A DNA stretch of 64,000 bases from Microcoleus sp. FACHB-831 (lineage in GTDB: Bacteria > Cyanobacteriota > Cyanobacteriia > Cyanobacteriales > FACHB-T130): assembly GCF_014695585.1 (NCBI RefSeq), contig NZ_JACJON010000057.1:62001-126000 (forward strand), given 5' to 3'. The position numbers were made by a program, and so were the translations under genes. The notes under the pieces were generated by a model. That model saw nothing but the letters and a program-made list of their open reading frames with translations, had not been told where the DNA came from and did no database searches. Positions 1 to 64,000 of the stretch are shown one piece after another (the first letter of the stretch is position 1; the number at the start of each line of letters is the position of its first letter).

Positions 1-579
1 CAAGCACGCATTATCCATCTTGGCAAACTCCAAGTCGGCACGGCTCAAGTTAGCAGCAGTGAGGTTAGCACCTTCTAACTCGGCATAATACTCATAGTCC
101 TGTTGAGGTCGGAAGTCAGCGCCGCTGAACTTGGCATCGCTGAGAGTGTCACCGTTTAAACAGGGGGCGTCTAGATTAGCATTAGTTAGGTTCGCATCCC
201 GTAGATTGTACGAACTTTCAAACCCCGTACCCCCTAGCTTAGTATTGCTGAGGTCGGCAAAGCCGAGGTTGGCATTCTCCAGGTTGATATTCTCTAGATC
301 GGCATCACTTAGCAAAGCACCCCTCAAAAAGGCACCTTTTAACTTGGCATAGTGATCTTGGCGATCGCGAAAGTTGACATCCTTGAAATTAACACCTTCT
401 AAGTCTGTCCACCGCAGATCCGCACGGCTTAGGTCAGCACCGCTTAAATCAGTCCAAGCGAGGTCGAAGGCGGGATTTAAACCAGCAGCGATCGCCTCCC
501 TTAAAAAGTTGTCTGTTTGTGTCTTTTTAATTTTGTCGATAATAGCTTGACGTTCTGCTAACGATTTTTGAGTACTCAT
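1..579 (-). CDS. Pentapeptide-repeat protein (C-terminus cut by window edge)
   Basis: The reading frame starts at ATG 579 on the minus strand and stays open to base 1, giving at least 193 residues with no stop, so the gene is partial. After about 35 N-terminal residues the protein consists of A(D/N)LXX-type pentapeptides such as ADLSR, ADLRW, ANLGF and ADLSN, which in this family stack into a right-handed quadrilateral beta-helix. Two spacer segments (around DRQDHYAKL and PQQDYEYYA) interrupt the repeats. No signal peptide is seen, so it is probably cytosolic. Such proteins are very common in cyanobacteria and most have no assigned function; nothing here points to a specific partner. Confidence 0.88.
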   Translation of the reverse strand, partial: MSTQKSLAERQAIIDKIKKTQTDNFLREAIAAGLNPAFDLAWTDLSGADLSRADLRWTDLEGVNFKDVNFRDRQDHYAKLKGAFLRGALLSDADLENINLENANLGFADLSNTKLGGTGFESSYNLRDANLTNANLDAPCLNGDTLSDAKFSGADFRPQQDYEYYAELEGANLTAANLSRADLEFAKMDNACL

Positions 580-700
580 ATCGATGTGGGTGGCGAGATG
601 CAGATTTTTATTTTTAAGGCGCGATCGCTCTATACCCCTCATAGGCATTTTGCTTGCTTTTTCTAGAATAGAGAAACAACCAGACTATGCCAAATATCCC

Positions 701-1099
701 GTGAAGCAAGCTTCAATCGGTTCAAACCATAACTTTCAGCCTTGCCAGATTGTTTGTTTAGAGCATGAAAATGGTCGCCTGTACGCAGAAGTTGTTCAAG
801 TTGTAACGTCGCGACAGGTGTGCTGGGTGCGTCCTTTGATGCTGGCATTACTCCCAGTTGAAGCCAGCTTGGGAACGGGTAATCTTCCCATGCCCCAAGA
901 GTCCGCTATCTACGATTTGCGTATGGGTTCAGATCTGCTTTGGCCGATTTCTCTGTTCCGTCCAGCACTTGATACGGAAGTTATTCCGTTATTAACTATG
1001 CTGGATACTTGCGACAGCCAAACGGCGCAGACTCAACTCAATTGGTTTGTTCGCCAGGTTTGGCAAGCTAACCAGAGCGATTTTCAATCTAAAATCTAA
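701..1099 (+). CDS. Conserved cyanobacterial protein of unknown function
   Basis: The frame is open from ATG 584, but residues before about 39 look non-coding and overlap the promoter space of the divergent pentapeptide gene. I therefore prefer GTG 701, giving about 132 residues; the start is uncertain because no clear ribosome binding site is visible. The conserved-looking core runs from FQPCQIVCLEHE through CWVRPLML, YDLRMGSDLLWP and LDTEVIPLL to a C-terminal helix rich in Gln and Trp. The compact, acidic, soluble composition resembles a small cyanobacteria-restricted family known to me only as hypothetical. No catalytic motif or membrane segment is seen. Confidence 0.65.
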   Translation: MKQASIGSNHNFQPCQIVCLEHENGRLYAEVVQVVTSRQVCWVRPLMLALLPVEASLGTGNLPMPQESAIYDLRMGSDLLWPISLFRPALDTEVIPLLTMLDTCDSQTAQTQLNWFVRQVWQANQSDFQSKI

Positions 1100-1922
1100 A
1101 AACAAAAGTCCAAAAATATCGGGCGATCGCAAATGGCAGCGTTTCTTATGCATTGTATTCACAGCATCTGTTTATTCCTTATGGCGATGGCAATGCATAA
1201 GAACTATTCACCCGCTACGCTATCATTTCCAAGTAGTAGGATGATGCCAAATTAGCCCTATGTGAAATTAAGGTTTAATGCCCTATCTCTACGAAAGTCT
1301 GAATTTTATTGTGAATGGGTTTTGTGGAACTATCCAGATTCTAGCTTGAGACATCAAAGCGACGTTTCCATCAATTCAGCCGTAGCTTAGGTTAGTCTTT
1401 CGTTTGCTGGGTAAGCAAAAACAAAAGCTATGCGCTTCAAGGCTTTTAAACATTGCCTGTAGGCAAATTAAATAGGAAACAGCTTATGGGGTATATTTAT
1501 GAGCTAAGCAATTGGCGATCGCTCTATGAATTGCCTTAACCTTGCCTTAATCAAATGCACTGCGGTAGCTTTCTGTAGAGGGGACGCTGCCATGTTAATA
1601 AGGTCAACCTTTTTGGCAACTAGGCGATCGCACTTGCAGTTAATATCGGCAAATAACTATAGGGAAATTTTCTTTAAACAGTTGTCAAAGTTTACGCCGA
1701 ATTCACCATAATCCGGAAAAATGTAACAACAATTACACTCTTTACCGTTTCGGCTAATTATTTATACAGATGCACCAAAAGTCTAAGCGTATAAGGTCGA
1801 GTTTTGATGGTTTGTCTCGACGCTAACCGTCACTTTTTGCTTTTTGACAAGCAAATTTTTGCCAATACTGCGATCGCTAGGACTATCTAACTACTTAGAG
1901 TCACTATAAGTTGGCGCAAGGC
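1100..1922. other. Intergenic stretch, about 820 bp, no supported gene
   Basis: AT-rich DNA with several HIP1 sites and one copy of a dispersed 25-bp repeat at 1423-1447. Short open frames occur (for example 1526-1711), but they have no ribosome binding site and unlikely composition. No RNA gene was recognised. Confidence 0.6.
1423..1447 (+). repeat. Dispersed 25-bp repeat, copy A
   Basis: The repeat begins AAAAGCTATGCGCTTCAAG and ends GCTTTT. Its ends, AAAAGC and GCTTTT, are inverted repeats that could pair around a 13-nt loop. Near-identical copies in the same orientation lie at 12156-12180 and 12606-12630, each differing at two positions. Similarity to the copy at 12606 appears to continue about 40 bp downstream, as far as a shared TTATGG. 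Confidence 0.65.
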
Positions 1923-2117
1923 TTAGATACTTGCTACCAGCTGAATCCTCCCGGCGTCCATTTCTGCCATGAGGAGTTCTAGCGCCTCAAAATCTACATC
2001 TGATATGTAACCCAAGCGAGTGAGTTCATAGTTTATTTCATTCTCTATATCGGGAGTTAATTTCTTAATATAGAGAGCTTTTTCTACCAGCTGCCGAATA
2101 ACGTATGTAGTTCTCAT
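1923..2117 (-). CDS. Small conserved cyanobacterial protein, 64 residues
   Basis: A 64-residue acidic, helical, soluble protein with no membrane segment. The pattern LTPDIENEINYELTRLGYIS followed by DVDFEALELLMAEMDAGRI resembles a small family found in many cyanobacteria in which one short helix pair ends in LMxxMDAGxI (recalled, not searched). The start is ATG 2117. A CRP-like palindrome lies about 80 bp upstream at 2195-2210. Function is unknown. Confidence 0.7.
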   Translation of the reverse strand: MRTTYVIRQLVEKALYIKKLTPDIENEINYELTRLGYISDVDFEALELLMAEMDAGRIQLVASI

Positions 2118-2653
2118 AGAAACTGATACAACTGCTTTCTATTAAATTCTCTTCTAGATATAGGGGTAAAGAAGTGATCTACAGCTTCCCCCAGAGTGAT
2201 CCATATCACTGTTTTTCCATTACATATTATTTGCATTAATTATGTTCGCTATAAATATTTTTGCATCAACTTTAAGATATATACCTAGAATATCTAATAA
2301 GGAAAGCACTAGAAAAGCGCCAGCCTTGCAGGTAATATGGTTTAGGATAGGAAAAATTCTAACTTATGGCTAGCGGCAGGTTAAATTTTGAGTCATCTGT
2401 CCAAGGTTGGATTTATCCTGAAAGCAGCTAACTTCAAAATATGCACAGCTAGAGTGCATATGATATAAGTAGAAAAAATTTAGTAGTAATTGACACTTAA
2501 TTTAGAAATTTATAGAAAAATTTAAGAAGCGTAGGGTTTAAATGAAGATATGGCGAAATATCTCTTCAGGCTATAGGCAATACAAAAATTAACGATTATC
2601 GTCTAAGAATCCCATAGCGTTTTAGAGTTTCTAGCAAAACTTAGGAAGTGGTC
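2118..2653. other. Intergenic stretch between divergent small genes
   Basis: About 535 bp of strongly AT-rich DNA between the 64-residue gene and the STAS gene. It holds the CRP-like palindrome at 2195-2210 and presumably both promoters. No open frame with a plausible start and no RNA gene was recognised. Confidence 0.55.
2195..2210. promoter_or_regulatory. CRP-family-like palindrome
   Basis: AGTGATCCATATCACT is a perfect 6+6 inverted repeat with a 4-bp centre. It fits the CRP consensus TGTGA-N6-TCACA except for the outermost base on each side. It is about 80 bp upstream of the 64-residue gene (start 2117), a plausible activator position. A T-run follows on the plus strand, so a weak terminator hairpin is an alternative reading. 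Confidence 0.4.
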
Positions 2654-2992
2654 ATGCAAAGTACGCTTATCCGCCCCAATATTATTACAATTCAGCCTCA
2701 GGGTCATGTTAATGCATCTAATGCGCCTGAGTTTCAACGTCAACTTACAACAGCTATTTCATCAACGCAGGATAGTATTGTCTTGGTAGATATGGCTAAA
2801 GTGGAGTCATTAGATAGCGCTGGGCTGATGGCATTAGTTTCGTCTCTACGCATGGCGCATAGTCTAAATCGTAGGTTTAGCTTATGCTCAGTGTCACCAT
2901 CGCTGAGAATTATTTTTGAGCTGACTCAACTAGACAAAGTGTTTGAGATTTTTGAAAATAAAACCACTTTTGAAGCAGCGATCGCAGCATAA
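2654..2992 (+). CDS. STAS-domain anti-sigma factor antagonist (SpoIIAA/RsbV-like)
   Basis: A 112-residue stand-alone STAS domain. The hallmark segment VDMAKVESLDSAGLMALVSS carries the Ser of DSAG that partner kinases phosphorylate in SpoIIAA/RsbV proteins. In such partner-switching systems the unphosphorylated form binds an anti-sigma or phosphatase-linked kinase and frees the target. An AGGAAG ribosome binding site at 2643-2648 sits 5 bases before ATG 2654, so I chose this start over GTG 2648. No cognate kinase or phosphatase gene is adjacent, so its partner must lie elsewhere. The long AT-rich upstream region suggests its own promoter. Confidence 0.88.
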   Translation: MQSTLIRPNIITIQPQGHVNASNAPEFQRQLTTAISSTQDSIVLVDMAKVESLDSAGLMALVSSLRMAHSLNRRFSLCSVSPSLRIIFELTQLDKVFEIFENKTTFEAAIAA

Positions 2993-3053
2993 AAACTTGA
3001 AATCCGGATTCTAGTTTGAAAGAAAAGACTGCCTTTATAGCCAGCTGTTGTAT

Positions 3054-3097
3054 GCTACGCGCCCAAACCTTCGCTCTTGAGCGATCGCTCGCGTAGC
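3054..3097. repeat. HIP1-containing stem-loop before the radical SAM gene
   Basis: GCTACGCG at 3054-3061 pairs perfectly with CGCGTAGC at 3090-3097. The loop contains GAGCGATCGCTC, itself a 12-bp palindrome built on a HIP1 site (3079-3090). It lies between the STAS stop and the radical SAM start. Such GCTACGCG/CGCGTAGC hairpins are a common dispersed type in cyanobacteria; it could act as an attenuating structure or terminator. Confidence 0.5.
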
Positions 3098-3164
3098 AGT
3101 CCTCTGTCTCCCGCGATTGATAAGATAGGCTCATAAGTAGAGCAAGCAAAAGCGAGGGAAGGCT

Positions 3165-5780
3165 GTGACAGTTGCAGTTGAGAAATTATTAACACCGGAC
3201 ATTCTGCGGCCTGCTCGTTACTTAGGCAACGAGTTAGGATCCGTACACAAGCCCTGGGATGCGGCCAAGGTGAGATGGGTATTAACATATCCAGAAGTAT
3301 ATGAAGTGGGTGCGTCTAATTTAGGGCATATCATTCTCTACAACATACTGAACGCCCAACCCGGACAACTGTGCGATCGCGCATACCTACCCGCTCCAGA
3401 CTTGGCTGTAAAATTGCGAACCACACAGACACCTCTGTTTGCTGTAGAAAATAAGCGCAGCCTCACAGATTTTGATATTTTAGGCTTCAGTCTTAGCTAC
3501 GAACTGGGAGCCACCAACATCCTAGAAATGCTCGACTTAGCCGGGATTCCCCTTACTTGGAAAGAAAGGCAGAATTGGGCATCGGGCATCGGGCATGGGA
3601 ACGAACAATTACCGCTAATTTTTGCAGGCGGACAGACAGCCACATCCAATACAGAACCTTATGCAGACTTCTTCGACTTCATGGCGCTGGGAGATGGCGA
3701 AGAATTGCTGCCAGAAATTGGCCTAGTATTGCAAGAAGGAAAAGCAGCAGGGCTGAGTCGCGAAGAATTACTACTTGATTTGGCTCAAGTTCCCGGCGTC
3801 TACGTGCCAAGATTTTACGACATGGCCGAAGATGGCTCTGTTCATCCAAACCGCCCAGATGTACCAAAACGCATAGTCCGGCGCGTGGCAGCCCCGATGC
3901 CAGCTTACTCCATTGGGCTAGTTCCCTACGTCGAAACAGTACACGATCGCCTGATAATTGAGATCCGGCGAGGTTGTACCAGGGGGTGCCGCTTCTGCCA
4001 ACCTGGAATGCTCACTCGTCCGGCGCGAGATGTAGAACCAGAGGAAGTCATTGAAGCAATTGAAAAGGGAATGCGTGCAACAGGGCACAACGAATTTTCC
4101 CTACTTTCCCTAAGTTGTTCCGACTATCTGGCACTACCAGCAGTAGGGATGGAAATCAGAAATCGACTTAAAGACGAGAATATTTCCCTCTCCCTACCCA
4201 GCCAACGGGTAGACAGATTTGATGAAAACATTGCTAACATCCTTGGCGGTACTCGGCAAAGCGGACTAACCTTTGCCCCAGAAGCTGGAACCCAGCGGAT
4301 GCGGGACATTATCAACAAAGGGTTGACTAACGAGGAACTGCTAAGGGGAGTTAAGACAGCTTTCGAGCAAGGCTGGGATAAGATTAAGCTCTACTTTATG
4401 ATTGGCTTACCCGGCGAGACTGATGTAGATGTACTGGGAATTGCCGAAACTGTGCGCTGGCTGCACCAGAACTGTCGTGCAGTTGGTAGAAAGCGGCTGC
4501 ATTTCAATTTGACAATTTCCAACTTTACGCCCAAGCCGCATACTCCGTTTCAATGGCACTCTGTATCAACAGCCGAGTTTCAACGGAAGCAAAAGTTGCT
4601 AAAAGAAGAATTTCGCGGGATGAAGGGCGTTAAGGTGAATTACACCGACGTGCGAATTTCGGCAATGGAAGATTTTGTCGGGAGGGGTGATAGGCGTTTA
4701 GCTTCCGTTGTGCGTCGCGCTTGGGAATTGGGTGCGGGTATGGATTCTTGGTTTGACAGTGCAGATCGAGCATATGCAGCTTGGGGACAAGCGATCGCCG
4801 AATCTGGTCTAACCTGGAAATACCGTCAAGTCGAAAATGGCGAATGGAATGTGATGGAAGGTAGCAGTAATGACTTACTTGATGCCCCCCTTCCTTGGGA
4901 TCATATAGATACTGGCATTGACAAAAATTGGCTAAAAGCCGACTTGCAACGAGCGCTAGAAGCAGCTACAGTCCCCGATTGCTCTTTTGATGGCTGTTCC
5001 CACTGTGGCGTTTGCGGTATCGACTTCGGTCACAATATTGTTATCGAGCCACCGCCAGTACCGAAATTTGCTGGGGAATTTGTAGCGAACAACACCAAGG
5101 CACAACGACTGCGGGTTTGGTTTGGCAAACTGGGCGATATGGCGCTGGTTAGCCACTTGGATTTAGTACGCTTGTTTGAACGTGCAATCAGACGCGCGGC
5201 GTTACCAATTACTTACACTAACGGGTTTCGCGCCAATCCCCGGATTTCTATTGCTAGCGCACTGTCGCTTGGTTCGACTAGCGCTGGGGAAATTGTGGAT
5301 TTTGAATTAACTTCTGCGATCGATGCTGACACTTTCCGCGAGAAGTTCGCCGCCCAACTTCCGGCAAATATCCCAGTTTATAGCGTGAAAGATGTTGATT
5401 TGAAGGCTGCTTCGGCTAATCAGCTTTTGGAAAAAGCGGAGTATTTAATTACGGTTGCAGTTGAGTCGGAGGCTTCAACAGCGCAGTGGGAAGAATGGGT
5501 GAATGCGATCGCGGCGAGGGATGAAATATTGATCGAGCAAACCAGTAAGTCTGGTAAGAAATATCAGGTAAATATGCGCGATCGCTTGTTTGAGTTGGAG
5601 GTTAAGGAACCGCCTAGACGCCAAGAAGAAGAGGCTGTTATTCTGCGTTATGTGGGTAGCTGTCAGAGTGATGGTACTCTTCTGCGACCAGAGCATATCA
5701 TCTTGATGCTCGAACAAGTTGCTGGGTTAGAGTTTCAGTTGTTGCACAGTCATCGACAGCAGTTAATATTGAAAGACTGA
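3165..5780 (+). CDS. Fused radical SAM (TIGR03960-type) and DUF2344 protein
   Basis: An 871-residue protein. Residues 1-250 form an N-terminal region of the kind that precedes the radical SAM core in this family. The core carries CX3CX2C at Cys271, Cys275 and Cys278 (RRGCTRGCRFCQPG), which would hold the SAM-cleaving [4Fe-4S] cluster. A second Cys cluster near residues 605-620 (CSFDGCSHCGVC) separates it from a C-terminal DUF2344 domain (about 645-870). In many bacteria these are two adjacent genes; the fused form is usual in cyanobacteria. Proposed RNA-related roles are unproven. GTG 3165 is preceded by AGGGAAGG at good spacing. Bases 3580-3602 contain a short GGGCATC tandem read through in frame. 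Confidence 0.92.
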   Translation: MTVAVEKLLTPDILRPARYLGNELGSVHKPWDAAKVRWVLTYPEVYEVGASNLGHIILYNILNAQPGQLCDRAYLPAPDLAVKLRTTQTPLFAVENKRSLTDFDILGFSLSYELGATNILEMLDLAGIPLTWKERQNWASGIGHGNEQLPLIFAGGQTATSNTEPYADFFDFMALGDGEELLPEIGLVLQEGKAAGLSREELLLDLAQVPGVYVPRFYDMAEDGSVHPNRPDVPKRIVRRVAAPMPAYSIGLVPYVETVHDRLIIEIRRGCTRGCRFCQPGMLTRPARDVEPEEVIEAIEKGMRATGHNEFSLLSLSCSDYLALPAVGMEIRNRLKDENISLSLPSQRVDRFDENIANILGGTRQSGLTFAPEAGTQRMRDIINKGLTNEELLRGVKTAFEQGWDKIKLYFMIGLPGETDVDVLGIAETVRWLHQNCRAVGRKRLHFNLTISNFTPKPHTPFQWHSVSTAEFQRKQKLLKEEFRGMKGVKVNYTDVRISAMEDFVGRGDRRLASVVRRAWELGAGMDSWFDSADRAYAAWGQAIAESGLTWKYRQVENGEWNVMEGSSNDLLDAPLPWDHIDTGIDKNWLKADLQRALEAATVPDCSFDGCSHCGVCGIDFGHNIVIEPPPVPKFAGEFVANNTKAQRLRVWFGKLGDMALVSHLDLVRLFERAIRRAALPITYTNGFRANPRISIASALSLGSTSAGEIVDFELTSAIDADTFREKFAAQLPANIPVYSVKDVDLKAASANQLLEKAEYLITVAVESEASTAQWEEWVNAIAARDEILIEQTSKSGKKYQVNMRDRLFELEVKEPPRRQEEEAVILRYVGSCQSDGTLLRPEHIILMLEQVAGLEFQLLHSHRQQLILKD

Positions 5781-5800
5781 TCGGCACAAAGACTGCACGT

Positions 5801-6487
5801 ATGCGGATACTTGCGATTGGCGACATTCACGGCTGCACGACTGCGTTTGATACGCTACTTGCGGCTGTGAATTTGCAACCGAGCGATCGCTTAATTACTC
5901 TTGGCGATTATATAGATCGCGGGCCAGACTCAAAGGGTGTAATCGAACGGCTGATAACACTGCACGATACTGGGCAACTTGTGGCTTTAAGAGGGAACCA
6001 CGAGCAAATGATACTGAACGTTCGCTCTCGTGGGGAGGAATTTACGTGGCTTTATGGTTGCGGGAGGGACGCGACACTGGCTTCTTACTCTGTATGTGGC
6101 GATCGCGGTAAGCTAGCCGATGTGCCAGATAATCACTGGGATTTTCTAGAGAATAGATGCTTAAAGTGGTACGAAACTGACCAACATTTTTTCGTCCACG
6201 CTAACGCCGATCCCAATTTGCCTCTAGCAATTCAACCCGACCATATGCTGTTTTGGGACTCCTTCGAGAATTCAGAACGGCATTTTTCCGGCAAAACTAT
6301 GGTTTGCGGACACACGAGCCAAAAAAGCGGTTTACCTGTAAATATTGGTCACGCTATCTGCATCGATACTTGGGCTTATGGAAAAGGTTGGTTGACTTGT
6401 CTGGATGTAACGAGTGGCAGAGTTTGGCAGGCAAATCAAGCAGGCGAACAGCGCACAGCTTGGATTGATGAATTCCAACAGCGGTAG
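5801..6487 (+). CDS. Metallophosphoesterase of the PPP Ser/Thr phosphatase type
   Basis: A 228-residue protein with the ordered metal-binding motifs of the PPP/ApaH group: GDIHG at residues 7-11, GDYIDRG at 35-41 and GNHE at 65-68, followed by a histidine motif near CGHTSQ. Length and motif spacing match small bacterial PrpE/PphA-like phosphatases that remove phosphate from Ser/Thr or act on dinucleotide tetraphosphates; substrate cannot be told from sequence. It starts 20 bp after the radical SAM gene, so co-transcription is likely. No signal peptide is seen. Confidence 0.9.
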   Translation: MRILAIGDIHGCTTAFDTLLAAVNLQPSDRLITLGDYIDRGPDSKGVIERLITLHDTGQLVALRGNHEQMILNVRSRGEEFTWLYGCGRDATLASYSVCGDRGKLADVPDNHWDFLENRCLKWYETDQHFFVHANADPNLPLAIQPDHMLFWDSFENSERHFSGKTMVCGHTSQKSGLPVNIGHAICIDTWAYGKGWLTCLDVTSGRVWQANQAGEQRTAWIDEFQQR

Positions 6488-6519
6488 TTAAGCACAAAAA
6501 TTTGTATGCAGCGTATCAA

Positions 6520-6545
6520 GCAAATCTATAAAATTTATAGACTTG
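6520..6545. terminator. AT-rich palindrome between convergent genes
   Basis: GCAAATCTATAAA and TTTATAGACTTGC form 13-bp arms with one mismatch around a central A. It lies between the convergent phosphatase and glycosyltransferase genes, where a bidirectional terminator is expected. The stem is AT-rich and there is no long T-run, so support is moderate. Confidence 0.4.
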
Positions 6546-6673
6546 CTATCAAATTAAATTTATGTTCAATTTTAATTAACGGGCAAATTTACCAAATTGC
6601 CAAAGCAACCTACAACTAAAATGATGACTAATATCCGCGCTACACCTAATCCAAAATTTAAAATGTAGTGGAA

Positions 6674-7864
6674 TTATTCCCAATGAACGTGCGATCGCTC
6701 TTCTACTACCCTGTCATAAACTGCTTGCGTTTGTTGAGCTAACTTTGGCCAACTAAACCGCCGTTCTAAATCTTGATAGGCATTGTCAATCAACCACTGT
6801 GCATAAGCTGGATTTTTTAGCACTTCCAATATGCCCCAAGCCAGGGACTCAGAGTTATTAGTAGAGCTAACAACTCCAGTTTTCGTGTGTTGCACGACTT
6901 CTGGTAAACCCCCCGTGTCGGAAACCACTACTGGAACCCGTGCGGCAAAACTTTCCAGCGCCACAATGCCAAAAGGTTCGTAGAGGCTGGGAAATACGGC
7001 ACAGTTGGCAACTGTCTGGAATTTATTTAACTCATCGTCGGACATGAATCCCGTGAAGTAACATTTATCCCAGATTCCCAAGTTCCAAGCTTGTTGCTGG
7101 AGATGGTTAGTGTTACCGCCGCCTATTATTACAAATTTGGCGTTTCCTCCCATCTCCCAAATCACCTTGGGAGCAGCATTTAGCAGAACTGAGACGCCTT
7201 TTTCATAGGACATTCGACCGACGTAATAGACAATTTTCTCTCTATCTTCTGCATAGCGGCGGCGGAAGTTCCAAGCATCAAAGTCTTGCCAACGCGGTTT
7301 TTTTTCTGGCCTGATGCCGTTATAAATAACGTCAATTTTATCCCAAGGACTTTCTAATACTCGTTCCACTTCTCGCCGCATATATTGGCTGCATACAATA
7401 ATGCGCCATGCATTGTAGGCGAGAAGCTTTTCTTTGCCGCTGATATAGGTGCTGTCGTTGTTATAGATGCCGTTGTAACGGCCAAATTCTGTCGCGTGGA
7501 TAGTGGCGATCAGCGGTACTTTAAAAGTATGCTTTAGCGCGATCGCTGCATCGCCTACCAGCCAATCGTGGGCGTGGATCAAATCAAACGGCCCCTCTTC
7601 CATCATCAGCTTACCGCCGTGCATGCCCATGCTTTGGTTGAGGTTCACTACCCAATGAAAGAAGTCGTTACCATAACCGACTGGCACGCGATGGATATGT
7701 ATGCCTTCTACCAACTCGTATAAAGGCGCTTGACCAAATTCCACCGTCAGCAGGTGAATCTCGTGCCCCAGTTTAACCAGTTCTGGATATAACTCCGCCA
7801 CATGGCGGGCAATTCCTCCCACAAGGCGCGGCGGGAACTCCCAAGTGAGTACCAAAATCTTCAT
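6674..7864 (-). CDS. Glycosyltransferase family 4 (GT-B fold)
   Basis: A 396-residue protein with two Rossmann-like halves. The N-terminal half opens with WEFPPRLVGGIARHV, the glycine-rich acceptor-side loop typical of GT4 and glycogen-synthase-like enzymes, and contains DLIHAHDW. The C-terminal half contains YVGRMSYEKG and the nucleotide-sugar motif EPFGIVALESFA, the E-X7-E signature. No membrane segment or signal peptide is seen, so it is probably cytosolic. Every cyanobacterial genome has several such enzymes for polysaccharide or glycolipid assembly; donor and acceptor cannot be predicted. Start ATG 7864 is well placed for the N-terminal beta strand. Confidence 0.9.
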   Translation of the reverse strand: MKILVLTWEFPPRLVGGIARHVAELYPELVKLGHEIHLLTVEFGQAPLYELVEGIHIHRVPVGYGNDFFHWVVNLNQSMGMHGGKLMMEEGPFDLIHAHDWLVGDAAIALKHTFKVPLIATIHATEFGRYNGIYNNDSTYISGKEKLLAYNAWRIIVCSQYMRREVERVLESPWDKIDVIYNGIRPEKKPRWQDFDAWNFRRRYAEDREKIVYYVGRMSYEKGVSVLLNAAPKVIWEMGGNAKFVIIGGGNTNHLQQQAWNLGIWDKCYFTGFMSDDELNKFQTVANCAVFPSLYEPFGIVALESFAARVPVVVSDTGGLPEVVQHTKTGVVSSTNNSESLAWGILEVLKNPAYAQWLIDNAYQDLERRFSWPKLAQQTQAVYDRVVEERSHVHWE

Positions 7865-8249
7865 TAGCCCCAGCCCCCATAATAAATTTACAAATTTCTA
7901 CAGTGTGACATATTTCTTAATTTGGAAATTGTACCAAACTGGATGAGCCAGAATTTTAGCGTTAATTACGAACTTTGACTCAAGACCAGGTTTATAAATA
8001 TACTTCAGTCCAGCGCCCTGTTTTTCCCCAACAATTTGATAAGTAATTGGCAAGCTGATAGGCTGACAGAGGGGTTTAGTTGTAAAAACACTCTAGAGTA
8101 TGCTGTTTTTTACTCCCTGAGTCATGCAAGGGTAAATGCGTGCCATTAATGTTGCCACCTGCTCCAGTCGATTACGTCAGTGCGAATGCGGATGGTTAGT
8201 AGAAGGGGATGAGTTTCTAAGTGCGATCGCTTAGTATCATCCAAGAAAA
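7865..8249. other. Intergenic stretch, nothing recognised
   Basis: About 385 bp upstream of the glycosyltransferase and downstream of the DUF2079 gene, both on the minus strand. It presumably carries the glycosyltransferase promoter. No gene, repeat or strong hairpin is seen. Confidence 0.5.
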
Positions 8250-9860
8250 TCAGCTTGACAATATTTCTTGCCTAAATGTCACCCAAGCTGTGTTTGCTTC
8301 GGGATTAGATGCGGCTCCTTTTTGCAAAAGAATGACGCCATCTTTTAAGCCGACGATGCCATATTCCCCATTGGCAGTTATCTGGTCAATCGCAGTAACT
8401 TGGGCCTCTAAAGCTTCACGTTCATGCTTAAATCCAGATACTTGCTTTTGCTGCCAAAGGTCTGCAACAACATAGTCTACATTCACGACTTCTTTGGCGT
8501 CATTGCGTAGCTGCAAACCTGGCAATCGGATGATTTCGCGGCGGCTTGAAAGATGAGGAACTAGAAAGGTAGTAGTAGATACGCTAGCGTCTGGCGGAAT
8601 TTCAGCTAACAATGACCGTGTAGGTGGTACGTGGCTCCACTGCTGGTTTAACGGTGTAAAAACCCAGGGTTCAACTGCATCTGGAATCAGGAAAGAAAAG
8701 GTTTTATTAGGGTTGGAAGTTATGGTAAAAATCAGAGAAAGAACGAGACAGGTTGCCCAAAGCCGACGCACCCAAGCTTTTTTAAACACTTCTGGATGCG
8801 TTGACCACCAGATAATTGCTCCATAAAATAGCCCCGGTACTACTGTCATGGCATAGCGAATATTGATGGCTAAAACTGAAGTTCCTTTACCTAAAAGCAG
8901 CTTTAGTAGAGGAAACCCAGCCACCATCCAAGAAGCTGGCGATACTGCTGGTACAAATGCAAGCGGCAACCATTGACCGAGAAAATATTTAATGGTGCGA
9001 TCTAAGGGCGTGAAAAACTCTACAATTAAACGCCAAGGGTTGCTAACCATTCCCCAGATAATTTCGATGGTAGAAGCTTCGTCGCCATCGGCATATTGAC
9101 CAAATCTTTCCATCATAAACCGCTGGGAAATATCTTTAGAAAATAGCGGCATGATTAGATTAGTGAGGCCGATCATGTAAGCAAAACTAATGGTGCAGAC
9201 AGCAAGGCCAATTCGAGGATAGCGTTTGCTCAATATCATGTAGAAACCGACGCTAAAAAGACCGACTCCTGAATCTTCCCGCACGCATAGAATTAACACA
9301 GCAAGCACCCAAAATAGCCACCACCACCGTTTTTCCATTGCCAGCAACAGCCCAAATGTAAACAAGGGAATCTGGCAGATGTCGTGGAAGTTGCACATAG
9401 TCGGGCCGAGGACGGCATTGGCGCAATAGTAGCTGATGGCGATCGCTACTGCTAGCGGCGGTTCGAGATGCTGTCTAGCTAGGGCATAAAGAACTAAACC
9501 AGCAGCAGTGACGAGGGTAACTTGCAATACAGTTAAAGTTGCTGGTGAGGGGAACAGAGCATACAGCGGCAGCCAGAGTAATAAAGCTGGGGTGAAGTGT
9601 TGGCCTAATCGGTGGTAATAAACTGTTGGTACTTCGCCGCTGTGGACGACGTTGGTAGATAGCTGCGAGGAGAGAGAACTTTGAAAAAAGCGACCGTGAA
9701 TGCCATTCCAGAAGACTTGATTGAATATTCCTTGGTCGTAAGAGGAATTAAAGGTGTAGTGTCGGTGCAGGGTAAAAATTAGGGTGAAGAAAAAAAATGC
9801 GATCGCCGCCCCGATCGCCAGCCTCAGACTTGGATGCTTTTGCAATTTCAACAACATCAC
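8250..9860 (-). CDS. DUF2079 polytopic membrane protein
   Basis: A 536-residue integral membrane protein with about ten hydrophobic segments, starting with LAIGAAIAFFFFTLIFTL near residue 15. The first luminal or periplasmic loop contains SSYDQGIFNQVFWN, a hallmark of DUF2079, and a later loop has CVREDSGVGL; the D/E pair near a membrane edge resembles GT-C glycosyltransferases. A soluble C-terminal part of about 120 residues follows. DUF2079 proteins are common in cyanobacteria and are suspected, not shown, to transfer sugars from lipid carriers. It is divergent from the gene at 9971. Confidence 0.88.
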   Translation of the reverse strand: MMLLKLQKHPSLRLAIGAAIAFFFFTLIFTLHRHYTFNSSYDQGIFNQVFWNGIHGRFFQSSLSSQLSTNVVHSGEVPTVYYHRLGQHFTPALLLWLPLYALFPSPATLTVLQVTLVTAAGLVLYALARQHLEPPLAVAIAISYYCANAVLGPTMCNFHDICQIPLFTFGLLLAMEKRWWWLFWVLAVLILCVREDSGVGLFSVGFYMILSKRYPRIGLAVCTISFAYMIGLTNLIMPLFSKDISQRFMMERFGQYADGDEASTIEIIWGMVSNPWRLIVEFFTPLDRTIKYFLGQWLPLAFVPAVSPASWMVAGFPLLKLLLGKGTSVLAINIRYAMTVVPGLFYGAIIWWSTHPEVFKKAWVRRLWATCLVLSLIFTITSNPNKTFSFLIPDAVEPWVFTPLNQQWSHVPPTRSLLAEIPPDASVSTTTFLVPHLSSRREIIRLPGLQLRNDAKEVVNVDYVVADLWQQKQVSGFKHEREALEAQVTAIDQITANGEYGIVGLKDGVILLQKGAASNPEANTAWVTFRQEILSS

Positions 9861-9970
9861 TCACTCACAGGTCAATCATATTTTTAAGGCTCTCACTAAA
9901 GGTGGAGTAACTCAAGCCCGCACCTTAGTAACGTGGTAGTTTCTATAAATCCCCTGGCTCATATATCTCA

Positions 9971-10675
9971 ATGGCTAAGAAGTTATCCTTAATTTTAGGC
10001 TTGTTGGCTGGTACGCTGCTGGCTGCTAGTCCCGCGGTTACTTCTCCCCTGGTTGGCGCTCCCCAGATTACTGCACAACAACAGGTGTCGCCGTCAGAAA
10101 CACCACCAAAAACAACAGATGCGACTCTGACTCTAGAAGATTTGCCGCCTGGGTTCCAAGAACTTCCACCTGAGATAACCGCTCAAATTGCCTCCCAGTT
10201 TCAAACTCTTGTACAACAAGTCAGCCAACAGAGCGTGAAACCGGATAAATTCACGGCTTTCGTCAATCCGCAGAATTTCCAACTCATCGTCGCGTTCACT
10301 GGAAAACTCCCCGATACCGCAGGACAGGCGCAATTTGATGCGAGTCTGCAACAGTTGCAGCAACCACAAGTGCAGCAACAGCTAAAGACCAGGCTACAAC
10401 AAATGCTACAGGCTTACCAAGGAATTAAGGTTGTGGATTATCAACCCCTGACCGAGCTATATTCTTTGGCTAATGCATCGACTGGCTTGACGCTAGCAGT
10501 AGATATGCAAGGTCAGCCGTTGCGTATGGATGCAGCAGTTTTTCGCAGAAATGCAGTTGGAGCATTTACGGTAGTTACTTACGTCAACGGTAATAAGCCG
10601 ACTATTGGTGTAGGTGATGTGGCGCGTAAGCTAGACGGAAAGATTTTGCAGTCTTCGCCTTCAGCTAATCGCTAG
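9971..10675 (+). CDS. Exported protein of unknown function
   Basis: A 234-residue protein with an N-terminal signal peptide (KK then LSLILGLLAGTLLAASPAV, likely cut near residue 22-37). A low-complexity Gln/Pro/Thr linker follows, then a globular part with DLPPGFQELPPEI and repeated Gln stretches at about 120-150. The C-terminal half has alternating hydrophobic residues suggesting beta structure. It may be periplasmic or lumenal; there is no lipobox. I do not recognise a named family beyond similar hypothetical cyanobacterial proteins. It stands alone between a divergent gene and a 240-bp gap. Confidence 0.75.
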   Translation: MAKKLSLILGLLAGTLLAASPAVTSPLVGAPQITAQQQVSPSETPPKTTDATLTLEDLPPGFQELPPEITAQIASQFQTLVQQVSQQSVKPDKFTAFVNPQNFQLIVAFTGKLPDTAGQAQFDASLQQLQQPQVQQQLKTRLQQMLQAYQGIKVVDYQPLTELYSLANASTGLTLAVDMQGQPLRMDAAVFRRNAVGAFTVVTYVNGNKPTIGVGDVARKLDGKILQSSPSANR

Positions 10676-10914
10676 AGAAAATAGCATATTGGATTTTGAT
10701 TTTGGAAGCTTCGCCAGTAGGTAGTTGCAGAACTTCAACCCCGCAAGCCCAAAGCCCATTGGTATAAACGGGGGTGCGATCGCGCGGGTAATTTCGGCCC
10801 CCACTAGGGAAAATTAGGCAAAATGTCTCTTGAGAGGGAAACGCGCTCTGGCTGCCTTAGTGCAACTTAGTATTAAGCTGAAATTAATTACCAGCTTCTA
10901 TTGGAGTTGCATCA

Positions 10915-12090
10915 ATGGACGGCAAACAGCAGCAAGCAGTTGAGCTAACAAAAGAGGGAAATTCACCTTCACAAAAAGCCTCAGTAGTGAAAAAAGTAAC
11001 TGGCGCAGGCGGTGCAATTTTCTCCAAAGCCTCCGAAACTGCCAAAGCCGTCGCTGGGAAAGTCTCTGGTGTGGTAGAAGCTGCGGCCAAACAAATGCAA
11101 CGGGTGCTAGAGCAAGGGACTAAAGGAGCAGGGCAGGCAGTTACGAAAGTAACCGATAACGCCGTCCTGCGTAAAGTTTCCGGTGCTTTGAAGCTAGATT
11201 GGATATTGAAGGCGACCGACCGCGTAGATCTGGAAAAAGCCGAAGCTGCCCTAAGAAAGCTACAGCAAGAGCATCCCAACGAGTCGCCAAGCCAAATAGC
11301 TCACCGGATCATGGTGGAAAAAGCGATGTATGCTGGCGGTGTGGGGATGGCTACTAGCTTGATCCCCGGTCAGGCGGCGGCTCTGCTGGCTGTGGATTTG
11401 GTGACTACTACGCAAATGCAGGCGGAAATGGTTTATCAGATTGCTGCTGCCTATGGGCTTAACTTGCAAGATCCAGACCGTAAGGGTGAAGTTTTGGCAA
11501 TTTTTGGTCTGGCCTTGGGTGGCGGCAGGGCTGTTAAGGTGGGTTTGGGCTTGCTGCGAAATGTGCCGATGGCTGGTGCGGTAATTGGTGCTAGTTCTAA
11601 TGCGGTAATGCTGTATGCGCTGGGGTATGCAGCTTGTCGGTTTTATGAAGCTAAGTTGAAAACACCGACTTCGCAGCCGACGGTAGAAGATTTTAAGGAA
11701 CAAAGCGAGAATTATCTAGAAGGCGCGATCGCCCAACAAGCGATCGTCGACCAAATTTTGGTCAACATGATCTTGGCAACCAATCCCAATACGTCTTGGG
11801 AAGATATTAAACCAAAATTAGCTGCTCTTAACCTCACCCCTACTTCTTTGGAAACTATTGCTGCTAATATCAATTCACCTCAGCCTCTAGATACGCTAAT
11901 TAATAAACTCAACCGCGATTTCGCTATACCCCTCTTGGCTCAATGTTGCCGAATTTCTCAGATGGATGGGGTAAGCACTTCTCCCGAAACGCAGGTGATG
12001 GAAGAAATTGCCGCTAAGTTTAATATCGACTTGAACGTTATTAAACAAGTGGTGGCAAGTGTTGGCAATCTCTCTTTGCCACAAGGCTGA
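10915..12090 (+). CDS. EcsC-like or DUF697-like membrane-associated protein
   Basis: A 391-residue protein. Residues 1-90 are Ala/Lys-rich and amphipathic (KASETAKAVAGKVSGVVEAA) and could lie on a membrane surface. Residues about 130-240 hold hydrophobic helices rich in Gly and Ala (YAGGVGMATSLIPGQAAALL and VPMAGAVIGASSNAVMLY) with the ordering seen in EcsC/DUF697-type domains. The remaining C-terminal 150 residues are soluble and helical. The assignment is by pattern only. A GGAG motif lies shortly before ATG 10915. It is probably single-gene; a long gap follows. Confidence 0.7.
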   Translation: MDGKQQQAVELTKEGNSPSQKASVVKKVTGAGGAIFSKASETAKAVAGKVSGVVEAAAKQMQRVLEQGTKGAGQAVTKVTDNAVLRKVSGALKLDWILKATDRVDLEKAEAALRKLQQEHPNESPSQIAHRIMVEKAMYAGGVGMATSLIPGQAAALLAVDLVTTTQMQAEMVYQIAAAYGLNLQDPDRKGEVLAIFGLALGGGRAVKVGLGLLRNVPMAGAVIGASSNAVMLYALGYAACRFYEAKLKTPTSQPTVEDFKEQSENYLEGAIAQQAIVDQILVNMILATNPNTSWEDIKPKLAALNLTPTSLETIAANINSPQPLDTLINKLNRDFAIPLLAQCCRISQMDGVSTSPETQVMEEIAAKFNIDLNVIKQVVASVGNLSLPQG

Positions 12091-12477
12091 TAAGCAAATC
12101 AAAAATGCCAAGCTTTCCAGCCGCAGCCAAGCAGCTAAAGGTTGTTATGTAAAATAAAAGCTATCCGCTTCAAGACTTTTGACCGTTTCATCCCCATGTG
12201 TAGGGGGTAAATCAACAACACGCTTCCTGTGTTTACCAAAATTTTCTAAGGTGTAAAACTAGAATCATCAATAGAGACGGCAAAAAATATCTGTCTCTAT
12301 TGATGTATCGCGTCTTAGAGGAGTTAAATAATACCAGAATAAGTGACAAGCATCACCTATATTAAGGAGTATTGTCACCTTCCCTTACAGGCTTTAGTCA
12401 CCAAGTATTATAAAAAAGTGGTGCATAGTTGGGATTACGTGGGATTATAGTAAGCCCAAAAGTGGTGGTAGGGAGTT
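12091..12477. other. Intergenic stretch containing repeat copy B
   Basis: About 390 bp between the EcsC-like gene and a 36-residue ORF. It holds the dispersed repeat at 12156-12180 and AT-rich sequence that may be the promoter of the small ORF. Nothing else is recognised. Confidence 0.5.
12156..12180 (+). repeat. Dispersed 25-bp repeat, copy B
   Basis: Same orientation as the copies at 1423 and 12606; it begins AAAAGCTATCCGCTTCAAG and ends ACTTTT. It lies upstream of the 36-residue ORF, and copy C lies just downstream, so copies B and C are direct repeats bracketing that ORF. Confidence 0.65.
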
Positions 12478-12588
12478 ATGAAAACGATCGTGGCTATTCG
12501 GTGGCTAATGGAAACTATTGCTTTGCAAATAATTGCCCTTAGCGTGGCATCGTTGCTGATAATTTGGTTCACCAATTCTGGCTGGTAA
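12478..12588 (+). CDS. Putative 36-residue single-span membrane protein
   Basis: ATG 12478 follows GTAGGGAG, a plausible ribosome binding site 3-10 bases upstream, and the frame stops at TAA 12586. The peptide starts MKTIVAIRWLMETIAL and continues with a hydrophobic segment IIALSVASLLIIWF ending in TNSGW. This gives a short basic N-terminus and one membrane span, like small photosystem or cytochrome-complex subunits, but I cannot match it to PetL, PetM, PetN, PsbX or PsaM. It is bracketed by direct repeats B and C. Chance occurrence is possible. Confidence 0.45.
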   Translation: MKTIVAIRWLMETIALQIIALSVASLLIIWFTNSGW

Positions 12589-12605
12589 GCAATGCCAAAA
12601 AAAAG

Positions 12606-12630
12606 AAAAGCTATGCGCTTCATGACTTTT
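12606..12630 (+). repeat. Dispersed 25-bp repeat, copy C
   Basis: It begins AAAAGCTATGCGCTTCATG and ends ACTTTT. It starts 18 bp after the stop of the 36-residue ORF. Downstream sequence up to TTATGG resembles that after copy A at 1423. Confidence 0.65.
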
Positions 12631-12776
12631 AGCCAGTACCTACAGACACATTAAACCCGAACAGGTTATGGCGTTTGTCTAGGAGATATTGAAAATCAAG
12701 CGGGGAACGTGACCAATCAGGAAATTTTGCTCATCACTTCTAGAGAAATAAAATTGAGCTTCACCTACTTAATGCA

Positions 12777-13436
12777 CTAAGTTTGGGTCATCGGGCGATA
12801 TCCTCGTTCTAGGGCAAAACGAACGAGTTGAGAGCGATTTGCTACGTTTAGCTTGGTAAAGATACTGCTAAGATGAGCCTGAACCGTGCGCGGACTAATA
12901 AAGAGGCGATCGCTTATTTGTTTGTTTGTATACCCCTGAATCACTTCCCAAAAAACTCTTTCTTCTGCTGCTGTTAAAGGTAAGGGAATGGGTTTTGGCG
13001 AAACAGGCGCTACACGCGATGGGATAGCCGACTGCTGTAGCAACCGGATAATCTCTGAATGCGTCCGATAAGAGCGCTCCAGCTGTGCCTTAATTTTTGC
13101 CAGCAATTCCTGTGGTTGAAACGGTTTAATCAAATAATCATCCGCTCCAATAGAATGCCCTTCAATCCTAGACTCTAGCTCACCTTGACCCGATAAAAAG
13201 ATAAACGGCACCAACTGCCCGGAACGAGTTGCTCGCAGGCGACGACAAAACTCAAACCCGTCCATCTCTGGCATTACCACATCCGAAACTACTAGATCGG
13301 GTGGTTCTTGTTCAAATAGTTTGAGTGCATCGACGCCAGATGTCACCTCTTGAACTAGGTATCCTGCGTTTTCTAAATAGCATGTCAAGATTGTTCGGCA
13401 GTCTTGCTCATCATCAACAATCAAAATCTTCTTCAT
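12777..13436 (-). CDS. NarL/LuxR-type response regulator
   Basis: A 219-residue two-domain regulator counted from ATG 13436; a TTG at 13442 is also in frame. The receiver domain spans about residues 1-120 with acidic pocket D8, D9, phospho-acceptor D52 (in VVSDVVMPEMDG) and the conserved Lys in YLIKPFQP. A linker of about 30 residues leads to a LuxR-type helix-turn-helix at about 150-212 (LTAAEERVFWEVIQGYTNKQ, then SPRTVQAHL). It should bind DNA as a dimer when phosphorylated. No kinase is adjacent. A large inverted repeat at 13475-13557 lies in its upstream region and may be an autoregulatory site. Confidence 0.92.
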   Translation of the reverse strand: MKKILIVDDEQDCRTILTCYLENAGYLVQEVTSGVDALKLFEQEPPDLVVSDVVMPEMDGFEFCRRLRATRSGQLVPFIFLSGQGELESRIEGHSIGADDYLIKPFQPQELLAKIKAQLERSYRTHSEIIRLLQQSAIPSRVAPVSPKPIPLPLTAAEERVFWEVIQGYTNKQISDRLFISPRTVQAHLSSIFTKLNVANRSQLVRFALERGYRPMTQT

Positions 13437-13474
13437 AGACAACCCGCGATCGCTTGCTTTGTGATTGACGATCG

Positions 13475-13557
13475 CATCTGGTAAGTGCCTCCTCTATTAA
13501 TAGTGTGCCTGCTTTTAAGCGTCAACACACCAGATTCGCCATCTTACTTACCAGATG
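13475..13557. promoter_or_regulatory. Nested 83-bp inverted repeat upstream of the response regulator
   Basis: CATCTGGTAAGT at 13475-13486 is the exact reverse complement of ACTTACCAGATG at 13546-13557. Inside, GTGTG at 13503-13507 pairs with CACAC at 13526-13530. The structure begins 39 bp before ATG 13436. It may be a pair of operator half-sites for looping, a 5' leader structure, or a small mobile-element remnant. Confidence 0.5.
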
Positions 13558-14178
13558 TTGCAGTTATTTGGGAATATCCCGTCCAAGTTAGTACAGATAA
13601 CCAGCATATATGTTTTAAGTTGCGTTTAACTGAATAACTTATAATAAATTATTTTGCAGTATCTTATTTTATCATATGGCGTCCCTCGCACCTATGATAT
13701 TCGATAAGATTGCCCCTTGCGCTATTAAATATAGCGAGTTAAATAAGTTTTCCAGCTAGTGCAGGCTGGTATGCACGAATCTGTTTTAATACACCTATGC
13801 CACCTCATAAAGAATTCACATAATAGAGCTGCTATCACCAGTGGGAAAAATTAATACAACAATTGGCGGTTTTATTAACTTTTGAAACAAGCTGAAGCGT
13901 TGTGGTGGAATCATCGGGGAGATCCGGCGATATCATGGGAAAGCTGCTTACAGGCATAAGAAAGGTAAGCATTTTTCTGCTTATTTTGATAAGCCTTGCC
14001 ATCAAATAGTTAACTAACTACAAGTTGCGTGCAGGGGTTTTGGAGTCATTGTGTCAGCAGTCAAGCCATCCGAGCCTTTTATAATTTACCTTCAAGTTCG
14101 GACATCAACATTAGCGATCGCTAGGGCAGAAAATCTAGAATATAAGGTGGGTATATTAAGAAATGTAAGGATTTAATC
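13558..14178. other. Intergenic stretch before hslO
   Basis: About 620 bp of mostly AT-rich DNA. A 24-codon frame at 13935-14009 encodes a possible hydrophobic peptide but has weak support. The hslO promoter presumably lies near the end. No RNA gene or repeat was recognised. Confidence 0.5.
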
Positions 14179-15078
14179 ATGGCGGATCAGTTAATTCGCG
14201 CTACAGCAGCAGAGGGCGGAATTCGCGCCGTCGGTGTCATCACAACGCGCCTCACAGAAGAAGCCAAACGGCGGCACAAGCTTTCCTACGTCGCCACAGC
14301 AGCACTAGGCCGCACAATGTCTTCAGCTTTGTTGCTCGTTTCTAGCATGAAGAGAGAAGGGTCAAGAGTCAACATCCGAGTCAAAGGTGATGGCCCCTTG
14401 GGTGGAATACTCGTAGACGCCGGATTAGATGGAACAGTTCGTGGCTATGTAGAAAACCCAGATATTGAACTGCCACCCAATGCTAAAGGCAAACTCGACG
14501 TTGGTGGTGCTGTAGGTAGAGATGGCTACCTCTACGTTGTCAGGGATGTGGGATATGGTTATCCCTATTCCAGTACAGTAGAACTGGTTTCGGGTGAAAT
14601 TGGCGATGATGTGGCTCACTACCTGGTGAATTCAGAACAAACACCTTCAGTTTTGATGGTGGGTGTGTTTGTTGGAGCAGAGGGCGTTACTGCATCTGGT
14701 GGAATACTTGTGCAAGTTTTGCCTAAAGCTGCAAGAGACGAGAGCCTAGTTGAAACTTTGGAATCGCGAGTCGAGGCGCTGTCAGGATTCACGCCATTAT
14801 TACAGGCAGGCAAGACATTACCGGAGATTTTTGAACAGCTACTCGGAGACATGGGTTTGGTAATTTTACCAGAAATCCAGATGCTACGCTTTCATTGTGG
14901 TTGTTCCTTCGATCGCGTCTTGGGAGCTTTAAAAATGTTGGGTGAAGCAGAACTACAAGACATGATAGAAAAAGATGATGGAGCCGAAGCAACTTGCCAC
15001 TTTTGTGGAGAAGTTTACAAAGCAAGTAGTGATGAATTAGCGCAGTTAATTTCCGATTTGCGAACCGAGTCGGTTTAA
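14179..15078 (+). CDS. hslO: Redox-regulated chaperone Hsp33
   Basis: A 299-residue protein, the usual length for Hsp33. The N-terminal domain (about 1-230) contains the family segments MSSALLLVSSMKREGSRVNI and KGDGPLGG. The C-terminal redox switch has all four zinc ligands: Cys240 and Cys242 (HCGC) and Cys273 and Cys276 (CHFC). In this family zinc release and disulfide formation under oxidative stress unfold the linker and switch on holdase activity in the cytosol. The gene stands alone; ATG 14179 is preceded by GTAAGGA. Confidence 0.97.
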   Translation: MADQLIRATAAEGGIRAVGVITTRLTEEAKRRHKLSYVATAALGRTMSSALLLVSSMKREGSRVNIRVKGDGPLGGILVDAGLDGTVRGYVENPDIELPPNAKGKLDVGGAVGRDGYLYVVRDVGYGYPYSSTVELVSGEIGDDVAHYLVNSEQTPSVLMVGVFVGAEGVTASGGILVQVLPKAARDESLVETLESRVEALSGFTPLLQAGKTLPEIFEQLLGDMGLVILPEIQMLRFHCGCSFDRVLGALKMLGEAELQDMIEKDDGAEATCHFCGEVYKASSDELAQLISDLRTESV

Positions 15079-15450
15079 AACATTTGGGGATTTTAGGTAG
15101 CGATCGCGTTTATTTACACATCTTTGGTTATATCCACATCCGGTTGCTTGCTGATATTATGGCTAAAAAAGATGCTGGCATCAAAAAAATGAATAACTAA
15201 CCATAGACTGTAAACGCAGCAATCAACCGGACGGCATATTCATTAGATGGGGACAAATAAACACCACTTCTTAGAGTTCGGGAATAGGGAATGGGTTTGT
15301 AGCCCATTTCCGATTTTCCATTTTTAGGCACAACAAGTGGTGTTGAATTTTATCTAAATAATTAATTAGCTAAAAAATAAAAATTGATAAATAATAAATA
15401 CGTCCATAGCAAACAGCGACGGGGGATATCCTCCGGGTGGAGCGGCGAAT
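15079..15450. other. Intergenic stretch with nested inverted repeat
   Basis: About 370 bp after hslO. It contains the 85-bp nested inverted repeat at 15260-15344 and is otherwise AT-rich. The frame of the following 42-residue ORF is open back to 15391 but has no start codon before 15451. Confidence 0.5.
15260..15344. repeat. Nested 85-bp inverted repeat
   Basis: AACACCACTT at 15260-15269 pairs exactly with AAGTGGTGTT at 15335-15344. Inside, GGGAATGGG (15287-15295) pairs with CCCATTTCC (15303-15311) with one G-U. This is like a small palindromic element with terminal inverted repeats, or a large terminator after hslO. No target-site duplication is obvious. Confidence 0.5.
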
Positions 15451-15579
15451 ATGTTGTATGGCGAAATAGACTTGAAAGATGTGGATTTTTATCGCTTAGG
15501 GGAGTACGATGGCAACAATTGCCTCGGCCTGTACCCTAAAACAGGCGTCCGATGCACAAGCCCGTGGTGTGAGAAATGA
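15451..15579 (+). CDS. Putative 42-residue protein overlapping the next gene
   Basis: ATG 15451 follows GGTGGAG with an 8-base gap. The peptide begins MLYGEIDLKDVDFYRL and ends TSPWCEK with three Cys (NNCLGLYP, VRCTSP, WCEK). Its stop overlaps the start of the next gene in an ATGA arrangement at 15576-15579, which suggests translational coupling. Composition is protein-like, with acidic and aromatic residues. I do not recognise the family. A chance frame cannot be excluded. Confidence 0.5.
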   Translation: MLYGEIDLKDVDFYRLGEYDGNNCLGLYPKTGVRCTSPWCEK

Positions 15580-18029
15580 CTAGAGATAGCGAAATACCAG
15601 ACCGTTGGCCTACAGCAGGGTCTGAAGATCCAGCTGGGTGGACATCGGACAAAAAAGGGGCCGATCCTAAGCGCCCTAAGAAAAAGTCTGCCCGGAAAAC
15701 AACAAAAGAAGAACCCCCTAATCCAGAAGTAGAAACCCCAATAGAGAAGCGCCGCCGCCTGGGATTCCTGCGGAGTTGGGCGTTTTGGTGGACGATGGGG
15801 GCGATCGCTTCTGGCGGAGTGGGATACATGGCGATCGCGCTATTGCTGAAGCTACCTGCAATACCAAACTGTCCATCAACTTTCTGGCCAATGGCTTCTG
15901 CTAGCTTGCGCCTGTACTGCGCTCAAGTGGCGGCAAACAAGCAGACAGCAGATAACTTGGTCGAAGCGATCGCCCTAGTCAACAGTCTCCCAGCCGACCA
16001 CGGATTGCGTCCAGAAATTAACCGCAGTATTGAACAATGGTCGCTGGATCTCCTCAGTTTAGCGGAAGAAGATTTTGATAGTGGGAAAATAAAACAAGCG
16101 ATCGCCACTGCCCGCAAAATTCCTGAAACAGCTCCTGCCTACAAGTTGGTAGAAAATCGCGTTCAGCGCTGGCAGGCAATATGGTCGAATGCAGAAAAAA
16201 TTTATCAAAAAGCAGAAAGCGAACTGCGTCAGTCACGCTGGCATCTAGCTTTTGCTCAAGCAGTACGCCTGACGAACATAGGCAATAGATACTGGGCAAC
16301 CACCAAGTACGAACAATTGGTTGCTAATATTCAACTTGCCCGCGAAGAAAGCGCCAAGCTCGACAAAGCCTACAATTTGCTTAAATATGGAGACGCAAAC
16401 GAGCTGTTACAGGCTGTCAAACTCGCCGAGCAAATTAAGCCCAGCAGTTATGCCTACAAAGAAGCCAAAGATCTCCTCGTTAAGTGTGGCAACAAGCTGC
16501 TAGAAATGGCGCAAGATCGGCTAGACAAAAAAGACTGGCAAGGGACGATCGCGATCGCCAATAAAATGCCCCCCAGCCTAAATTTACAACAACAAGCTCA
16601 AGGCTTGACGTTCCTCGCCCAAGCTCAATCCAAGGCAGAGGGTGGAAATATTGCCAGCCTGGAAGAAGCGATTACTATTGCCCAAAAAATAGAACCGGGA
16701 AGCCCCATGCGCGATAAAGCGCAGGAAATAATTACCCGTTGGCAGAGAGAAATTGAAGACGTAGCGCATCTAGAAAGGGCAAGGAACTTGGCAAAAGGCG
16801 GAGCCATAAATGACTTAATGGCAGCGATCGCAGAAGCACAACAAGTTCCCTCTAACAATCCGCGCATTAACGAAGCAAAAACAGAAATGAAGCGCTGGGC
16901 TACCCAAATAGAGACGCTGCAAGATCGTCCCTATCTGGAACGTGCCGAACAGCTAGCCACTGCGGGCGATGTTGCCTCCTTGCAAGAAGCAATTTTACAA
17001 GCAGGTCAAATCGGCAACGGTCGCGTCCTGTACCAACAAGCGCAAAGCAAAATCGCTGGTTGGAATGGCAAAATTCAGCGACTCCAAGACCAGCCCTTCA
17101 TCGACCAAGCCGAACAAATAGCCACTTCTGGCAATCTTAGAGGTGCTATTGAAACCGCCCAACAGATTAGACCGGGACGCGCCCTCTACGGCGAGGCTCA
17201 AAATAAGATTAGGCAGTGGATTGTCCAAATCCAGCGTCAAGAAGACCAACCTTACCTCGACCAAGCGGATCAACTGGCGAATGCGGGCAACCTTAGCGGC
17301 GCTATAGCTACACTGCAACAGATTCAACAGGGACGCGCCCTCTACGGTGCGGCGCAAAACAAGATCCGCCAGTTGAGCGTGGAAATTCAGCGCCAAGAAG
17401 ACCAACCTTACCTCGACCAAGCCGATCAACTAGCAAATTCCGGCAACCTTGCTAACGCTATAGCCACAGCCCAACAAATTCAACAGGGACGCGCCCTCTA
17501 CGGTGCGGCGCAAAACAAGATCCGCCAGTGGGCTGGGCTAATCCAGCGCCAAGAAGACCAGCCTTACCTCGACCAAGCACAGGCGCTGGCAAATTCCGGC
17601 AACCTCAGCGGCGCAGTGAGCGCAGCCGAACAGATTAAAGAGGGACGGTCGCTCTACAAGGAGGCTCGGACAAAAATTAGAGGCTGGCAGAGGGATCTAC
17701 AGGCTATCGATCAGCTACAGTCGGCGACCCAGTTGGCAAACTCAGGCACGCCAGAAGCCTTGCTATCAGCTATTCGCAAGGCTCGCCAAGTTCCTAGTTC
17801 TAGCTCAGCTGGCAAGAACGCTAAAGACGCGATCGCTCGCTGGAGTTATCAAATATTAACAATCGCACAAGATCGATCGGCTAGCGATCTCAACACCGCG
17901 ATCGCTATTGCTAATATTGTCCCCTCTGGCACCGATGCCTACGAAACCGCTCAACGCCAAATCGAACTATGGCAACAGTCTCTCGCACCCCAGTCTGCTG
18001 GGGAGGCTGCTACAACGCCCGCTAACTAA
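15576..18029 (+). CDS. Large membrane-anchored helical-repeat protein
   Basis: An 817-residue protein. Residues 1-68 are hydrophilic and basic, residues 69-92 form one membrane span (WWTMGAIASGGVGYMAIALL), and the rest is a long helical, Gln/Ala-rich repeat domain probably on the far side of the membrane. Degenerate repeats of the form ALxxAxxxIAxAxxIPxxxxxY occur throughout. From about residue 500 to 710 they become near-identical 52-residue units (QEDQPYLDQADQLANxGNL, then GRALYGxAQNKIRQ), showing recent tandem duplication. The fold should be TPR-like. Similar cyanobacterial proteins are often mislabelled as chromosome segregation ATPases; no nucleotide-binding motif is seen here. Function is unknown. 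Confidence 0.85.
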   Translation: MTRDSEIPDRWPTAGSEDPAGWTSDKKGADPKRPKKKSARKTTKEEPPNPEVETPIEKRRRLGFLRSWAFWWTMGAIASGGVGYMAIALLLKLPAIPNCPSTFWPMASASLRLYCAQVAANKQTADNLVEAIALVNSLPADHGLRPEINRSIEQWSLDLLSLAEEDFDSGKIKQAIATARKIPETAPAYKLVENRVQRWQAIWSNAEKIYQKAESELRQSRWHLAFAQAVRLTNIGNRYWATTKYEQLVANIQLAREESAKLDKAYNLLKYGDANELLQAVKLAEQIKPSSYAYKEAKDLLVKCGNKLLEMAQDRLDKKDWQGTIAIANKMPPSLNLQQQAQGLTFLAQAQSKAEGGNIASLEEAITIAQKIEPGSPMRDKAQEIITRWQREIEDVAHLERARNLAKGGAINDLMAAIAEAQQVPSNNPRINEAKTEMKRWATQIETLQDRPYLERAEQLATAGDVASLQEAILQAGQIGNGRVLYQQAQSKIAGWNGKIQRLQDQPFIDQAEQIATSGNLRGAIETAQQIRPGRALYGEAQNKIRQWIVQIQRQEDQPYLDQADQLANAGNLSGAIATLQQIQQGRALYGAAQNKIRQLSVEIQRQEDQPYLDQADQLANSGNLANAIATAQQIQQGRALYGAAQNKIRQWAGLIQRQEDQPYLDQAQALANSGNLSGAVSAAEQIKEGRSLYKEARTKIRGWQRDLQAIDQLQSATQLANSGTPEALLSAIRKARQVPSSSSAGKNAKDAIARWSYQILTIAQDRSASDLNTAIAIANIVPSGTDAYETAQRQIELWQQSLAPQSAGEAATTPAN

Positions 18030-18037
18030 AGGCAAAA

Positions 18038-18056
18038 GGGTGGGCGCTACCCACCC
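18038..18056. terminator. GGGTGGG/CCCACCC hairpin between convergent genes
   Basis: GGGTGGG at 18038-18044 and CCCACCC at 18050-18056 form a perfect 7-bp stem with a 5-nt loop, 8 bp after the repeat-protein stop and 12 bp before the crtD stop. It is the common cyanobacterial GGGTGGGCGCT-type dispersed hairpin. A related copy is at 37753-37769. Confidence 0.6.
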
Positions 18057-18068
18057 TATGCCCTAAAT

Positions 18069-19559
18069 TCAGAAATTCTCAATTTGTCGCACTACAGTCA
18101 AAGCTGAGTAGCTGACACCCGCCGTACCTTCCCCTGGATGCGTTGAATCTCCCACCAACCACAGGCGATTTACTGGTGTCCGATTGGCGAAACCAAAGGG
18201 GCCAAAAGTTGGCACTCTTTGACCGATACCGCCGACAAACCCTTGTTCGCGTGCTGTGTAACGTGCAAATGTCCGGGGTGTCGCGGCTTCTGTGTGGATG
18301 ATGGTTTCTGGTGTCAGGTGGAAATATTGCCCCAGACGCGCGATCGCTTCTTCTGCATACTTGCGCTTAAGTTCGTCGTAACGATCGCCTTGCCACCAAG
18401 GTCTAGGATCGACAAACGAAGAAGCAATAATCGTCCCTTTACCCTCCGGTGCGCGACCATCACCAGGATGGCTAACTGAGACAAATAGCGAGTTATTTTC
18501 CCCAATTGGGCCATCGTAGTCGTAGAGAAACTGCAAGTGAGGCGGACACTCTGGGGGAATTGCACTTTGGTCAACTCCCAAATACACTACAAACGCACCA
18601 GACGGCGATCGCAATTTTTCTACCCGATGTTTATAACCTTTGGGTGCTTTTTCCCCTAACAGTTGCACCAAGTTTTGCACTGTTACGTTCGCCACAACAT
18701 GATCCGCTGATTCAGTCCAAACTTCGTCAGTTTTCTGGTTGCGGATGCGGACGCTGCTAGCTTTGCCGTTTTCTACTTCAATATGTTCGACCGTGTGGCG
18801 CATCAAAAGCTTACCGCCATATCGTTCTAAAGCTTCGACTAGGCGATCGCTCAATACTTGCATACTACCCTGCAAGTGATATAATCCTTGCGGTTCTTGG
18901 GATACGCTCAAAGCCGTCGCCGCATACAGAAGGGCTGTTTCCTCCGCATCCACCTGAGAATAAAGCTTTAGTTGCAAATCGAGAAACGTTCTCAGACGGC
19001 GATCGCCATCCAGTCCGTACCCGCGCAATGCATCGCCCACCGTTAAAAAAGTGTAGGGCAAAGTAATTGTAGTACTAGGACGAACAGCCTTAGTTAATTG
19101 CCACAAATCCCACCAATTGCGCGGCGGTAGTACTGGATCGCGAGATTGAAACTCCCAGCTTGCCTTAAATAAAGTAGCAAATAAGTCCCAAAAAGGTTCG
19201 CTACCAGGAAACTGTCGCTGACGTTCCGCCTTCCACTTCTCGCGATCGCGCCAGACGTTTATTGGTTCTGTTTCACCAGGGAGATATACAGCACAAGCAG
19301 GATCGCAAGGTATCGCGCCTGGTACTTCAATCTCTAGCTCATCAAAAATCCGCTTGTGAATCCCGCCCGGTTCTAATCCTGCAACCTGAGTAGCGCCCAC
19401 ATCAAAAGTAAATCCCTTGCGTTTGAAAGTGGAGGCGCATCCCCCAGGTACGAGAGCTTGATCCAAGACTAACACCCGGTAGCCGCGACGAGCGAGAAGT
19501 GCCCCCGCCGTCAGTCCACCAATCCCAGCACCGATGACGACTACATGATTGCTTGGCAT
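18069..19559 (-). CDS. crtD: C-3',4' desaturase CrtD (carotenoid biosynthesis)
   Basis: A 496-residue FAD-dependent desaturase. The N-terminal dinucleotide-binding motif VVVIGAGIGGLTAGALLARR is at about residues 6-25, followed by PGGCASTFKRKGFTFDVGAT. The C-terminal FAD-closing segment is LWLVGDSTHPGEGTAGVSYS. Length and motifs such as CDPACAVYLPGE and RQRQFPGSEPFW fit cyanobacterial CrtD better than the related isomerase CrtH. CrtD desaturates the acyclic end of the precursor during myxoxanthophyll synthesis at the membrane. No other carotenoid gene is nearby. Confidence 0.88.
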   Translation of the reverse strand: MPSNHVVVIGAGIGGLTAGALLARRGYRVLVLDQALVPGGCASTFKRKGFTFDVGATQVAGLEPGGIHKRIFDELEIEVPGAIPCDPACAVYLPGETEPINVWRDREKWKAERQRQFPGSEPFWDLFATLFKASWEFQSRDPVLPPRNWWDLWQLTKAVRPSTTITLPYTFLTVGDALRGYGLDGDRRLRTFLDLQLKLYSQVDAEETALLYAATALSVSQEPQGLYHLQGSMQVLSDRLVEALERYGGKLLMRHTVEHIEVENGKASSVRIRNQKTDEVWTESADHVVANVTVQNLVQLLGEKAPKGYKHRVEKLRSPSGAFVVYLGVDQSAIPPECPPHLQFLYDYDGPIGENNSLFVSVSHPGDGRAPEGKGTIIASSFVDPRPWWQGDRYDELKRKYAEEAIARLGQYFHLTPETIIHTEAATPRTFARYTAREQGFVGGIGQRVPTFGPFGFANRTPVNRLWLVGDSTHPGEGTAGVSYSALTVVRQIENF

Positions 19560-19699
19560 GAAAGGAGACGCAAGGTTCTTTTTTAATAAACTTAATATTA
19601 CTTTACAATAAACGCCCGCCCCTGCCCACTATTTTTGGCATAAAATTATCTACCCTTCCAGCCTTGATGAATTGGTTAACTAACGAATTCTGGGGGGGT

Positions 19700-21550
19700 T
19701 TACTGTAAAGCTAGATTATGAGAAATGGGAATTTGAATCCAGAACTCCGTTCCTTCCCCTGGTTCTGAGTAACACTTCAATTGTCCTTTGTGTTTCTCGA
19801 CCACGATTTGATAGCTGATAGATAACCCCAAACCCGTCCCTTTACCAACAGGTTTGGTAGTAAAGAAGGGGTCAAACAGCCGCGCTTTCACCTCTGCGGG
19901 AATACCTGTGCCATTATCCCTAATCCGAATAACTGCGTAAGAGCCTTTACGGGTTGATAAAACTTCGGTACGAATCTTAATAGAAGGTGTTGGATGTTGT
20001 TGACCTGGCTGGCGAGAATTTATATGCAAATTCTCTATAGTACTGATTGCTAACTGCTGATAGGTGTAGTCTTCCACAGCATCAATTGCATTAGCAAGTA
20101 TATTCATAAACACCTGGTTTAGCTGTCCAGGGTAACACTCGACTTTGGGTAAGTTGCCGTATTCTTTACTCAACTCAATTCCCTTTCTTCCCGCCTTTGC
20201 TTCCAGTCGATTTTGCAAAATTAGCAACGTGCTATCTAAACCGTCGTGAATATCGACTGGTTTCATTTCTGCTTCATCAAGGCGCGAGAAGTTACGCAAA
20301 CTAAGAACAATCTGACGAATGCGGTCTACGCCTACCTTCATCGAAGATAATATTTTAGCTAGATCTTGCTCTAAGAAATCGAGGTCTATAGACTCTATTT
20401 CTGCTTGAATTTCAGGTACTGGCAGGGGATAGTATTGCTGGTATAAATGTAATAAATTAAGCAGTTCTTGGGTGTATTGATCCGCATGAGCTACATTCCC
20501 GTAAATGAAGCTGACTGGGTTATTAATTTCGTGAGCAACGCCAGCAACCAATTGCCCCAAGCTAGACATTTTTTCGCTTTGAACAAGCTGAGATTGAGTA
20601 TTTTGTAGTTTTTGCATTGCTTTATTCAGCTCGGTTGCTTGTTCTCGCAGAGACGCGATTAATCTCGTCCCTTCAGCTTCCGATTTACGCAAAGCCTCCA
20701 TAACTTGCTTGCGTTGGGTAATGTCTTCTGAAATGCCTAATATATAGCGCGGTCTTCCTGATTCGTCGAGAATCGGGATTTTTTTAGTGTGTAGTATTTT
20801 TGCGCCTCTATGCTTGGTCTGTATTGGTTCTTCGGCAATTTCTAGAAGTTTTTTATTTTCTAACACTTCGCGATCGCGGCTTGTGAAGAAATTAGCCTGT
20901 TCTGGGGGAAAAAAGTTATAATCGTTCATCCCCAGTACCTCTTCTGGGGTATAGCCAGTCAGCTCTTCGCTGGCTTTGTTCCAGAACACAAATCGCAGTT
21001 CCGCCGCTTCTTTTATGAAAATGCTTACTGGCAGATTTTCCACTACCGAGTTAAGGAATTGTTGGGTGCGGCGCGTTTCTTCTTCGGCTTGTTTGCGTTC
21101 CTTAATTTCAGTTTCTAATTTTTTATTTGTCTGTAATAATTCATTTGTGCGTTCTTGCACCATCGCTTCCAGATTTGTTTTTACCTTTGCCAACTCGAAA
21201 TTTGCCTGAGCTAATTTGTCTTGCGTATCGGCAAGTAAAAGCGGGCCTTCTACGATTAGCGAGTAGTAACGCCACAGCGCCAGTAAGATTCCACCTGCTA
21301 GAGCGATCGCTAGGTCAATTGCTACATGAATTGCCAATATTGAGGAGCTATCGTGTCCGCCAAAAGCTATTATTACGATGTGCGCTGAATGTCTAAGGGC
21401 ACAGATGAAGAAAACTGCTAGGGTTGCGAGTAATAGAGGATTGCCAGTTAGATGCTGTCTTTGTAAGAGACCTCTAAAGATTAAGAAAGCAATTGGATAA
21501 TAACAAGCGGCTATTAAAGTATTTGTACTTAAAGAAAGTACACTCAGCAT
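19700..21550 (-). CDS. Membrane-bound PAS sensor histidine kinase
   Basis: A 616-residue kinase. Residues 1-100 hold about four hydrophobic segments forming a membrane sensor of MASE-like size. A coiled coil at about 105-160 leads to a PAS domain at about 165-285 (ENLPVSIFIKE, FFPPEQANFF, ILGISEDITQRKQ). A second short coiled coil precedes the dimerisation box with phospho-acceptor His340 (GVAHEINNPVSF). The ATPase domain has NILANAIDAVEDY, DNGTGIP and GKGTGLGLSI. All catalytic motifs are intact. No response regulator is adjacent. A 9+9 bp inverted repeat lies just upstream. Confidence 0.93.
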   Translation of the reverse strand: MLSVLSLSTNTLIAACYYPIAFLIFRGLLQRQHLTGNPLLLATLAVFFICALRHSAHIVIIAFGGHDSSSILAIHVAIDLAIALAGGILLALWRYYSLIVEGPLLLADTQDKLAQANFELAKVKTNLEAMVQERTNELLQTNKKLETEIKERKQAEEETRRTQQFLNSVVENLPVSIFIKEAAELRFVFWNKASEELTGYTPEEVLGMNDYNFFPPEQANFFTSRDREVLENKKLLEIAEEPIQTKHRGAKILHTKKIPILDESGRPRYILGISEDITQRKQVMEALRKSEAEGTRLIASLREQATELNKAMQKLQNTQSQLVQSEKMSSLGQLVAGVAHEINNPVSFIYGNVAHADQYTQELLNLLHLYQQYYPLPVPEIQAEIESIDLDFLEQDLAKILSSMKVGVDRIRQIVLSLRNFSRLDEAEMKPVDIHDGLDSTLLILQNRLEAKAGRKGIELSKEYGNLPKVECYPGQLNQVFMNILANAIDAVEDYTYQQLAISTIENLHINSRQPGQQHPTPSIKIRTEVLSTRKGSYAVIRIRDNGTGIPAEVKARLFDPFFTTKPVGKGTGLGLSISYQIVVEKHKGQLKCYSEPGEGTEFWIQIPISHNLALQ

Positions 21551-21585
21551 GAGTAAAACTCACTCCTATTCTGGTAAAGTCTAGT

Positions 21586-21630
21586 CTTATCTACATGGCT
21601 GGCTAGAGTATCTGTCTTTAGGTAGATAAG
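21586..21630. promoter_or_regulatory. Inverted repeat upstream of the PAS kinase
   Basis: CTTATCTAC at 21586-21594 is the exact reverse complement of GTAGATAAG at 21622-21630, with a 27-nt spacer, starting 36 bp before the kinase ATG. It could be an operator pair or a leader hairpin. Confidence 0.4.
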
Positions 21631-22083
21631 CAATTAAAATATCTGTTTTTACTTAAAAATAAGGTTTGAGTTAAGACTTGTAAATATTTTTTATAAAAAA
21701 TTGCAATATAGAGATGTTTTAATACAAAAAAACTCTGTATAAAAAGAAATATTTAATTAAAAATGACTGCTGGTTATTTTAATATCGGTTAAAGTTGATT
21801 AATTATTTACAGGCGCGAGTAAACCTATAGTTATAAAATTTGCGATCGCTATGTAGATTGTAAAAAAGCAAAACTTTGGCTAAGTAGCAGTCAATTACAT
21901 AATTTAGCTTTAATACAAAATAAGATTCACAAGGGAACATTGGGGACAAGCAAAATAAAAAATGAGCGATCGCAGCATAGCCTCGCAGCAACTAAAGCAC
22001 GCGATCTCTCCCGCCTAGCCGACTGGGACTTGAGTTCAGACTGGGTAAGATAAGAGGAGAAATAGCTGTTCCGTAAACACCTC
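21631..22083. other. AT-rich divergent intergenic region
   Basis: About 450 bp between the divergent histidine kinase and M16 peptidase genes. Very AT-rich with poly-A/T runs and two HIP1-related sites. Minus-strand open frames here overlap the peptidase start and have no support. It presumably holds the peptidase promoter. Confidence 0.5.
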
Positions 22084-23376
22084 ATGACTTCAACCCTCTT
22101 AAAATCGCCTCCACTCAACGCCCCCACACTCCACAAGTTACCCAACGGTCTAACGATTGTCGCAGAGCAAATGCCCGTTGAAGCCGTGAACCTCAGCGTG
22201 TGGGCTAACGTTGGTTCAGCTATTGAGCCAGACGACATCAACGGTATGGCTCACTTTCTAGAACACATGGTCTTTAAGGGGACAGCGAAGCTGCAAAGTG
22301 GAGAGTTTGAGCGTGCGATTGAGGAGCGGGGCGCGGTAACAAATGCCGCCACCAGCCAAGACTACACGCAATACTACATCACCACTGCACCTAAAGATTT
22401 TGCCCATCTTGCACCGCTGCAACTAGATGTGGTGTTCAATCCCAGCATTCCAGATGAGGCATTTGAACGGGAGCGGTTGGTAGTTTTAGAAGAAATTCGC
22501 CGCGCCGACGATAATCCCCGCCGCCGCACTTTTCAGCGGTCGATGGAGGTAGCGTTTGAAAAGCTGCCCTACCGTCGCCCAGTACTTGGCCCAGCATCGG
22601 TGATTGAGGGGCTAAAGCCGCAACAAATGCGCGATTTCCACGCCAGCAGATATCAACCAAAATCGATAACAGCGGTAGCAGTGGGGAATTTGCCAGTTGA
22701 TGAATTAATTGGCATTGTTGCAGATGCATTTACCCGTCAGCATAGAGCCGCAGAACCCCCCGTTACTCAAGAAAGGTTACAAGAGGATCGACCTGAACCT
22801 GCATTTAGAGAAATTGTGCGGCGGGAGTACGTTGACCCAAGCTTACAGCAAGCGCGGCTGATGATGTGTTGGCGAGTGCCTGGAATGAAACAGGTAGAAC
22901 AGACTTACGCGCTGGACGTGTTAGCTGTGATTTTGGGCAATGGGCGGCTGTCGCGGCTATTTCGCGATTTGCGCGAAAACAGGCATCTGGTTACGCATAT
23001 TGGGGCTAGCAATATGACACAGCAGCTTCAGGGGTTATTTTATATTGGGGCGCAGTTGCCAGCAGAGAATGTGGAAGAAGTAGAAGCTGCGATCGCACAA
23101 CACATCCGCGCTTTCCAGACCGAACCTGTGGCGGAAGCAGATATTGCTCGCGTGCGGACATTAGTGGCGAATCGGTTTATTTTTGGGAACGAGACACCAA
23201 GCGATCGCGCCAATTTGTACGGCTACTATCAGTCGATGATGGGCGATTTAGCCCCAGCACTGAACTATCCAAGCCAGATTCAAGCGCTAAATGCGGTGGA
23301 TCTCCAGACCGCTGCCCAAAAGTATCTATCCCCCGATGCTTACGGTGTTGTTGTTGTCAAACCAGGCCAAGCGTAG
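22084..23376 (+). CDS. M16 family zinc peptidase (insulinase/processing-peptidase-like)
   Basis: A 430-residue protein with the inverted zinc motif HxxEH at His57, Glu60 and His61 (AHFLEHMVFKG) and a downstream acidic stretch (VVLEEIRRADDNPRRRTF) carrying the third ligand region. The C-terminal half has the R/Y-containing inactive-lobe features (GNGRLSRLFRDLRE and FGNETPSDRANLYGYY). This is the catalytic half-size type that usually works as a dimer to degrade short peptides. No signal peptide is seen. The 13-bp gap to the fructosamine kinase gene suggests co-transcription. Confidence 0.93.
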   Translation: MTSTLLKSPPLNAPTLHKLPNGLTIVAEQMPVEAVNLSVWANVGSAIEPDDINGMAHFLEHMVFKGTAKLQSGEFERAIEERGAVTNAATSQDYTQYYITTAPKDFAHLAPLQLDVVFNPSIPDEAFERERLVVLEEIRRADDNPRRRTFQRSMEVAFEKLPYRRPVLGPASVIEGLKPQQMRDFHASRYQPKSITAVAVGNLPVDELIGIVADAFTRQHRAAEPPVTQERLQEDRPEPAFREIVRREYVDPSLQQARLMMCWRVPGMKQVEQTYALDVLAVILGNGRLSRLFRDLRENRHLVTHIGASNMTQQLQGLFYIGAQLPAENVEEVEAAIAQHIRAFQTEPVAEADIARVRTLVANRFIFGNETPSDRANLYGYYQSMMGDLAPALNYPSQIQALNAVDLQTAAQKYLSPDAYGVVVVKPGQA

Positions 23377-23389
23377 AGTTTTTTATCCC

Positions 23390-24280
23390 ATGTGGACAGA
23401 AATTGATGCTCATATTACCCAGATGACTGGGAAGAAGTTTCACAGCGAACAACGCCAGTCGGTGAGTGGCGGCTGTATCAATCAAGGCTATAAAGTCGCT
23501 AGCGGTGACTGCGCCTACTTCGTCAAAGTCAACCAAGCTTCTATGGTTGAGATGTTTGAAGCTGAGGCGTTGGGGTTGCAGCAAATGCTGGAAACTAAAA
23601 CCATCCGCGTCCCACAACCTATTTGCTGGGGTAGGGCGTCAAGTTCTGCCTATGTGGTTTTGGAATGGCTTGAGTTAGGGCGTGGTGATACTAAATCTTG
23701 GGAGGAACTGGGGCGGAAGTTAGCAGCGATGCATAAATCTACCCCTAACCCCCCTTTTTTAAAGGGGGGAACTAAGGCGGTATTTGGCTGGGATAGGAAC
23801 AACACGATTGGTTCTACGCCGCAAATCAACACTTGGACTGAAGAGTGGGCGGAGTTTTGGGCAAAACACCGACTGGGTTATCAATTCCAACTGGCGCTGC
23901 GTCGCGGCGGAAATTTTCCCGCTAAGGAACGGTTATTGGCGGCGATTCCCGAACTATTGGCGGATTATCACCCTCTACCATCCCTCGTTCACGGCGATTT
24001 GTGGGGGGGAAATGCAGGTTTTACGACAAGGGGGGAACCAACGATCTTCGATCCGGCGGCGCATTATGGCGATCGCGAGGTCGATATCGCCATGACTGAA
24101 CTCTTTGGCGGTTTCCCGCCAGCGTTTTATAGCGGATATAACAATGTCTTCCCGTTAGATTCAGGCTACGAACGACGAAAAACGCTTTATAACCTCTATC
24201 ACATTCTCAATCACTTCAATTTGTTCGGCGGCGGCTACGCTTCGCAAGCAAATCGGATGATTCAGCAGATTTTAGGATAA
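23390..24280 (+). CDS. Fructosamine kinase family protein
   Basis: A 296-residue protein starting at ATG 23390; the frame opens earlier, at 23291, but that part overlaps the peptidase gene. It has an aminoglycoside-phosphotransferase-like fold: N-lobe GGCINQGYKV and YFVKVNQ (ATP Lys), C-lobe SLVHGDLWGGNAGF (catalytic Asp in HGDLW) and FDPAAHYGDREVD (metal Asp). Family members phosphorylate ketosamines to reverse protein glycation. Residues about 120-127 (NPPFLKGG) are encoded by a perfect palindrome at 23749-23769, an in-frame dispersed repeat. It lies in the loop after KLAAMHKS, so activity could survive. Confidence 0.92.
   Translation: MWTEIDAHITQMTGKKFHSEQRQSVSGGCINQGYKVASGDCAYFVKVNQASMVEMFEAEALGLQQMLETKTIRVPQPICWGRASSSAYVVLEWLELGRGDTKSWEELGRKLAAMHKSTPNPPFLKGGTKAVFGWDRNNTIGSTPQINTWTEEWAEFWAKHRLGYQFQLALRRGGNFPAKERLLAAIPELLADYHPLPSLVHGDLWGGNAGFTTRGEPTIFDPAAHYGDREVDIAMTELFGGFPPAFYSGYNNVFPLDSGYERRKTLYNLYHILNHFNLFGGGYASQANRMIQQILG
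23749..23769. repeat. Palindromic short repeat inside a coding sequence
   Basis: CCCCCCTTT at 23749-23757 pairs exactly with AAAGGGGGG at 23761-23769 around TTT. The flanking CTAA and AACTAA resemble the CTAACCCCCC.../...GGGGGGAACTAA dispersed palindromes of cyanobacteria that are usually intergenic. Here it is translated as NPPFLKGG. Confidence 0.75.
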
Positions 24281-24331
24281 AAGACTTTTGGGAAAAATCC
24301 TGAATCTGTAGCGCAGGAAGTTTCTTGCGTA

Positions 24332-24517
24332 TCAAATGCTGGCGGGTTCGCCGATATGTTGGGGGGCAAGTTCAGGATTGGATGTTGCTGTGCTGCTTTC
24401 ACTAAGCTTAGCCGCAGCTTTGGCTTTGGCGGCTAGAAACAGCGATATCGTCTTGGGTAGAGTGATGCAGATGACAGCGTTGAATAGGGTTATCAACAGG
24501 CAATCGAACAAGCTCAT
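24332..24517 (-). CDS. Small conserved membrane protein, 61 residues
   Basis: ATG 24517 is preceded by GGAGG seven bases upstream on the minus strand, which decides this start over a longer open frame. The peptide begins MSLFDCLLITLFNAVICITL, one membrane span, followed by PKTISLFLAAKAKAAAK and a hydrophilic tail with SSTATSNPELAPQH. The span plus Lys/Ala-rich segment resembles a small cyanobacterial hypothetical family (recalled, not searched). Function is unknown. Confidence 0.65.
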   Translation of the reverse strand: MSLFDCLLITLFNAVICITLPKTISLFLAAKAKAAAKLSESSTATSNPELAPQHIGEPASI

Positions 24518-24889
24518 ATTATGGCCTCCAGATGAGAAATTTTTTAATAAATTATAAAAGTTGTTATTTATGAGTATGAACCCAGAAACCTGGAATGGCA
24601 CAATTACACAGGTTTGAATTACTTGTAGCTTAGATAAGCTTTCCTGAAGTATCGTCAGATGGGGGATGCGAGTAGCGCTAGAAGCAGGTAGATTGGGCGA
24701 TCGCTTTTAGGGAGTTGAACCGCCGCAAGTGCAGAGAAAGTAACGGAAGTTGTAGCTCCGCATCGCCCTATTCACGTAGGAGGGCGATAGTTGTTATAAA
24801 TAAACTGAAATTACAGAATTTTTTTTATAAAAGCTGTTGCTAATTTGAAGCGATCGCGCCCTTTTAGAAAAAACGCGATCGCTCTCTTT
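24518..24889. other. Intergenic stretch with a HIP1 hairpin
   Basis: About 370 bp between two minus-strand genes. AGCGATCGCG at 24849-24858 and CGCGATCGCT at 24874-24883 form a 10-bp stem immediately after the S1-protein stop, with T-runs nearby, so it may end that transcript. Two HIP1 sites close together create such stems automatically, so the role is uncertain. Confidence 0.4.
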
Positions 24890-25801
24890 TTAACCTTCCT
24901 GACCTAACAGTTTTTTCCGCGCTCTTTCAGCACGCGCATCTGCTGACGACATCACTTCGTCCATCTTCTCTACCATTTCACCGGGGAAGTTTTCCAGAAC
25001 TCTGGTAGAAAGAGAAATGCGTCCTTGGCCTTCATCAACGTTAATAACCATCGCCTTAATAATCTGCCCAACTTGAAACAGTTTTTGCAGATCTGCGATG
25101 TATGTTTGGCTTACTTGTTTAACGTGAAGCAAACCCGTAATTCCCTCTAAATCCACAAACACGCCGAAGGGTTTCATACCAGTAATTTTGCCCTCGACTA
25201 GCTGCGCTAACTCCAACTGGCTAATCGCAGCAGAACGGCTTGCCATCCGCTGGGAAAGCACCAATTTACCGCGCTCTTGGTCGAGTTCCAAAAAGCCTGC
25301 CATCAGGTTTTGACCGATGAGGGATTCGATGTTTTCACGCTCGGATAGATGCGATCGCGGTATAAATCCGCGCATCCCCTCTACATCGACCGTAACACCT
25401 CCCTTATTCACCCCAGTCACCCGCACTTGCACGTTTTGGCCCGCTTCTTTTCTCTCGTTTAGATTATCCCAAGCGTGCTTTACTTCCAACTGCTTTAGAG
25501 AAACTGTCACCTGACCATCTTCATTTTGCTCCCGAATTATTAGGAACTCTCGTTCTTCCTGCAACGGCATTATAGAAGCTAAATCCGTTACCCGTCTCAA
25601 TGATGCTTCTTCGACGGGGACAAAAGCCAGCGACTTACCGCCGATATCTACATACGCGCCATCGCTTTCATAGCTGTGTACCTTCCCTCGCACTACCTGG
25701 CCTTTTTGAAACTCATAGTTGTGTTGTTCGAGGGCTTTGGCAAAATCGTCCATCGAAAAGGACGCTTTGGCTTGTTGAGAACGGGTCGATTTGGAATCCA
25801 T
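24890..25801 (-). CDS. S1-domain RNA-binding protein (cyanobacterial short S1, Rps1b-like)
   Basis: A 303-residue protein with three S1 domains at about residues 35-105 (GQVVRGKVHSYESDGAYVDI), 120-187 (GQNVQVRVTGVNKGGVTVDV) and 203-273 (GKITGMKPFGVFVDLEGITG, the canonical version). A charged C-terminal tail of 30 residues follows. Cyanobacteria carry a longer S1 (about 330 residues) and a shorter paralogue of about 300; length and first-domain sequence suggest the shorter one. It should bind mRNA or the 30S subunit in the cytosol. It may form a transcript with the hydrolase gene 60 bp upstream. Confidence 0.88.
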   Translation of the reverse strand: MDSKSTRSQQAKASFSMDDFAKALEQHNYEFQKGQVVRGKVHSYESDGAYVDIGGKSLAFVPVEEASLRRVTDLASIMPLQEEREFLIIREQNEDGQVTVSLKQLEVKHAWDNLNERKEAGQNVQVRVTGVNKGGVTVDVEGMRGFIPRSHLSERENIESLIGQNLMAGFLELDQERGKLVLSQRMASRSAAISQLELAQLVEGKITGMKPFGVFVDLEGITGLLHVKQVSQTYIADLQKLFQVGQIIKAMVINVDEGQGRISLSTRVLENFPGEMVEKMDEVMSSADARAERARKKLLGQEG

Positions 25802-25861
25802 GACAAGTTATTAATTTCACAAAATACTACTTACCAGCTGAAATTAGCTGGTAAGGAAAAA

Positions 25862-26602
25862 TTATGCGGCTTGCAGTTGCTGCTCAAATAGCTCTTTTAC
25901 CTGCTTCCAGGCATCAGATGCCGCCGTTTCATTGTAGCTAGCGCGACGGTCGCAAAAGAAGCCGTGTTCGGCTTGATAGCGAAAAATGCGATGGGGAACC
26001 TGATGTTTCTTTAGTTCGGCTTCAATTTGGTCTACCTGTTCTAGGGGTATGCTTTGATCTTCTGTGCCAAATAAAGCGTATAGCGTACCCTTTATATCTG
26101 CCGTGCGCGTGACTGTAGGTTCGCCGCCCCCGAAAGTACGGGTGGCAACGCCAGCGCCGTAGAATGAGGCTGTGGCTTTAATATCGGGTAGGGTGGCGGC
26201 AAGGTAGGCAACATGACCGCCGAAGCAGAAGCCAATGCAACCAAAAACAGGTTTCGCGTAATGCAGGGTTTTGAGGTAGTCTATTGTTGCTTGGATATCT
26301 CCCAACAACTGTTCCGACGTAGTTTGCATCGCGTAATTTCTGCCAATTTCGATGTCTTCTGGGGTGTAGCCTGTTTCAAAACCGGGGGCTTGGCGTTGAA
26401 AGAGTGCTGGCGCGATCGCTACATACCCTTCTTTGGCAATCCGTTCCGTTACATCTCGGATGTGGACGTTGACCCCAAATATTTCCTGCAAGACAACAAC
26501 GCTTGGGAAAGGCCCTTCTCCCACTGGTGCAGCTAGGTAAGCCGCGATTTGCAAATCGCCATTGCCTACAACCACGTTTTCTGTACGAATCTCCTGTGCC
26601 AC
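25862..26602 (-). CDS. Dienelactone hydrolase family protein
   Basis: A 246-residue alpha/beta hydrolase. It has the family signature with Cys nucleophile Cys126 in GCIGFCFGGH, the conserved Glu40 (LQEIFGVN) that orients it, Asp in FGTEDQSIP and His in AEHGFFC. This Cys-Asp-His triad distinguishes it from Ser hydrolases. Family members open dienelactones in chlorocatechol breakdown, but cyanobacterial members have no known substrate. No signal peptide is seen. No catabolic genes are nearby, so a general role is more likely. Confidence 0.92.
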   Translation of the reverse strand: MAQEIRTENVVVGNGDLQIAAYLAAPVGEGPFPSVVVLQEIFGVNVHIRDVTERIAKEGYVAIAPALFQRQAPGFETGYTPEDIEIGRNYAMQTTSEQLLGDIQATIDYLKTLHYAKPVFGCIGFCFGGHVAYLAATLPDIKATASFYGAGVATRTFGGGEPTVTRTADIKGTLYALFGTEDQSIPLEQVDQIEAELKKHQVPHRIFRYQAEHGFFCDRRASYNETAASDAWKQVKELFEQQLQAA

Positions 26603-27006
26603 AATCGCTTTTTCCCTTAATAATCACCTTTTCGACCCAGATGGTGCTAGTATCTAGTCGTTATCTGCATCGAATTACTCTTTTATATACTTTTTTAGGT
26701 ACTTCACTCCAATACTGTATTGGATTTTACCGTCATCTTTATTTTAACCGGACATAATCCTTAACCCTTCAGAAGATAAATATTAAAATACCATCGTCAA
26801 GTAAGTGAAAGTTATATTAATTAATGCAGCGCCTAAAAGGTAAAAAATAGTATTTTTGAGTAGAAACATTTATAAAGCAGCATAATTATAAAATATTACC
26901 AAAAGAATTAAAGCGTTATAAAGAGACACGAACTTAAGCAAATCAGGGATAAAGTTTAAGTGAATACAGAAAATGTGGTGGTTAAGGTGAACTGAGGATT
27001 TGGACA
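26603..27006. other. AT-rich divergent intergenic region
   Basis: About 400 bp between divergent hydrolase and deacetylase genes; very AT-rich and must hold both promoters. No repeats or RNA genes recognised. Confidence 0.5.
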
Positions 27007-27993
27007 ATGAGAAAAATTAGAAGAAAGAAAATAAAAAAACAAAAGCAATTTATAAAGCGTATGCGAATAGCATTTATCGCTTTGATTGCTATGTGCGCGA
27101 TTTTAGTTAGTAATATTATTACGTCAGAGATCAGCCATGCAAACCGGGGAATGGTGGTGTCGGCAACCGTAACCCATAAAGAAAATGCTGTTAACTCGGA
27201 TGGATTAACAGCCGAGGCGGGCATAGAAGAGCAAGGTGAAGCATTAAAGCTCGCGATCGCCCAACTCAAACCAAAATTTGAAGTGCCCGAAGCGTTTCAA
27301 GGGAAAGTCATACGCGAGGCTAAAACGAATACTGAAGATAAATTTATAGCCCTGACATTTGATGATGGCCCTTGGCCAAGAACGACATCAAAAGTACTAG
27401 AAATCCTCAAGGAAAACGATATGAAGGCGACGTTTTTCTTGATTGGCAAGCACTTAAAAGATAACCCGGAAATAGCTCGCGAAATTGTTGCAGATGGCCA
27501 CGCAATTGGCAATCATACTTGGAGTCACCAATACCATAAATTCTCTCCAGCAGAGGCAGCGAAAGAAATTGACGACACAGAAGCACTAATATATGAGACA
27601 ACAGGAGTAAAAACTTCATATTTCCGTCCTCCCGGTGGTATGTTGAAAAATGGATTAGCAGCTTATGCAGAACAGAACAGTTACGCCGTGATGATGTGGT
27701 CGGTTGATTCGGCGGATAGCCGAGGTAATGGCGTACCAGTAGCAACCTTAGCCAAGAACGTGTTAGAAAACGCTCGACCAGGCGGGGTTGTATTGTTGCA
27801 TGATGGTGGAGGCGATCGCTCGACGACGGTTCAAGCTTTGCCGCAGATAATTGAAGGACTAAGACAGCAAGGCTATAAATTTGTTACAGTGCCGCAACTG
27901 CTAGGGATGCAAACAGAAGCACCACCATCGCAACCAGTAATGCCGCCTGAAGAACACGCAGATAAAGATACGCAAACGCTACCATCGCAGTAG
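27007..27993 (+). CDS. Polysaccharide deacetylase (NodB domain), membrane-anchored
   Basis: A 328-residue protein. A very basic N-terminus (first 20 residues nearly all Arg/Lys) precedes one membrane span at about 21-38, so it is an uncleaved anchor or signal peptide facing the periplasm. The NodB domain runs from about 113 to 300: TFDDGP with Asp119/Asp120, metal His170 and His174 in GNHTWSH, FRPPGG near 206, and VLLHDGGGD with the catalytic His. It should remove acetyl groups from GlcNAc-containing cell-wall or extracellular polymers. The Pro/Glu-rich tail is disordered. Confidence 0.93.
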   Translation: MRKIRRKKIKKQKQFIKRMRIAFIALIAMCAILVSNIITSEISHANRGMVVSATVTHKENAVNSDGLTAEAGIEEQGEALKLAIAQLKPKFEVPEAFQGKVIREAKTNTEDKFIALTFDDGPWPRTTSKVLEILKENDMKATFFLIGKHLKDNPEIAREIVADGHAIGNHTWSHQYHKFSPAEAAKEIDDTEALIYETTGVKTSYFRPPGGMLKNGLAAYAEQNSYAVMMWSVDSADSRGNGVPVATLAKNVLENARPGGVVLLHDGGGDRSTTVQALPQIIEGLRQQGYKFVTVPQLLGMQTEAPPSQPVMPPEEHADKDTQTLPSQ

Positions 27994-28105
27994 CTTACCA
28001 AATGCTGTAAGGATGGGTTATACCTACTAGATGGCAAGACAGTAAATGAGCCATAACTAAAGTAGAACCCAGCTATTGGCGCATATAGCAGAATTACTCT
28101 TGTAA

Positions 28106-28120
28106 CCGCCTTTCTGGCGG
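28106..28120. promoter_or_regulatory. Short GC-rich hairpin in the gntR leader
   Basis: CCGCC at 28106-28110 pairs with GGCGG at 28116-28120 around a 5-nt loop, 15 bp before the regulator's ATG. Its position right before the ribosome binding site could affect translation, or it may be an operator for autoregulation. Confidence 0.35.
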
Positions 28121-28135
28121 CGTGGAAGCCCTAAA

Positions 28136-29119
28136 ATGGTTCAATTTCATATCCAGCCAGACAGTGAAATCCCAGCATCAAAACAGCTGTTTGACCAAAT
28201 ACAGTTTGCGATCGCTTCCCGGCAATTTCCCCCCGGACACCGCTTGCCTAGCACGCGGCAATTGGCTATGATCACCGGGTTGCACCGCAACACCATCAGC
28301 AAGGTGTACCGACAGCTAGAAGAAACCGGACTGGTAGAATCGCTAGCTGGATCTGGCATTTACGTCAGAGCTTTGGGTCACGAGAGCAATACAAAATTGC
28401 GATCGCCAATACTAGAACAATATCCCCAAGCGTACAAACTCGTGCAGCAAAGCCTCGACAATTTGCTTAACGAGGGTTGTTCGCTCAACCAAGCTAGGGA
28501 AATATTCCTCGCAGAGATTGACTGGCGCTTGCGTTGCAGTGCGCGGGTGCTTGTAACTGTTCCAGCGCGAGATATTGGTGCTGGCGAATTGATGGTGCAG
28601 GAACTGGAAAAATCTTTGCTGATTCCCGTCCAGTTAGTACCGCTAGAAGAACTGAGTCACGTTTTAGAGCAAACTCATTCTGGGACGGTTGTTACCAGTC
28701 GCTATTTTATCGGAGATGCAGAGGCGATCGCTGCACCCAAATCCGTCCGCGTCATCCCCGTTGACATCTACGACTACGAAAAAGAAATCCAAGAGGTTAC
28801 ACGCCTCCCCAAAGATAGTTGCCTTGGCATTATTAGTCTCAGTGCTGGCATCTTGGGAGTGGCAGAAATTATCGTTCACAGCCTGCGCGGGGATGATTTG
28901 CTGGTAATGACGGCACAGCTCAAAGATACTTACAAGGTAAATGCCATCATTCGCAGCGCTCACACTATTATCAGCGATCAGGCAAGTTACGCAGCCCTTA
29001 AAAAAATAGTTTCAGACTCTAGGGAAGATATTATTCGTCCCCCCCACATTATCCGCAGCGAGAACTATATCGGCAGCAAGTCAACCAATCTCCTTAAACG
29101 GGAATTAGGTTTGGGTTAA
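28136..29119 (+). CDS. GntR-family transcriptional regulator
   Basis: A 327-residue protein. The N-terminal winged helix spans about residues 8-80, with PASKQLFDQIQFAIASRQ, LPSTRQLAMITGLHRNTISK and ETGLVESLAGSGIYV, the classic GntR pattern. The C-terminal 240 residues form an effector domain that lacks the aminotransferase fold of MocR proteins and also lacks the short FadR or UTRA signatures I know; it resembles the cyanobacteria-specific GntR type. It stands alone, so targets cannot be inferred. Effector is unknown. Confidence 0.9.
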   Translation: MVQFHIQPDSEIPASKQLFDQIQFAIASRQFPPGHRLPSTRQLAMITGLHRNTISKVYRQLEETGLVESLAGSGIYVRALGHESNTKLRSPILEQYPQAYKLVQQSLDNLLNEGCSLNQAREIFLAEIDWRLRCSARVLVTVPARDIGAGELMVQELEKSLLIPVQLVPLEELSHVLEQTHSGTVVTSRYFIGDAEAIAAPKSVRVIPVDIYDYEKEIQEVTRLPKDSCLGIISLSAGILGVAEIIVHSLRGDDLLVMTAQLKDTYKVNAIIRSAHTIISDQASYAALKKIVSDSREDIIRPPHIIRSENYIGSKSTNLLKRELGLG

Positions 29120-29498
29120 TCAATTTTGAATTTTAGATTTGCGATTTGTGCTAATAAATGGACGGGAGACAACAAGATTTTGGATAATTATAGTTTCAGG
29201 CGGATTTAATGTTACGCGCACTATAGAGATTGCGATCGCTACGGGGAATAGGGTAATCGCGGCGAGAAGGGAGTTTTTTAGGCGTTGCATAAAACACAGA
29301 TGAATGGGTGGCTGGATCTGATAAGTCGTATCTCTAGCCATCCTTGGGTTATGCAACTTTGTTTTTATCTGCGTGGCTGTTGGGGGGTTAGATACTGAAG
29401 TTAGAGTATTCTGGCGAGATTAATCGGTTATCCACAGCTTTAACCTGACAGCCGCTTTATGATCGAAATGATGAAGAAATATTTCGAGCTGCTGGGAC
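29120..29498. other. Intergenic stretch before the Mg-chelatase H paralogue
   Basis: About 380 bp. A minus-strand frame (29120-29290 from an internal ATG) encodes a possible 56-residue peptide with one hydrophobic segment, but its end merges into low-complexity sequence and support is poor. The promoter of the following gene should lie here. Confidence 0.45.
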
Positions 29499-32400
29499 AT
29501 GAAACGCATCGTTTTAATTGCTGGGTTTGAATCCTTCAACGCTGAACTCTACCGGAAAGCGGCTATTGAGGCGATCGCGCGGTGTCCGGATTTGGATATT
29601 CGGGTGTTTAGCGATCGCGAGATCTCGACAGAACCCGATAAAGTAGAAGCCGCACTCCAAGGCGCAGAAGTATTTTTTGGCAGTCTGCTGTTTGATTACG
29701 ACCAAGTGATGTGGTTGCGCGATCGCGTTCAAAATATCCCCATTCGCCTGGTATTTGAGTCAGCGCTTGAATTGATGAGTTTAACCAAAATCGGTGCATT
29801 TTCCATCGGCGACAAGCCCAAAGGAATGCCCAAACCAGTTAAATTCATCCTCGATAAATTCAGCAACGGACGAGAAGAAGACAAACTCGCTGGTTACATC
29901 AGCTTTTTGAAAATAGGGCCAAAGTTATTAAAATTTGTGCCCGTACAAAAGGTGCAAGACCTACGCAACTGGCTGATTATCTACGGTTACTGGAACGCAG
30001 GCGGATCAGATAACGTTGCCTCCTTATTTTGGACGCTGGCAGATAAATATTTAGGTTTAAAAGTGGGAGACATTCCCGCACCTGTTGAAACCCCAAACAT
30101 GGGGTTATTGCATCCCGACTATCAAGGTTATTTTGAATCCCCTCGACAATACTTGGAATGGTATCAAAAACAAGTAGGTCGGGCAACGCCCACCGCAATC
30201 CAAAATCCAGTAGTCGGTATTTTGCTTTATCGCAAGCACGTCATCACAAAACAGCCTTACATTCCCCAACTAATTCGCCACTTTGAAAAAGCAGGGTTAA
30301 TCCCATTACCCATTTTTATTAACGGTGTAGAAGGTCATGTTGCAGTAAGAGATTGGATGACAACAGCTTACGAAACTGCCCAAAGACAAGTTGGTAATAT
30401 TGAAACTCCCTCCCTTTCCAGTGAAGCAGTTGAAGTGAATGCAATTGTTTCTACCATCGGTTTCCCTCTCGTAGGTGGCCCCGCTGGTTCGATGGAAGCA
30501 GGGCGGCAAGTAGAAGTTGCTAAACGCATTCTTACTGCCAAGAATGTACCTTATATTGTCTCAGCACCGTTGCTAATTCAAGACATACATTCTTGGACGC
30601 GCCAAGGAGTTGGAGGATTGCAAAGTGTGGTTTTGTATGCTTTGCCAGAATTAGATGGGGCAATAGATCCTATTCCCCTTGGAGGTTTGGTAGGAGAGGA
30701 TATCTATATAATTCCCGAACGAGTTAAGCGATTAACTGGGAGATTAAAAACCTGGATTTCTCTGCGACAAACGCCACCATCGGAGAGGAAAATTGCGATT
30801 ATTTTATATGGGTTTCCGCCTGGGTATGGTGCAACGGGTACGGCGGCTTTGTTAAATGTACCGCGATCGCTCCTCAAATTCCTCCACGCACTGAAAGACC
30901 AAGGCTACAACATTGGCAATTTACCAAAAGATGGTGAAGAACTAATTCGCATGGTAAAAGAAGCAGATGAAGAAACTCTTATTCCCCTATCTTTTGATGG
31001 CATAGCTTCTAAGGGTGAGGGTGGAACAGTCAATGTTAAAACCCTAGAAAAATGGTTGGGATATCTACTAACTACCCGGATCGAAAAACAGTGGAAATCT
31101 CTCACCTCCACTGGCATCAAAACTTATGGCGATGACTTCCAGATCGGCGGAATCCAGTTAGGCAATGTTTGGATTGGCGTCCAACCACCTTTGGGAATTT
31201 CCGGCGATCCAATGCGGTTAATGTTCGAGCGAGATTTGACACCTCACCCTCAGTATGCTGCTTTTTATAAATGGCTGCAAAACGATTTTCAAGCTGATGC
31301 AGTCGTTCACTTTGGGATGCACGGAACCGTCGAATGGTTGCCCGGATCTCCATTGGGAAATACCGGGTATTCTTGGTCAGATATTCTGTTAGGAGATTTG
31401 CCCAATTTATACATATATGCCGCTAACAATCCATCAGAATCAATGTTGGCAAAGCGTCGCGGCTATGGCGTGCTAATTTCCCACAATGTACCGCCTTATG
31501 GTCGTGCTGGATTGTATAAAGAATTGGTAACGCTGCGGGAATTAATTGCAGAATATCGCGAAGATCCTCAGAAGAATTATGCTCTCAAAGAGGGTATCTG
31601 CAAGAAAATTGTAGATACTGGAATAGATACAGATTGTCCGTTTGAGAATGCGAAGCGATTGGGAATTGCTTTTACTCCTGAAAATGCCAGATTGTTTAGT
31701 GCAGATGCCTTCAATCATTATTTGGTGAAACTGTACGAATATCTGCAAGTTGTAGAAAATCGCCTGTTCTCATCCGGCTTGCATACATTGGGCGATAATC
31801 CAACTCCACAGGAAATGGATTCTTACCTCCAGGCTTATTTTGGAGATAGCGGACAAAATGGCAGTACAGAAGGCGAACAGATTCGTGATTTGTTGATGCA
31901 AACTAGCGATGAATTAACTAATCTGTTGCGCGGACTAAATGGCGAATATATCCCCCCAGCACCAGGCGGAGATTTGTTGCGAGATGGCCCTGGCGTGTTG
32001 CCTACTGGTCGCAATATTCATGCTTTAGATCCCTATCGGATGCCCTCACCTGCTGCTTACGAACGCGGTAGAGAAGTTGCTCAGAAAATTATCGCCCAGC
32101 ACGTTAAAGAAAATGGCAAGTATCCCGAAACTGTGGCGGTGATGTTGTGGGGATTGGATGCTATCAAAACTAAGGGTGAATCTATCGGTATTTTACTGGA
32201 ATTAGTAGGAGCAGAACCATTTAAAGAAGGTACTGGTAGAATTGTCCGCTACGAGTTGAAACCGTTGGCAGAAGTTGGTCATCCCCGTATTGATGTGCTG
32301 GGGAATTTGTCGGGAATTTTCCGCGATAGTTTTGTCAATATTATCGAATTGCTGGACGATCTTTTTCAACGCGCTGCTGATGCTGATGAACCAGAAGATA

Positions 32401-33179
32401 AGAATTTTATCCGCAAACACGCTTTGGCATTAAAGGCGCAGGGTGTGGAGAATGTGGCGGCGCGATTGTTTTCTAATCCTGCTGGCGATTTTGGTTCGTT
32501 GGTTAACGATCGCGTTGTGGATGGTAATTGGGAATCGGGGGAAGAGTTGGGGAATACTTGGGCTAGCCGCAATGTTTTTAGTTACGGGAGAAAGGACAAA
32601 GGACAAGCTAGGCAAGAAGTGTTTAACCAGTTATTGGGAGGGTGCGATCGCATTGTCCAAGAAATTGATTCTGTTGAATATGGTCTCACCGATATTCAAG
32701 AATATTACGCCAATACGGGCGGCTTGAAAAAGGCAGCAGAAAAACAAAGCGGCAAAAAAGTTAACGCCAGTTTTGTCGAAAGTTTCTCGAAAGATACAAC
32801 ACCGCGCAACTTAGAAGATTTGCTTCGTCTAGAGTATCGAACCAAGTTGCTTAACCCCAAATGGGCTGAAGCGATGGCGAATCAAGGTAGCGGTGGCGCT
32901 TATGAAATATCGCAACGAATGACAGCGTTAATTGGCTGGGGTGGTACGGCTGATTTTACCGATGATTGGGTTTATGACCAAGCCGCTGATACCTATGCTT
33001 TTGATGAAGAGATGGCGAATAAGTTGCGAGATTCTAATCCTGAAGCTTTCCGCAATATTGTCGGCAGAATGTTAGAAGCAAATGGGCGTGGTTTCTGGCA
33101 AACGGATAATGAGAAGTTAGAGAAGTTGCGCCAATTGTATGAGTTATCCGATGCAGAAATTGAAGGAGTTACGGTTTAG
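29499..33179 (+). CDS. bchH: Magnesium chelatase H-subunit family protein (short paralogue)
   Basis: A 1226-residue protein of the BchH/ChlH/CobN family. The N-terminal about 150 residues resemble the DUF3479 domain of BchH/ChlH (EVFFGSLLFDYDQVMWL, LMSLTKIGAFSIG). The long CobN/Mg-chelatase domain follows with segments such as VHFGMHGTVEWLPGSPLGNT, LPTGRNIHALDPYRMPS and SSGGAYE-like GSGGAYEIS. ChlH binds protoporphyrin IX and receives Mg through ChlI/ChlD. The usual cyanobacterial ChlH is about 1330 residues, so this is probably a second, shorter copy; a role in cobalt insertion cannot be excluded. No chlI or chlD gene is nearby. ATG 29499 is well placed. Confidence 0.85.
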   Translation: MKRIVLIAGFESFNAELYRKAAIEAIARCPDLDIRVFSDREISTEPDKVEAALQGAEVFFGSLLFDYDQVMWLRDRVQNIPIRLVFESALELMSLTKIGAFSIGDKPKGMPKPVKFILDKFSNGREEDKLAGYISFLKIGPKLLKFVPVQKVQDLRNWLIIYGYWNAGGSDNVASLFWTLADKYLGLKVGDIPAPVETPNMGLLHPDYQGYFESPRQYLEWYQKQVGRATPTAIQNPVVGILLYRKHVITKQPYIPQLIRHFEKAGLIPLPIFINGVEGHVAVRDWMTTAYETAQRQVGNIETPSLSSEAVEVNAIVSTIGFPLVGGPAGSMEAGRQVEVAKRILTAKNVPYIVSAPLLIQDIHSWTRQGVGGLQSVVLYALPELDGAIDPIPLGGLVGEDIYIIPERVKRLTGRLKTWISLRQTPPSERKIAIILYGFPPGYGATGTAALLNVPRSLLKFLHALKDQGYNIGNLPKDGEELIRMVKEADEETLIPLSFDGIASKGEGGTVNVKTLEKWLGYLLTTRIEKQWKSLTSTGIKTYGDDFQIGGIQLGNVWIGVQPPLGISGDPMRLMFERDLTPHPQYAAFYKWLQNDFQADAVVHFGMHGTVEWLPGSPLGNTGYSWSDILLGDLPNLYIYAANNPSESMLAKRRGYGVLISHNVPPYGRAGLYKELVTLRELIAEYREDPQKNYALKEGICKKIVDTGIDTDCPFENAKRLGIAFTPENARLFSADAFNHYLVKLYEYLQVVENRLFSSGLHTLGDNPTPQEMDSYLQAYFGDSGQNGSTEGEQIRDLLMQTSDELTNLLRGLNGEYIPPAPGGDLLRDGPGVLPTGRNIHALDPYRMPSPAAYERGREVAQKIIAQHVKENGKYPETVAVMLWGLDAIKTKGESIGILLELVGAEPFKEGTGRIVRYELKPLAEVGHPRIDVLGNLSGIFRDSFVNIIELLDDLFQRAADADEPEDKNFIRKHALALKAQGVENVAARLFSNPAGDFGSLVNDRVVDGNWESGEELGNTWASRNVFSYGRKDKGQARQEVFNQLLGGCDRIVQEIDSVEYGLTDIQEYYANTGGLKKAAEKQSGKKVNASFVESFSKDTTPRNLEDLLRLEYRTKLLNPKWAEAMANQGSGGAYEISQRMTALIGWGGTADFTDDWVYDQAADTYAFDEEMANKLRDSNPEAFRNIVGRMLEANGRGFWQTDNEKLEKLRQLYELSDAEIEGVTV

Positions 33180-33220
33180 AAACCTAGATCTCTGTAATTA
33201 TTCCACCCTACAACTCCACT

Positions 33221-33790
33221 CTAAATCGCATAACAGAACTCCCGCAGGGCACTAACTGACTGCGGAAGCCTCTGTTGTAGCAGCGTGTCTAAATATTCAT
33301 CAACTGTCTTGGGTGGATTTTTAAGGCTGCTGCGCTGTCTTTCTGCTGCTGCACAGATCGTTGCTGGGTTAAGGTCAAGCAGTTGTAGGATAAACTCATC
33401 CGGATGCTGAGCTTCAACGCCATACGGTGCGAGTGCTTGCTCAGGGAAGTCCTTTAAGTTAAAAGTGACTATAACGCTGGCATTACAGCGAATTGCCGCT
33501 GCCAGAACATGGCGATCGCCTGGATCTGGAAGTTGCAACCCTGAGATAATTGCTTCGTAACCTGTTACAACGCAATCTCGAACATTTGCATTCATTAGAT
33601 TTTTAGTTCTGCTGAGTTGTTCGAGTGTGAGATCGGAACGGTTTTTTAGAACATTTCCGATCCACTCGTTGTGAATCTCATCTGTCCAACGCGCCCTAAA
33701 CAAGTCAGTTAGCGCAAGTTGCATTAAGAAATCGCGAAGTGGTGCTGGATATAAGACACAAGCATCATAGACAGCAGTGAAATTTGCCAC
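33221..33790 (-). CDS. PIN-domain toxin (VapC-like endoribonuclease)
   Basis: A 189-residue protein starting at GTG 33790, three bases after the antitoxin stop. The PIN fold is shown by the first acidic residue in VYDACVLYP, the Glu in WTDEIHNEW, and the Asp pairs in LPDPGDRHVLAAAI and FNLKDFP, which would bind Mg for RNA cleavage. This resembles the PIN_3 type that pairs with excisionase-like antitoxins. Length exceeds minimal VapC (about 130) through a helical C-terminal tail. It is convergent with the Mg-chelatase H gene. Confidence 0.87.
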   Translation of the reverse strand: MANFTAVYDACVLYPAPLRDFLMQLALTDLFRARWTDEIHNEWIGNVLKNRSDLTLEQLSRTKNLMNANVRDCVVTGYEAIISGLQLPDPGDRHVLAAAIRCNASVIVTFNLKDFPEQALAPYGVEAQHPDEFILQLLDLNPATICAAAERQRSSLKNPPKTVDEYLDTLLQQRLPQSVSALREFCYAI

Positions 33791-33793
33791 GCT

Positions 33794-34267
33794 TCACTCA
33801 TATCCCATGTTAAGTTCTTGAGCTTCGGCAACAAGTTGATCGAGGGTTTGCATCCTTGCCGCGTCAATTTGGTTTTTGTAGTGAATTAAATCTTGGTAAC
33901 GCACTCGTCGGCGAGTCCCAACTTTACGAAAGGGGATTTCTCCAGACTCTAACAACTGTACTAAATAGGGGCGGGAAACATTCAGAATGTCAGCAGCTTC
34001 TTGAGTGGTGAGTTCTGCGTGTATTGGGATCAACGTTACGGCGTTACCCTTCGCCATCTGAACCAAAATGTCAACGAGCAGGCGAAAAGCTTCTGTTGGT
34101 ATGGCAACAGCCTCGCCCATATTGTCATCTTTCATCACCCTGATTGTGCGGTAGGGTTCCGTGTTCTGTATATAGGATGCCAAAGCCCGGCTACTGTCTC
34201 TAGCAAGAGTAGCGTCGTTTTCCGTAGGTGCAAGTGGTGGGGCGTTTCGATACGCAGAAAGTGTCAT
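33794..34267 (-). CDS. Antitoxin with excisionase-type helix-turn-helix
   Basis: A 157-residue protein counted from ATG 34267, preceded by AGAGGCGG. The frame is open further upstream to 34537, but that part reads like non-coding DNA. The middle part has AVAIPTEAFRLLVDILVQMA. The C-terminal half carries the MerR/excisionase HTH: LTTQEAADILNVSRPYLVQL, then GEIPFRKVGTRRRVRYQDL. Such antitoxins bind the toxin and repress the operon. The acidic tail is the likely toxin-binding part. The upstream palindrome and direct repeats at 34342-34389 are candidate operators. Confidence 0.85.
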   Translation of the reverse strand: MTLSAYRNAPPLAPTENDATLARDSSRALASYIQNTEPYRTIRVMKDDNMGEAVAIPTEAFRLLVDILVQMAKGNAVTLIPIHAELTTQEAADILNVSRPYLVQLLESGEIPFRKVGTRRRVRYQDLIHYKNQIDAARMQTLDQLVAEAQELNMGYE

Positions 34268-34613
34268 GGATATCCGCCTCTTACTATCTAATTCAACAGC
34301 GTGTCCTACTTCTCTAAAGGAGGAGTCGGATTGCAATCTAGTATCATGATAACCAATATGCGAAACGAACGCAATAGACGAAACAAACGAAAGTAATCTT
34401 TTTTGTGAGCGCACTGCAATAAATGAGCTGCCAAAATTGAAGGGTGACAGTTGGATAAGCAACGCGCATTTACGATCAACCAATTCATTGAGAAACAAAT
34501 TCTCGCTCGCGTGAATAAGGTGAGTGAGGAGCAACATGAAAAATTACCGCCAAAATCTAGTGAAGCGACGAGAATTTATTATCAGTAATTTATTGAAATA
34601 AAAACTAAAAAGA
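34268..34613. other. Upstream region of the toxin-antitoxin operon
   Basis: About 345 bp between the antitoxin start and the terminator at 34614. It holds the palindrome and direct repeats at 34342-34389. An open frame continuing the antitoxin upstream is judged non-coding. Confidence 0.5.
34342..34389. promoter_or_regulatory. Candidate operators of the toxin-antitoxin operon
   Basis: TATCATGATA at 34342-34351 is a perfect 10-bp palindrome. Next to it, CGAAACGAACG (34361-34371) and CGAAACAAACG (34379-34389) are direct repeats with 18-bp spacing. They lie 75-122 bp upstream of the antitoxin ATG, where autoregulating antitoxins usually bind. Confidence 0.4.
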
Positions 34614-34641
34614 GGAGGGATGCTGCCAGCAGCATCCCTCC
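34614..34641 (-). terminator. Strong rho-independent terminator
   Basis: GGAGGGATGCTG at 34614-34625 and CAGCATCCCTCC at 34630-34641 form a perfect 12-bp stem with a 4-nt loop. On the minus strand it is followed by TCTTTTTAGTTTTTATTTC. It lies 38 bp after the stop of the CAP-domain gene, which it should terminate. Confidence 0.85.
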
Positions 34642-34679
34642 TTAATATTCCAATGCGAATTCAGCGCATTTAAGCTCAA

Positions 34680-35414
34680 TTAACGCTTTTCTGCATACCC
34701 TCCAGCATAGGTAATTACGCACATCGTCCTATACTTCTTATGCGGCCCACAAGCGACCCCGCTTACGCGGAAATCTGGCTTAAAAATGTTAACTCTGTGG
34801 CCCCTATCGGGAACCCCATCATCAATGATCAACTGCATCACAACTTTGCGGGCGTCATCCGGGCCATAACTGATATTTTCGCCTACAACTTTTTGCCAAG
34901 CTCCATATTTGTTGATTCTATCCCAAGGTTTGCTGCCATTGCTGCCATTATGTCCCGTTGCACCTTTTGGCCCCTGATCTTTGACATGATCCCTCGCGCC
35001 CAAAGACATCCCCCTGGAAGCAGTAATGGGTGGCAGCGGCTTAGCTGATTTCAAATAGTTAATCGCCTCATCGACTGCTTTAACTCCTTCCTGGGTGAGT
35101 ATTGGAATTTGGCCGGGAAGTTCAAATCTATTTCCCTTGTAATACTGCCTGATTTTCTGCATCTGGGCTGCATAAGCAGCGGGATTTTTTCGCGCTAGGT
35201 TCGTTTCATCAATGATGCCTTTTTCAAAGGCTGAAAGCGAAGCTGAAGCACCAGCTTGAGCCAATATTTCAGAATTCTGATTAGGTAATTTTGCTGTCAC
35301 TTGTTGACGATTTGCCGGACTAATTTGATTGCCTTGTACAGAAATGGCAGGCGTTTGAGAAAAAGCTGCTAACAACCCCACTGGGGCGATCGCAAGTAAT
35401 CCAATCGAGCGCAT
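34680..35414 (-). CDS. Secreted CAP-domain (SCP/PR1-like) protein
   Basis: A 244-residue protein from ATG 35414, which has GAGG six bases upstream; GTG 35426 is also in frame. A signal peptide (SIGLLAIAPVGLLAAFSQTP) and a Gln/Asn-rich linker precede the CAP domain at about residues 75-240: IIDETNLARKNPAAYAAQM, SLGARDHVKDQ, TGHNGSNGSKPWDRINKYG, ENISYG, and RGHRVNIFKPDFRVSGVACG. The conserved His and Glu of the CAP cavity are present. Bacterial CAP proteins are extracellular and their activity is unclear. A strong terminator follows the gene. Confidence 0.9.
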   Translation of the reverse strand: MRSIGLLAIAPVGLLAAFSQTPAISVQGNQISPANRQQVTAKLPNQNSEILAQAGASASLSAFEKGIIDETNLARKNPAAYAAQMQKIRQYYKGNRFELPGQIPILTQEGVKAVDEAINYLKSAKPLPPITASRGMSLGARDHVKDQGPKGATGHNGSNGSKPWDRINKYGAWQKVVGENISYGPDDARKVVMQLIIDDGVPDRGHRVNIFKPDFRVSGVACGPHKKYRTMCVITYAGGYAEKR

Positions 35415-36002
35415 GAATAACCTCACTTTCTTTGATTTGTGCGTGCGCGTAGCCTTCGCATAGCGACGCGAATGCGCGGATTCGGCTGCCCCAACAGCAT
35501 CGCGGCTTTAAGAAGTCTGCCGCTTATTGTTCGATGCATTCCCCTTTTGTGTGGGGCTAACGCGCCCGTAAGAGCTTTTGTCGGATTTATCCAACTACAG
35601 GTTCCTGACGTTCAGTTTGTTATAACTCTTATTTTGCACTATTATTCCAGCATTGACGAGTATGAGATGCGATATAAAATGGATCTTAATTTTTTCCATA
35701 AGTTTGCTGAAATCCAGCAATTAAAGTTGCCCAATTCAATGCTTATCTGCTAAAAAAATATTGCGATCGCGCAGTATCATTCCCAGCCAATGGATATTTT
35801 AAGCGTCCGTTAATTCCACTCAAAAACCCGTTAATATCTAGTACAGGCTCGCTGCTCATTTTGTCTTCAATCTCGCTAGTGTAGCCGAGTTAATATTCCC
35901 TAGAAAGCGATCGTGCTATCATCGCTACGGCCAATCTGATGGTATATTTCTGGCAAGAGCGATCGCAAAGTAAAACTTACAAAGAAACAGAAATATAAAT
36001 TT
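35415..36002. other. Intergenic stretch, no supported gene
   Basis: About 590 bp between divergent genes. It contains GCGTAGC-rich short repeats near 35446-35480 (GTGCGCGTAGCC, CGCATAGCGACGCGAATGCGC) that form small hairpins, and several HIP1 sites. A 104-codon plus-strand frame at 35439-35753 spans these repeats and is not credible as a gene. Confidence 0.5.
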
Positions 36003-36362
36003 ATGCGTTCCCAGAAACTAACAACCGCATTAAAAGTAAGCCTAGCCGCAGCTACAAGCATTTGCGCGATCGCCACTTGCAATCAAATAGCCGGGGCTGC
36101 ACCACCCAATATCCCGCCGCCTACTGTAGCGCCACCGCCAAATATCGCCCCACCCACAGTAGCGCCGCCGCCGAATATTGCCCCGCCCACAGTAGCGCCA
36201 CCGCCGAATATCGCCCCGCCCACAGTAGCGCCACCGCCGAATATCGCCCCGCCCACAGTAGCGCCACCGCCGAATATCGCCCCACCCACAGTAGCGCCAC
36301 CGCCGAATATCGCCCCGCCCACAGTAGCGCCACCGCCGAATATCGCCCCGCCCACTGTATAG
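36003..36362 (+). CDS. Exported proline-rich protein with 11-residue repeats
   Basis: A 119-residue protein. Residues 1-32 form a signal peptide (basic start, LKVSLAAATSICAIA, then AGAA). The remaining 88 residues are eight tandem copies of PPNIAPPTVAP, the first with PPP in place of APP. Pro every second or third residue predicts an extended polyproline rod. It ends within the last repeat at PPTV. The 33-bp nucleotide unit keeps other frames open too, but only this frame has a signal peptide. I do not know the family; a cell-surface linker or wall protein is possible. Confidence 0.65.
   Translation: MRSQKLTTALKVSLAAATSICAIATCNQIAGAAPPNIPPPTVAPPPNIAPPTVAPPPNIAPPTVAPPPNIAPPTVAPPPNIAPPTVAPPPNIAPPTVAPPPNIAPPTVAPPPNIAPPTV
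36096..36359 (+). repeat. Eight tandem 33-bp repeats
   Basis: Units of the form CCGCCGAATATCGCCCCG plus CCCACAGTAGCGCCA, near-identical from the third onwards, encode the 11-residue repeats. Third-base differences are few, which indicates recent expansion. Confidence 0.9.
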
Positions 36363-36578
36363 CGGTGATATGTGGGATTTTAGGGTGGCTTAAATTCTTT
36401 TGTAGAGAATTTATCTTCGCGCGATCGCCCCGGCTATCAACCCGCAAGCCTTGGCTAGCAACAACAATTTCAACGCCCCTGTTGGCGCTTGGGGTGGGGT
36501 AAGCATTAAAAAACACAGATATGAGGGATGGGTGTGAGATATCCTTAAAAAATCAGAGATACGCCGGATAAAGTGAGC

Positions 36579-37742
36579 ATGAAGCTGGCAGCAAGAGTGG
36601 GACAGGTAACGCCTTCGTTAACGTTGTCGATCGCAGCGAAAGCCAAGGCGATGAAGGCAGTGGGGATTGATGTTTGTAGTTTTAGCGCGGGGGAACCAGA
36701 TTTCGACACCCCAGCGCATATCAAAGCCGCTGCTAAGAAAGCGCTAGATGAGGGCAAGACTAAGTACGGTGCAGCTAATGGCGAACCCAAATTAAGGGAA
36801 GCGATCGCCCGCAAGCTGCTACAGGACAATCGTCTTTGCTACGGGCCTGAGAATGTCCTTGTCACCAACGGTGGCAAGCATTCTCTTTACAACCTGATGA
36901 TGGCGCTAATTGAGGCAGGCGATGAGGTAATTATTCCATCTCCCTACTGGCTGAGTTATCCAGAAATGGTCATACTCGCAGGCGGTACGCCAGTACTCTT
37001 GCCGACAGACGCCTCGACTGGTTATAAAATTACCCCAGATCAACTCCGCAAGGCTATTACGCCCCGGACTAAGTTATTTGTCCTCAATTCCCCTTCTAAT
37101 CCAACTGGGATGGTGTACTCGCCAGAGGAAGTGCAAGCGATCGCGGAAGTCATCGTTGAAAAAGATATCTTAGTTGTATCTGACGAAATTTACGAAAAAA
37201 TTCTCTACGATGGAGCCATACACGTCAGTATTGGTTCTTTCGGTTCAGAAATTTTCGACCGCACAATTATCAGCAGCGGGTTTGCTAAAGCATATTCGAT
37301 GACGGGATGGCGAATAGGCTATTTAGCGGGGGACGTTGAGTTGATTAAAGCTGCGGGTACAATCCAAGGTCACAGTACATCAAATGTCTGTACTTTTGCT
37401 CAGTATGGAGCGATCGCAGCTTTAGAAAGTTCTCAAGATTGTGTCGAAGAAATGCGCCTCGCCTTTGCCCAAAGGCGTGAAGTGATGTACGAGCGTCTCA
37501 CTGCTATCCCTGGTATTAATTGCTCTAAACCAAATGGAGCTTTCTACCTGTTTTTTAATATTAGCGAGACTGGTTTAACTTCTCTTGAATTCTGCGATGC
37601 GCTACTAGAAAATCAGCAAGTTGCTGTTATTCCCGGTATTGCCTTTGGCGCGGATGACCACATCCGACTTTCTTACGCCACTGACATGATATCGATTGAG
37701 AAAGGGATGGACAGATTGGATAAATTTGTGCGATCGCTTTAG
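36579..37742 (+). CDS. Aspartate aminotransferase-type PLP enzyme (class I)
   Basis: A 387-residue fold-type I aminotransferase starting at ATG 36579; GTG 36573 is also in frame. It contains [20 protein letters not shown] near the start, [14 protein letters not shown] (cofactor Asn), VVSDEIYEK (Asp and Tyr contacting PLP), and Schiff-base Lys237 in [19 protein letters not shown]. The substrate-binding Arg is in HIRLSYA near the C-terminus. It matches the Ib-type AspAT of cyanobacteria, some of which also use prephenate. It is cytosolic. A strong terminator follows at 37830. Confidence 0.93.
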
Positions 37743-37752
37743 TAGTTTGTAG

Positions 37753-37769
37753 GGTGGGCGCTGCCCACC
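37753..37769. repeat. GGTGGGC/GCCCACC dispersed hairpin
   Basis: GGTGGGC at 37753-37759 pairs exactly with GCCCACC at 37763-37769 around GCT, just after the aminotransferase stop. It is related to the hairpin at 18038-18056. Confidence 0.6.
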
Positions 37770-37829
37770 TTTGATTAAATTCGCAAGTTTGTAGAATCTC
37801 CCAACTTGAATATCCTAATTTAAGTAACC

Positions 37830-37867
37830 AGCGAGCGCGCTTTCACCAAAACAAAAGCGCGCTCGCT
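37830..37867 (+). terminator. Strong rho-independent terminator
   Basis: AGCGAGCGCGCTTT at 37830-37843 and AAAGCGCGCTCGCT at 37854-37867 form a perfect 14-bp stem with a 10-nt loop, followed by CGTTTTC. It should end the aminotransferase transcript and may act in both directions. Confidence 0.8.
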
Positions 37868-37931
37868 CGTTTTCAACTTCCTAATAACCTACATTATAGT
37901 TCAAATAAGTATTTTAAAATGCTGATAGCTG

Positions 37932-38783
37932 TTATCCTGAAATAAAATCTTGTTCTTGGTTATCAATTGCCTTTAAATTCAGAAATTTAGTAATAAAATC
38001 AGCGGTTTCTTGTGTCTGTTTTTTCTTGGAGCCTGGGTTAGGGTGGTAAGGAGTTAGAGATAGACGCTTGCCAGAAGCCAGCACCAAGCTGATTCGATAA
38101 ATTTTACCGCTCCGGGTGTGTCGTTCTTGCACCTGCACATCAACAATTTCTCGAAGTGGTTTCTCTATAGTTTTAGTGACAAGCCACCACTGTTTTTTTG
38201 TAGTCATGGAACCAAGGGTTTTATCAAAACGGCAGGTCACAACTGCGCCCTCAAATACAAACCACACTAAATTTAAACCAAAAAAAGCGCATATAACCCA
38301 GCCAGTTTTGAGATCTCCTTCCTCTACTGTTAAAGATTGTTCGTCAGGTTTTTTTACAAAAGAATTGATCTCAGAGGCCATCCATTTAAGTTGCGTGTAC
38401 TGCGCTGTAGCGTGGTAACTACGAATGAAAGGAAATGGAACCTCACCTTGGCTTGTAAGTAACACAACTCGTGGCTCTGGGTTGCCATTACTATTATTAA
38501 CTTTATTAAATCTAGCTCCCTGTAATTCTTTCAGTGGAATAGTTTTAACGTGCGATTGCAGCAACGTTGAGCTTACTAGCTGACAATTGCCTCCACTCGG
38601 CTGCGATCGCACGCAAGTGAAGGTGTTAGTCTTACTAATAGGGAACACGATAACGAAGGCCATTACCAGCCCTCCTACTAGAGAAAGTCCTCCATATATC
38701 CATAAGTACCAGGGTCGGAATCCGAGTGTCAGTTGAGTAGGGGTTTTTTGTAGTATTTCCATCAGTTTATCTGCGGTTAGCAT
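37932..38783 (-). CDS. Membrane protein of unknown function, two spans
   Basis: A 283-residue protein from ATG 38783 (TTG 38795 also in frame). Hydrophobic segments lie at about 25-50 (WIYGGLSLVGGLVMAFVIVF) and 155-178 (GWVICAFFGLNLVWFVFEGA), separated by a 100-residue soluble loop. The C-terminal 105 residues form a beta-rich domain (VTCRFDKTLGSMTTKKQ, EIVDVQVQERH, YRISLVLASGKRLSLTPY) that resembles PH-like membrane-associated domains. I do not recognise a named family. Cys residues in the loop could form a disulfide outside the membrane. Confidence 0.75.
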   Translation of the reverse strand: MLTADKLMEILQKTPTQLTLGFRPWYLWIYGGLSLVGGLVMAFVIVFPISKTNTFTCVRSQPSGGNCQLVSSTLLQSHVKTIPLKELQGARFNKVNNSNGNPEPRVVLLTSQGEVPFPFIRSYHATAQYTQLKWMASEINSFVKKPDEQSLTVEEGDLKTGWVICAFFGLNLVWFVFEGAVVTCRFDKTLGSMTTKKQWWLVTKTIEKPLREIVDVQVQERHTRSGKIYRISLVLASGKRLSLTPYHPNPGSKKKQTQETADFITKFLNLKAIDNQEQDFISG

Positions 38784-38893
38784 TGCTCTTGACAACGCCG
38801 CAGTTTGCTATATATTCATCTTTAATGTATGCAGATACAAAGCGCGATCGCACTTTTGCGGAAAACGCGATCGCACTCATAATATTCTTTTGC

Positions 38894-39184
38894 TCACCCC
38901 CTTATTTCAAACCCCCGCAACCCTTCTGCTGCTTTGTAGTCAACCGCCACATCTTCAACCTTGGCGGCTCGCGGCCCTTTATGGCACCATTGGATCATCT
39001 GCGACAGAGTTGCCATATCTCCTTCAAATACCGCTTCTACCCTACCATCAGGCATATTACGCACCCAACCGCTGACTCCCAGCTTATTAGCTTCGTGCAT
39101 AGTTGAGAAACGATAGCCAACTCCCTGAACTTTTCCAGAAATAAAAACGTGGGCGTGAATATTGGGGGGCAAAGGATTATCCAT
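38894..39184 (-). CDS. acyP: Acylphosphatase
   Basis: A 96-residue protein of typical length. The catalytic Arg25 is in [10 protein letters not shown] and the catalytic Asn43 in [13 protein letters not shown], both hallmarks of the family; [17 protein letters not shown] forms the second helix. It hydrolyses carboxyl-phosphate bonds in small molecules in the cytosol. The gene is monocistronic on the minus strand. Confidence 0.94.
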
Positions 39185-39342
39185 TGACTGCTTTGGTGTA
39201 ATGTTATCTTGCGTCTCAATCAGATTTTAAGCGTTATACCAATTTTTTAGTAGGTCACAACAGCTCCGCTAAGTGTATGGTATATTGTGAATCGCGAAAG
39301 TTTAAATTAACTGATAAATCCTTATCAGAGATTGTAAATTAA

Positions 39343-39861
39343 ATGCTTCATGTCATACAGCGATTAATTACAGCAATCTTAACTATTCCCGCTACCCAAG
39401 ATTGGATTTACGCAGCTTTACTGCTATTAATATATGCAGTGATTTCCTTGCCAATCGGGTTAAAATATCGATTTATTCAATTTGATATTCAATCCTCTAG
39501 GAAAATTGTAGCTGCTGTCATGCTTGGAGCTTTGGTTATGCCTGGAATAACAGAAGAGTTATTTTTTCGCGTTTTACTACTCCCTCATCCCACAGAAAAT
39601 GCTTCCTTAGCAGCACAGTTGATCTGGGGAAGTATTAGTTTGATAGTGTTTATTGTTTACCATCCTCTGAATATTTTCGCACCCGGACACGATGTAACTT
39701 TTAGAAATCCAGTATTCCTTTTATTAGCAGCGCTTTTAGGTATAGTCTGTACTGTCTCCTATTTGCAAAGCGGCTCTTTATGGCCTCCCGTTGTAATTCA
39801 CTGGCTAATAGTAGTAGTCTGGCTACTACTATTAGGCGGATATAGAGAACTGCATGGGTAA
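39343..39861 (+). CDS. CPBP-family intramembrane protease (small)
   Basis: A 172-residue polytopic protein with about five hydrophobic segments. Motif 1 of the CPBP/Rce1 family is present as EELFFR (Glu71, Glu72, Arg76), motif 2 His107 in VYHPLN, and motif 3 His in VVIHW near residue 153. These form the glutamic-protease-type site within the membrane. It is shorter than typical CPBP proteins (200-300 residues). Substrate is unknown; bacterial members act on peptides or stress signalling. A second CPBP protein lies at 61549-62271. Confidence 0.82.
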   Translation: MLHVIQRLITAILTIPATQDWIYAALLLLIYAVISLPIGLKYRFIQFDIQSSRKIVAAVMLGALVMPGITEELFFRVLLLPHPTENASLAAQLIWGSISLIVFIVYHPLNIFAPGHDVTFRNPVFLLLAALLGIVCTVSYLQSGSLWPPVVIHWLIVVVWLLLLGGYRELHG

Positions 39862-39889
39862 ATTGCTAAGTTTCCCCGCCTCACCCAGC

Positions 39890-40474
39890 CTAGTTTAATC
39901 TAAATGAATTAAGCGTTTTTTGAATAGTTCCCAAAAAAGTAGAATATTTGCCGACCTCTGCGGTATACGTCAGCACGTATATTTTCTTGTTTTTAATCGT
40001 ATAAGTTTGCATCCACTTTAGGTTAAATTTACCTTGCTTGCCAGTAAATACTATTTGATTTGCCGGACTGTTACCTAAAGTTGTAGTTTTAGAACTGATA
40101 AGTTTAAAGTCTGAGAGCATTTCCTTCATTTGTTGGGTACCTAACTTTGTAGCTTCAGCCAAAGTTGCAGGTCTTGCTAAAGGTCGTACAAGTATATTTA
40201 AGTTTTCTTGAAATTTATCCGCATTACTTTCTTTTGGTGATAAAAACATAACCAAAAGACCCGTAATTTGTTCTTGTTTCCTCCAAGTGCGCGGATACTG
40301 TATGCTCAATTTAAATGCAGCGTTCTGATAAGTCGATAAATTAGGATTAGCTGCCCTTGCCAGCTTTTCAATAACTTTACCCCTATTTGCGTCTGTAGCT
40401 TGCACTGCTGGTGTAACTCCAGCGATGGCTATTACCCCCATAATTGCCAAGCTGCCTAATGTCCTCTTGTGCAT
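39890..40474 (-). CDS. Exported PsbP/Mog1-like fold protein
   Basis: A 194-residue protein with a signal peptide (SLAIMGVIAIAGVTPAVQA, cut near residue 26). The mature part has the PsbP/Mog1/DUF1795 pattern: FKLSIQYPRTWRKQE near the start, VMFLSP, NLNILVRPL, TLAEATKLGTQQMKEM, then a strand-rich C-terminus with LTYTAE and a final helix FLGTIQKTLNSF. It is expected in the thylakoid lumen or periplasm. It is too divergent to be called the PSII subunit CyanoP. It is convergent with the CPBP gene, 28 bp apart. Confidence 0.78.
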   Translation of the reverse strand: MHKRTLGSLAIMGVIAIAGVTPAVQATDANRGKVIEKLARAANPNLSTYQNAAFKLSIQYPRTWRKQEQITGLLVMFLSPKESNADKFQENLNILVRPLARPATLAEATKLGTQQMKEMLSDFKLISSKTTTLGNSPANQIVFTGKQGKFNLKWMQTYTIKNKKIYVLTYTAEVGKYSTFLGTIQKTLNSFRLN

Positions 40475-40588
40475 ATATTTAGTGCTTTGTATGGTGTAGA
40501 TTTACCTGTAAAATATACAAGAAACGCTGTTAACCGAGCTGAAATGAGCCACGATTGAGTTCTTGTATCCTTCTATATTACCTTTGCC

Positions 40589-40969
40589 ATGTCTAACTTA
40601 CCGCCGCTGAATAATGAGACGATTTGGGACATTATCAACGATAAGATTGATGATGCAATGGTCAACCAGTTAGTCTGGGACTGTCTGGGTTATAGCTACG
40701 ACAACTCATCTCAACAGTGGGATATAAATAACGTGGCATCAGAATGGCGTGAGGAGTATCCAGAACCTCCTAATTTTATTGAAAATCGCCCTCCCACTGT
40801 AAAACTTACTCGTTCTATTCCCCCCGAAAATAAGCAACTATTGAAAGAAGAACTGGGTTTTAAAGGCTATAAAGTGGGTGAATTTGGCCCCAGACAAACT
40901 CGCCGTGCAACGGTGGCAAATTGGCTGTTGAGTTATATGAAACAAAAGCGGGAAACTAGCGATCGCTGA
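40589..40969 (+). CDS. DUF1823 family protein
   Basis: A 126-residue soluble protein. The segments LNNETIWDIINDKIDDAMVN, LVWDCLGYSYD, WREEYPEPPNFIENRPPTVK and a C-terminal RATVANWLLSYM match DUF1823, conserved in cyanobacteria and plastid-bearing plants. Function is unknown. ATG 40589 begins the conserved part. It is followed 38 bp later by an exported protein gene in the same direction. Confidence 0.88.
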   Translation: MSNLPPLNNETIWDIINDKIDDAMVNQLVWDCLGYSYDNSSQQWDINNVASEWREEYPEPPNFIENRPPTVKLTRSIPPENKQLLKEELGFKGYKVGEFGPRQTRRATVANWLLSYMKQKRETSDR

Positions 40970-41007
40970 ACATCGTCTTAGTGGCTTAATAATGCCTATT
41001 ACCAGCC

Positions 41008-41520
41008 ATGAAGACTATTAATATTCCTCGGTCTAGATCGCATCGTCTGCTATTTCATACGGGAAAAGTGTTAGCGATCTCTACCGTCAGTGCGAGTCTC
41101 AGTTTGCTTCCTTACGCGACGGGAGCGATCGCTCAATTTCCAGGTGAATGCAACTATTATGGGTGTTATCCTCCCACTATTTATACAGGAGATTGCCCAG
41201 ACGGCTACTCTAGACCAGTCTTGGTGGAGTTTGTCGCTAGAGGCGATGATTGGGGAGGCGTGTGGTTGAATAAAGACCTAGTGTTTCAACCTACAAATTT
41301 CAATCGCAGGCAAACCTTTAATTTTTGTCCTGGAGCCTATAGACTAATATTCACTGGTGCTACAAGATTCCAAGTGTGGGCGGCGGGATACTTAGATGTC
41401 GGTCGCACCAACGTGCTAAGAATTGCTTTTTCTAAAGATGGCACAGTAGAAGTTTCAGGCGATCGCAATGCTTGGCTACCTGATGAAAATATTGATTCTG
41501 TAGAGGTTTGGCGGCGTTAA
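41008..41520 (+). CDS. Exported protein of unknown function
   Basis: A 170-residue protein with a long signal peptide (RSRSHRLLFHTGKVLAISTV, continuing to about residue 43 at GAIAQ). The mature domain has four Cys near its start and middle (CNYYGCYPP, GDCPDGY, FNFCPGAY), which probably form disulfides, and a beta-rich remainder with WGGVWLNKDLV and SKDGTVEVSGDR. I do not recognise the family. Two hairpins follow before the next convergent gene. Confidence 0.7.
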   Translation: MKTINIPRSRSHRLLFHTGKVLAISTVSASLSLLPYATGAIAQFPGECNYYGCYPPTIYTGDCPDGYSRPVLVEFVARGDDWGGVWLNKDLVFQPTNFNRRQTFNFCPGAYRLIFTGATRFQVWAAGYLDVGRTNVLRIAFSKDGTVEVSGDRNAWLPDENIDSVEVWRR

Positions 41521-41557
41521 TAAGTTTAAGGTTCATCTAAGTAGAAAGAAACTTCAT

Positions 41558-41586
41558 ATACCCGATTTCTTTAAGAAGTCGGGTAT
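41558..41586. repeat. ACCCGA...TCGGGT dispersed palindrome
   Basis: ATACCCGATTTCTT (41558-41571) and AAGAAGTCGGGTAT (41573-41586) pair with one mismatch. This is a variant of the ACCCGGTTTCTT/AAGAAACCGGGT palindromes scattered through cyanobacterial genomes, lying 38 bp after a gene and likely also a terminator. Confidence 0.6.
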
Positions 41587-41664
41587 CTCCCCTTCACTGC
41601 TATATGCGGCGATCGCGCCATCAGCAACGGTACATCATCTACGTGAGGGATGTTTGTAAATAAA

Positions 41665-41707
41665 GCGATCGCCTAAGCTGAAAATTTCAGTTAATTAGGG
41701 CGATCGC
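41665..41707. terminator. Long HIP1-based hairpin between convergent genes
   Basis: GCGATCGCCTAA (41665-41676) pairs with TTAGGGCGATCGC (41695-41707) with one bulged G; inside, CTGAAA and TTTCAG (41678-41690) form another stem. It is 58 bp from the stop of the DHH gene and could terminate both directions. Confidence 0.5.
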
Positions 41708-41764
41708 GCCCCATTTACCCCAGGCTAATTATTATCTTTCTTTTACTTTTGTTTTGTTCAAGAA

Positions 41765-42703
41765 TTAACCATCCGCATTGATTTGAGCAATCAACTCTTT
41801 CAAAACATCATCAGCTTTATCATTATCAATTTGGCAAGTTCCAGCATTGGCGTGACCGCCGCCATCATATTTAAGCATCAATTCCCCTATATTTGTCTTT
41901 GAAGTCCTGTTGAAAATAGACTTGCCAACAGCAAAAACTGTATTTTGTTGCTTCAATCCCCACATTTGGTGAATTGAAATATTGCACTCAGGGAACAAAG
42001 CATACAACATAAATCTGTTCCCTGCATAAATCATCGGCTCATTTCTTAAATCTATAACAACCAAGTTGCCATAAACTTTTGAGCATCTTTCTAATTGATC
42101 TTTAAATTTCTCTTCTTGCTCCATGTAAAGGTCTACCCTCTCCCTTACATCCGGCAATTCCAAAATCTCATCTATCGCATGATTTTTGCAGTAATCAATT
42201 AGCTGCATCATCAATTGATAGTTCGATACTCTAAATTCTTTAAACCGACCTAAGCCAGTTCTAGCATCCATCAAAAAGTTTAACAGTACCCACTTTTCGG
42301 GATGCAAAACCTCATCCATCTCAAATTGGGCTGAATCTGCTTTATCAACCGCTTCCATCATTTCTGATGAAATTTCCGGAAACTTATCCGCACCACCAAA
42401 ATAGTTATATACAACCCGCGCTGCTGACGGCGCATCTGCCTCGATAATATGGTTATCTTTGATTTCTTGATTTCTAATAGTTTCGCTAGCGTGGTGATCG
42501 AAGGCTAAATGAACGCCTTCCACATAAGGCAAATTTGTTGTAATATCATTTTTGCTTATTTCAATTTTTCCATCCTGCATATCTTTGGGATGGACGAATT
42601 TAATATCGTCAATCATATCCAGTTCTTTTAATAAAACTGCACAGACAAGTCCATCGAAATCACTGCGCGTAACTAATCTGTATTTTTGAGCGGTTGTTGC
42701 CAT
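41765..42703 (-). CDS. DHH/DHHA1-family phosphoesterase
   Basis: A 312-residue protein starting at ATG 42703, which has AGAGGTG upstream; GTG 42709 is also in frame. It shows the DHH motif order: TRSDFDGLVCA (metal Asp15 and Asp17), AFDHHASE (the DHH motif), DADAPSAA-like EADAPSAARVV, and DKADSAQ. The C-terminal DHHA1 part has GGGHANAGTC for substrate phosphate binding. The family includes nanoRNases, c-di-AMP phosphodiesterases and inorganic polyphosphatases; this length and motif set do not distinguish them. It is divergent from bioF. Confidence 0.88.
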   Translation of the reverse strand: MATTAQKYRLVTRSDFDGLVCAVLLKELDMIDDIKFVHPKDMQDGKIEISKNDITTNLPYVEGVHLAFDHHASETIRNQEIKDNHIIEADAPSAARVVYNYFGGADKFPEISSEMMEAVDKADSAQFEMDEVLHPEKWVLLNFLMDARTGLGRFKEFRVSNYQLMMQLIDYCKNHAIDEILELPDVRERVDLYMEQEEKFKDQLERCSKVYGNLVVIDLRNEPMIYAGNRFMLYALFPECNISIHQMWGLKQQNTVFAVGKSIFNRTSKTNIGELMLKYDGGGHANAGTCQIDNDKADDVLKELIAQINADG

Positions 42704-42779
42704 AACCACACCTCTGATTTTCTAAATGGACGGGGAGTTATCAGGGACAATATAACGTATTCCACGATTTGTTTCCATA

Positions 42780-43946
42780 ATGCCGACTGACCCTTACGCT
42801 TGGATAGAAGAATCCCTCGCTACAATTCACCGCGCTGACTGGTATCGATCGGTACAGGCTATCAATGAGCGTCCTGGTAGTACAGTGATGCTGGAAGGAC
42901 GCGAAGTTATCAATTTTGCTAGTAATGACTATTTGGGTTTGGCTGGAGACGATCGCCTGATTCAAGCGGCGATCGCAGCTACTAAAGAATTTGGTACGGG
43001 TGCGACTGGTTCTAGATTACTCAGCGGACATCGCGAATTGCATCGGCAATTAGAAAGTGCGATCGCCTCTCTCAAACAAACTGAAGATGCGCTTGTATTC
43101 AGTTCCGGCTATCTGGCAAACTTAGGCGCGATCGCTTCTCTTGTCGGAAAACGCGATTTAATTCTCTCTGACCAATACAATCACTCTAGTCTCAAAAATG
43201 GTGCAATCCTCAGTAGCGCAACAATCCTCGACTACCCTCACTCTGATATCGAAAATTTAAAAAACCAACTGCATCAACACCGCCAACAATATCGCCGTTG
43301 CTTGATTATCACCGATAGTGTTTTCAGCATGGATGGCGACGTTTGTCAATTGCCAAAATTATTAGATTTAGCTGAAGAATTTAGTTGCATGGTGTTAGTA
43401 GATGAAGCACATGCTACAGGAGTTTTAGGAGCAAATGGTGCCGGGTGCGTAGAACATTTTAGGTGTACTAAAAAGCCAATAATTCAAATCGGCACGTTAA
43501 GCAAAGCATTAGGAAGTTTGGGAGGATATGTAGCAGGAACAAAAGCCTTAATTGACTTATTGCGTAACCGCGCCCCTAGTTGGATTTACACTACAGGACT
43601 TTCCCCAGCCGATACAGCCGCCGCCCTAACAGCGATCGCTATTATCCAACAAGAACCATCACTCCGCGCCAACCTGTGGAAAAATGTAGCGTACCTGAAA
43701 CAGCTAATTTCTCAACAATTGCCACAACTAAAATTGTTGCCTTCTGAATCTGCTATTCTCTGCTTTCAATTAAACAATCCAACCGAAGCACTAAAAGTTG
43801 GGCAAAAGTTAAAAGATGCAGGAATTTTTGCCCCCGCAATTCGTCCGCCAACAGTACCAACAAGTCGGATTCGCATTTCCATGATGGCGACTCACGAAAT
43901 AGGGCACATTGAGCGATTAGTGGAAGCATTGAGCTATATTAATTAA
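42780..43946 (+). CDS. bioF: 8-amino-7-oxononanoate synthase
   Basis: A 388-residue PLP-dependent alpha-oxoamine synthase. Motifs: [13 protein letters not shown] and [20 protein letters not shown] near the N-terminus, [23 protein letters not shown] (Asp for PLP), and Schiff-base Lys242 in [16 protein letters not shown]. It condenses pimeloyl thioester with alanine in biotin synthesis in the cytosol. Other alpha-oxoamine synthases are possible, but length and motifs favour BioF. No other bio gene is adjacent, which is normal in cyanobacteria. Confidence 0.93.
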
Positions 43947-43956
43947 GCAAAAAAAT

Positions 43957-44001
43957 CTCACCTCCAACCCTTTTTCTGGCAGGAGATGGGCTGGGAGTGA
44001 G
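43957..44001 (-). terminator. Imperfect hairpin between convergent genes
   Basis: CTCACCTCCAACCC (43957-43970) and GGGCTGGGAGTGAG (43988-44001) pair imperfectly around a CTGGCAGGAGA-containing loop. It resembles a dispersed cyanobacterial repeat family. On the minus strand it is followed by a T-run (complement of 43949-43955), so it may end the stress-protein transcript. Confidence 0.5.
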
Positions 44002-44071
44002 GAAAAAATATTGCCTTTAAATTATGCCCAACTACTTAATTAGTAGTTAAGAGACGCGACAAATTGTAAGT

Positions 44072-45394
44072 TTAGACAATGTTATCCCGACGGTCAATAA
44101 TGGTGACATTAGGGGCAGGGTTAGAAATTTTGTAATCGCTGTCAACAGTTGCGGTTGGTACTTCCCGATTGTCGCTATCTACAGTTTTTGTAGTATCAGG
44201 TGCATCGTAAATCCCCCATTCTTGAATACCGCGATCGCTCAGAACAGCTTCGGCACGAGCAATTTCTTCATCCTTGCCATCTACCATCACCAAATACTTG
44301 CCGCGAGACACCAACTCGTTATAAACTTTGGCTCGTTCTTCAGGAATTCCCAAACCAATAAATCCACCAACCAAACTACCAGCTAAAGCGCCAAGTGCGC
44401 CGCCAGTGAGAGTAGTAGCAAGCGCGGTGGCTGTAGCACCAGCGATCGCAAGAGGGCCAACTCCAGGAATCGCCAACGCACCCAAACCAACTAATAAGCC
44501 AGTTAAAGTTCCCAAAGCACCGCCAGCAGCAGCGCCAGTCATAGCACCTTCATCAATCTTGCTGTCGTCAACGCGATCGCCCACGTGAACGCCAGCTATT
44601 TCATCCTCTTTGTCTGTATGGCGTGCGAGGATAGAAACTTTGTGCATCGGAAAATCAGAATTTTTCAGCGCGTGGAGTGCATCTTCCGTCTCTTGACGGT
44701 TAGAAAATACACCAACAGCTAGCTTACTTTTGCCTAAACTCGCGTCAGGGGTAGCAGCGGTCAGTGGGTAAGGAACGGTATCCATTCCCATCCCCAAGCC
44801 ACTAACACCAGTAGGGTAAGCGTTTGCAAACCCAACAGGGAGATCGAATGTTGGAGCATCATACACGCCCCAATCCTCAATTCCGCGCTGACGCAGCATT
44901 GGTTCGGCACGATTAATTTCTTCTTCAGTGCCATCTAGCATGAGCAAATAATCGCCATTATGCAGGCGATCGCTGTAGATTTTGGCTAAGTCTTCAGAAA
45001 CCCCCAAACTCAGCAATGCCGCCAGCATACCGCCCGTTGCTGCGCCAATTGCTCCACCCACCAAAGTTTCGCCCAGAAGCGCTGCCAAAACGCCCCCTGC
45101 CAATATGGGGCCGAATCCAAAGATTGTCAACAGACTCAGACCGCCTATTAAGCCAAATAAGCCACCTGTAGCAGCGCCTGCAACTGCACCTGCTTTAACG
45201 CCATCTGTAAGTCCATCGCCAGATTCGTCTTGAACATCAACCCCAGCGATCGCATCTCGACTTTCCGCATGCTGTGCGACTATAGAAACTTTTTGCATGG
45301 GAAAGCCCGAATTCTTCAGTTCGTTGAGGGCTTCTTCCGTCGCTGCACGACTGGTGAAGACGCCAAAGGCGCGTTTGTCTTGCGCTAAAGCCAT
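44072..45394 (-). CDS. Tandem-duplicated stress-type glycine-zipper protein
   Basis: A 440-residue protein starting at ATG 45394, which has a clear GGGAGG upstream; the longer open frame adds 28 doubtful residues. It contains two copies of a unit at about 1-170 and 200-385. Each has an N-terminal alpha/beta part like the general stress protein 17M/YflT domain (RAFGVFTSRAATEEALNELK, FPMQKVSIVAQ), a Gly/Ala-rich hydrophobic helical hairpin (AGAATGGLFGLIGGL; AGGALGTLTGLLVGLG) and a C-terminal part ending GIEDWGVYDAP or GIQEWGIYDAP. The tail has TIIDRRDNIV. The Gly-rich parts could insert in membranes. It is related to the gene at 46145. Confidence 0.85.
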   Translation of the reverse strand: MALAQDKRAFGVFTSRAATEEALNELKNSGFPMQKVSIVAQHAESRDAIAGVDVQDESGDGLTDGVKAGAVAGAATGGLFGLIGGLSLLTIFGFGPILAGGVLAALLGETLVGGAIGAATGGMLAALLSLGVSEDLAKIYSDRLHNGDYLLMLDGTEEEINRAEPMLRQRGIEDWGVYDAPTFDLPVGFANAYPTGVSGLGMGMDTVPYPLTAATPDASLGKSKLAVGVFSNRQETEDALHALKNSDFPMHKVSILARHTDKEDEIAGVHVGDRVDDSKIDEGAMTGAAAGGALGTLTGLLVGLGALAIPGVGPLAIAGATATALATTLTGGALGALAGSLVGGFIGLGIPEERAKVYNELVSRGKYLVMVDGKDEEIARAEAVLSDRGIQEWGIYDAPDTTKTVDSDNREVPTATVDSDYKISNPAPNVTIIDRRDNIV

Positions 45395-45495
45395 GTTTTT
45401 ATCCTCCCGTTTAAAGATAAATAACGTTGCAAAAATATTTAAGTTTTTTGTAATTATTGCTTTTCCTACTTTATTCACGTTTTTATCATGGAAAT

Positions 45496-45514
45496 CATCA
45501 CCCTGGAGGCGTAA
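45496..45514 (-). promoter_or_regulatory. 19-bp element upstream of the first stress gene
   Basis: CATCACCCTGGAGGCGTAA lies 102 bp upstream of ATG 45394. The same sequence with one change occurs at 47470-47488, 96 bp upstream of the paralogue. The matching position and strand suggest a promoter element or regulator site. Confidence 0.55.
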
Positions 45515-45812
45515 ACTACAAATTTCTCAAGCCAAACAGACTGGTGAGATATTTATACGACTTACACAACCGCCTTTTCATTTGCTCGAAACGGCTGCGG
45601 GGACAGGGATGCGCTGAAAATTTCCGCCCACGTTTTTTCCTACTTCTGTAAGCAGCCTGTTAAGTAGGAGAATTGAATTAAATCGTGTCATCTTGTACGT
45701 TATTTGAGGAAAGAAAGCCAAGATTAATAAGGATTTGATGGGGACTGCTTGCGCTTTACCCATCCTACAAATAATTAAGCGGATGACTGAGTTTATAAGA
45801 CCCAACTTAAAT

Positions 45813-45852
45813 AAAAAATCCTATTAGTTTAACAAAACTAATAGGATTTTTT
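45813..45852. terminator. 18-bp perfect-stem terminator
   Basis: AAAAAATCCTATTAGTTT (45813-45830) pairs exactly with AAACTAATAGGATTTTTT (45835-45852) around AACA. The A-run and T-run on either side make it work in both directions. It should stop the transcript of the gene at 46145-47374. Confidence 0.85.
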
Positions 45853-46144
45853 GTTTGTCAACCTATCCCCGTAAAGTCATTTACCGAGAAATAACGTTGA
45901 AGTTTATTGTTATATTAATCATTCTTGGGCGGCACAAAAGTTGTTTTATTAACCACAACTTTGAAACCTTTAATTTACTTAGTTAAAAATTTAATTGTAG
46001 CCAAATGTTGCTGATTGGAGATAGTTTCTGTTATCTGAATTGATAGATACAAAATTTTTTTATATTTATAGAACTGGTAAGGAGCAAGTTTTTTATTAGC
46101 CCTGCTCCTCAACTTTTTGTTAAACAAATGGACAACTGCCAAGC

Positions 46145-47374
46145 TTATACAGTCTCGTCTCGCCGATCGATGATTACGACTTCGGGGTGTTTGCTAACAA
46201 CTTGGTAATCGGGGTGGGTGGTATCGACGGCTGGGTGAGAGTTGCGATCGCCCTCGTTGAAGTTGCGTGTAGTATTATCCACACCTTCGGCTGCATCATA
46301 AATACTAGCCTCTTGAATACCTCGCTGGTTCGGAACATTACCGCCAGTAAATGCAGTTGTTGCAGCAGTTGGGGTAGAAACAGCAGACTGGGAATGAATA
46401 GCAGTTGGATCGAAAATTTCCCACTCTTGAAGACCGCTATTGCCTAGAATTGGTACGGCGCGATGCACTTCATCTTCTGTACCATTGACTATAACTACAT
46501 ACTCTCCCCCCATCACGCGGTCGTTGTAGAACCGCGCACGCTCATCTGGCAATCCCATTCTCATAGCGTCAAAGCGATCGCGCATTTCGACGCCTGCAAA
46601 TCGCTCCGGCTGTTCAAAATTCTGCGCCACCAGAGTAACTTGGTTCAGGGGGAAGCTAGCATTTCTGAGATCTTTGACAGCTATTTCTGCATCGCGACGG
46701 TGGGGAAAGTAGCCCACAGCGTATTTGTTTCTAGCAATACCAGCGCTAGCAACTCCAGTCGTAGGAGCGGTAGCCGTTGCATAATTGGTACGAGCGGTAT
46801 CAACGCCCGGTGTATCATAGATACCCCACTCTTGAATGCCGCCACGGTGTAGAATAGCTTCTGCTGCCGCAATTTCCCTAGTGCTGCCATCTATTATTAC
46901 TAGATATTCACCCCGGCTAACTCTTTCGTTATAAACTCTGGCTCTTTCTTCAGGAATTCCCAAACCAACCAATGCGCCCAGCAACCCTCCGGTGACTGCA
47001 CCTATAGCAGTACCAGAAAGAGTCGTTGCAATAGTTGTTGCCGTAGCTCCTGCGAGCATAACAGGGCCAATTCCCGGAATTGCTAATATACCCAAACCAA
47101 CTAATAAGCCAGTTAGACCTCCCAAAGCGCCGCCAGTAATCGCGCCTTTTGTAGCACCCAAGTCAGCTTGATTGCCCTCGCGATCGCCGTGTGAGTCTCT
47201 AGGACGTTCGCTCACATCAGCACCAGCTATTTCCTCATTTCTATCGGCATCTCGTGCAACGACAGAAACTTTATCCATCGGAAAACCCGAATCTCTCAAC
47301 TCGTGCAGCGCATCTTCAGCATGTCGCTTAGTACGAAATACACCTACAGCACGTTTATCTCGCTCTAAAGTCAT
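46145..47374 (-). CDS. Stress-type glycine-zipper protein, paralogue of 44072-45394
   Basis: A 409-residue protein starting at ATG 47374, with GGAG upstream. The first unit (about 1-165) is complete: RAVGVFRTKRHAEDALHELR, FPMDKVSVVARD, a Gly/Ala hairpin (GALGGLTGLLVGLGILAIPG) and GIQEWGIYDTPG. The second unit (about 190-300) keeps the alpha/beta part (YAVGYFPHRRDAEIAVKDLR) and its end (GLQEWEIFDPT) but lacks the Gly-rich hairpin. A third fragment GIQEASIYDA and the tail VVIIDRRDETV follow. Unit 1 is very like unit 2 of the neighbour, which points to duplication then deletion. Role is likely stress-related (inference). Confidence 0.85.
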   Translation of the reverse strand: MTLERDKRAVGVFRTKRHAEDALHELRDSGFPMDKVSVVARDADRNEEIAGADVSERPRDSHGDREGNQADLGATKGAITGGALGGLTGLLVGLGILAIPGIGPVMLAGATATTIATTLSGTAIGAVTGGLLGALVGLGIPEERARVYNERVSRGEYLVIIDGSTREIAAAEAILHRGGIQEWGIYDTPGVDTARTNYATATAPTTGVASAGIARNKYAVGYFPHRRDAEIAVKDLRNASFPLNQVTLVAQNFEQPERFAGVEMRDRFDAMRMGLPDERARFYNDRVMGGEYVVIVNGTEDEVHRAVPILGNSGLQEWEIFDPTAIHSQSAVSTPTAATTAFTGGNVPNQRGIQEASIYDAAEGVDNTTRNFNEGDRNSHPAVDTTHPDYQVVSKHPEVVIIDRRDETV

Positions 47375-47469
47375 TTTTTTAATCTCCACTGGACACAGAT
47401 AGCTAAAATACAGAATTTGTGGGGAATTTATCTTCTAAATACTTTTTTAGGCTTTTCCTCGGCAGTTTC

Positions 47470-47488
47470 CATCACCCTGGAGGTGTAA
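47470..47488 (-). promoter_or_regulatory. 19-bp element upstream of the second stress gene
   Basis: CATCACCCTGGAGGTGTAA matches the element at 45496-45514 in 18 of 19 positions and lies at the same distance from its gene start. Confidence 0.55.
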
Positions 47489-47547
47489 CGACCGATCTAT
47501 CAACAGAAAGGCAAAAGATATTCTTGTGTTAAAGCGGCGATCGCGAC

Positions 47548-49266
47548 TTGCCAGTTCGGTTCTACGCCCCCAGTATCTTGACTGATACCGATAATCTCTT
47601 AATAGGAAGGCAGTTTAGGTACTGCCATTTGTCCGTCGCTGTGGAAGGGGTCGATAAAGTGGTGCAAAAGTGGTTATTACCAACGCTGAGTGAAGTGTTA
47701 GCCCGGAGTACACCAACTGGGCAAGATCATTTTTTGTCTGATGCAGGGCAGGCAAAAGTAATAGAGAACAGCCACCGACACGCTAGCAGCCGGATGGCAA
47801 AAGAGCGAGTAAAAGCGCACAGGGAGTGGTGTGGAGCGATCGCATCCCTAGAACATCTGCTCCTAGAAATCCTTGAGGGGGGACAAGATAACCCTACAAA
47901 TTCAATTGATGCTATCTTACCCGAGCAATTACAAATTACAGGATTAGTTTTAGCTGGCCCCGTGCCAGTCTTGAGCCATCCAGATTTGATGAGGAGCTTT
48001 CAAACTGGGGTTTTCACCGCAGAACAATTTAATCCTCTAGCATTGATGCCATATCATTTGCTGCCTGCACAATCTGGGCAGACAAATAATGTTCCGCAAT
48101 GCCCTTACTCGCTGCCTTTGCTACCAGAAGATCCGCTAGGAGCAGAGCAGTTTTGTATAGTTTTTACCCCGGCGTTTAGTTTAGTAATGGTGCTGGGAGA
48201 AAACGCAAACGGCAATCCAGCTTTTCAATTTTCCTTTGACCCTGAAGTAGTGCAGCAAGCATGGGCGTCGCTAAAGTATCGGTTGTTACTTACAAGCCGC
48301 GATCGCAGCTGTCACTTAGATGCCCTAGTGGAGAGGTTTCCTCCCATAGCCCCAGATTACCGAACCGTCATGCAGTTTAGTCGCCTGCTGCTGAAACATT
48401 TACCCGAAGATGTAGCGCCAGTAGAGGAGCAAAGGAGCAAAGGAGCAGAAGAACAGAGGGCGATCTCGCAAGAAGCTGCGATCGCTCCAAAATCCACCGT
48501 TTCTACTCCCGCTTGTTCAACCCCAACCCAAAATCTAAAATCGCAAGATGTAGAATTGCTGCAAGCCTTTGCCCACGAAGTACGCACGCCGCTTACCACC
48601 ATTCGCACCCTTACCAGGCTGTTGCTAAAGCGCCGCGACCTCGGAGCTGATATCATCAAGCGTCTGGAGATTATCGACCACGAGTGTACCGAGCAAATTA
48701 ACCGCATGGAGTTAATTTTCCGCGCCGTCGAATTAGAAACTTCAGAAGTTAAAGATTGGCAGGGTGCCCTAACCACAACCTCTCTTGCCCAAGTATTGCA
48801 AAACAGCATTCCCCACTGGCAAAAACAAGCCAGTCGCCGCAACTTAACCCTTGACGTTGTACTACCCCAAAAGCTACCCGCTGTGGTGAGCAATCCCGCC
48901 ATGTTAGATCAGGTGCTGACTGGATTGATGGAAAAATTCACCCGCAACCTACCAGCAGGCGGTCACATTCAGGTTCAGGTAATACCAGCCGGAGACCAGC
49001 TTAAACTGCAACTTTGTTGTCAATCGCATCCTGAAGAAGAGGATAGCGGACAAGCAAAAGTCGCAGACTCAAGCGGGAAGTCACTTGGTCAGATGCTAGT
49101 ATTCCAGCCGGAAACTGGAAACATTAGCCTCAATCTCAACGCTACCAAGAATTTGTTCCAAGCTTTGGGAGGGAAATTAATAGTGCGCCAGCGCCCTAAA
49201 CAAGGTGAAGTGCTGACAATTTTCTTGCCTCTTGAATTACAAAACCGCAGTATATGGAATGCGTGA
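47548..49266 (+). CDS. Histidine kinase with intact His box but degenerate ATPase domain
   Basis: A 572-residue protein from TTG 47548; the start is uncertain. Residues 1-270 form a sensory region with RFYAPSILTDTDNLLIGRQF and GLVLAGPVPVLSHPDL. A linker with EEQRSKGAEEQR low complexity (about 292-304) leads to a standard dimerisation box with His343 in FAHEVRTPLTTIRTL. The C-terminal domain still aligns with HATPase (MLDQVLTGLMEKF to FQALGGKLIVRQ), but the N-box Asn, the DxGxG box and the GxGLGL box are all missing. It probably cannot bind ATP in the usual way. The convergent kinase at 49395 has the opposite defect. Confidence 0.85.
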   Translation: MPVRFYAPSILTDTDNLLIGRQFRYCHLSVAVEGVDKVVQKWLLPTLSEVLARSTPTGQDHFLSDAGQAKVIENSHRHASSRMAKERVKAHREWCGAIASLEHLLLEILEGGQDNPTNSIDAILPEQLQITGLVLAGPVPVLSHPDLMRSFQTGVFTAEQFNPLALMPYHLLPAQSGQTNNVPQCPYSLPLLPEDPLGAEQFCIVFTPAFSLVMVLGENANGNPAFQFSFDPEVVQQAWASLKYRLLLTSRDRSCHLDALVERFPPIAPDYRTVMQFSRLLLKHLPEDVAPVEEQRSKGAEEQRAISQEAAIAPKSTVSTPACSTPTQNLKSQDVELLQAFAHEVRTPLTTIRTLTRLLLKRRDLGADIIKRLEIIDHECTEQINRMELIFRAVELETSEVKDWQGALTTTSLAQVLQNSIPHWQKQASRRNLTLDVVLPQKLPAVVSNPAMLDQVLTGLMEKFTRNLPAGGHIQVQVIPAGDQLKLQLCCQSHPEEEDSGQAKVADSSGKSLGQMLVFQPETGNISLNLNATKNLFQALGGKLIVRQRPKQGEVLTIFLPLELQNRSIWNA

Positions 49267-49394
49267 AGTACCCGCTGGCTTGGGCGCATAGCTGGTGAAA
49301 CGGTAAATTTGCCTAATAAGTTGCTCTGGCAACCATTTCTTTTATCCTTTGCCTGTCTAAACCCTTATATTCGGTAAGCAAAACTAAACCCAGA

Positions 49395-50942
49395 TTAGGG
49401 CGCTTTTTGCTTTGTTTGGTCAACTGGTAGCAGCACTTTAAAGGTGGAACCTTCACCCAGTCGGCTGGTGACAGAAACTGAGCCGCCGCAGCGCAGGAGC
49501 AGTTGCTGCACTATGGTTAAGCCTAAACCCGCACCGGGAACATCTTCGCTGCTGGCTGGGCGTCCTCGATAAAAGCGATCGAATATTTTGGGAATTTCCC
49601 CCGCAGCAATGCCCATACCAGTGTCGCGAAATTCGATCTGCACGTATTCGCCTTGTTGCTTCGAGCGTACCCAAACCTGGCCGCCTGGGGGTGTAAATTT
49701 AATACTGTTATGCAGTAGATTGATAACAATTTGTCGCAGCCAAGGCTCTGGGAAGGAAACATATGGAAGCGCAGTGCTGACGGTATATCCTAGCTGCACG
49801 CCTTTTTCGCCAGCGAGGGGCTGATAAGTGCTGACGACAGCGGGTACTATGTCGATGAGATGCACGGGCTGCACTTGTGCTGGTTGGGGAGTGCGCTCTA
49901 GCTGCATCAATTCCAGCAATCCAGTAATTAGGGAACCTTGGCGATCGCACTCTCTATTCAACATTTGCATATAGCGTTGCCGCTGGGCGGGTTTGAGCTG
50001 CGCTGAACCCAGCAGGGTGAGTGCTGTTTTCATGTTCGTTAAGGGCGTTCGCAGTTCTGTCGCTACATGGCTGAGAAACTCGTCTTTAAGGTGCAGGTCG
50101 TTCAGCAGGCTTTCGTTTTTTTGTGCAAGGACTTCTGTCGAGCGATCGCCCTTCTGTATTTTGACGGCATTACGTCTAATTTCATCCTGTCGTTGTATTT
50201 GTTTTGCCAACAATTGGGTAAGCATAACAACAGAGCAATCGCGATCGCTAGGCTCACCTATTCCTGTTTTATCCCTTAGACTACCCGCTTGAGTTATCGC
50301 CCCTTTTATACCCTCCAAAACCCCATGCACTGCAAAACGCTCAAACGTGCAAAGAGCCATCAACGATGGTTTTTTCTTGGGGATTACCTCATCTTCTAAT
50401 AGCAGTCCAGCAGGCGATGCTTCTACTTCAAAGGGTGCAGCTACATCTGAAAAAACTGCTGGTTTTCGTCCTGTTTGACTAACTCTAATGCTCATATCAT
50501 CGCTGTCAAAGCAAGATTTCTGCGCCCCCATTGCCCCACCAGGCTCCTTTTTAGAACCGGATGTTCGCCGCGCCAAAATCAAGCCGCAAAACTTGTCGGA
50601 TACAGCTAGAACAAAATACTCGCGATCTTTTTCGCTTCCACCCTCTAGCTGGACGTGGACAATTTCCGACTCTTCATCAGACAGCAACCCTTCCCTTTGT
50701 TGCTGAGTGGCATTGCACAGATAAATCGTGTGCCGGGAAACAGCCAGATCCTGCAAGCGCTCAATTTCTGCTTGCCAGACCTGACCGGGCGGTAGCTTTA
50801 CCCATAGTTCGCTGGCGATCTTTTGCTCGATCAGGACATCGATGGTTGCCCCAAGCAACGATTTGAGGCTGGCGGGACTAACTGAAAGGCGCTGGGGCGC
50901 TGGCTGTGTAGCCAGCGCCAGCTGGTAGAGGGAGACAGGCAT
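49395..50942 (-). CDS. Histidine kinase with DICT-like sensor and Thr in place of the His
   Basis: A 515-residue protein. Residues about 15-170 resemble a DICT-type sensory domain (SPASLKSLLGATIDVLIEQK, then HTIYLCNAT, VQLEGGSEKDREYFVLAVSD). A coiled linker at about 250-285 precedes the dimerisation box, which reads FLSHVATELRTPLTNMK: the phospho-accepting His before ELRTP is Thr295, and a His sits three residues earlier (292). The ATPase domain is intact: INLLHNSIKFTPPGG, DTGMGIA, FDRFYRG and GAGLGLTIV. It converges on the kinase at 47548, with 128 bp between them. Soluble; no membrane span. Confidence 0.9.
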   Translation of the reverse strand: MPVSLYQLALATQPAPQRLSVSPASLKSLLGATIDVLIEQKIASELWVKLPPGQVWQAEIERLQDLAVSRHTIYLCNATQQQREGLLSDEESEIVHVQLEGGSEKDREYFVLAVSDKFCGLILARRTSGSKKEPGGAMGAQKSCFDSDDMSIRVSQTGRKPAVFSDVAAPFEVEASPAGLLLEDEVIPKKKPSLMALCTFERFAVHGVLEGIKGAITQAGSLRDKTGIGEPSDRDCSVVMLTQLLAKQIQRQDEIRRNAVKIQKGDRSTEVLAQKNESLLNDLHLKDEFLSHVATELRTPLTNMKTALTLLGSAQLKPAQRQRYMQMLNRECDRQGSLITGLLELMQLERTPQPAQVQPVHLIDIVPAVVSTYQPLAGEKGVQLGYTVSTALPYVSFPEPWLRQIVINLLHNSIKFTPPGGQVWVRSKQQGEYVQIEFRDTGMGIAAGEIPKIFDRFYRGRPASSEDVPGAGLGLTIVQQLLLRCGGSVSVTSRLGEGSTFKVLLPVDQTKQKAP

Positions 50943-51050
50943 ACAATTTTGGATTTTCGATTAGCGATTTTGGAGCAAAGGTGATTTGTAAAACCAACAC
51001 TTATCTGGTTCTAGGCTAACCACCCAAATCCTAAATCGAACATTTTAAAT

Positions 51051-52529
51051 CTACAATCTTTCAGCCAGAGCATTTCGCGCTTGTTCTCGGTCGTCGAAGT
51101 GTATTTTTTCCGTACCTAGTATTTGGTAGTCTTCATGGCCTTTTCCGGCGATGAGGACGCCATCTCCGGGTTGTGCTTGTAGAATTGCCAGCCGAATGGC
51201 AGCAGCGCGATCGCCGTTGACTACAGGCTGTACGTCAGATGGTATCCCAGCCAAGATATCTTGCAAAATCCGTTCTGGGTTTTCCGTGCGCGGGTTATCT
51301 GAGGTGACGACTGCAATATCTGCTAGTTCGGCGGCAATTTTACCCATTATGGGGCGCTTGGTGCGATCGCGATCGCCTCCACACCCAAACACGCAAATCA
51401 TTTTCCCTTTAATAAACGGTCGTGCTGCTTTGAGCAAATTCTCCAGACTATCCGGCGTATGTGCATAATCGACAATTACGCTAATATTCTGTTCTGGACT
51501 AATCTGCACCCTCTCCATCCGTCCCGGCACTCCGGTAAATTCTGGTAAACTATCCGCCATTGCAGACAAATCTAGACCCAGATGCAAACCAGCGCCCACA
51601 GCAGCCAGCAAGTTAGCTAAATTAAACTGCCCCACCAGAGGCGAACTGAAAGCCACATCACCCTTGGGCGTATGCAACATCCCGCTTACGCCAGTTGAGC
51701 TGTAGTCTAGGTCGGACATCCACAAAGCTGCTGTTGAGTCACTGACGCTGTAACTCCAAACCCCGTCTGGGTTGATTGTCTCAATCAACCGCTTGCCATA
51801 AGCGTCATCCAAGTTAATTACCGCACGACCTTGCAAATAATCTGGGCTAAATAGCAGCGCCTTTGCCGCGAAGTAATCTTCCATATCGCGGTGGTAGTCT
51901 AGATGATCCTGAGTCAGGTTGGTAAAAACTGCCACATCAAAAGGACAGCCCATTACCCTACCCTGCGCTAAGGCGTGGGAACTAACTTCCATCACGCCCA
52001 TCTTGCACCCAGCGGCTACGGCTTGAGCCAGTTGTTCTTGCAGTTCGGGGGCAAAAGGTGTTGTGTGGGCTGCTGTTTGTACAAATCCTTGCCAACGCGC
52101 ATAGAGGGTGCCAAAAAGAGCTGTACGCAGATCCGCTTTGTTTAGAAAAAATTCGATTAAATGAGTGGTTGTGGTTTTGCCATTTGTGCCCGTGACTCCC
52201 ACCATTTTCATTTGTTTTGCTGGGTAGCCGTAGAAAGCAGCGGCGACAGAGGCACAAGCTTGAGTCATGTCTGTTGCAGCAATAACGCGGGGGTCTGCAC
52301 CAGATTTCTGTGCAGCTTGGGGCGAAACGAGGGCGGCTACAGCACCAGCGGCGATCGCGCTTTCCCAAAAATCTCCCCCATCTACCCGCGTTCCCGGCAT
52401 CCCGATAAATAAATCTCCTGCTTGACAAGCATGAGAATTAGTGCTTATACCTTTGACTTCAGCATCAAGAGCCGCATGGCTGGGGTGTTGCAAATTAGGT
52501 ACGTTTGCCAATAAATCGCGCAATTTCAT
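51051..52529 (-). CDS. murE: UDP-MurNAc-Ala-Glu--meso-diaminopimelate ligase
   Basis: A 492-residue Mur ligase. The N-terminal domain has GISTNSHACQAGDLFIGMPG. The ATP loop GTNGKTT is at residues 114-120 in GVTGTNGKTTTTHL. The central domain includes VMEVSSHALAQGRV and NLTQDHLDYHRDMEDY with the carbamylated-Lys region. The C-terminal DNPR motif (TSDNPRTENPE) indicates specificity for meso-diaminopimelate, the usual cross-linking residue in cyanobacterial peptidoglycan. It acts in the cytosol. No other mur gene is adjacent. Confidence 0.97.
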   Translation of the reverse strand: MKLRDLLANVPNLQHPSHAALDAEVKGISTNSHACQAGDLFIGMPGTRVDGGDFWESAIAAGAVAALVSPQAAQKSGADPRVIAATDMTQACASVAAAFYGYPAKQMKMVGVTGTNGKTTTTHLIEFFLNKADLRTALFGTLYARWQGFVQTAAHTTPFAPELQEQLAQAVAAGCKMGVMEVSSHALAQGRVMGCPFDVAVFTNLTQDHLDYHRDMEDYFAAKALLFSPDYLQGRAVINLDDAYGKRLIETINPDGVWSYSVSDSTAALWMSDLDYSSTGVSGMLHTPKGDVAFSSPLVGQFNLANLLAAVGAGLHLGLDLSAMADSLPEFTGVPGRMERVQISPEQNISVIVDYAHTPDSLENLLKAARPFIKGKMICVFGCGGDRDRTKRPIMGKIAAELADIAVVTSDNPRTENPERILQDILAGIPSDVQPVVNGDRAAAIRLAILQAQPGDGVLIAGKGHEDYQILGTEKIHFDDREQARNALAERL

Positions 52530-52694
52530 ATTGTTAACTCCTCACACAAGCATCTTCTGGATTTTGCCCCTGCTGATCTCTACAGGTATGATGTTGGATT
52601 CTTAGATGGCTCTTTGGTTTATAGAGGCGTCTGGATTCTGCCATAAGGCTCCAATCCAAAATAGCCAATTCTTCAATCTAAAATCGGCTTGCGC

Positions 52695-52976
52695 CTATTT
52701 TGCATCATCAGCCACTAAATACTTCTGTAGCATTTGTTCCAACTGTTGCACGTTAGCACGAGGCGACGGGCGGGGCAGCGGTTCTTCTACGTCATTACGC
52801 TGGGGTCGAACTCGCAACAGGACAGGAACTTCATATTGATAAGCTTGGAACCAATCTTCGCGGGTGGTAATATCTCTCACCTCTAGCTGAAAGTCCAGAG
52901 TTTGTATTTGTTCTAGCTTTTCCTGTAAACCTTCGCAAAGATGACAACCAGGCTTGCTGTACAAAATTAATCGCAT
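52695..52976 (-). CDS. Glutaredoxin-like DUF836 protein
   Basis: A 93-residue thioredoxin-fold protein starting at ATG 52976. The N-terminal strand LILYSKPGCHLCEGLQEKL carries CHLC, a CxxC active site or its structural remnant, and YEVPVLLRV contains the conserved cis-Pro. The C-terminal 25 residues are extra helix with a PRPSPRA linker. The family is common in cyanobacteria and of unknown target. The cysH gene diverges from it, 78 bp away. Confidence 0.88.
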   Translation of the reverse strand: MRLILYSKPGCHLCEGLQEKLEQIQTLDFQLEVRDITTREDWFQAYQYEVPVLLRVRPQRNDVEEPLPRPSPRANVQQLEQMLQKYLVADDAK

Positions 52977-53054
52977 TGAATTTTTCCAACTGAGTAAGTT
53001 TGATAAACACTCTTTTCCGGTCGGTTTACCTGTCTTTGTGCGGTAAAATTGGCA

Positions 53055-53804
53055 ATGTTAAAGACGCTCCAAAATTTAGAGTCAACAGCTGAAATGACCC
53101 AAGCCACCGCTTTTAACCTAGATGAACTAAACCAGAAATTCGATACTGCCCATCCCAGAGAGATTCTCGCCTGGTGTGTTGAGAATATCCCAACTGGGCT
53201 GGTACAAACCAGTGCCTTCAACGTTGACGATTTAGTTATCACCGATATACTTTACCGCGACCTGAAACCAGGCACGCCAACCCCGGTACTGTTTCTCGAT
53301 ACGCTGTACCATTTTCCTCAAACCCTGGAACTTGTAGCCAAATCTAAGGAAATCTATAACTTAGATCTCAAGACTTACAAGATTCCAGACGTAGATTCCC
53401 GCGATGCCTTTGCCGCAAAATATGGCGAAGCACTTTGGGACACTGATATTACACAATTCCACCACCTGACCAAAATTGAACCATTGCAACGCGGTCTTGG
53501 GGAACTGAATACAGTAGCTTGGATTACAGGGAGACGCCGCGACCAAGCAGTAACTAGGGCTGATATGCCAGCGTTTGAACTTGATAACAAGGGGCGCTTA
53601 AAGGTAAATCCCTTAGCAAGTTGGACGCGCAAAGCTAGCTGGGATTATGTCGCCGAACACGGCGTAATCTATAATCCCTTACATGACCAAGGATATCCCA
53701 GCATTGGCGACGAACCGATTACCACCCAAGTAGGTGAGGGTGAAGATGAACGTGCAGGTCGCTGGCGGGGAACTGGTAAAACTGAGTGCGGCATTCACAT
53801 CTAG
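53055..53804 (+). CDS. cysH: Phosphoadenylyl-sulfate reductase
   Basis: A 249-residue protein from ATG 53055; TTG 53049 and ATG 53094 are alternative starts. The fold is shown by TSAFNVDDLVITDILYR, VLFLDTLYHFPQTLEL and WITGRRRDQAVTRADMPAFE. Catalytic Cys245 is in the C-terminal KTECGIHI. The paired Cys that hold an iron-sulfur cluster in APS reductases are absent, so it should use PAPS with thioredoxin or glutaredoxin to make sulfite in assimilatory sulfate reduction. The adjacent divergent glutaredoxin-like gene is suggestive but the link is unproven. Confidence 0.94.
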   Translation: MLKTLQNLESTAEMTQATAFNLDELNQKFDTAHPREILAWCVENIPTGLVQTSAFNVDDLVITDILYRDLKPGTPTPVLFLDTLYHFPQTLELVAKSKEIYNLDLKTYKIPDVDSRDAFAAKYGEALWDTDITQFHHLTKIEPLQRGLGELNTVAWITGRRRDQAVTRADMPAFELDNKGRLKVNPLASWTRKASWDYVAEHGVIYNPLHDQGYPSIGDEPITTQVGEGEDERAGRWRGTGKTECGIHI

Positions 53805-53841
53805 GGAATGGGGGATTGGGGAATTTTGAGTTTTGAGTTTT

Positions 53842-53868
53842 GAGTTTTGAATTAATAACTCAAAACTC
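53842..53868 (+). terminator. Hairpin after cysH
   Basis: GAGTTTTGA (53842-53850) pairs exactly with TCAAAACTC (53860-53868) around a 9-nt loop, preceded by tandem TTTTGAG repeats. It is a plausible terminator or dispersed low-complexity repeat between cysH and the nuclease gene. Confidence 0.45.
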
Positions 53869-53921
53869 TATAAAGCATTCCCTAATCTCATTTCCCCAAT
53901 TACAAATTACCAATTACCAAA

Positions 53922-55250
53922 ATGATTAAAATCCTCCACCTATCGGATATACACATGGGAAGTGGGTTTTCCCACGGACGGATTAATCCAGAAACAGGGT
54001 TAAATACGAGGCTGGAGGATTTTGTTAATACCTTGGGAAGGTGTATTGACAGCGCGATCGCAGAACAAGTAGATCTGGTCTTATTCGGTGGCGACGCCTT
54101 CCCCGACGCTACGCCGCCCCCTTATGTCAAAGAAGCCTTTGCCGGACAGTTTCGGCGCTTGGTCGATGCGGGCATCCCTACAGTCTTGCTCGTAGGCAAT
54201 CACGACCAACATTCCCAAGGCCAAGGCGGAGCAAGTCTCGGCATCTATCGTACATTGGGAGTGCCTGGGTTTGTCGTTGGCGATGCCATAGAGACCCACC
54301 GCATCGAAACCCGCAGTGGCCCAGTCCAAATCCTTACTCTCCCTTGGCTTACCCGTTCTACTCTGCTAACTCGCCCGGACACAGAAGGGCTTTCTCTGGC
54401 TGAAGTAAACCACTTATTAATCGATAAGCTAAATCCCCGCATAGAAGGTGAAATTCGGCGTTTAGACCCAGAAGTGCCAACTGTCTTACTAGCTCACCTC
54501 ATGGCAGACAACGCTAGCTTGGGAGCAGAACGCTTGCTGGCAGTAGGCAAAGGCTTTACCCTCCCTCTGTCATTGCTAACGCGGGACTGCTTTGACTATG
54601 TTGCTTTAGGCCACGTCCACAAGCACCAAAACCTTAATAAATCTAACGACCCGCCTGTTATCTACCCAGGTAGCATCGAGCGGGTGGATTTCTCTGAAGA
54701 GAAGGAAGACAAAGGTTATGTAATGGTGCAGCTAGAGCGAGGCAAGGCTGAGTGGGAATTTTGTCCTTTGCCAGTTCGCGTTTTCCGGACGATACAGGTG
54801 GATGTATCTAAGGCAGCTGAACCGCAAGCTGCTTTGTTAAAAGCTATTGAGAAACACGAGCTTCAGGAGGCAGTAGTAAGGCTAATTTACAAGCTGCGCT
54901 CCGAACAAATAGATCAAATTGATAATGCGGCGTTGCACCGGGCTTTGAGCGATGCTCACACTTATACAATTCAGCCAGAATTAATTAGTCAGCTAGCACG
55001 TCCGCGCTTGCCTGAACTAGATGCTGGTAGTAGTATCGATCCAATGTCGGCGCTGAAAACTTACTTGGATAATCGTGAAGATCTCAAAGATATTCAAAGC
55101 GAGTTGATGGAGGCAGCACACAGGTTATTGGAAGCTGAGGAGGTACTGTGGTTAGAGACAAGTAAGGGTGGGTCGGAGTTGGAGAAAAATACTAATCAAA
55201 ACAGCCAACAAGTGGGGGGTAATGTAGATGCTCAACTGAGGTTACTTTAG
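53922..55250 (+). CDS. SbcD/Mre11-like metallophosphoesterase
   Basis: A 442-residue protein. Metal-binding motifs in order: SDIHMG (Asp9, His11), FGGDAF, VGNHDQHS, AHL and ALGHVHKHQ. The capping and C-terminal parts resemble SbcD, the nuclease subunit of the SbcCD/Mre11-Rad50 complex that processes hairpin and broken DNA ends. The C-terminal 60 residues are helical and charged with a Gln/Asn-rich end. No sbcC gene is adjacent, so partnership is inferred from family. It is cytosolic. The first ATG is right at the conserved strand IKILHLSDIH. Confidence 0.88.
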   Translation: MIKILHLSDIHMGSGFSHGRINPETGLNTRLEDFVNTLGRCIDSAIAEQVDLVLFGGDAFPDATPPPYVKEAFAGQFRRLVDAGIPTVLLVGNHDQHSQGQGGASLGIYRTLGVPGFVVGDAIETHRIETRSGPVQILTLPWLTRSTLLTRPDTEGLSLAEVNHLLIDKLNPRIEGEIRRLDPEVPTVLLAHLMADNASLGAERLLAVGKGFTLPLSLLTRDCFDYVALGHVHKHQNLNKSNDPPVIYPGSIERVDFSEEKEDKGYVMVQLERGKAEWEFCPLPVRVFRTIQVDVSKAAEPQAALLKAIEKHELQEAVVRLIYKLRSEQIDQIDNAALHRALSDAHTYTIQPELISQLARPRLPELDAGSSIDPMSALKTYLDNREDLKDIQSELMEAAHRLLEAEEVLWLETSKGGSELEKNTNQNSQQVGGNVDAQLRLL

Positions 55251-55653
55251 TTTGAATCTCTACCCCAGCATTCCTAATTTTCTGAGTTATTGGCAAAAGG
55301 TTGATTGCCTTCTTAGAAACACATTTGTATCCGATAAGCTTTGCTGGCTTTGTCGAAGATGCGCTGCATAATTTTGCTGAAGCGTGCAGTCAACTAGACG
55401 GCTATTTGGTAGTATTGGCTGCTTAGTCCTGGGTATCTAGCTTGGGCTTAATATCAACTGCCTGTAAATATCCCTATATTTTTAAGGTTGTTTATGCAGA
55501 GTAAGAAAATTTAAAATCTGCTTTACCATTGCTTAATCGCCAATAACCAGTCTCCAGTAAGATTTAAGAGCATAGTAATAGACAACAACGCTGGCGATCG
55601 CTAATATTAATGGTCATCTGCATTTGCTATAAAAGTTTACGGGTAGGCTTTTT
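55251..55653. other. Intergenic stretch, nothing recognised
   Basis: About 400 bp of AT-rich DNA between two plus-strand genes, with one HIP1-like site. It probably contains the permease promoter. Confidence 0.5.
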
Positions 55654-57492
55654 ATGTCCTTCTATTCCGGGCTGAAGCGAGTTTTAATCGGTGAATCTTT
55701 ACCGACAAGCGCCCATGCTGAAGAACGATTGAGCAACGCCGCAGCATTGGCCGTGCTTTCGTCGGATGCTCTCTCTTCTGTTGCCTACGCGACAGAAGAG
55801 ATACTGTTGGTGCTGGTGGCTGCTGGAACTGGCGCTTTGAGTTGGTCTTTACCCATTGCCATAGCGATTATCGCCCTTCTGGTGATTGTCATACTTTCCT
55901 ACCGCCAAACTATTAGAGCTTATCCCCAAGGCGGTGGTTCCTACATTGTGGCGCGAGAAAACCTGGGTTTGTATCCAGGGTTGGTTGCAGGCGCTTCTTT
56001 GATGATCGACTATATCCTAACTGTCACTGTCAGCATCTCTGCTGGAACCGCCGCTCTAACTTCAGCCGTTCCCCAACTAACACCCTACACGGTAGAGCTT
56101 TGCGTGCTGTTTATCTTCTTATTGATGGTGGCAAATCTCAGGGGAGTGAAGGAATCAGGCCAGCTGTTTATGATTCCCACTTATACGTTTATTGCCTGTA
56201 TTTTCGTTTTGATTGGTATTGGTTATTATCGCCAAGCAGTTGCTCCAGTACCTCACATATATCCGGAAGTTCGTATTACAGAAAACGTCAGTTTATTTTT
56301 CATTTTGAGGGCGTTTTCTGCTGGCTGCACAGCCCTAACGGGGGTGGAAGCAATATCTGATGGAGTGTTAGCTTTCAAGCGACCGGAGTGGAAAAATGCC
56401 CGCCTGACATTGCTCTGGATGGGGGCGATTTTAGGCACGATGTTTATGGGAATTACTGAGTTAGCTTACACTTATCACATCGTTCCAGAAGAGGGACAAA
56501 CGGTAGTGTCTCTATTGGGTCGCGAGATATTGGGAGAGGGGCCGTTTTACTATTTTATCCAGGTAGCAACTCTGTTAGTTTTACTGTTAGCAGCTAATAC
56601 CAGTTTTGCGGATTTTCCCAGACTTTGTTATTTTTTGGCGAGGGATGGATTTTTACCCCGGCAATTAGCAATTTTAGGCGATCGCTTAGTCTATTCCAAC
56701 GGTATTATTTTCCTCAGCGTCGCCTCTGCTATCTTGGTCGTAATCTTCAAAGGGCAAGTTAACGCTATTATTCCCCTCTATGCTGTAGGCGTGTTTACTT
56801 CCTTTACCCTCTCTCAAGCTGGAATGGTGCGCCGCTGGCTCAATGAAAAAACTTCCGGTTGGCAAGCTAGCGCCTTGATGAATGGCTTGGGAGCCATTGC
56901 TACCCTTGTAGTTTTGGGTGTAATTGTGTCAACGAAGTTCCTGTTAGGAGCTTGGTTAGTTGTAGTAGCAATTCCACTTGTTGTGTGTCTGTTTTTAAGC
57001 ATTAACAGTCACTATAAATATGTGGCAGAACGCCTCAGCATTCAGGAAATAGCGCCTAGAAGTTATGTTCCGAGACCTAAAGGGGACATCGTAACGCACC
57101 CAGCGATAGTTGTAGTAGGCCAATTACACCGAGGCACAGTAGAGGCGCTTGATTATGCCCGCAGTATTGCTGATGAGATTGTTGCACTTCATGTTGATCT
57201 TGGTTCGACAAATCGAGAAAAACTGCAACAAAGATGGCAAGAATTAGAAGCAGATATCCCTTTGGTAATTGTAGATTCGCCCTATCGCTCAGTATCGCGT
57301 CCAATTGTGCAGTTTGTCGAAGAGTTTGAAGCGCGTCATCCTGGGGCTTTGTCTACGGTGATAATTCCCGCTTTCGTGACGCGGAATTGGTGGGAGGGTC
57401 TTTTGCACAATCAAACTACTTTGTTTTTGAAGGTGGCTCTACGAGCTAAGAAAAGCAATAGAGTTGTTACTACTGTGAGATATTACCTTTAA
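55654..57492 (+). CDS. APC-superfamily permease, KimA-like
   Basis: A 612-residue protein with about 12 membrane spans up to residue 460 and a soluble C-terminal domain of about 150 residues. The N-terminal core LAVLSSDALSSVAYATEEIL and YRQTIRAYPQGGGSYIVARE are very like the bacterial KimA/YdaO transporters, which import potassium with protons and are controlled by c-di-AMP; an amino acid substrate cannot be excluded. The soluble domain (HPAIVVVGQLHRGTVEALDY) resembles the cytosolic dimer domain of KimA. No c-di-AMP riboswitch was recognised upstream. Confidence 0.88.
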   Translation: MSFYSGLKRVLIGESLPTSAHAEERLSNAAALAVLSSDALSSVAYATEEILLVLVAAGTGALSWSLPIAIAIIALLVIVILSYRQTIRAYPQGGGSYIVARENLGLYPGLVAGASLMIDYILTVTVSISAGTAALTSAVPQLTPYTVELCVLFIFLLMVANLRGVKESGQLFMIPTYTFIACIFVLIGIGYYRQAVAPVPHIYPEVRITENVSLFFILRAFSAGCTALTGVEAISDGVLAFKRPEWKNARLTLLWMGAILGTMFMGITELAYTYHIVPEEGQTVVSLLGREILGEGPFYYFIQVATLLVLLLAANTSFADFPRLCYFLARDGFLPRQLAILGDRLVYSNGIIFLSVASAILVVIFKGQVNAIIPLYAVGVFTSFTLSQAGMVRRWLNEKTSGWQASALMNGLGAIATLVVLGVIVSTKFLLGAWLVVVAIPLVVCLFLSINSHYKYVAERLSIQEIAPRSYVPRPKGDIVTHPAIVVVGQLHRGTVEALDYARSIADEIVALHVDLGSTNREKLQQRWQELEADIPLVIVDSPYRSVSRPIVQFVEEFEARHPGALSTVIIPAFVTRNWWEGLLHNQTTLFLKVALRAKKSNRVVTTVRYYL

Positions 57493-57530
57493 TCCCAAAT
57501 TAGAGATAGTTAATTTAGCAAAATATACCA

Positions 57531-58907
57531 ATGAATCCTAGTAAATTCCTAAAAATAACAAAACCAAAAATTTTTGCATTAACATACAGGGAACAAGGGC
57601 AAAACGCAAAAGAAAGAAAACCGATTTCAACAAAACTTTTAGTTAGTATCTACGGGCAAAAACAAGGCAGAGCAGCTTATTTATCCACATTAATTGGAGG
57701 AATTATGCTGAGTTGCCTAGCTGCAAATCCAAGTTTAGCGGCGCTTTCACCAGAGGAAATTAATTCGATTGCACGGCAAACTACAGTGCTGATCGCGCCT
57801 GGACTGACGCCAGAATTAAAGAAAGAAATAGAGGAAAACCGTAACAATCCTTTAGCGAGCCAAAGAAATAAGGAAGGAGTTTGGAATCCTGGTTCTGGGG
57901 TAATTATTGCTAGAAACGGAAAAACTTACTATGTTTTAACGGTTGCCCATAACTTTCGGCAAGATCTTGTAGAGAATAATCAGTCGTTTGGGATTAGGAC
58001 AAGCGATCGCACAGTTCATGTCGCCAGCAAGGTAGATGATGGTAGGGGTTGTCCGCTCGTTAGCGAACCAAGGCTTACATCTCTGATAAGATTTGGCTGT
58101 AAACCTCCAGGGGAGAACGTTCAAGGTACAGATCTCGCTATTCTTAGTTTTGAGAGCGATCGCAACTATCCTGTTGCTTCATTGGGAGACGCCGATACTG
58201 TAAAAATGGGCGATACGGTTTATATCTCAGGCTGGCCAGATCCGGAAAAAGAGGTAATTCCTGGACAATTTAACGAAGATGGTTCGCCCAAATGTCGCGG
58301 TAAGGTAGCTCGTCGCCAGAGGCGTTTAGCCTGGGGTCGCGTGAGTGGAAAGCTTAATCCCGATCTGAAATACCAGGGCTATAGCATTTTTTATACGGAT
58401 AATACAAGGGCGGGAATGAGCGGCGGGCCAGTCTTTGATAATAAAGGAAAAGTGATTGGCAGTCACGGGTTAGGTAGAAGTACAAAACCTCAATGTGGCG
58501 CTAACATTCAGCCTGTAAATCAATCGCAGGCTGCATTAGAGTCTGGCGAAAACCCAACAGCATTACTAGGAAAAAATCCTGATTTTGACAGCCTGAATTC
58601 TTTATTTAGCAGTTCGCAGAATGTCAATTACTTTTTGCTTAAACTGCAAGAATTCGGCCTTAAATTACCCTTCAATGTTGACCCGCCTTCTGCGGCTCTG
58701 ATTAAAAGAGGAATGATGCCAGGGGGAATCCGGGCGATCGCGCAGGCAAGTGGCAAGGTAGAATTTGATGCCCTTTCTGATGGCTTTGAAGATCCCAATG
58801 ATGTCATAGACGATATTTATGGCGGGTTTTCTAGCATTGATGGTAGACTCGGAAATTGCTCTATAAGCGTCAACCTGGGCGCTCGCGATGAGTGTAACAG
58901 CAGGTAA
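57531..58907 (+). CDS. Exported trypsin-like serine protease
   Basis: A 458-residue protein. The first 50 residues are basic, followed by a signal-like segment ISTLIGG-type YLSTLIGGIMLSCLAANPSL ending near residue 68. The chymotrypsin-fold protease spans about 105-330 with triad His140 (TVAHNF), Asp201 (GTDLAIL) and Ser297 (RAGMSGGPVF). The C-terminal region of about 100 residues is unassigned. No PDZ domain is seen, unlike HtrA/Deg proteases. It begins a tight run with an SLH porin gene 21 bp downstream and an exported protein gene, so it may act in the outer envelope. Confidence 0.88.
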   Translation: MNPSKFLKITKPKIFALTYREQGQNAKERKPISTKLLVSIYGQKQGRAAYLSTLIGGIMLSCLAANPSLAALSPEEINSIARQTTVLIAPGLTPELKKEIEENRNNPLASQRNKEGVWNPGSGVIIARNGKTYYVLTVAHNFRQDLVENNQSFGIRTSDRTVHVASKVDDGRGCPLVSEPRLTSLIRFGCKPPGENVQGTDLAILSFESDRNYPVASLGDADTVKMGDTVYISGWPDPEKEVIPGQFNEDGSPKCRGKVARRQRRLAWGRVSGKLNPDLKYQGYSIFYTDNTRAGMSGGPVFDNKGKVIGSHGLGRSTKPQCGANIQPVNQSQAALESGENPTALLGKNPDFDSLNSLFSSSQNVNYFLLKLQEFGLKLPFNVDPPSAALIKRGMMPGGIRAIAQASGKVEFDALSDGFEDPNDVIDDIYGGFSSIDGRLGNCSISVNLGARDECNSR

Positions 58908-58928
58908 ATTAAGCTGTAAGGAGCATTC

Positions 58929-60689
58929 GTGAACGCGAAATATTTTTTATCTGCTATATCAATATTATTGTTAGCTGCACCATCCGCTTTGGCTGAGGTA
59001 ATAGATGAATTAGCTGCGATCCACGATTCTCCAATACTTGAGGAAAGCCAACAATTACCGGAAATTTCTCAGTTATCACGGGGGGCCATTTCAGAAAATA
59101 ACCACAGCCTAGAATCAGAGTTTTTATCACAACCAACTCCACCAGCAGCAGATGTTGGAGAGAATGAAGCGATCGCGCAAGTTGACAGTAACGATGAACC
59201 GGATGATAATAATTCGCCGGATGACGAAAGCGAGCGAGTAACTTCTGTCTCAGAACTGTCGGACGTACAAACGTCAGATTGGGCTTATCAAGCATTGCGA
59301 AACTTAGTAGAAAAGTATGGCATAATTTCTGGCTATCCTGATGAAACTTTCCAGGGAAATCGCACCTTAACTCGCTATGAATTTGCCGCTGCATTGGATG
59401 CAACTATCAAAAAAATTGAGCAGTTAGTTACCGCTAATGTGGAAGATAAAGCCAAGCAGCAAGATTTGGAAACGCTGCGAAAACTGCAAGAACAGTTTGC
59501 ATCTGAACTAACTGCTTTGCAAGGTCGGGTCGATAAACTTGAGGGTCGTACAGATTATCTAGAAAACCATCAATTTTCTACAACCGTAATATTGGGGGGA
59601 GAGGCGATCTTTGCCGCCGCAAATGCCTTTGGAGGTGGCCCTCCAGGTACAGGGAAGGCTAACACGGTTCTCAACTACCTAACGCGATTGCAAATAGTCG
59701 CGTCTTTTACTGGCAAAGACCGACTGCGGATGGAACTCGCTGGTGGTAACTTTGATAACTTAGGCTTTGCTAGCCCTGACGCACTGAACACCAATACAGT
59801 TTTACTTTCTTATCAGGCAGGTACTAACAACAATATACAGTTAGCAATGGCAGAGTATCGCTTTGCCGCATTTGGCGATCGCGCGGTTTTTACGTTTAGG
59901 CCAGTTGGCTTTAGCTTGAGCAGCGTCCTGAGCGCCAATTCTCCTTATTTTGATACAGGTCGAGGCTCAATTTCCCGCTTTGGCGAAGCGAATCCCGTCT
60001 TCAAGATTGGCGCTTTGGATGCTGGCTTCGGTATGGATTTGTTGTTAGGAAATCGCGCTCGCTTACAAGTAGCTTACGGCACTAGAAGGACTAATAATTC
60101 AGATGACGGTTTTATATTTGGTAAAAACGCTCATGCAACCGGAATTCAATTTTTACTGTTACCGGGTAATAGCGTACTGACTGGCATCAGTTATGTCTAT
60201 AATTACTCGCCTGACGGTCGATTAAATACTTTTACCGGAAGCGCGATCGCCGATGCTTCTGGATTCATCGATCAACGATCTAATATTCATGCCTTGAGTG
60301 GAACTCTACAATGGCGAATTTCCCCTAAACTCACCTTTGCAACTTGGGGCGGTATTGTTGGAACTTATGCCGCCGCTACCCAAGCGTTCGCTGTCAGCAC
60401 TAATTATATGTTTTCCTTGGGTATTTCCGATCCCTTCGGACGGCGAGGAGATTTGCTAGCATTAATGGTTGGGCAACCTCCCAGACTAATTCGTGTCCTG
60501 GGATTCGTCGGAGCCAACGGCGGTCTTTTAGAAGACTCTTCCTCGTTTCACCTAGAAACTTTCTATCGGTTGACGGTCAATAACAGGATTTCCATCACGC
60601 CGGGGTTTTTCATGGTGACGAATCCTGGAAATATTGAAAATAATAAAACTATCTATGTTGGCGTACTACGAACTACTTTTCGCTTCTAA
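58929..60689 (+). CDS. SLH-domain OprB-family porin
   Basis: A 586-residue protein from GTG 58929 with AAGGAG upstream. A signal peptide covers residues 1-22. An acidic linker rich in Asp/Glu/Ser lies at about 70-105. One SLH domain at about 107-162 (SDVQTSDWAYQALRNLVEKY, ISGYPDETFQGNRTLTRYEF) anchors to peptidoglycan-linked polymer, a coiled coil at 163-212 spans the periplasm, and the rest (215-586) forms an OprB-type beta barrel ending in Phe (TTFRF). Such porins pass small solutes or iron in the cyanobacterial outer membrane. It is likely co-transcribed with the protease gene 21 bp upstream. Confidence 0.95.
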   Translation: MNAKYFLSAISILLLAAPSALAEVIDELAAIHDSPILEESQQLPEISQLSRGAISENNHSLESEFLSQPTPPAADVGENEAIAQVDSNDEPDDNNSPDDESERVTSVSELSDVQTSDWAYQALRNLVEKYGIISGYPDETFQGNRTLTRYEFAAALDATIKKIEQLVTANVEDKAKQQDLETLRKLQEQFASELTALQGRVDKLEGRTDYLENHQFSTTVILGGEAIFAAANAFGGGPPGTGKANTVLNYLTRLQIVASFTGKDRLRMELAGGNFDNLGFASPDALNTNTVLLSYQAGTNNNIQLAMAEYRFAAFGDRAVFTFRPVGFSLSSVLSANSPYFDTGRGSISRFGEANPVFKIGALDAGFGMDLLLGNRARLQVAYGTRRTNNSDDGFIFGKNAHATGIQFLLLPGNSVLTGISYVYNYSPDGRLNTFTGSAIADASGFIDQRSNIHALSGTLQWRISPKLTFATWGGIVGTYAAATQAFAVSTNYMFSLGISDPFGRRGDLLALMVGQPPRLIRVLGFVGANGGLLEDSSSFHLETFYRLTVNNRISITPGFFMVTNPGNIENNKTIYVGVLRTTFRF

Positions 60690-60703
60690 AGGGGGAAAAT
60701 TTG

Positions 60704-61432
60704 ATGATAATTAGCAAAAATATCAATCGCTATTTTTCTGGAAAGCTGCTAATACTTGTGTCAGCAACTCTCTATTGTTTAAATTTAGATGCGTTTGGTC
60801 TAGCAAATGCACAACAACCTGTAAACAGTACCGTTACACAATCCACATCTCCCCAAACAACTGACCGAAATGCTCCGCGCCGCCCAAACCCAGGTTTTTT
60901 TGAAGAAGAAAGAAGGCAGCAGTTTGGCTTCGGTAAGTTCCTTGACTCTGCCTTAGATGGCGCAGACAACTACTTTGCTAGCGATTCAGTTAGCGAGCTT
61001 TCTAATGCTTCCTTAAATCCGCTTTCGGCGCCAGTAATTAGTCCTATAAATGGTACTTTAACCGTCTTGAGTCGCAACGAAAATTCTCCCAATTTTCTCA
61101 AGACTACTTTTGCGGTTGGACCTAATGTCCCTATATTGACCTTTACCAGCCCTCAATATGGTACAGATCCTCGGATAGGCACGCTAACAGTTAATGGGGC
61201 TATACAAGCCAACGGTAAAACGATAAACTTTAGCGGGCGAAGAAATTACAGCGGTAGTTTTGCTATCAAAGATAATAATGTGAGTGGCGCTGTTCAGGTT
61301 GTAGATCCAAATGACCCTAGCACCACAATATTTATTCAACTTCCCCAAACTCAAATTCCAAATGTCGATGATGATAACCAACCGCTGTCAGCACCAGCCC
61401 AACTATCAATAGGACTACCCAGCGATCGCTAG
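60704..61432 (+). CDS. Exported protein of unknown function
   Basis: A 242-residue protein from ATG 60704; AAGGGGGA is upstream and TTG 60701 is also in frame. An N-terminal signal peptide (YFSGKLLILVSATLYCLNLD) ends near residue 37. The mature part is Pro/Asn/Thr-rich, then beta-rich with regularly spaced Gly (LTVNGAIQANGKTINFSGRR). It lies 14 bp after the porin stop, so it is the third gene of the run. I do not recognise the family. An envelope location is likely from context. Confidence 0.72.
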   Translation: MIISKNINRYFSGKLLILVSATLYCLNLDAFGLANAQQPVNSTVTQSTSPQTTDRNAPRRPNPGFFEEERRQQFGFGKFLDSALDGADNYFASDSVSELSNASLNPLSAPVISPINGTLTVLSRNENSPNFLKTTFAVGPNVPILTFTSPQYGTDPRIGTLTVNGAIQANGKTINFSGRRNYSGSFAIKDNNVSGAVQVVDPNDPSTTIFIQLPQTQIPNVDDDNQPLSAPAQLSIGLPSDR

Positions 61433-61548
61433 ACCATTTACATCGCAAGACGCGGTAATAATTCCAAAAATCACGATATTTGTCTTTTGCTCGGAAGTCA
61501 GCGACACTAGAGATAGGAAAAACTCTGACTTTTGAGGTTATCCGAGAA

Positions 61549-62271
61549 ATGTCAACATCAGATGCTGAAAATAGACCTGTGCCTTGGGGCTTATGGCCAA
61601 CATTAGGCTTTACCGCTATTGTATTAGCAACATATTTTGGGATGCAAGTGGCGATCGCTATCCTATACGCTATCTTTCAGCTTGCCCAGAACCCTAACAT
61701 AGATCGAGAGGCTTTTGCCAAAAGCTTATCAATCAACGGCTTCTTACTTTCACTATCCGTTATTGGTTCTGCCCCTATTTGTACAGCTTTAACTATTTGG
61801 TTTGCGAAGCTTCGCAAGAATATTAATCTCAAAATTTATCTTGGCCTTAGACAAGCCACTATAAAAGATTATTTTTTATGGTTGATTTTTTTGGCACTTT
61901 ACATAGCTATTACCGCTGGCATTACTAATTTATTAAAAATTTCACCATCACCTTTTGTGACCGAAATAGTAAAAACAGCTTATTTTTCTCCAGCACTTTA
62001 TCTAGCTATTATAGTTATAGCACCGATATTTGAGGAAGTTTTATTTAGAGGATTTTTGTTTGAAGGAATCAGACGTTCCCGTCTAGGTTCTATAGGTTCT
62101 ATACTAATTACTTCATTGCTATGGACGATAATTCACACACAATACGATCTTTATTTTATGGGCGTACTTTTTGCTTTAGGGATTTTACTGGGAATGGCAC
62201 GCCTAAAAACTGGCTCTGTCTATCTAACAATTTTGTTACATTCAGTAAATAACCTTCTAGCTGTACTTTAA
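61549..62271 (+). CDS. CPBP-family intramembrane protease
   Basis: A 240-residue protein starting at ATG 61549; the frame opens at 61480 but residues before this ATG look non-coding. About seven hydrophobic segments. Motif 1 is EEVLFRGFLFEGIRR, motif 2 His in WTIIHTQYDLYFM and motif 3 His in LLHSVNNL, all typical of the CPBP/Rce1 family. It fits the usual family length better than the shorter protein at 39343. Cleaved substrates are unknown. Confidence 0.88.
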   Translation: MSTSDAENRPVPWGLWPTLGFTAIVLATYFGMQVAIAILYAIFQLAQNPNIDREAFAKSLSINGFLLSLSVIGSAPICTALTIWFAKLRKNINLKIYLGLRQATIKDYFLWLIFLALYIAITAGITNLLKISPSPFVTEIVKTAYFSPALYLAIIVIAPIFEEVLFRGFLFEGIRRSRLGSIGSILITSLLWTIIHTQYDLYFMGVLFALGILLGMARLKTGSVYLTILLHSVNNLLAVL

Positions 62272-62349
62272 GATATTAAATAGGCGGGCACAAAAAACAA
62301 AAAAAGCGTCTTTCATATCCTGATAATATCTATTTTTTCCGCCCTATAT

Positions 62350-62778
62350 ATGTCTAAACTTTTACCCGCAGCCTTACTATCAATAGCCCTTGTCTTGAGC
62401 CAAACAGGAAGCCCGAATCCAGCGATCGCCCGCTCCTGTTCGGGTAATAGATGCGGCCCGAAACCAATACAGTTTGTACCGGGACAACGCATTACTGTCC
62501 AAGTAGCTAACCTGACATCGGGCATTATTCAGCTACAGAAGGTCTACGGTACTGAACCGATTGCCCTAATTCCAGGAGAAGTTTCGTCTTTCGTGCGCGG
62601 GGGAAATACAGACCCCAATTTTTCTTTAGTAGTTTGGGATGAAAACGGTCAGCCTCTGCGAGTGAGGATTGCTAAACCGACGGCTAGAACCTTGCGGGTG
62701 GAAGTGCGTTCCGGCGGGCGTCCTCCAGGCGATCGCACGGTTTATCTCAAAGACGACGGTCGTATTGCTGTTTTCTAA
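62350..62778 (+). CDS. Small exported protein of unknown function
   Basis: A 142-residue protein with a signal peptide (LLPAALLSIALVLSQTGSPN, cut near residue 28). The mature part has two close Cys (SCSGNRCGP), likely a disulfide, then alternating beta strands (QRITVQVANLTSGIIQLQKV, FSLVVWDENGQPLRVRI). It is probably a periplasmic beta-sandwich of about 110 residues. I do not recognise the family. The gene stands alone before a structured intergenic region. Confidence 0.72.
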   Translation: MSKLLPAALLSIALVLSQTGSPNPAIARSCSGNRCGPKPIQFVPGQRITVQVANLTSGIIQLQKVYGTEPIALIPGEVSSFVRGGNTDPNFSLVVWDENGQPLRVRIAKPTARTLRVEVRSGGRPPGDRTVYLKDDGRIAVF

Positions 62779-63153
62779 AAATCTTATAGTTGCATAATAT
62801 AACCCCCACTTTAGAAGTGGATGCAGTTTCACACTATGGGTAGACCTCAGCCCATAGGTCGGTAGCTACGATGTATACATGACAACATTGTTAAGAAAAG
62901 TAACAATGTTTAATTTTAACCTGTGTTTCCTACCTACTGGTAAAGCCATTCAAGGGCAAAGATCGCAATAGAAAAATATTGGGATGAAATTGTTAAGGTG
63001 CGATCGCGCATTGGCAGGATACCTAATTTTGCATATTGTTAGGTATAGCCTATTCGTGGCGTGCTTTAGATTTTTTCAGTCCATCATCTAAAACCTCTTT
63101 TTGGCTGTTTTAGAAAATAATATTGAAGCCAAAATTTCCCAAAAAAGTCACAA
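62779..63153. other. Intergenic stretch dense in palindromes
   Basis: About 375 bp. Four inverted repeats cluster at 62806-62910: CCACTT/AAGTGG with loop TAG, CTATGGG/CCCATAG with a 10-nt loop, the 10-bp palindrome ATGTATACAT at 62871-62880, and AACATTGTTA/TAACAATGTT at 62884-62910 with a T-rich tail on the plus strand. The last may be a terminator; the cluster could also be a non-coding RNA or a transposon-end remnant. Confidence 0.45.
62884..62910 (+). terminator. Hairpin with T-rich tail
   Basis: AACATTGTTA (62884-62893) pairs exactly with TAACAATGTT (62901-62910) around a 7-nt loop, followed by TAATTTTAAC. It is 106 bp past the stop of the exported-protein gene. Confidence 0.5.
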
Positions 63154-63975
63154 ATGAAACACCAACTTATAGAAAAGCAAGTTAGCTTATCAGGATTTAA
63201 CATTCCTTATTTAGAAGGAGGAATCGCATCAAATTCAGCACCGCTGGTATTTTTACATGGCTGGGGTGTAGGAGTTGAACCTTATCAAGAAAGCTTAAAT
63301 ATTTTAGTCCAGCGCTATCGCGTTATAGTGCCTCGTTTGCTAGAGTTTGAGAAACTAATTTATAATGACGCAGATTTCAACTATCAGAAATATGCTCAAT
63401 TTATAATCGCTTTTTTAGATACGCTTAATATCAAAAAAGCGCATATCGTCGGACATTCCATAGGAGGAGGAATCGGTATTGCCTTGGCAGCCTCAAGGCC
63501 AGATCTTGTCCGCAGCCTATTAATAGCCGATAGCACGGGTTTTCCTCTAGGGACTGTGCCGGAAATAGTGTTACGGCGGGCTATGGAAATGCCTGCACAA
63601 GCTTGGGAAAAGCCTTTTAGCTATCAACATTTTTTGATACCTCAAGTATTCTTCCTCAACTGCTTGGTTAAGATTCGCAGTATTATCAACTTAGGCAAAA
63701 TGGGGATAGAGCAAGATTTAAGACCCATTTTGCCAAAAATTCAAGTCCCGTCTTTAGTTGTGTGGGGTGAAAACGATCTGCTTACTCCTCTAAAGTCTGG
63801 CAAAGAGTTTTTTGAGGGTATAAGAGGAGCAGAAATGCTAGTTGTAGAGGAAGGATACCACGAATGGAATCTTTTCTTTGCCGATAAATTTGCAGCGATT
63901 ATCTCGGAGTTTATTGAGAAAATTGAACATAGGCAAGAACAAGTTTCATATGAGCGATCGCCCCAACCTATCTAA
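63154..63975 (+). CDS. Alpha/beta hydrolase
   Basis: A 273-residue protein with the alpha/beta hydrolase fold. The oxyanion loop is LHGWGVG (about 35-40), the nucleophile is Ser102 in GHSIGGG, the acid is Asp in VWGENDLLTP and the base is His in EEGYHEWN. A short lid lies between (about 125-175). No signal peptide is seen. Such hydrolases act on esters or similar bonds; substrate is unknown. The window ends 25 bp after its stop. Confidence 0.9.
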   Translation: MKHQLIEKQVSLSGFNIPYLEGGIASNSAPLVFLHGWGVGVEPYQESLNILVQRYRVIVPRLLEFEKLIYNDADFNYQKYAQFIIAFLDTLNIKKAHIVGHSIGGGIGIALAASRPDLVRSLLIADSTGFPLGTVPEIVLRRAMEMPAQAWEKPFSYQHFLIPQVFFLNCLVKIRSIINLGKMGIEQDLRPILPKIQVPSLVVWGENDLLTPLKSGKEFFEGIRGAEMLVVEEGYHEWNLFFADKFAAIISEFIEKIEHRQEQVSYERSPQPI

Positions 63976-64000
63976 GAGAAAACTAAATGATTTTGTTGTG

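Follow-up and report, generated by a model that had tools for sequence, protein, structure and literature searches.

The window examined here, a stretch of 64,000 nucleotides (64 kb) from Microcoleus sp. FACHB-831, contains two signalling genes, A and B, that converge on each other. The frame of A was first read from 47548 to 49266 on the forward strand, B lies on the reverse strand, and the gap between both frames is 128 bp, exactly as the first-pass annotation had it. The coordinates of all features are given in Table 1.

Table 1. Features of the A–B locus; positions refer to the 64-kb window.
Feature	Position	Strand
Conserved promoter region of A, first read as 'FYAP' N-terminus	47532..47600	+
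GTTCGGTTCTAC, which includes the Rre1 motif GTNCGGK known from the literature (47554-47560)	47554..47565	+
Protein A: DICT-like sensor, DHp with phospho-acceptor His, degenerate GHKL domain; ~534 aa	47662..49266	+
A, DICT-like region; approximate limits, ~residues 130-250 in long-frame numbering	47935..48297	+
A, CAC codon of the conserved phospho-acceptor His (343 in long-frame numbering)	48574..48576	+
A, degenerate ATPase domain: predicted GHKL fold, DxGxG and GxGLG absent	48889..49236	+
Protein B: DICT sensor, His-less DHp, intact HATPase_c; 515 aa	49395..50942	-
B, DICT domain	50565..50933	-
B, ACA (Thr295) where the phospho-acceptor was lost	50058..50060	-
B, intact G2 box (GAGLGL)	49518..49535	-
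Mur ligase gene (murE-like), recurrent neighbour past B; order A> B< mur<	51051..52529	-

The conserved start codon of A is the GTG at 47662, present at the aligned codon in 94 of 123 homologs, and not the TTG at 47548. Between these two positions the homologs of A carry in-frame stops, and the 'FYAP' N-terminal similarity, on which part of the proposed kinship of both proteins had been based, was rejected as an artefact of reading a conserved promoter element as protein. Because of this start, the acceptor named His343 by the first-pass annotation becomes approximately His305.

Within this promoter, the Rre1 motif GTNCGGK was found upstream of A in 109 of 130 relatives, compared to 200 of 2600 random windows (7.7%). 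On the other strand of the A promoters it occurred in 3/130, shuffling gave a mean of 11.9, and B promoters contained it in 2 of 62 cases; 3 of the 133 A rows and 1 of the 63 B rows are omitted from these counts for too little upstream DNA. The promoter motif that marks the Rre1 regulon is hence a property of A and not of B. GTNCGGK alone is common, with 35 occurrences in the window against 34 expected. The sequence GTTCGGTTNTAC occurs there a single time, with 0.01 expected, and within 2.18 Mb it was located in 106 A promoters and at two other places, one of which precedes the broken A frame at locus L109 by about 100 bp. All 12 marine-type A genes read (family f41) were devoid of the Rre1 motif. 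In outlying lineages, the distance from GTNCGGK to the start of A is scattered between 26 and 211 bp, and some of these matches may thus be due to chance.

With regards to catalytic residues, A reached 28.2 bits for Pfam HisKA (cut-off 26.9), with the His in HEVRTP, and 12.8 bits for HATPase_c, below the cut-off of 26.4. B scored 94 bits for HATPase_c and 38.5 bits for HisKA, with a Thr at the phospho-acceptor position (ATELRTP). These defects are family-wide. In the alignments of 133 A and 63 B relatives, from which sequences sharing the whole protein or the last 200 residues were removed (near-copies remain) along with frames cut at locus ends, so that neither number equals all loci, the acceptor His was present in 133/133 A sequences and lost in 62 of 63 B sequences (present in 1/63). 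Conversely, the G1 and G2 ATP motifs are gone from A (DxGxG in 1/133, GxGLG in 0/133), and B retained the second N-box Asn, the Asp and first Gly of DxGxG, both F-box Phe residues and, of the three glycines in G2, two in 63/63. Thus, an orthodox HisKA kinase is approached from opposite sides: A has its H-box His and lacks G1 and G2, B has its N, G1, F and G2 boxes and lacks the His. The phosphatase motif HExxT is kept in A (Glu 131/133, Thr 133/133), and its Thr in B is kept in 42/63 and lost in 21/63. At the second N-box position, A carries Asn in 85/133 relatives and Lys in the protein of this window, so some A proteins may have residual nucleotide binding. Among 25 comparison kinases from the sampled loci, the H-box was recognisable in 23, all of which contained the His.

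The mutual defects described in the first-pass annotation, His on one protein and ATPase on the other, were therefore confirmed and are far beyond chance. An explanation of both genes as decaying pseudokinases would account for the loss of standard motifs in each, but the frames are intact and strongly conserved, the losses are specific and opposite, and the degenerate domain of A has near-invariant residues of its own (P521 in 132/133, T523 and G524 in 133/133); this extremely improbable explanation was rejected as contradicted by conservation. As complementary loss over two proteins, a feature of a split histidine kinase, has been preserved across many cyanobacteria, the A–B pair looks like a genuine two-piece kinase.

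A close precedent is CheA3/CheA4 of Rhodobacter sphaeroides, where, as reported, the acceptor His and the phosphatase are on one protein, the ATP site is on the other, and trans-phosphorylation was shown (PMC3591291). The distribution of functions is alike, with His and phosphatase motif on A and the ATP site on B, and neither protein should work alone. However, in the CheA-type pair, whole domains are missing, whereas A and B keep the HisKA–HATPase layout, lose only residues and have DICT-type sensors. For A and B, the trans-phosphorylation demonstrated in CheA3/CheA4 is a prediction.

The sensory parts were described in the first-pass annotation as related and DICT-like. For B, this holds by Pfam (DICT, PF10069; 97.9 bits against a cut-off of 23.8). 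A gave no match to PF10069 at E-values up to 1, and its kinship instead follows from a profile–profile alignment of residues 182-218 with the DICT domain of B and from a visual comparison, in which the predicted strands and helices follow one another in the same order in both proteins. The kinase region of A showed 30% identity to a Hik2 profile and 17% to B, the latter over a longer stretch, and trees placing the kinase domain of A with Hik2 or with B could neither be established nor rejected (AU p 0.35 and 0.31, respectively).

Sampling of 139 genomes from the class of this organism gave A in 137, and A is almost universal in photosynthetic cyanobacteria. B was found in 36 of the 139, each time together with A, leaving 101 of the 137 A-bearing genomes without B. 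Of the co-occurrence proposed as a check on the pair, one half was observed: B always comes with A, and A mostly comes without B. The independent distribution that would refute a two-protein unit is likewise half present, with A occurring apart from B and not the reverse. As A is near-universal, the constant company of B is weak evidence for a partnership, and co-occurrence was rejected as proof of it. On the A tree, the presence of B changed at least 13 times, 8 of these changes being forced by starred branches; this tree was built quickly and has long branches, two of its 133 rows (L069 and L098) have no B label, and the rows without B include several metagenome assemblies, whose lack of B may reflect incomplete sequence. 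Throughout the 133-row alignment, the His of A remained unchanged while B came or went repeatedly. A, present in 101 genomes without B, must therefore also work without it. The dependence is one-sided, which argues against an obligate two-protein unit.

The tail-to-tail arrangement within 5 kb was observed in 13 of the 36 genomes, covering nine families. In the other 23, A and B are not within 5 kb of each other; they share a contig in 10 of these and lie on different contigs in 13. At five Nostocales loci, A still adjoins the Mur ligase gene with the intervening B gone. Since the A–B–mur order is old and A remains by the mur gene without B, the adjacency may be passive. This would suit a role of B away from A, either in heterodimers with other, complete kinases or as a kinase-dead, ATP-dependent phosphatase, its place beside A being inherited gene order. 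Possible partners are plentiful, with at least 150 HisKA domains in the genome of this window. Nevertheless, B keeps the key ATP-site residues, has lost the phosphatase Thr in a third of its relatives and never occurs without A, near-universal as A is, and we regard such a role as distinctly unlikely.

A second candidate partner of A emerged from one outlying taxonomic order, that of genome G213. In 8 of its 9 genomes, a sensorless Hik2-type kinase and then a LuxR-type (Rre1-like) regulator lie directly downstream of A in the same orientation. This string is known from the G213 order only, and in genome G361, A stands without it and a Hik2-like kinase is found on another contig. The names Hik2 and Rre1 are assigned here from the domain layout, published descriptions and what we take to be the H-box of Hik2, and not from a reference sequence. 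The string kinase grouped with Hik2-like kinases in two trees with supports of 100/99.9 and 100/99. Five of the eight string kinases entered the first tree and four the second; from six further class I Hik2 loci (L334-L338 and L341), three (L335, L336 and L337) passed the H-box filter for the second tree. Placement of the string kinase as a relative of B was rejected, with a borderline AU p of 0.047. In the five genomes searched, with a profile that includes four of the string kinases, the kinase beside A was the only strong Hik2-like match. The string regulator is a REC-LuxR protein with 51% identity to L253, the nearest of six regulators of genome G206, the other five of which are presumably OmpR-type, judged by eye. 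Among the sequences compared, its nearest relative comes from G130, which has no A, and in family f39 no regulator vanishing along with A was found, G130 having kept its LuxR-type one. One survey lists Thermostichus as devoid of a Hik2 homolog. A search for sensor domains in the string kinase gave no match, and the string thereby resembles class II Hik2 with Rre1, a class reported to lack a sensor domain (PMC5904244, PMC13421787); no mention of A was found there, and A itself has no ATP motifs. Together with the promoter motif, this arrangement seems to tie A into the heat- and redox-stress switch Hik2–Rre1.

We tentatively assign a probability of roughly 40% to the reading that A serves a split histidine kinase as the subunit for sensing, phospho-acceptance and dephosphorylation, with its His phosphorylated in trans by Hik2, and by B where B is present. 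Because A should not use ATP, a separate catalytic protein would be needed for this His, probably acting within a DHp heterodimer. In the ancestral state, and in the majority of species today, this partner would be Hik2 and the output the LuxR-type regulator Rre1, which in its phosphorylated form would raise the transcription of A in a feedback loop. B would be a specialised DICT kinase without a His of its own, whose phosphorylation of A supplies a further input that is optional. The heterodimers of A, both phosphotransfers, the phosphatase activity and the Rre1 feedback are steps that we infer. Rather doubtful is the more far-reaching proposal that A is an unrecognised regulatory subunit of Hik2–Rre1, namely a near-universal pseudokinase that lends its sensor, His and phosphatase and is itself controlled by Rre1, with class II Hik2 using A as its sensor instead of being truncated, and B being obligately a trans kinase with A as substrate.

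RetS/GacS and DivL, all among the structures matched, are HisKA-fold proteins with altered kinase chemistry that signal via another kinase, and A, near-universal in its class unlike these, may resemble them in this regard; no case is known among them of a His-less kinase next to an ATP-dead one. A could then bind Hik2 (or Rre1) as a RetS-like pseudokinase and inhibit or dephosphorylate it, its own His never being phosphorylated in normal signalling, the Rre1 motif in its promoter serving negative feedback and B only modulating A. The retained HExxT is compatible with this, and both RetS and the RetS–GacS complex appear among the matches of A by sequence and structure; yet the ordinary kinases ZraS and CpxA match its structure equally well (the lid region of the predicted degenerate ATPase domain being of low confidence), and a His that never receives phosphate would hardly be expected to stay invariant. 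A may belong to the Hik34 family. According to the literature, Hik34 (slr1285) is soluble and Rre1-linked, heat-shock genes such as htpG and groESL1 go up when it is lost and down when it is overexpressed, hik34 itself is induced by heat and other stresses, and Rre1 works with both Hik2 and Hik34. On the other hand, recombinant Hik34 is reported in a review to autophosphorylate, which A should not, and the neighbourhoods of four family f8 genomes gave no gene-order clue to this identity. Altogether, we consider a RetS-like A unlikely.

Cyanobacterial Hik2–Rre1 is the lineage of the plastid CSK–Ycf29 pair. If the split-kinase reading of A is true, a HisKA-type split kinase would have arisen by loss of residues rather than domains and been kept over deep evolutionary time, and a missing player would be added to the redox and heat-shock switch Hik2–Rre1, for which a 2026 review calls the direction of redox regulation unresolved (PMC13421787). 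In the literature searched, no description was found of either an ATP-dead universal cyanobacterial kinase or a His-less DICT kinase.

Other kinases were surveyed as well. In the genome of this window, 19 of 150 HisKA domains among the matches listed have no HATPase among those listed at a distance of up to 900 bp. Four small marine-type genomes gave 25 HATPase matches, of which 14 had a recognisable H-box, all with the His. Pfam on seven of the other 11 returned gyrase B for L235, L237 and L239, HSP90 for L243 and L246, and a weakly MASE1-like protein without HisKA match for L233 and L234. No hidden His-less kinase was thus among the 21 of 25 matches classified; one odd kinase may be among the four outside the Pfam scan, in G156 and G202. 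Kinases of these small genomes presumably include SasA, NblS, PhoR and Hik2.

The two kinase genes, A and B, lie convergently on the plus and the minus strand, respectively, their stop codons 128 bp apart, as the first-pass annotation had described. In Pfam, A gave a HisKA match and HATPase_c only below the threshold, and B gave DICT, HisKA, and a strong HATPase_c. The H-box reads AHEVRTP in A and ATELRTP in B, with Thr at the phospho-acceptor His position. Judged from its homologs, the true start of A is GTG 47662: in-frame stops occur upstream of it, and 94 of 123 homologs have GTG at the corresponding codon. Therefore, the FYAP stretch previously read as part of A is promoter DNA, and its likeness to the N-terminus of B is an artefact. 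The DICT part of the proposed kinship held in a weaker form: in a profile comparison, residues 182-218 of A fall opposite the end of the B DICT domain, within an alignment whose overall probability is 99.2%. The predicted secondary structure elements of both sensor parts, compared by eye, come in the same order. Directly upstream of A, two neighbouring genes carry YflT 'heat induced stress protein' domains; a functional link to a heat-stress circuit is possible.

Table. Coordinates of the features discussed.
Feature	Location	Strand	Description
YflT-domain genes	44072-45478 and 46145-47389		
Conserved non-coding element	47532-47600		upstream of A; contains GTTCGGT and GTTCGGTTCTAC
A	47662-49266	+	DICT-like sensor, His-bearing DHp, degenerate GHKL domain; about 534 aa
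B	49395-50942	-	DICT sensor, His-less DHp, intact HATPase_c; 515 aa
Mur ligase gene	51051-52529	-	murE-like
B with acceptor His	L114 1504-2928		genome G204; CHELRTP
A, sensorless Hik2-type kinase, LuxR-type regulator	L278 4479-7742; also L318-L324, L326	one strand	string in the order of G213

The suggestion that one protein keeps the His and the other the ATP site was borne out across 133 A and 63 B sequences. In A, the acceptor His is invariant (133/133), HExxT retains its Thr in 133 and its Glu in 131, and the ATP motifs GxGLG and DxGxG were found in 0/133 and 1/133. One N-box Asn is retained by 85/133 (Lys in the A of the window), so residual nucleotide binding by some A is possible. The degenerate ATPase domain carries near-invariant residues of its own and is predicted to adopt the GHKL fold (Z about 15, with low confidence in the lid region). 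In two loci of one family (L193 and L194, f36), A retains the His but the next Glu is gone (HG, HS), and the phosphatase chemistry should be weaker there.

In B, the former His position is occupied by Gln (42), Arg (11), Glu (4), Leu (4), Thr (1), or His (1). The single His-bearing B, whose three genus mates have Gln, may reflect a reversion or a sequencing slip. All 63 sequences keep the second N-box Asn, the D and first G of DxGxG, both F-box Phe, and two of the three G2 glycines; the HExxT Thr is retained in only 42. As a comparison set, the loci examined encode 25 other kinases; the 23 with a recognisable H-box all carry the His. The same was true of all 14 such proteins among the 25 HATPase proteins of four small marine-type genomes; seven of the 11 lacking a recognisable H-box were scanned by Pfam, and five were gyrase B or HSP90. 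Two of these genomes encode a HATPase protein (503-515 aa; L233 and L234) that matches MASE1 weakly, gave no HisKA match in Pfam, and has no readable DHp. In small trees, A and B each form one fully supported clade, and thus each defect looks old. In their second DHp helix, A (residues 379-383; C 131/133, Q 133/133) and B (331-335; C 60/63, Q 62/63) both have an E-C-x-x-Q-like motif, possibly an interface or thiol site.

In an even sample of 292 genomes across the phylum, 137 carry A, each as a single copy. Within the order and class of the window, it occurs in 137/139 genomes, with only G130 and G274 among the misses listed by kinship, and no genome outside the class gave a match. B, called by a score gap (at least 334 bits when present, at most 204 bits when absent), was found in 36 genomes. 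Co-occurrence is one-sided: B always accompanies A (36/36), but A mostly stands without B. B was present in 35 of 60 nearer relatives (three of the 25 without it are less than 90% complete) and in 26 of 34 named genomes. Mapped on a quick A tree with long branches, where some B-minus rows are metagenome assemblies, B presence needs 13 changes, at least eight of them forced by starred branches, versus a shuffled mean of 43. Both genes lie within 5 kb in 13 of the 36 genomes, tail-to-tail every time; these genomes span nine families and include the class-level outgroup G081. In 10 genomes the two genes share a contig at a greater distance, and in 13 they are on different contigs. The Mur ligase gene follows A in 12 of 46 named loci (73-80% identity to that of the window), seven with B in between and five without (L092, L095, L096, L101, L110). 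As A without B is widespread and A stays by the Mur ligase gene after B has gone, B is dispensable, with the His of A kept in its absence.

The promoter of A points to Rre1, described as the Ycf29 homolog and LuxR/NarL-type partner of Hik2 (PMC2677595, PMC13421787), with the motif GTNCGGK (PMC13421787, PMC13232611; both citing Kobayashi 2017). This motif was found upstream of A in 109/130 loci versus 200/2600 random windows, in 2/62 B promoters, and on the opposite strand upstream of A in 3/130 (shuffled mean 11.9, maximum 21), counts that overstate independence since the loci are related by descent. The longer GTTCGGTTNTAC precedes A in 96/130 loci; within 2.18 Mb, it occurs in 106 distinct A promoters and only two other places, of which one lies some 100 bp ahead of a broken A frame (L109). 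GTNCGGK was absent in all 12 marine-type loci read and in the G213 locus, and in outlying lineages its distance from A is scattered, where some matches may be chance. By sequence, the element resembles a conserved putative Rre1 site and promoter, and outside the marine group this holds for most of the cyanobacteria sampled.

In eight of nine genomes of the order of G213 (exception G361), genes for a sensorless kinase and then a REC-LuxR regulator lie downstream of A on its own strand; a pentapeptide-repeat gene stands just before A in five of nine loci. The string kinase has normal His and ATP motifs (seven of eight inspected) and groups with Hik2-like kinases in two trees (support 100/99.9 and 100/99). 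In five genomes of this order, it scored 286-322 bits against a Hik2 profile (next kinase at most 130), which is partly self-matching, as four of these five kinases and G206 are in the profile. Among 13 other genomes, G206 reached 320 bits, nine had one match each (145-194 bits), and G172 and G319 peaked at 125, no better than generic kinases. In G361, the match (279 aa, 201 bits) lies on a different contig from A. One survey reports no Hik2 homolog for Thermostichus, but one shared kinase-regulator pair (PMC9953108). Among the six regulators detected in G206, the one nearest to the string regulator is L253 (51% identity); with L248 of G130, a genome that lacks A, the identity is 59%. Here, A is a candidate sensor-bearing, ATP-dead partner of the kinase just downstream.

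The simplest account is that A, supplying acceptor His and phosphatase motifs, would be phosphorylated in trans within a heterodimer by a separate kinase carrying the ATP site, with Rre1 as the output and A itself under Rre1 control. The case for B as partner is complementarity and gene neighbourhood; for Hik2 it is the promoter and the gene string found in a single order. As the chief rival, A could be a RetS-like inhibitor, perhaps Hik34: heat-shock genes are reviewed as rising on Hik34 loss and falling on excess (PMC3264485) and hik34 as heat-induced (PMC6789579), which suits an Rre1 target; however, recombinant Hik34 is reported to autophosphorylate (PMC3264485), which argues against this identity. 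A Halothece Hik34-like gene is given with 69% identity (PMC9374696), a value that speaks neither for nor against A; the kinase part of A shows 52-70% to that of the window, in alignment rows spanning this part alone.

Split kinases such as CheA3/CheA4 are already described, and 1556 of 42417 HisKA proteins in a database count had no detectable HATPase (PMC3591291). No earlier description of an ATP-dead universal cyanobacterial kinase or a His-less DICT kinase was found in the literature covered, mostly outside subscription journals. New are the depth and the residue-level nature of the complementarity between two full-length DICT-type kinases, the near-universal occurrence of A, and the ties of A to Hik2-Rre1.

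In all six marine-type loci examined (L287-L291, L317), an mrp/apbC-like gene, rodA, A, and psaD share one strand, psaD directly after A; trpE is next in five. Genes were named by Pfam/NCBIfam on L287 and by similarity elsewhere.
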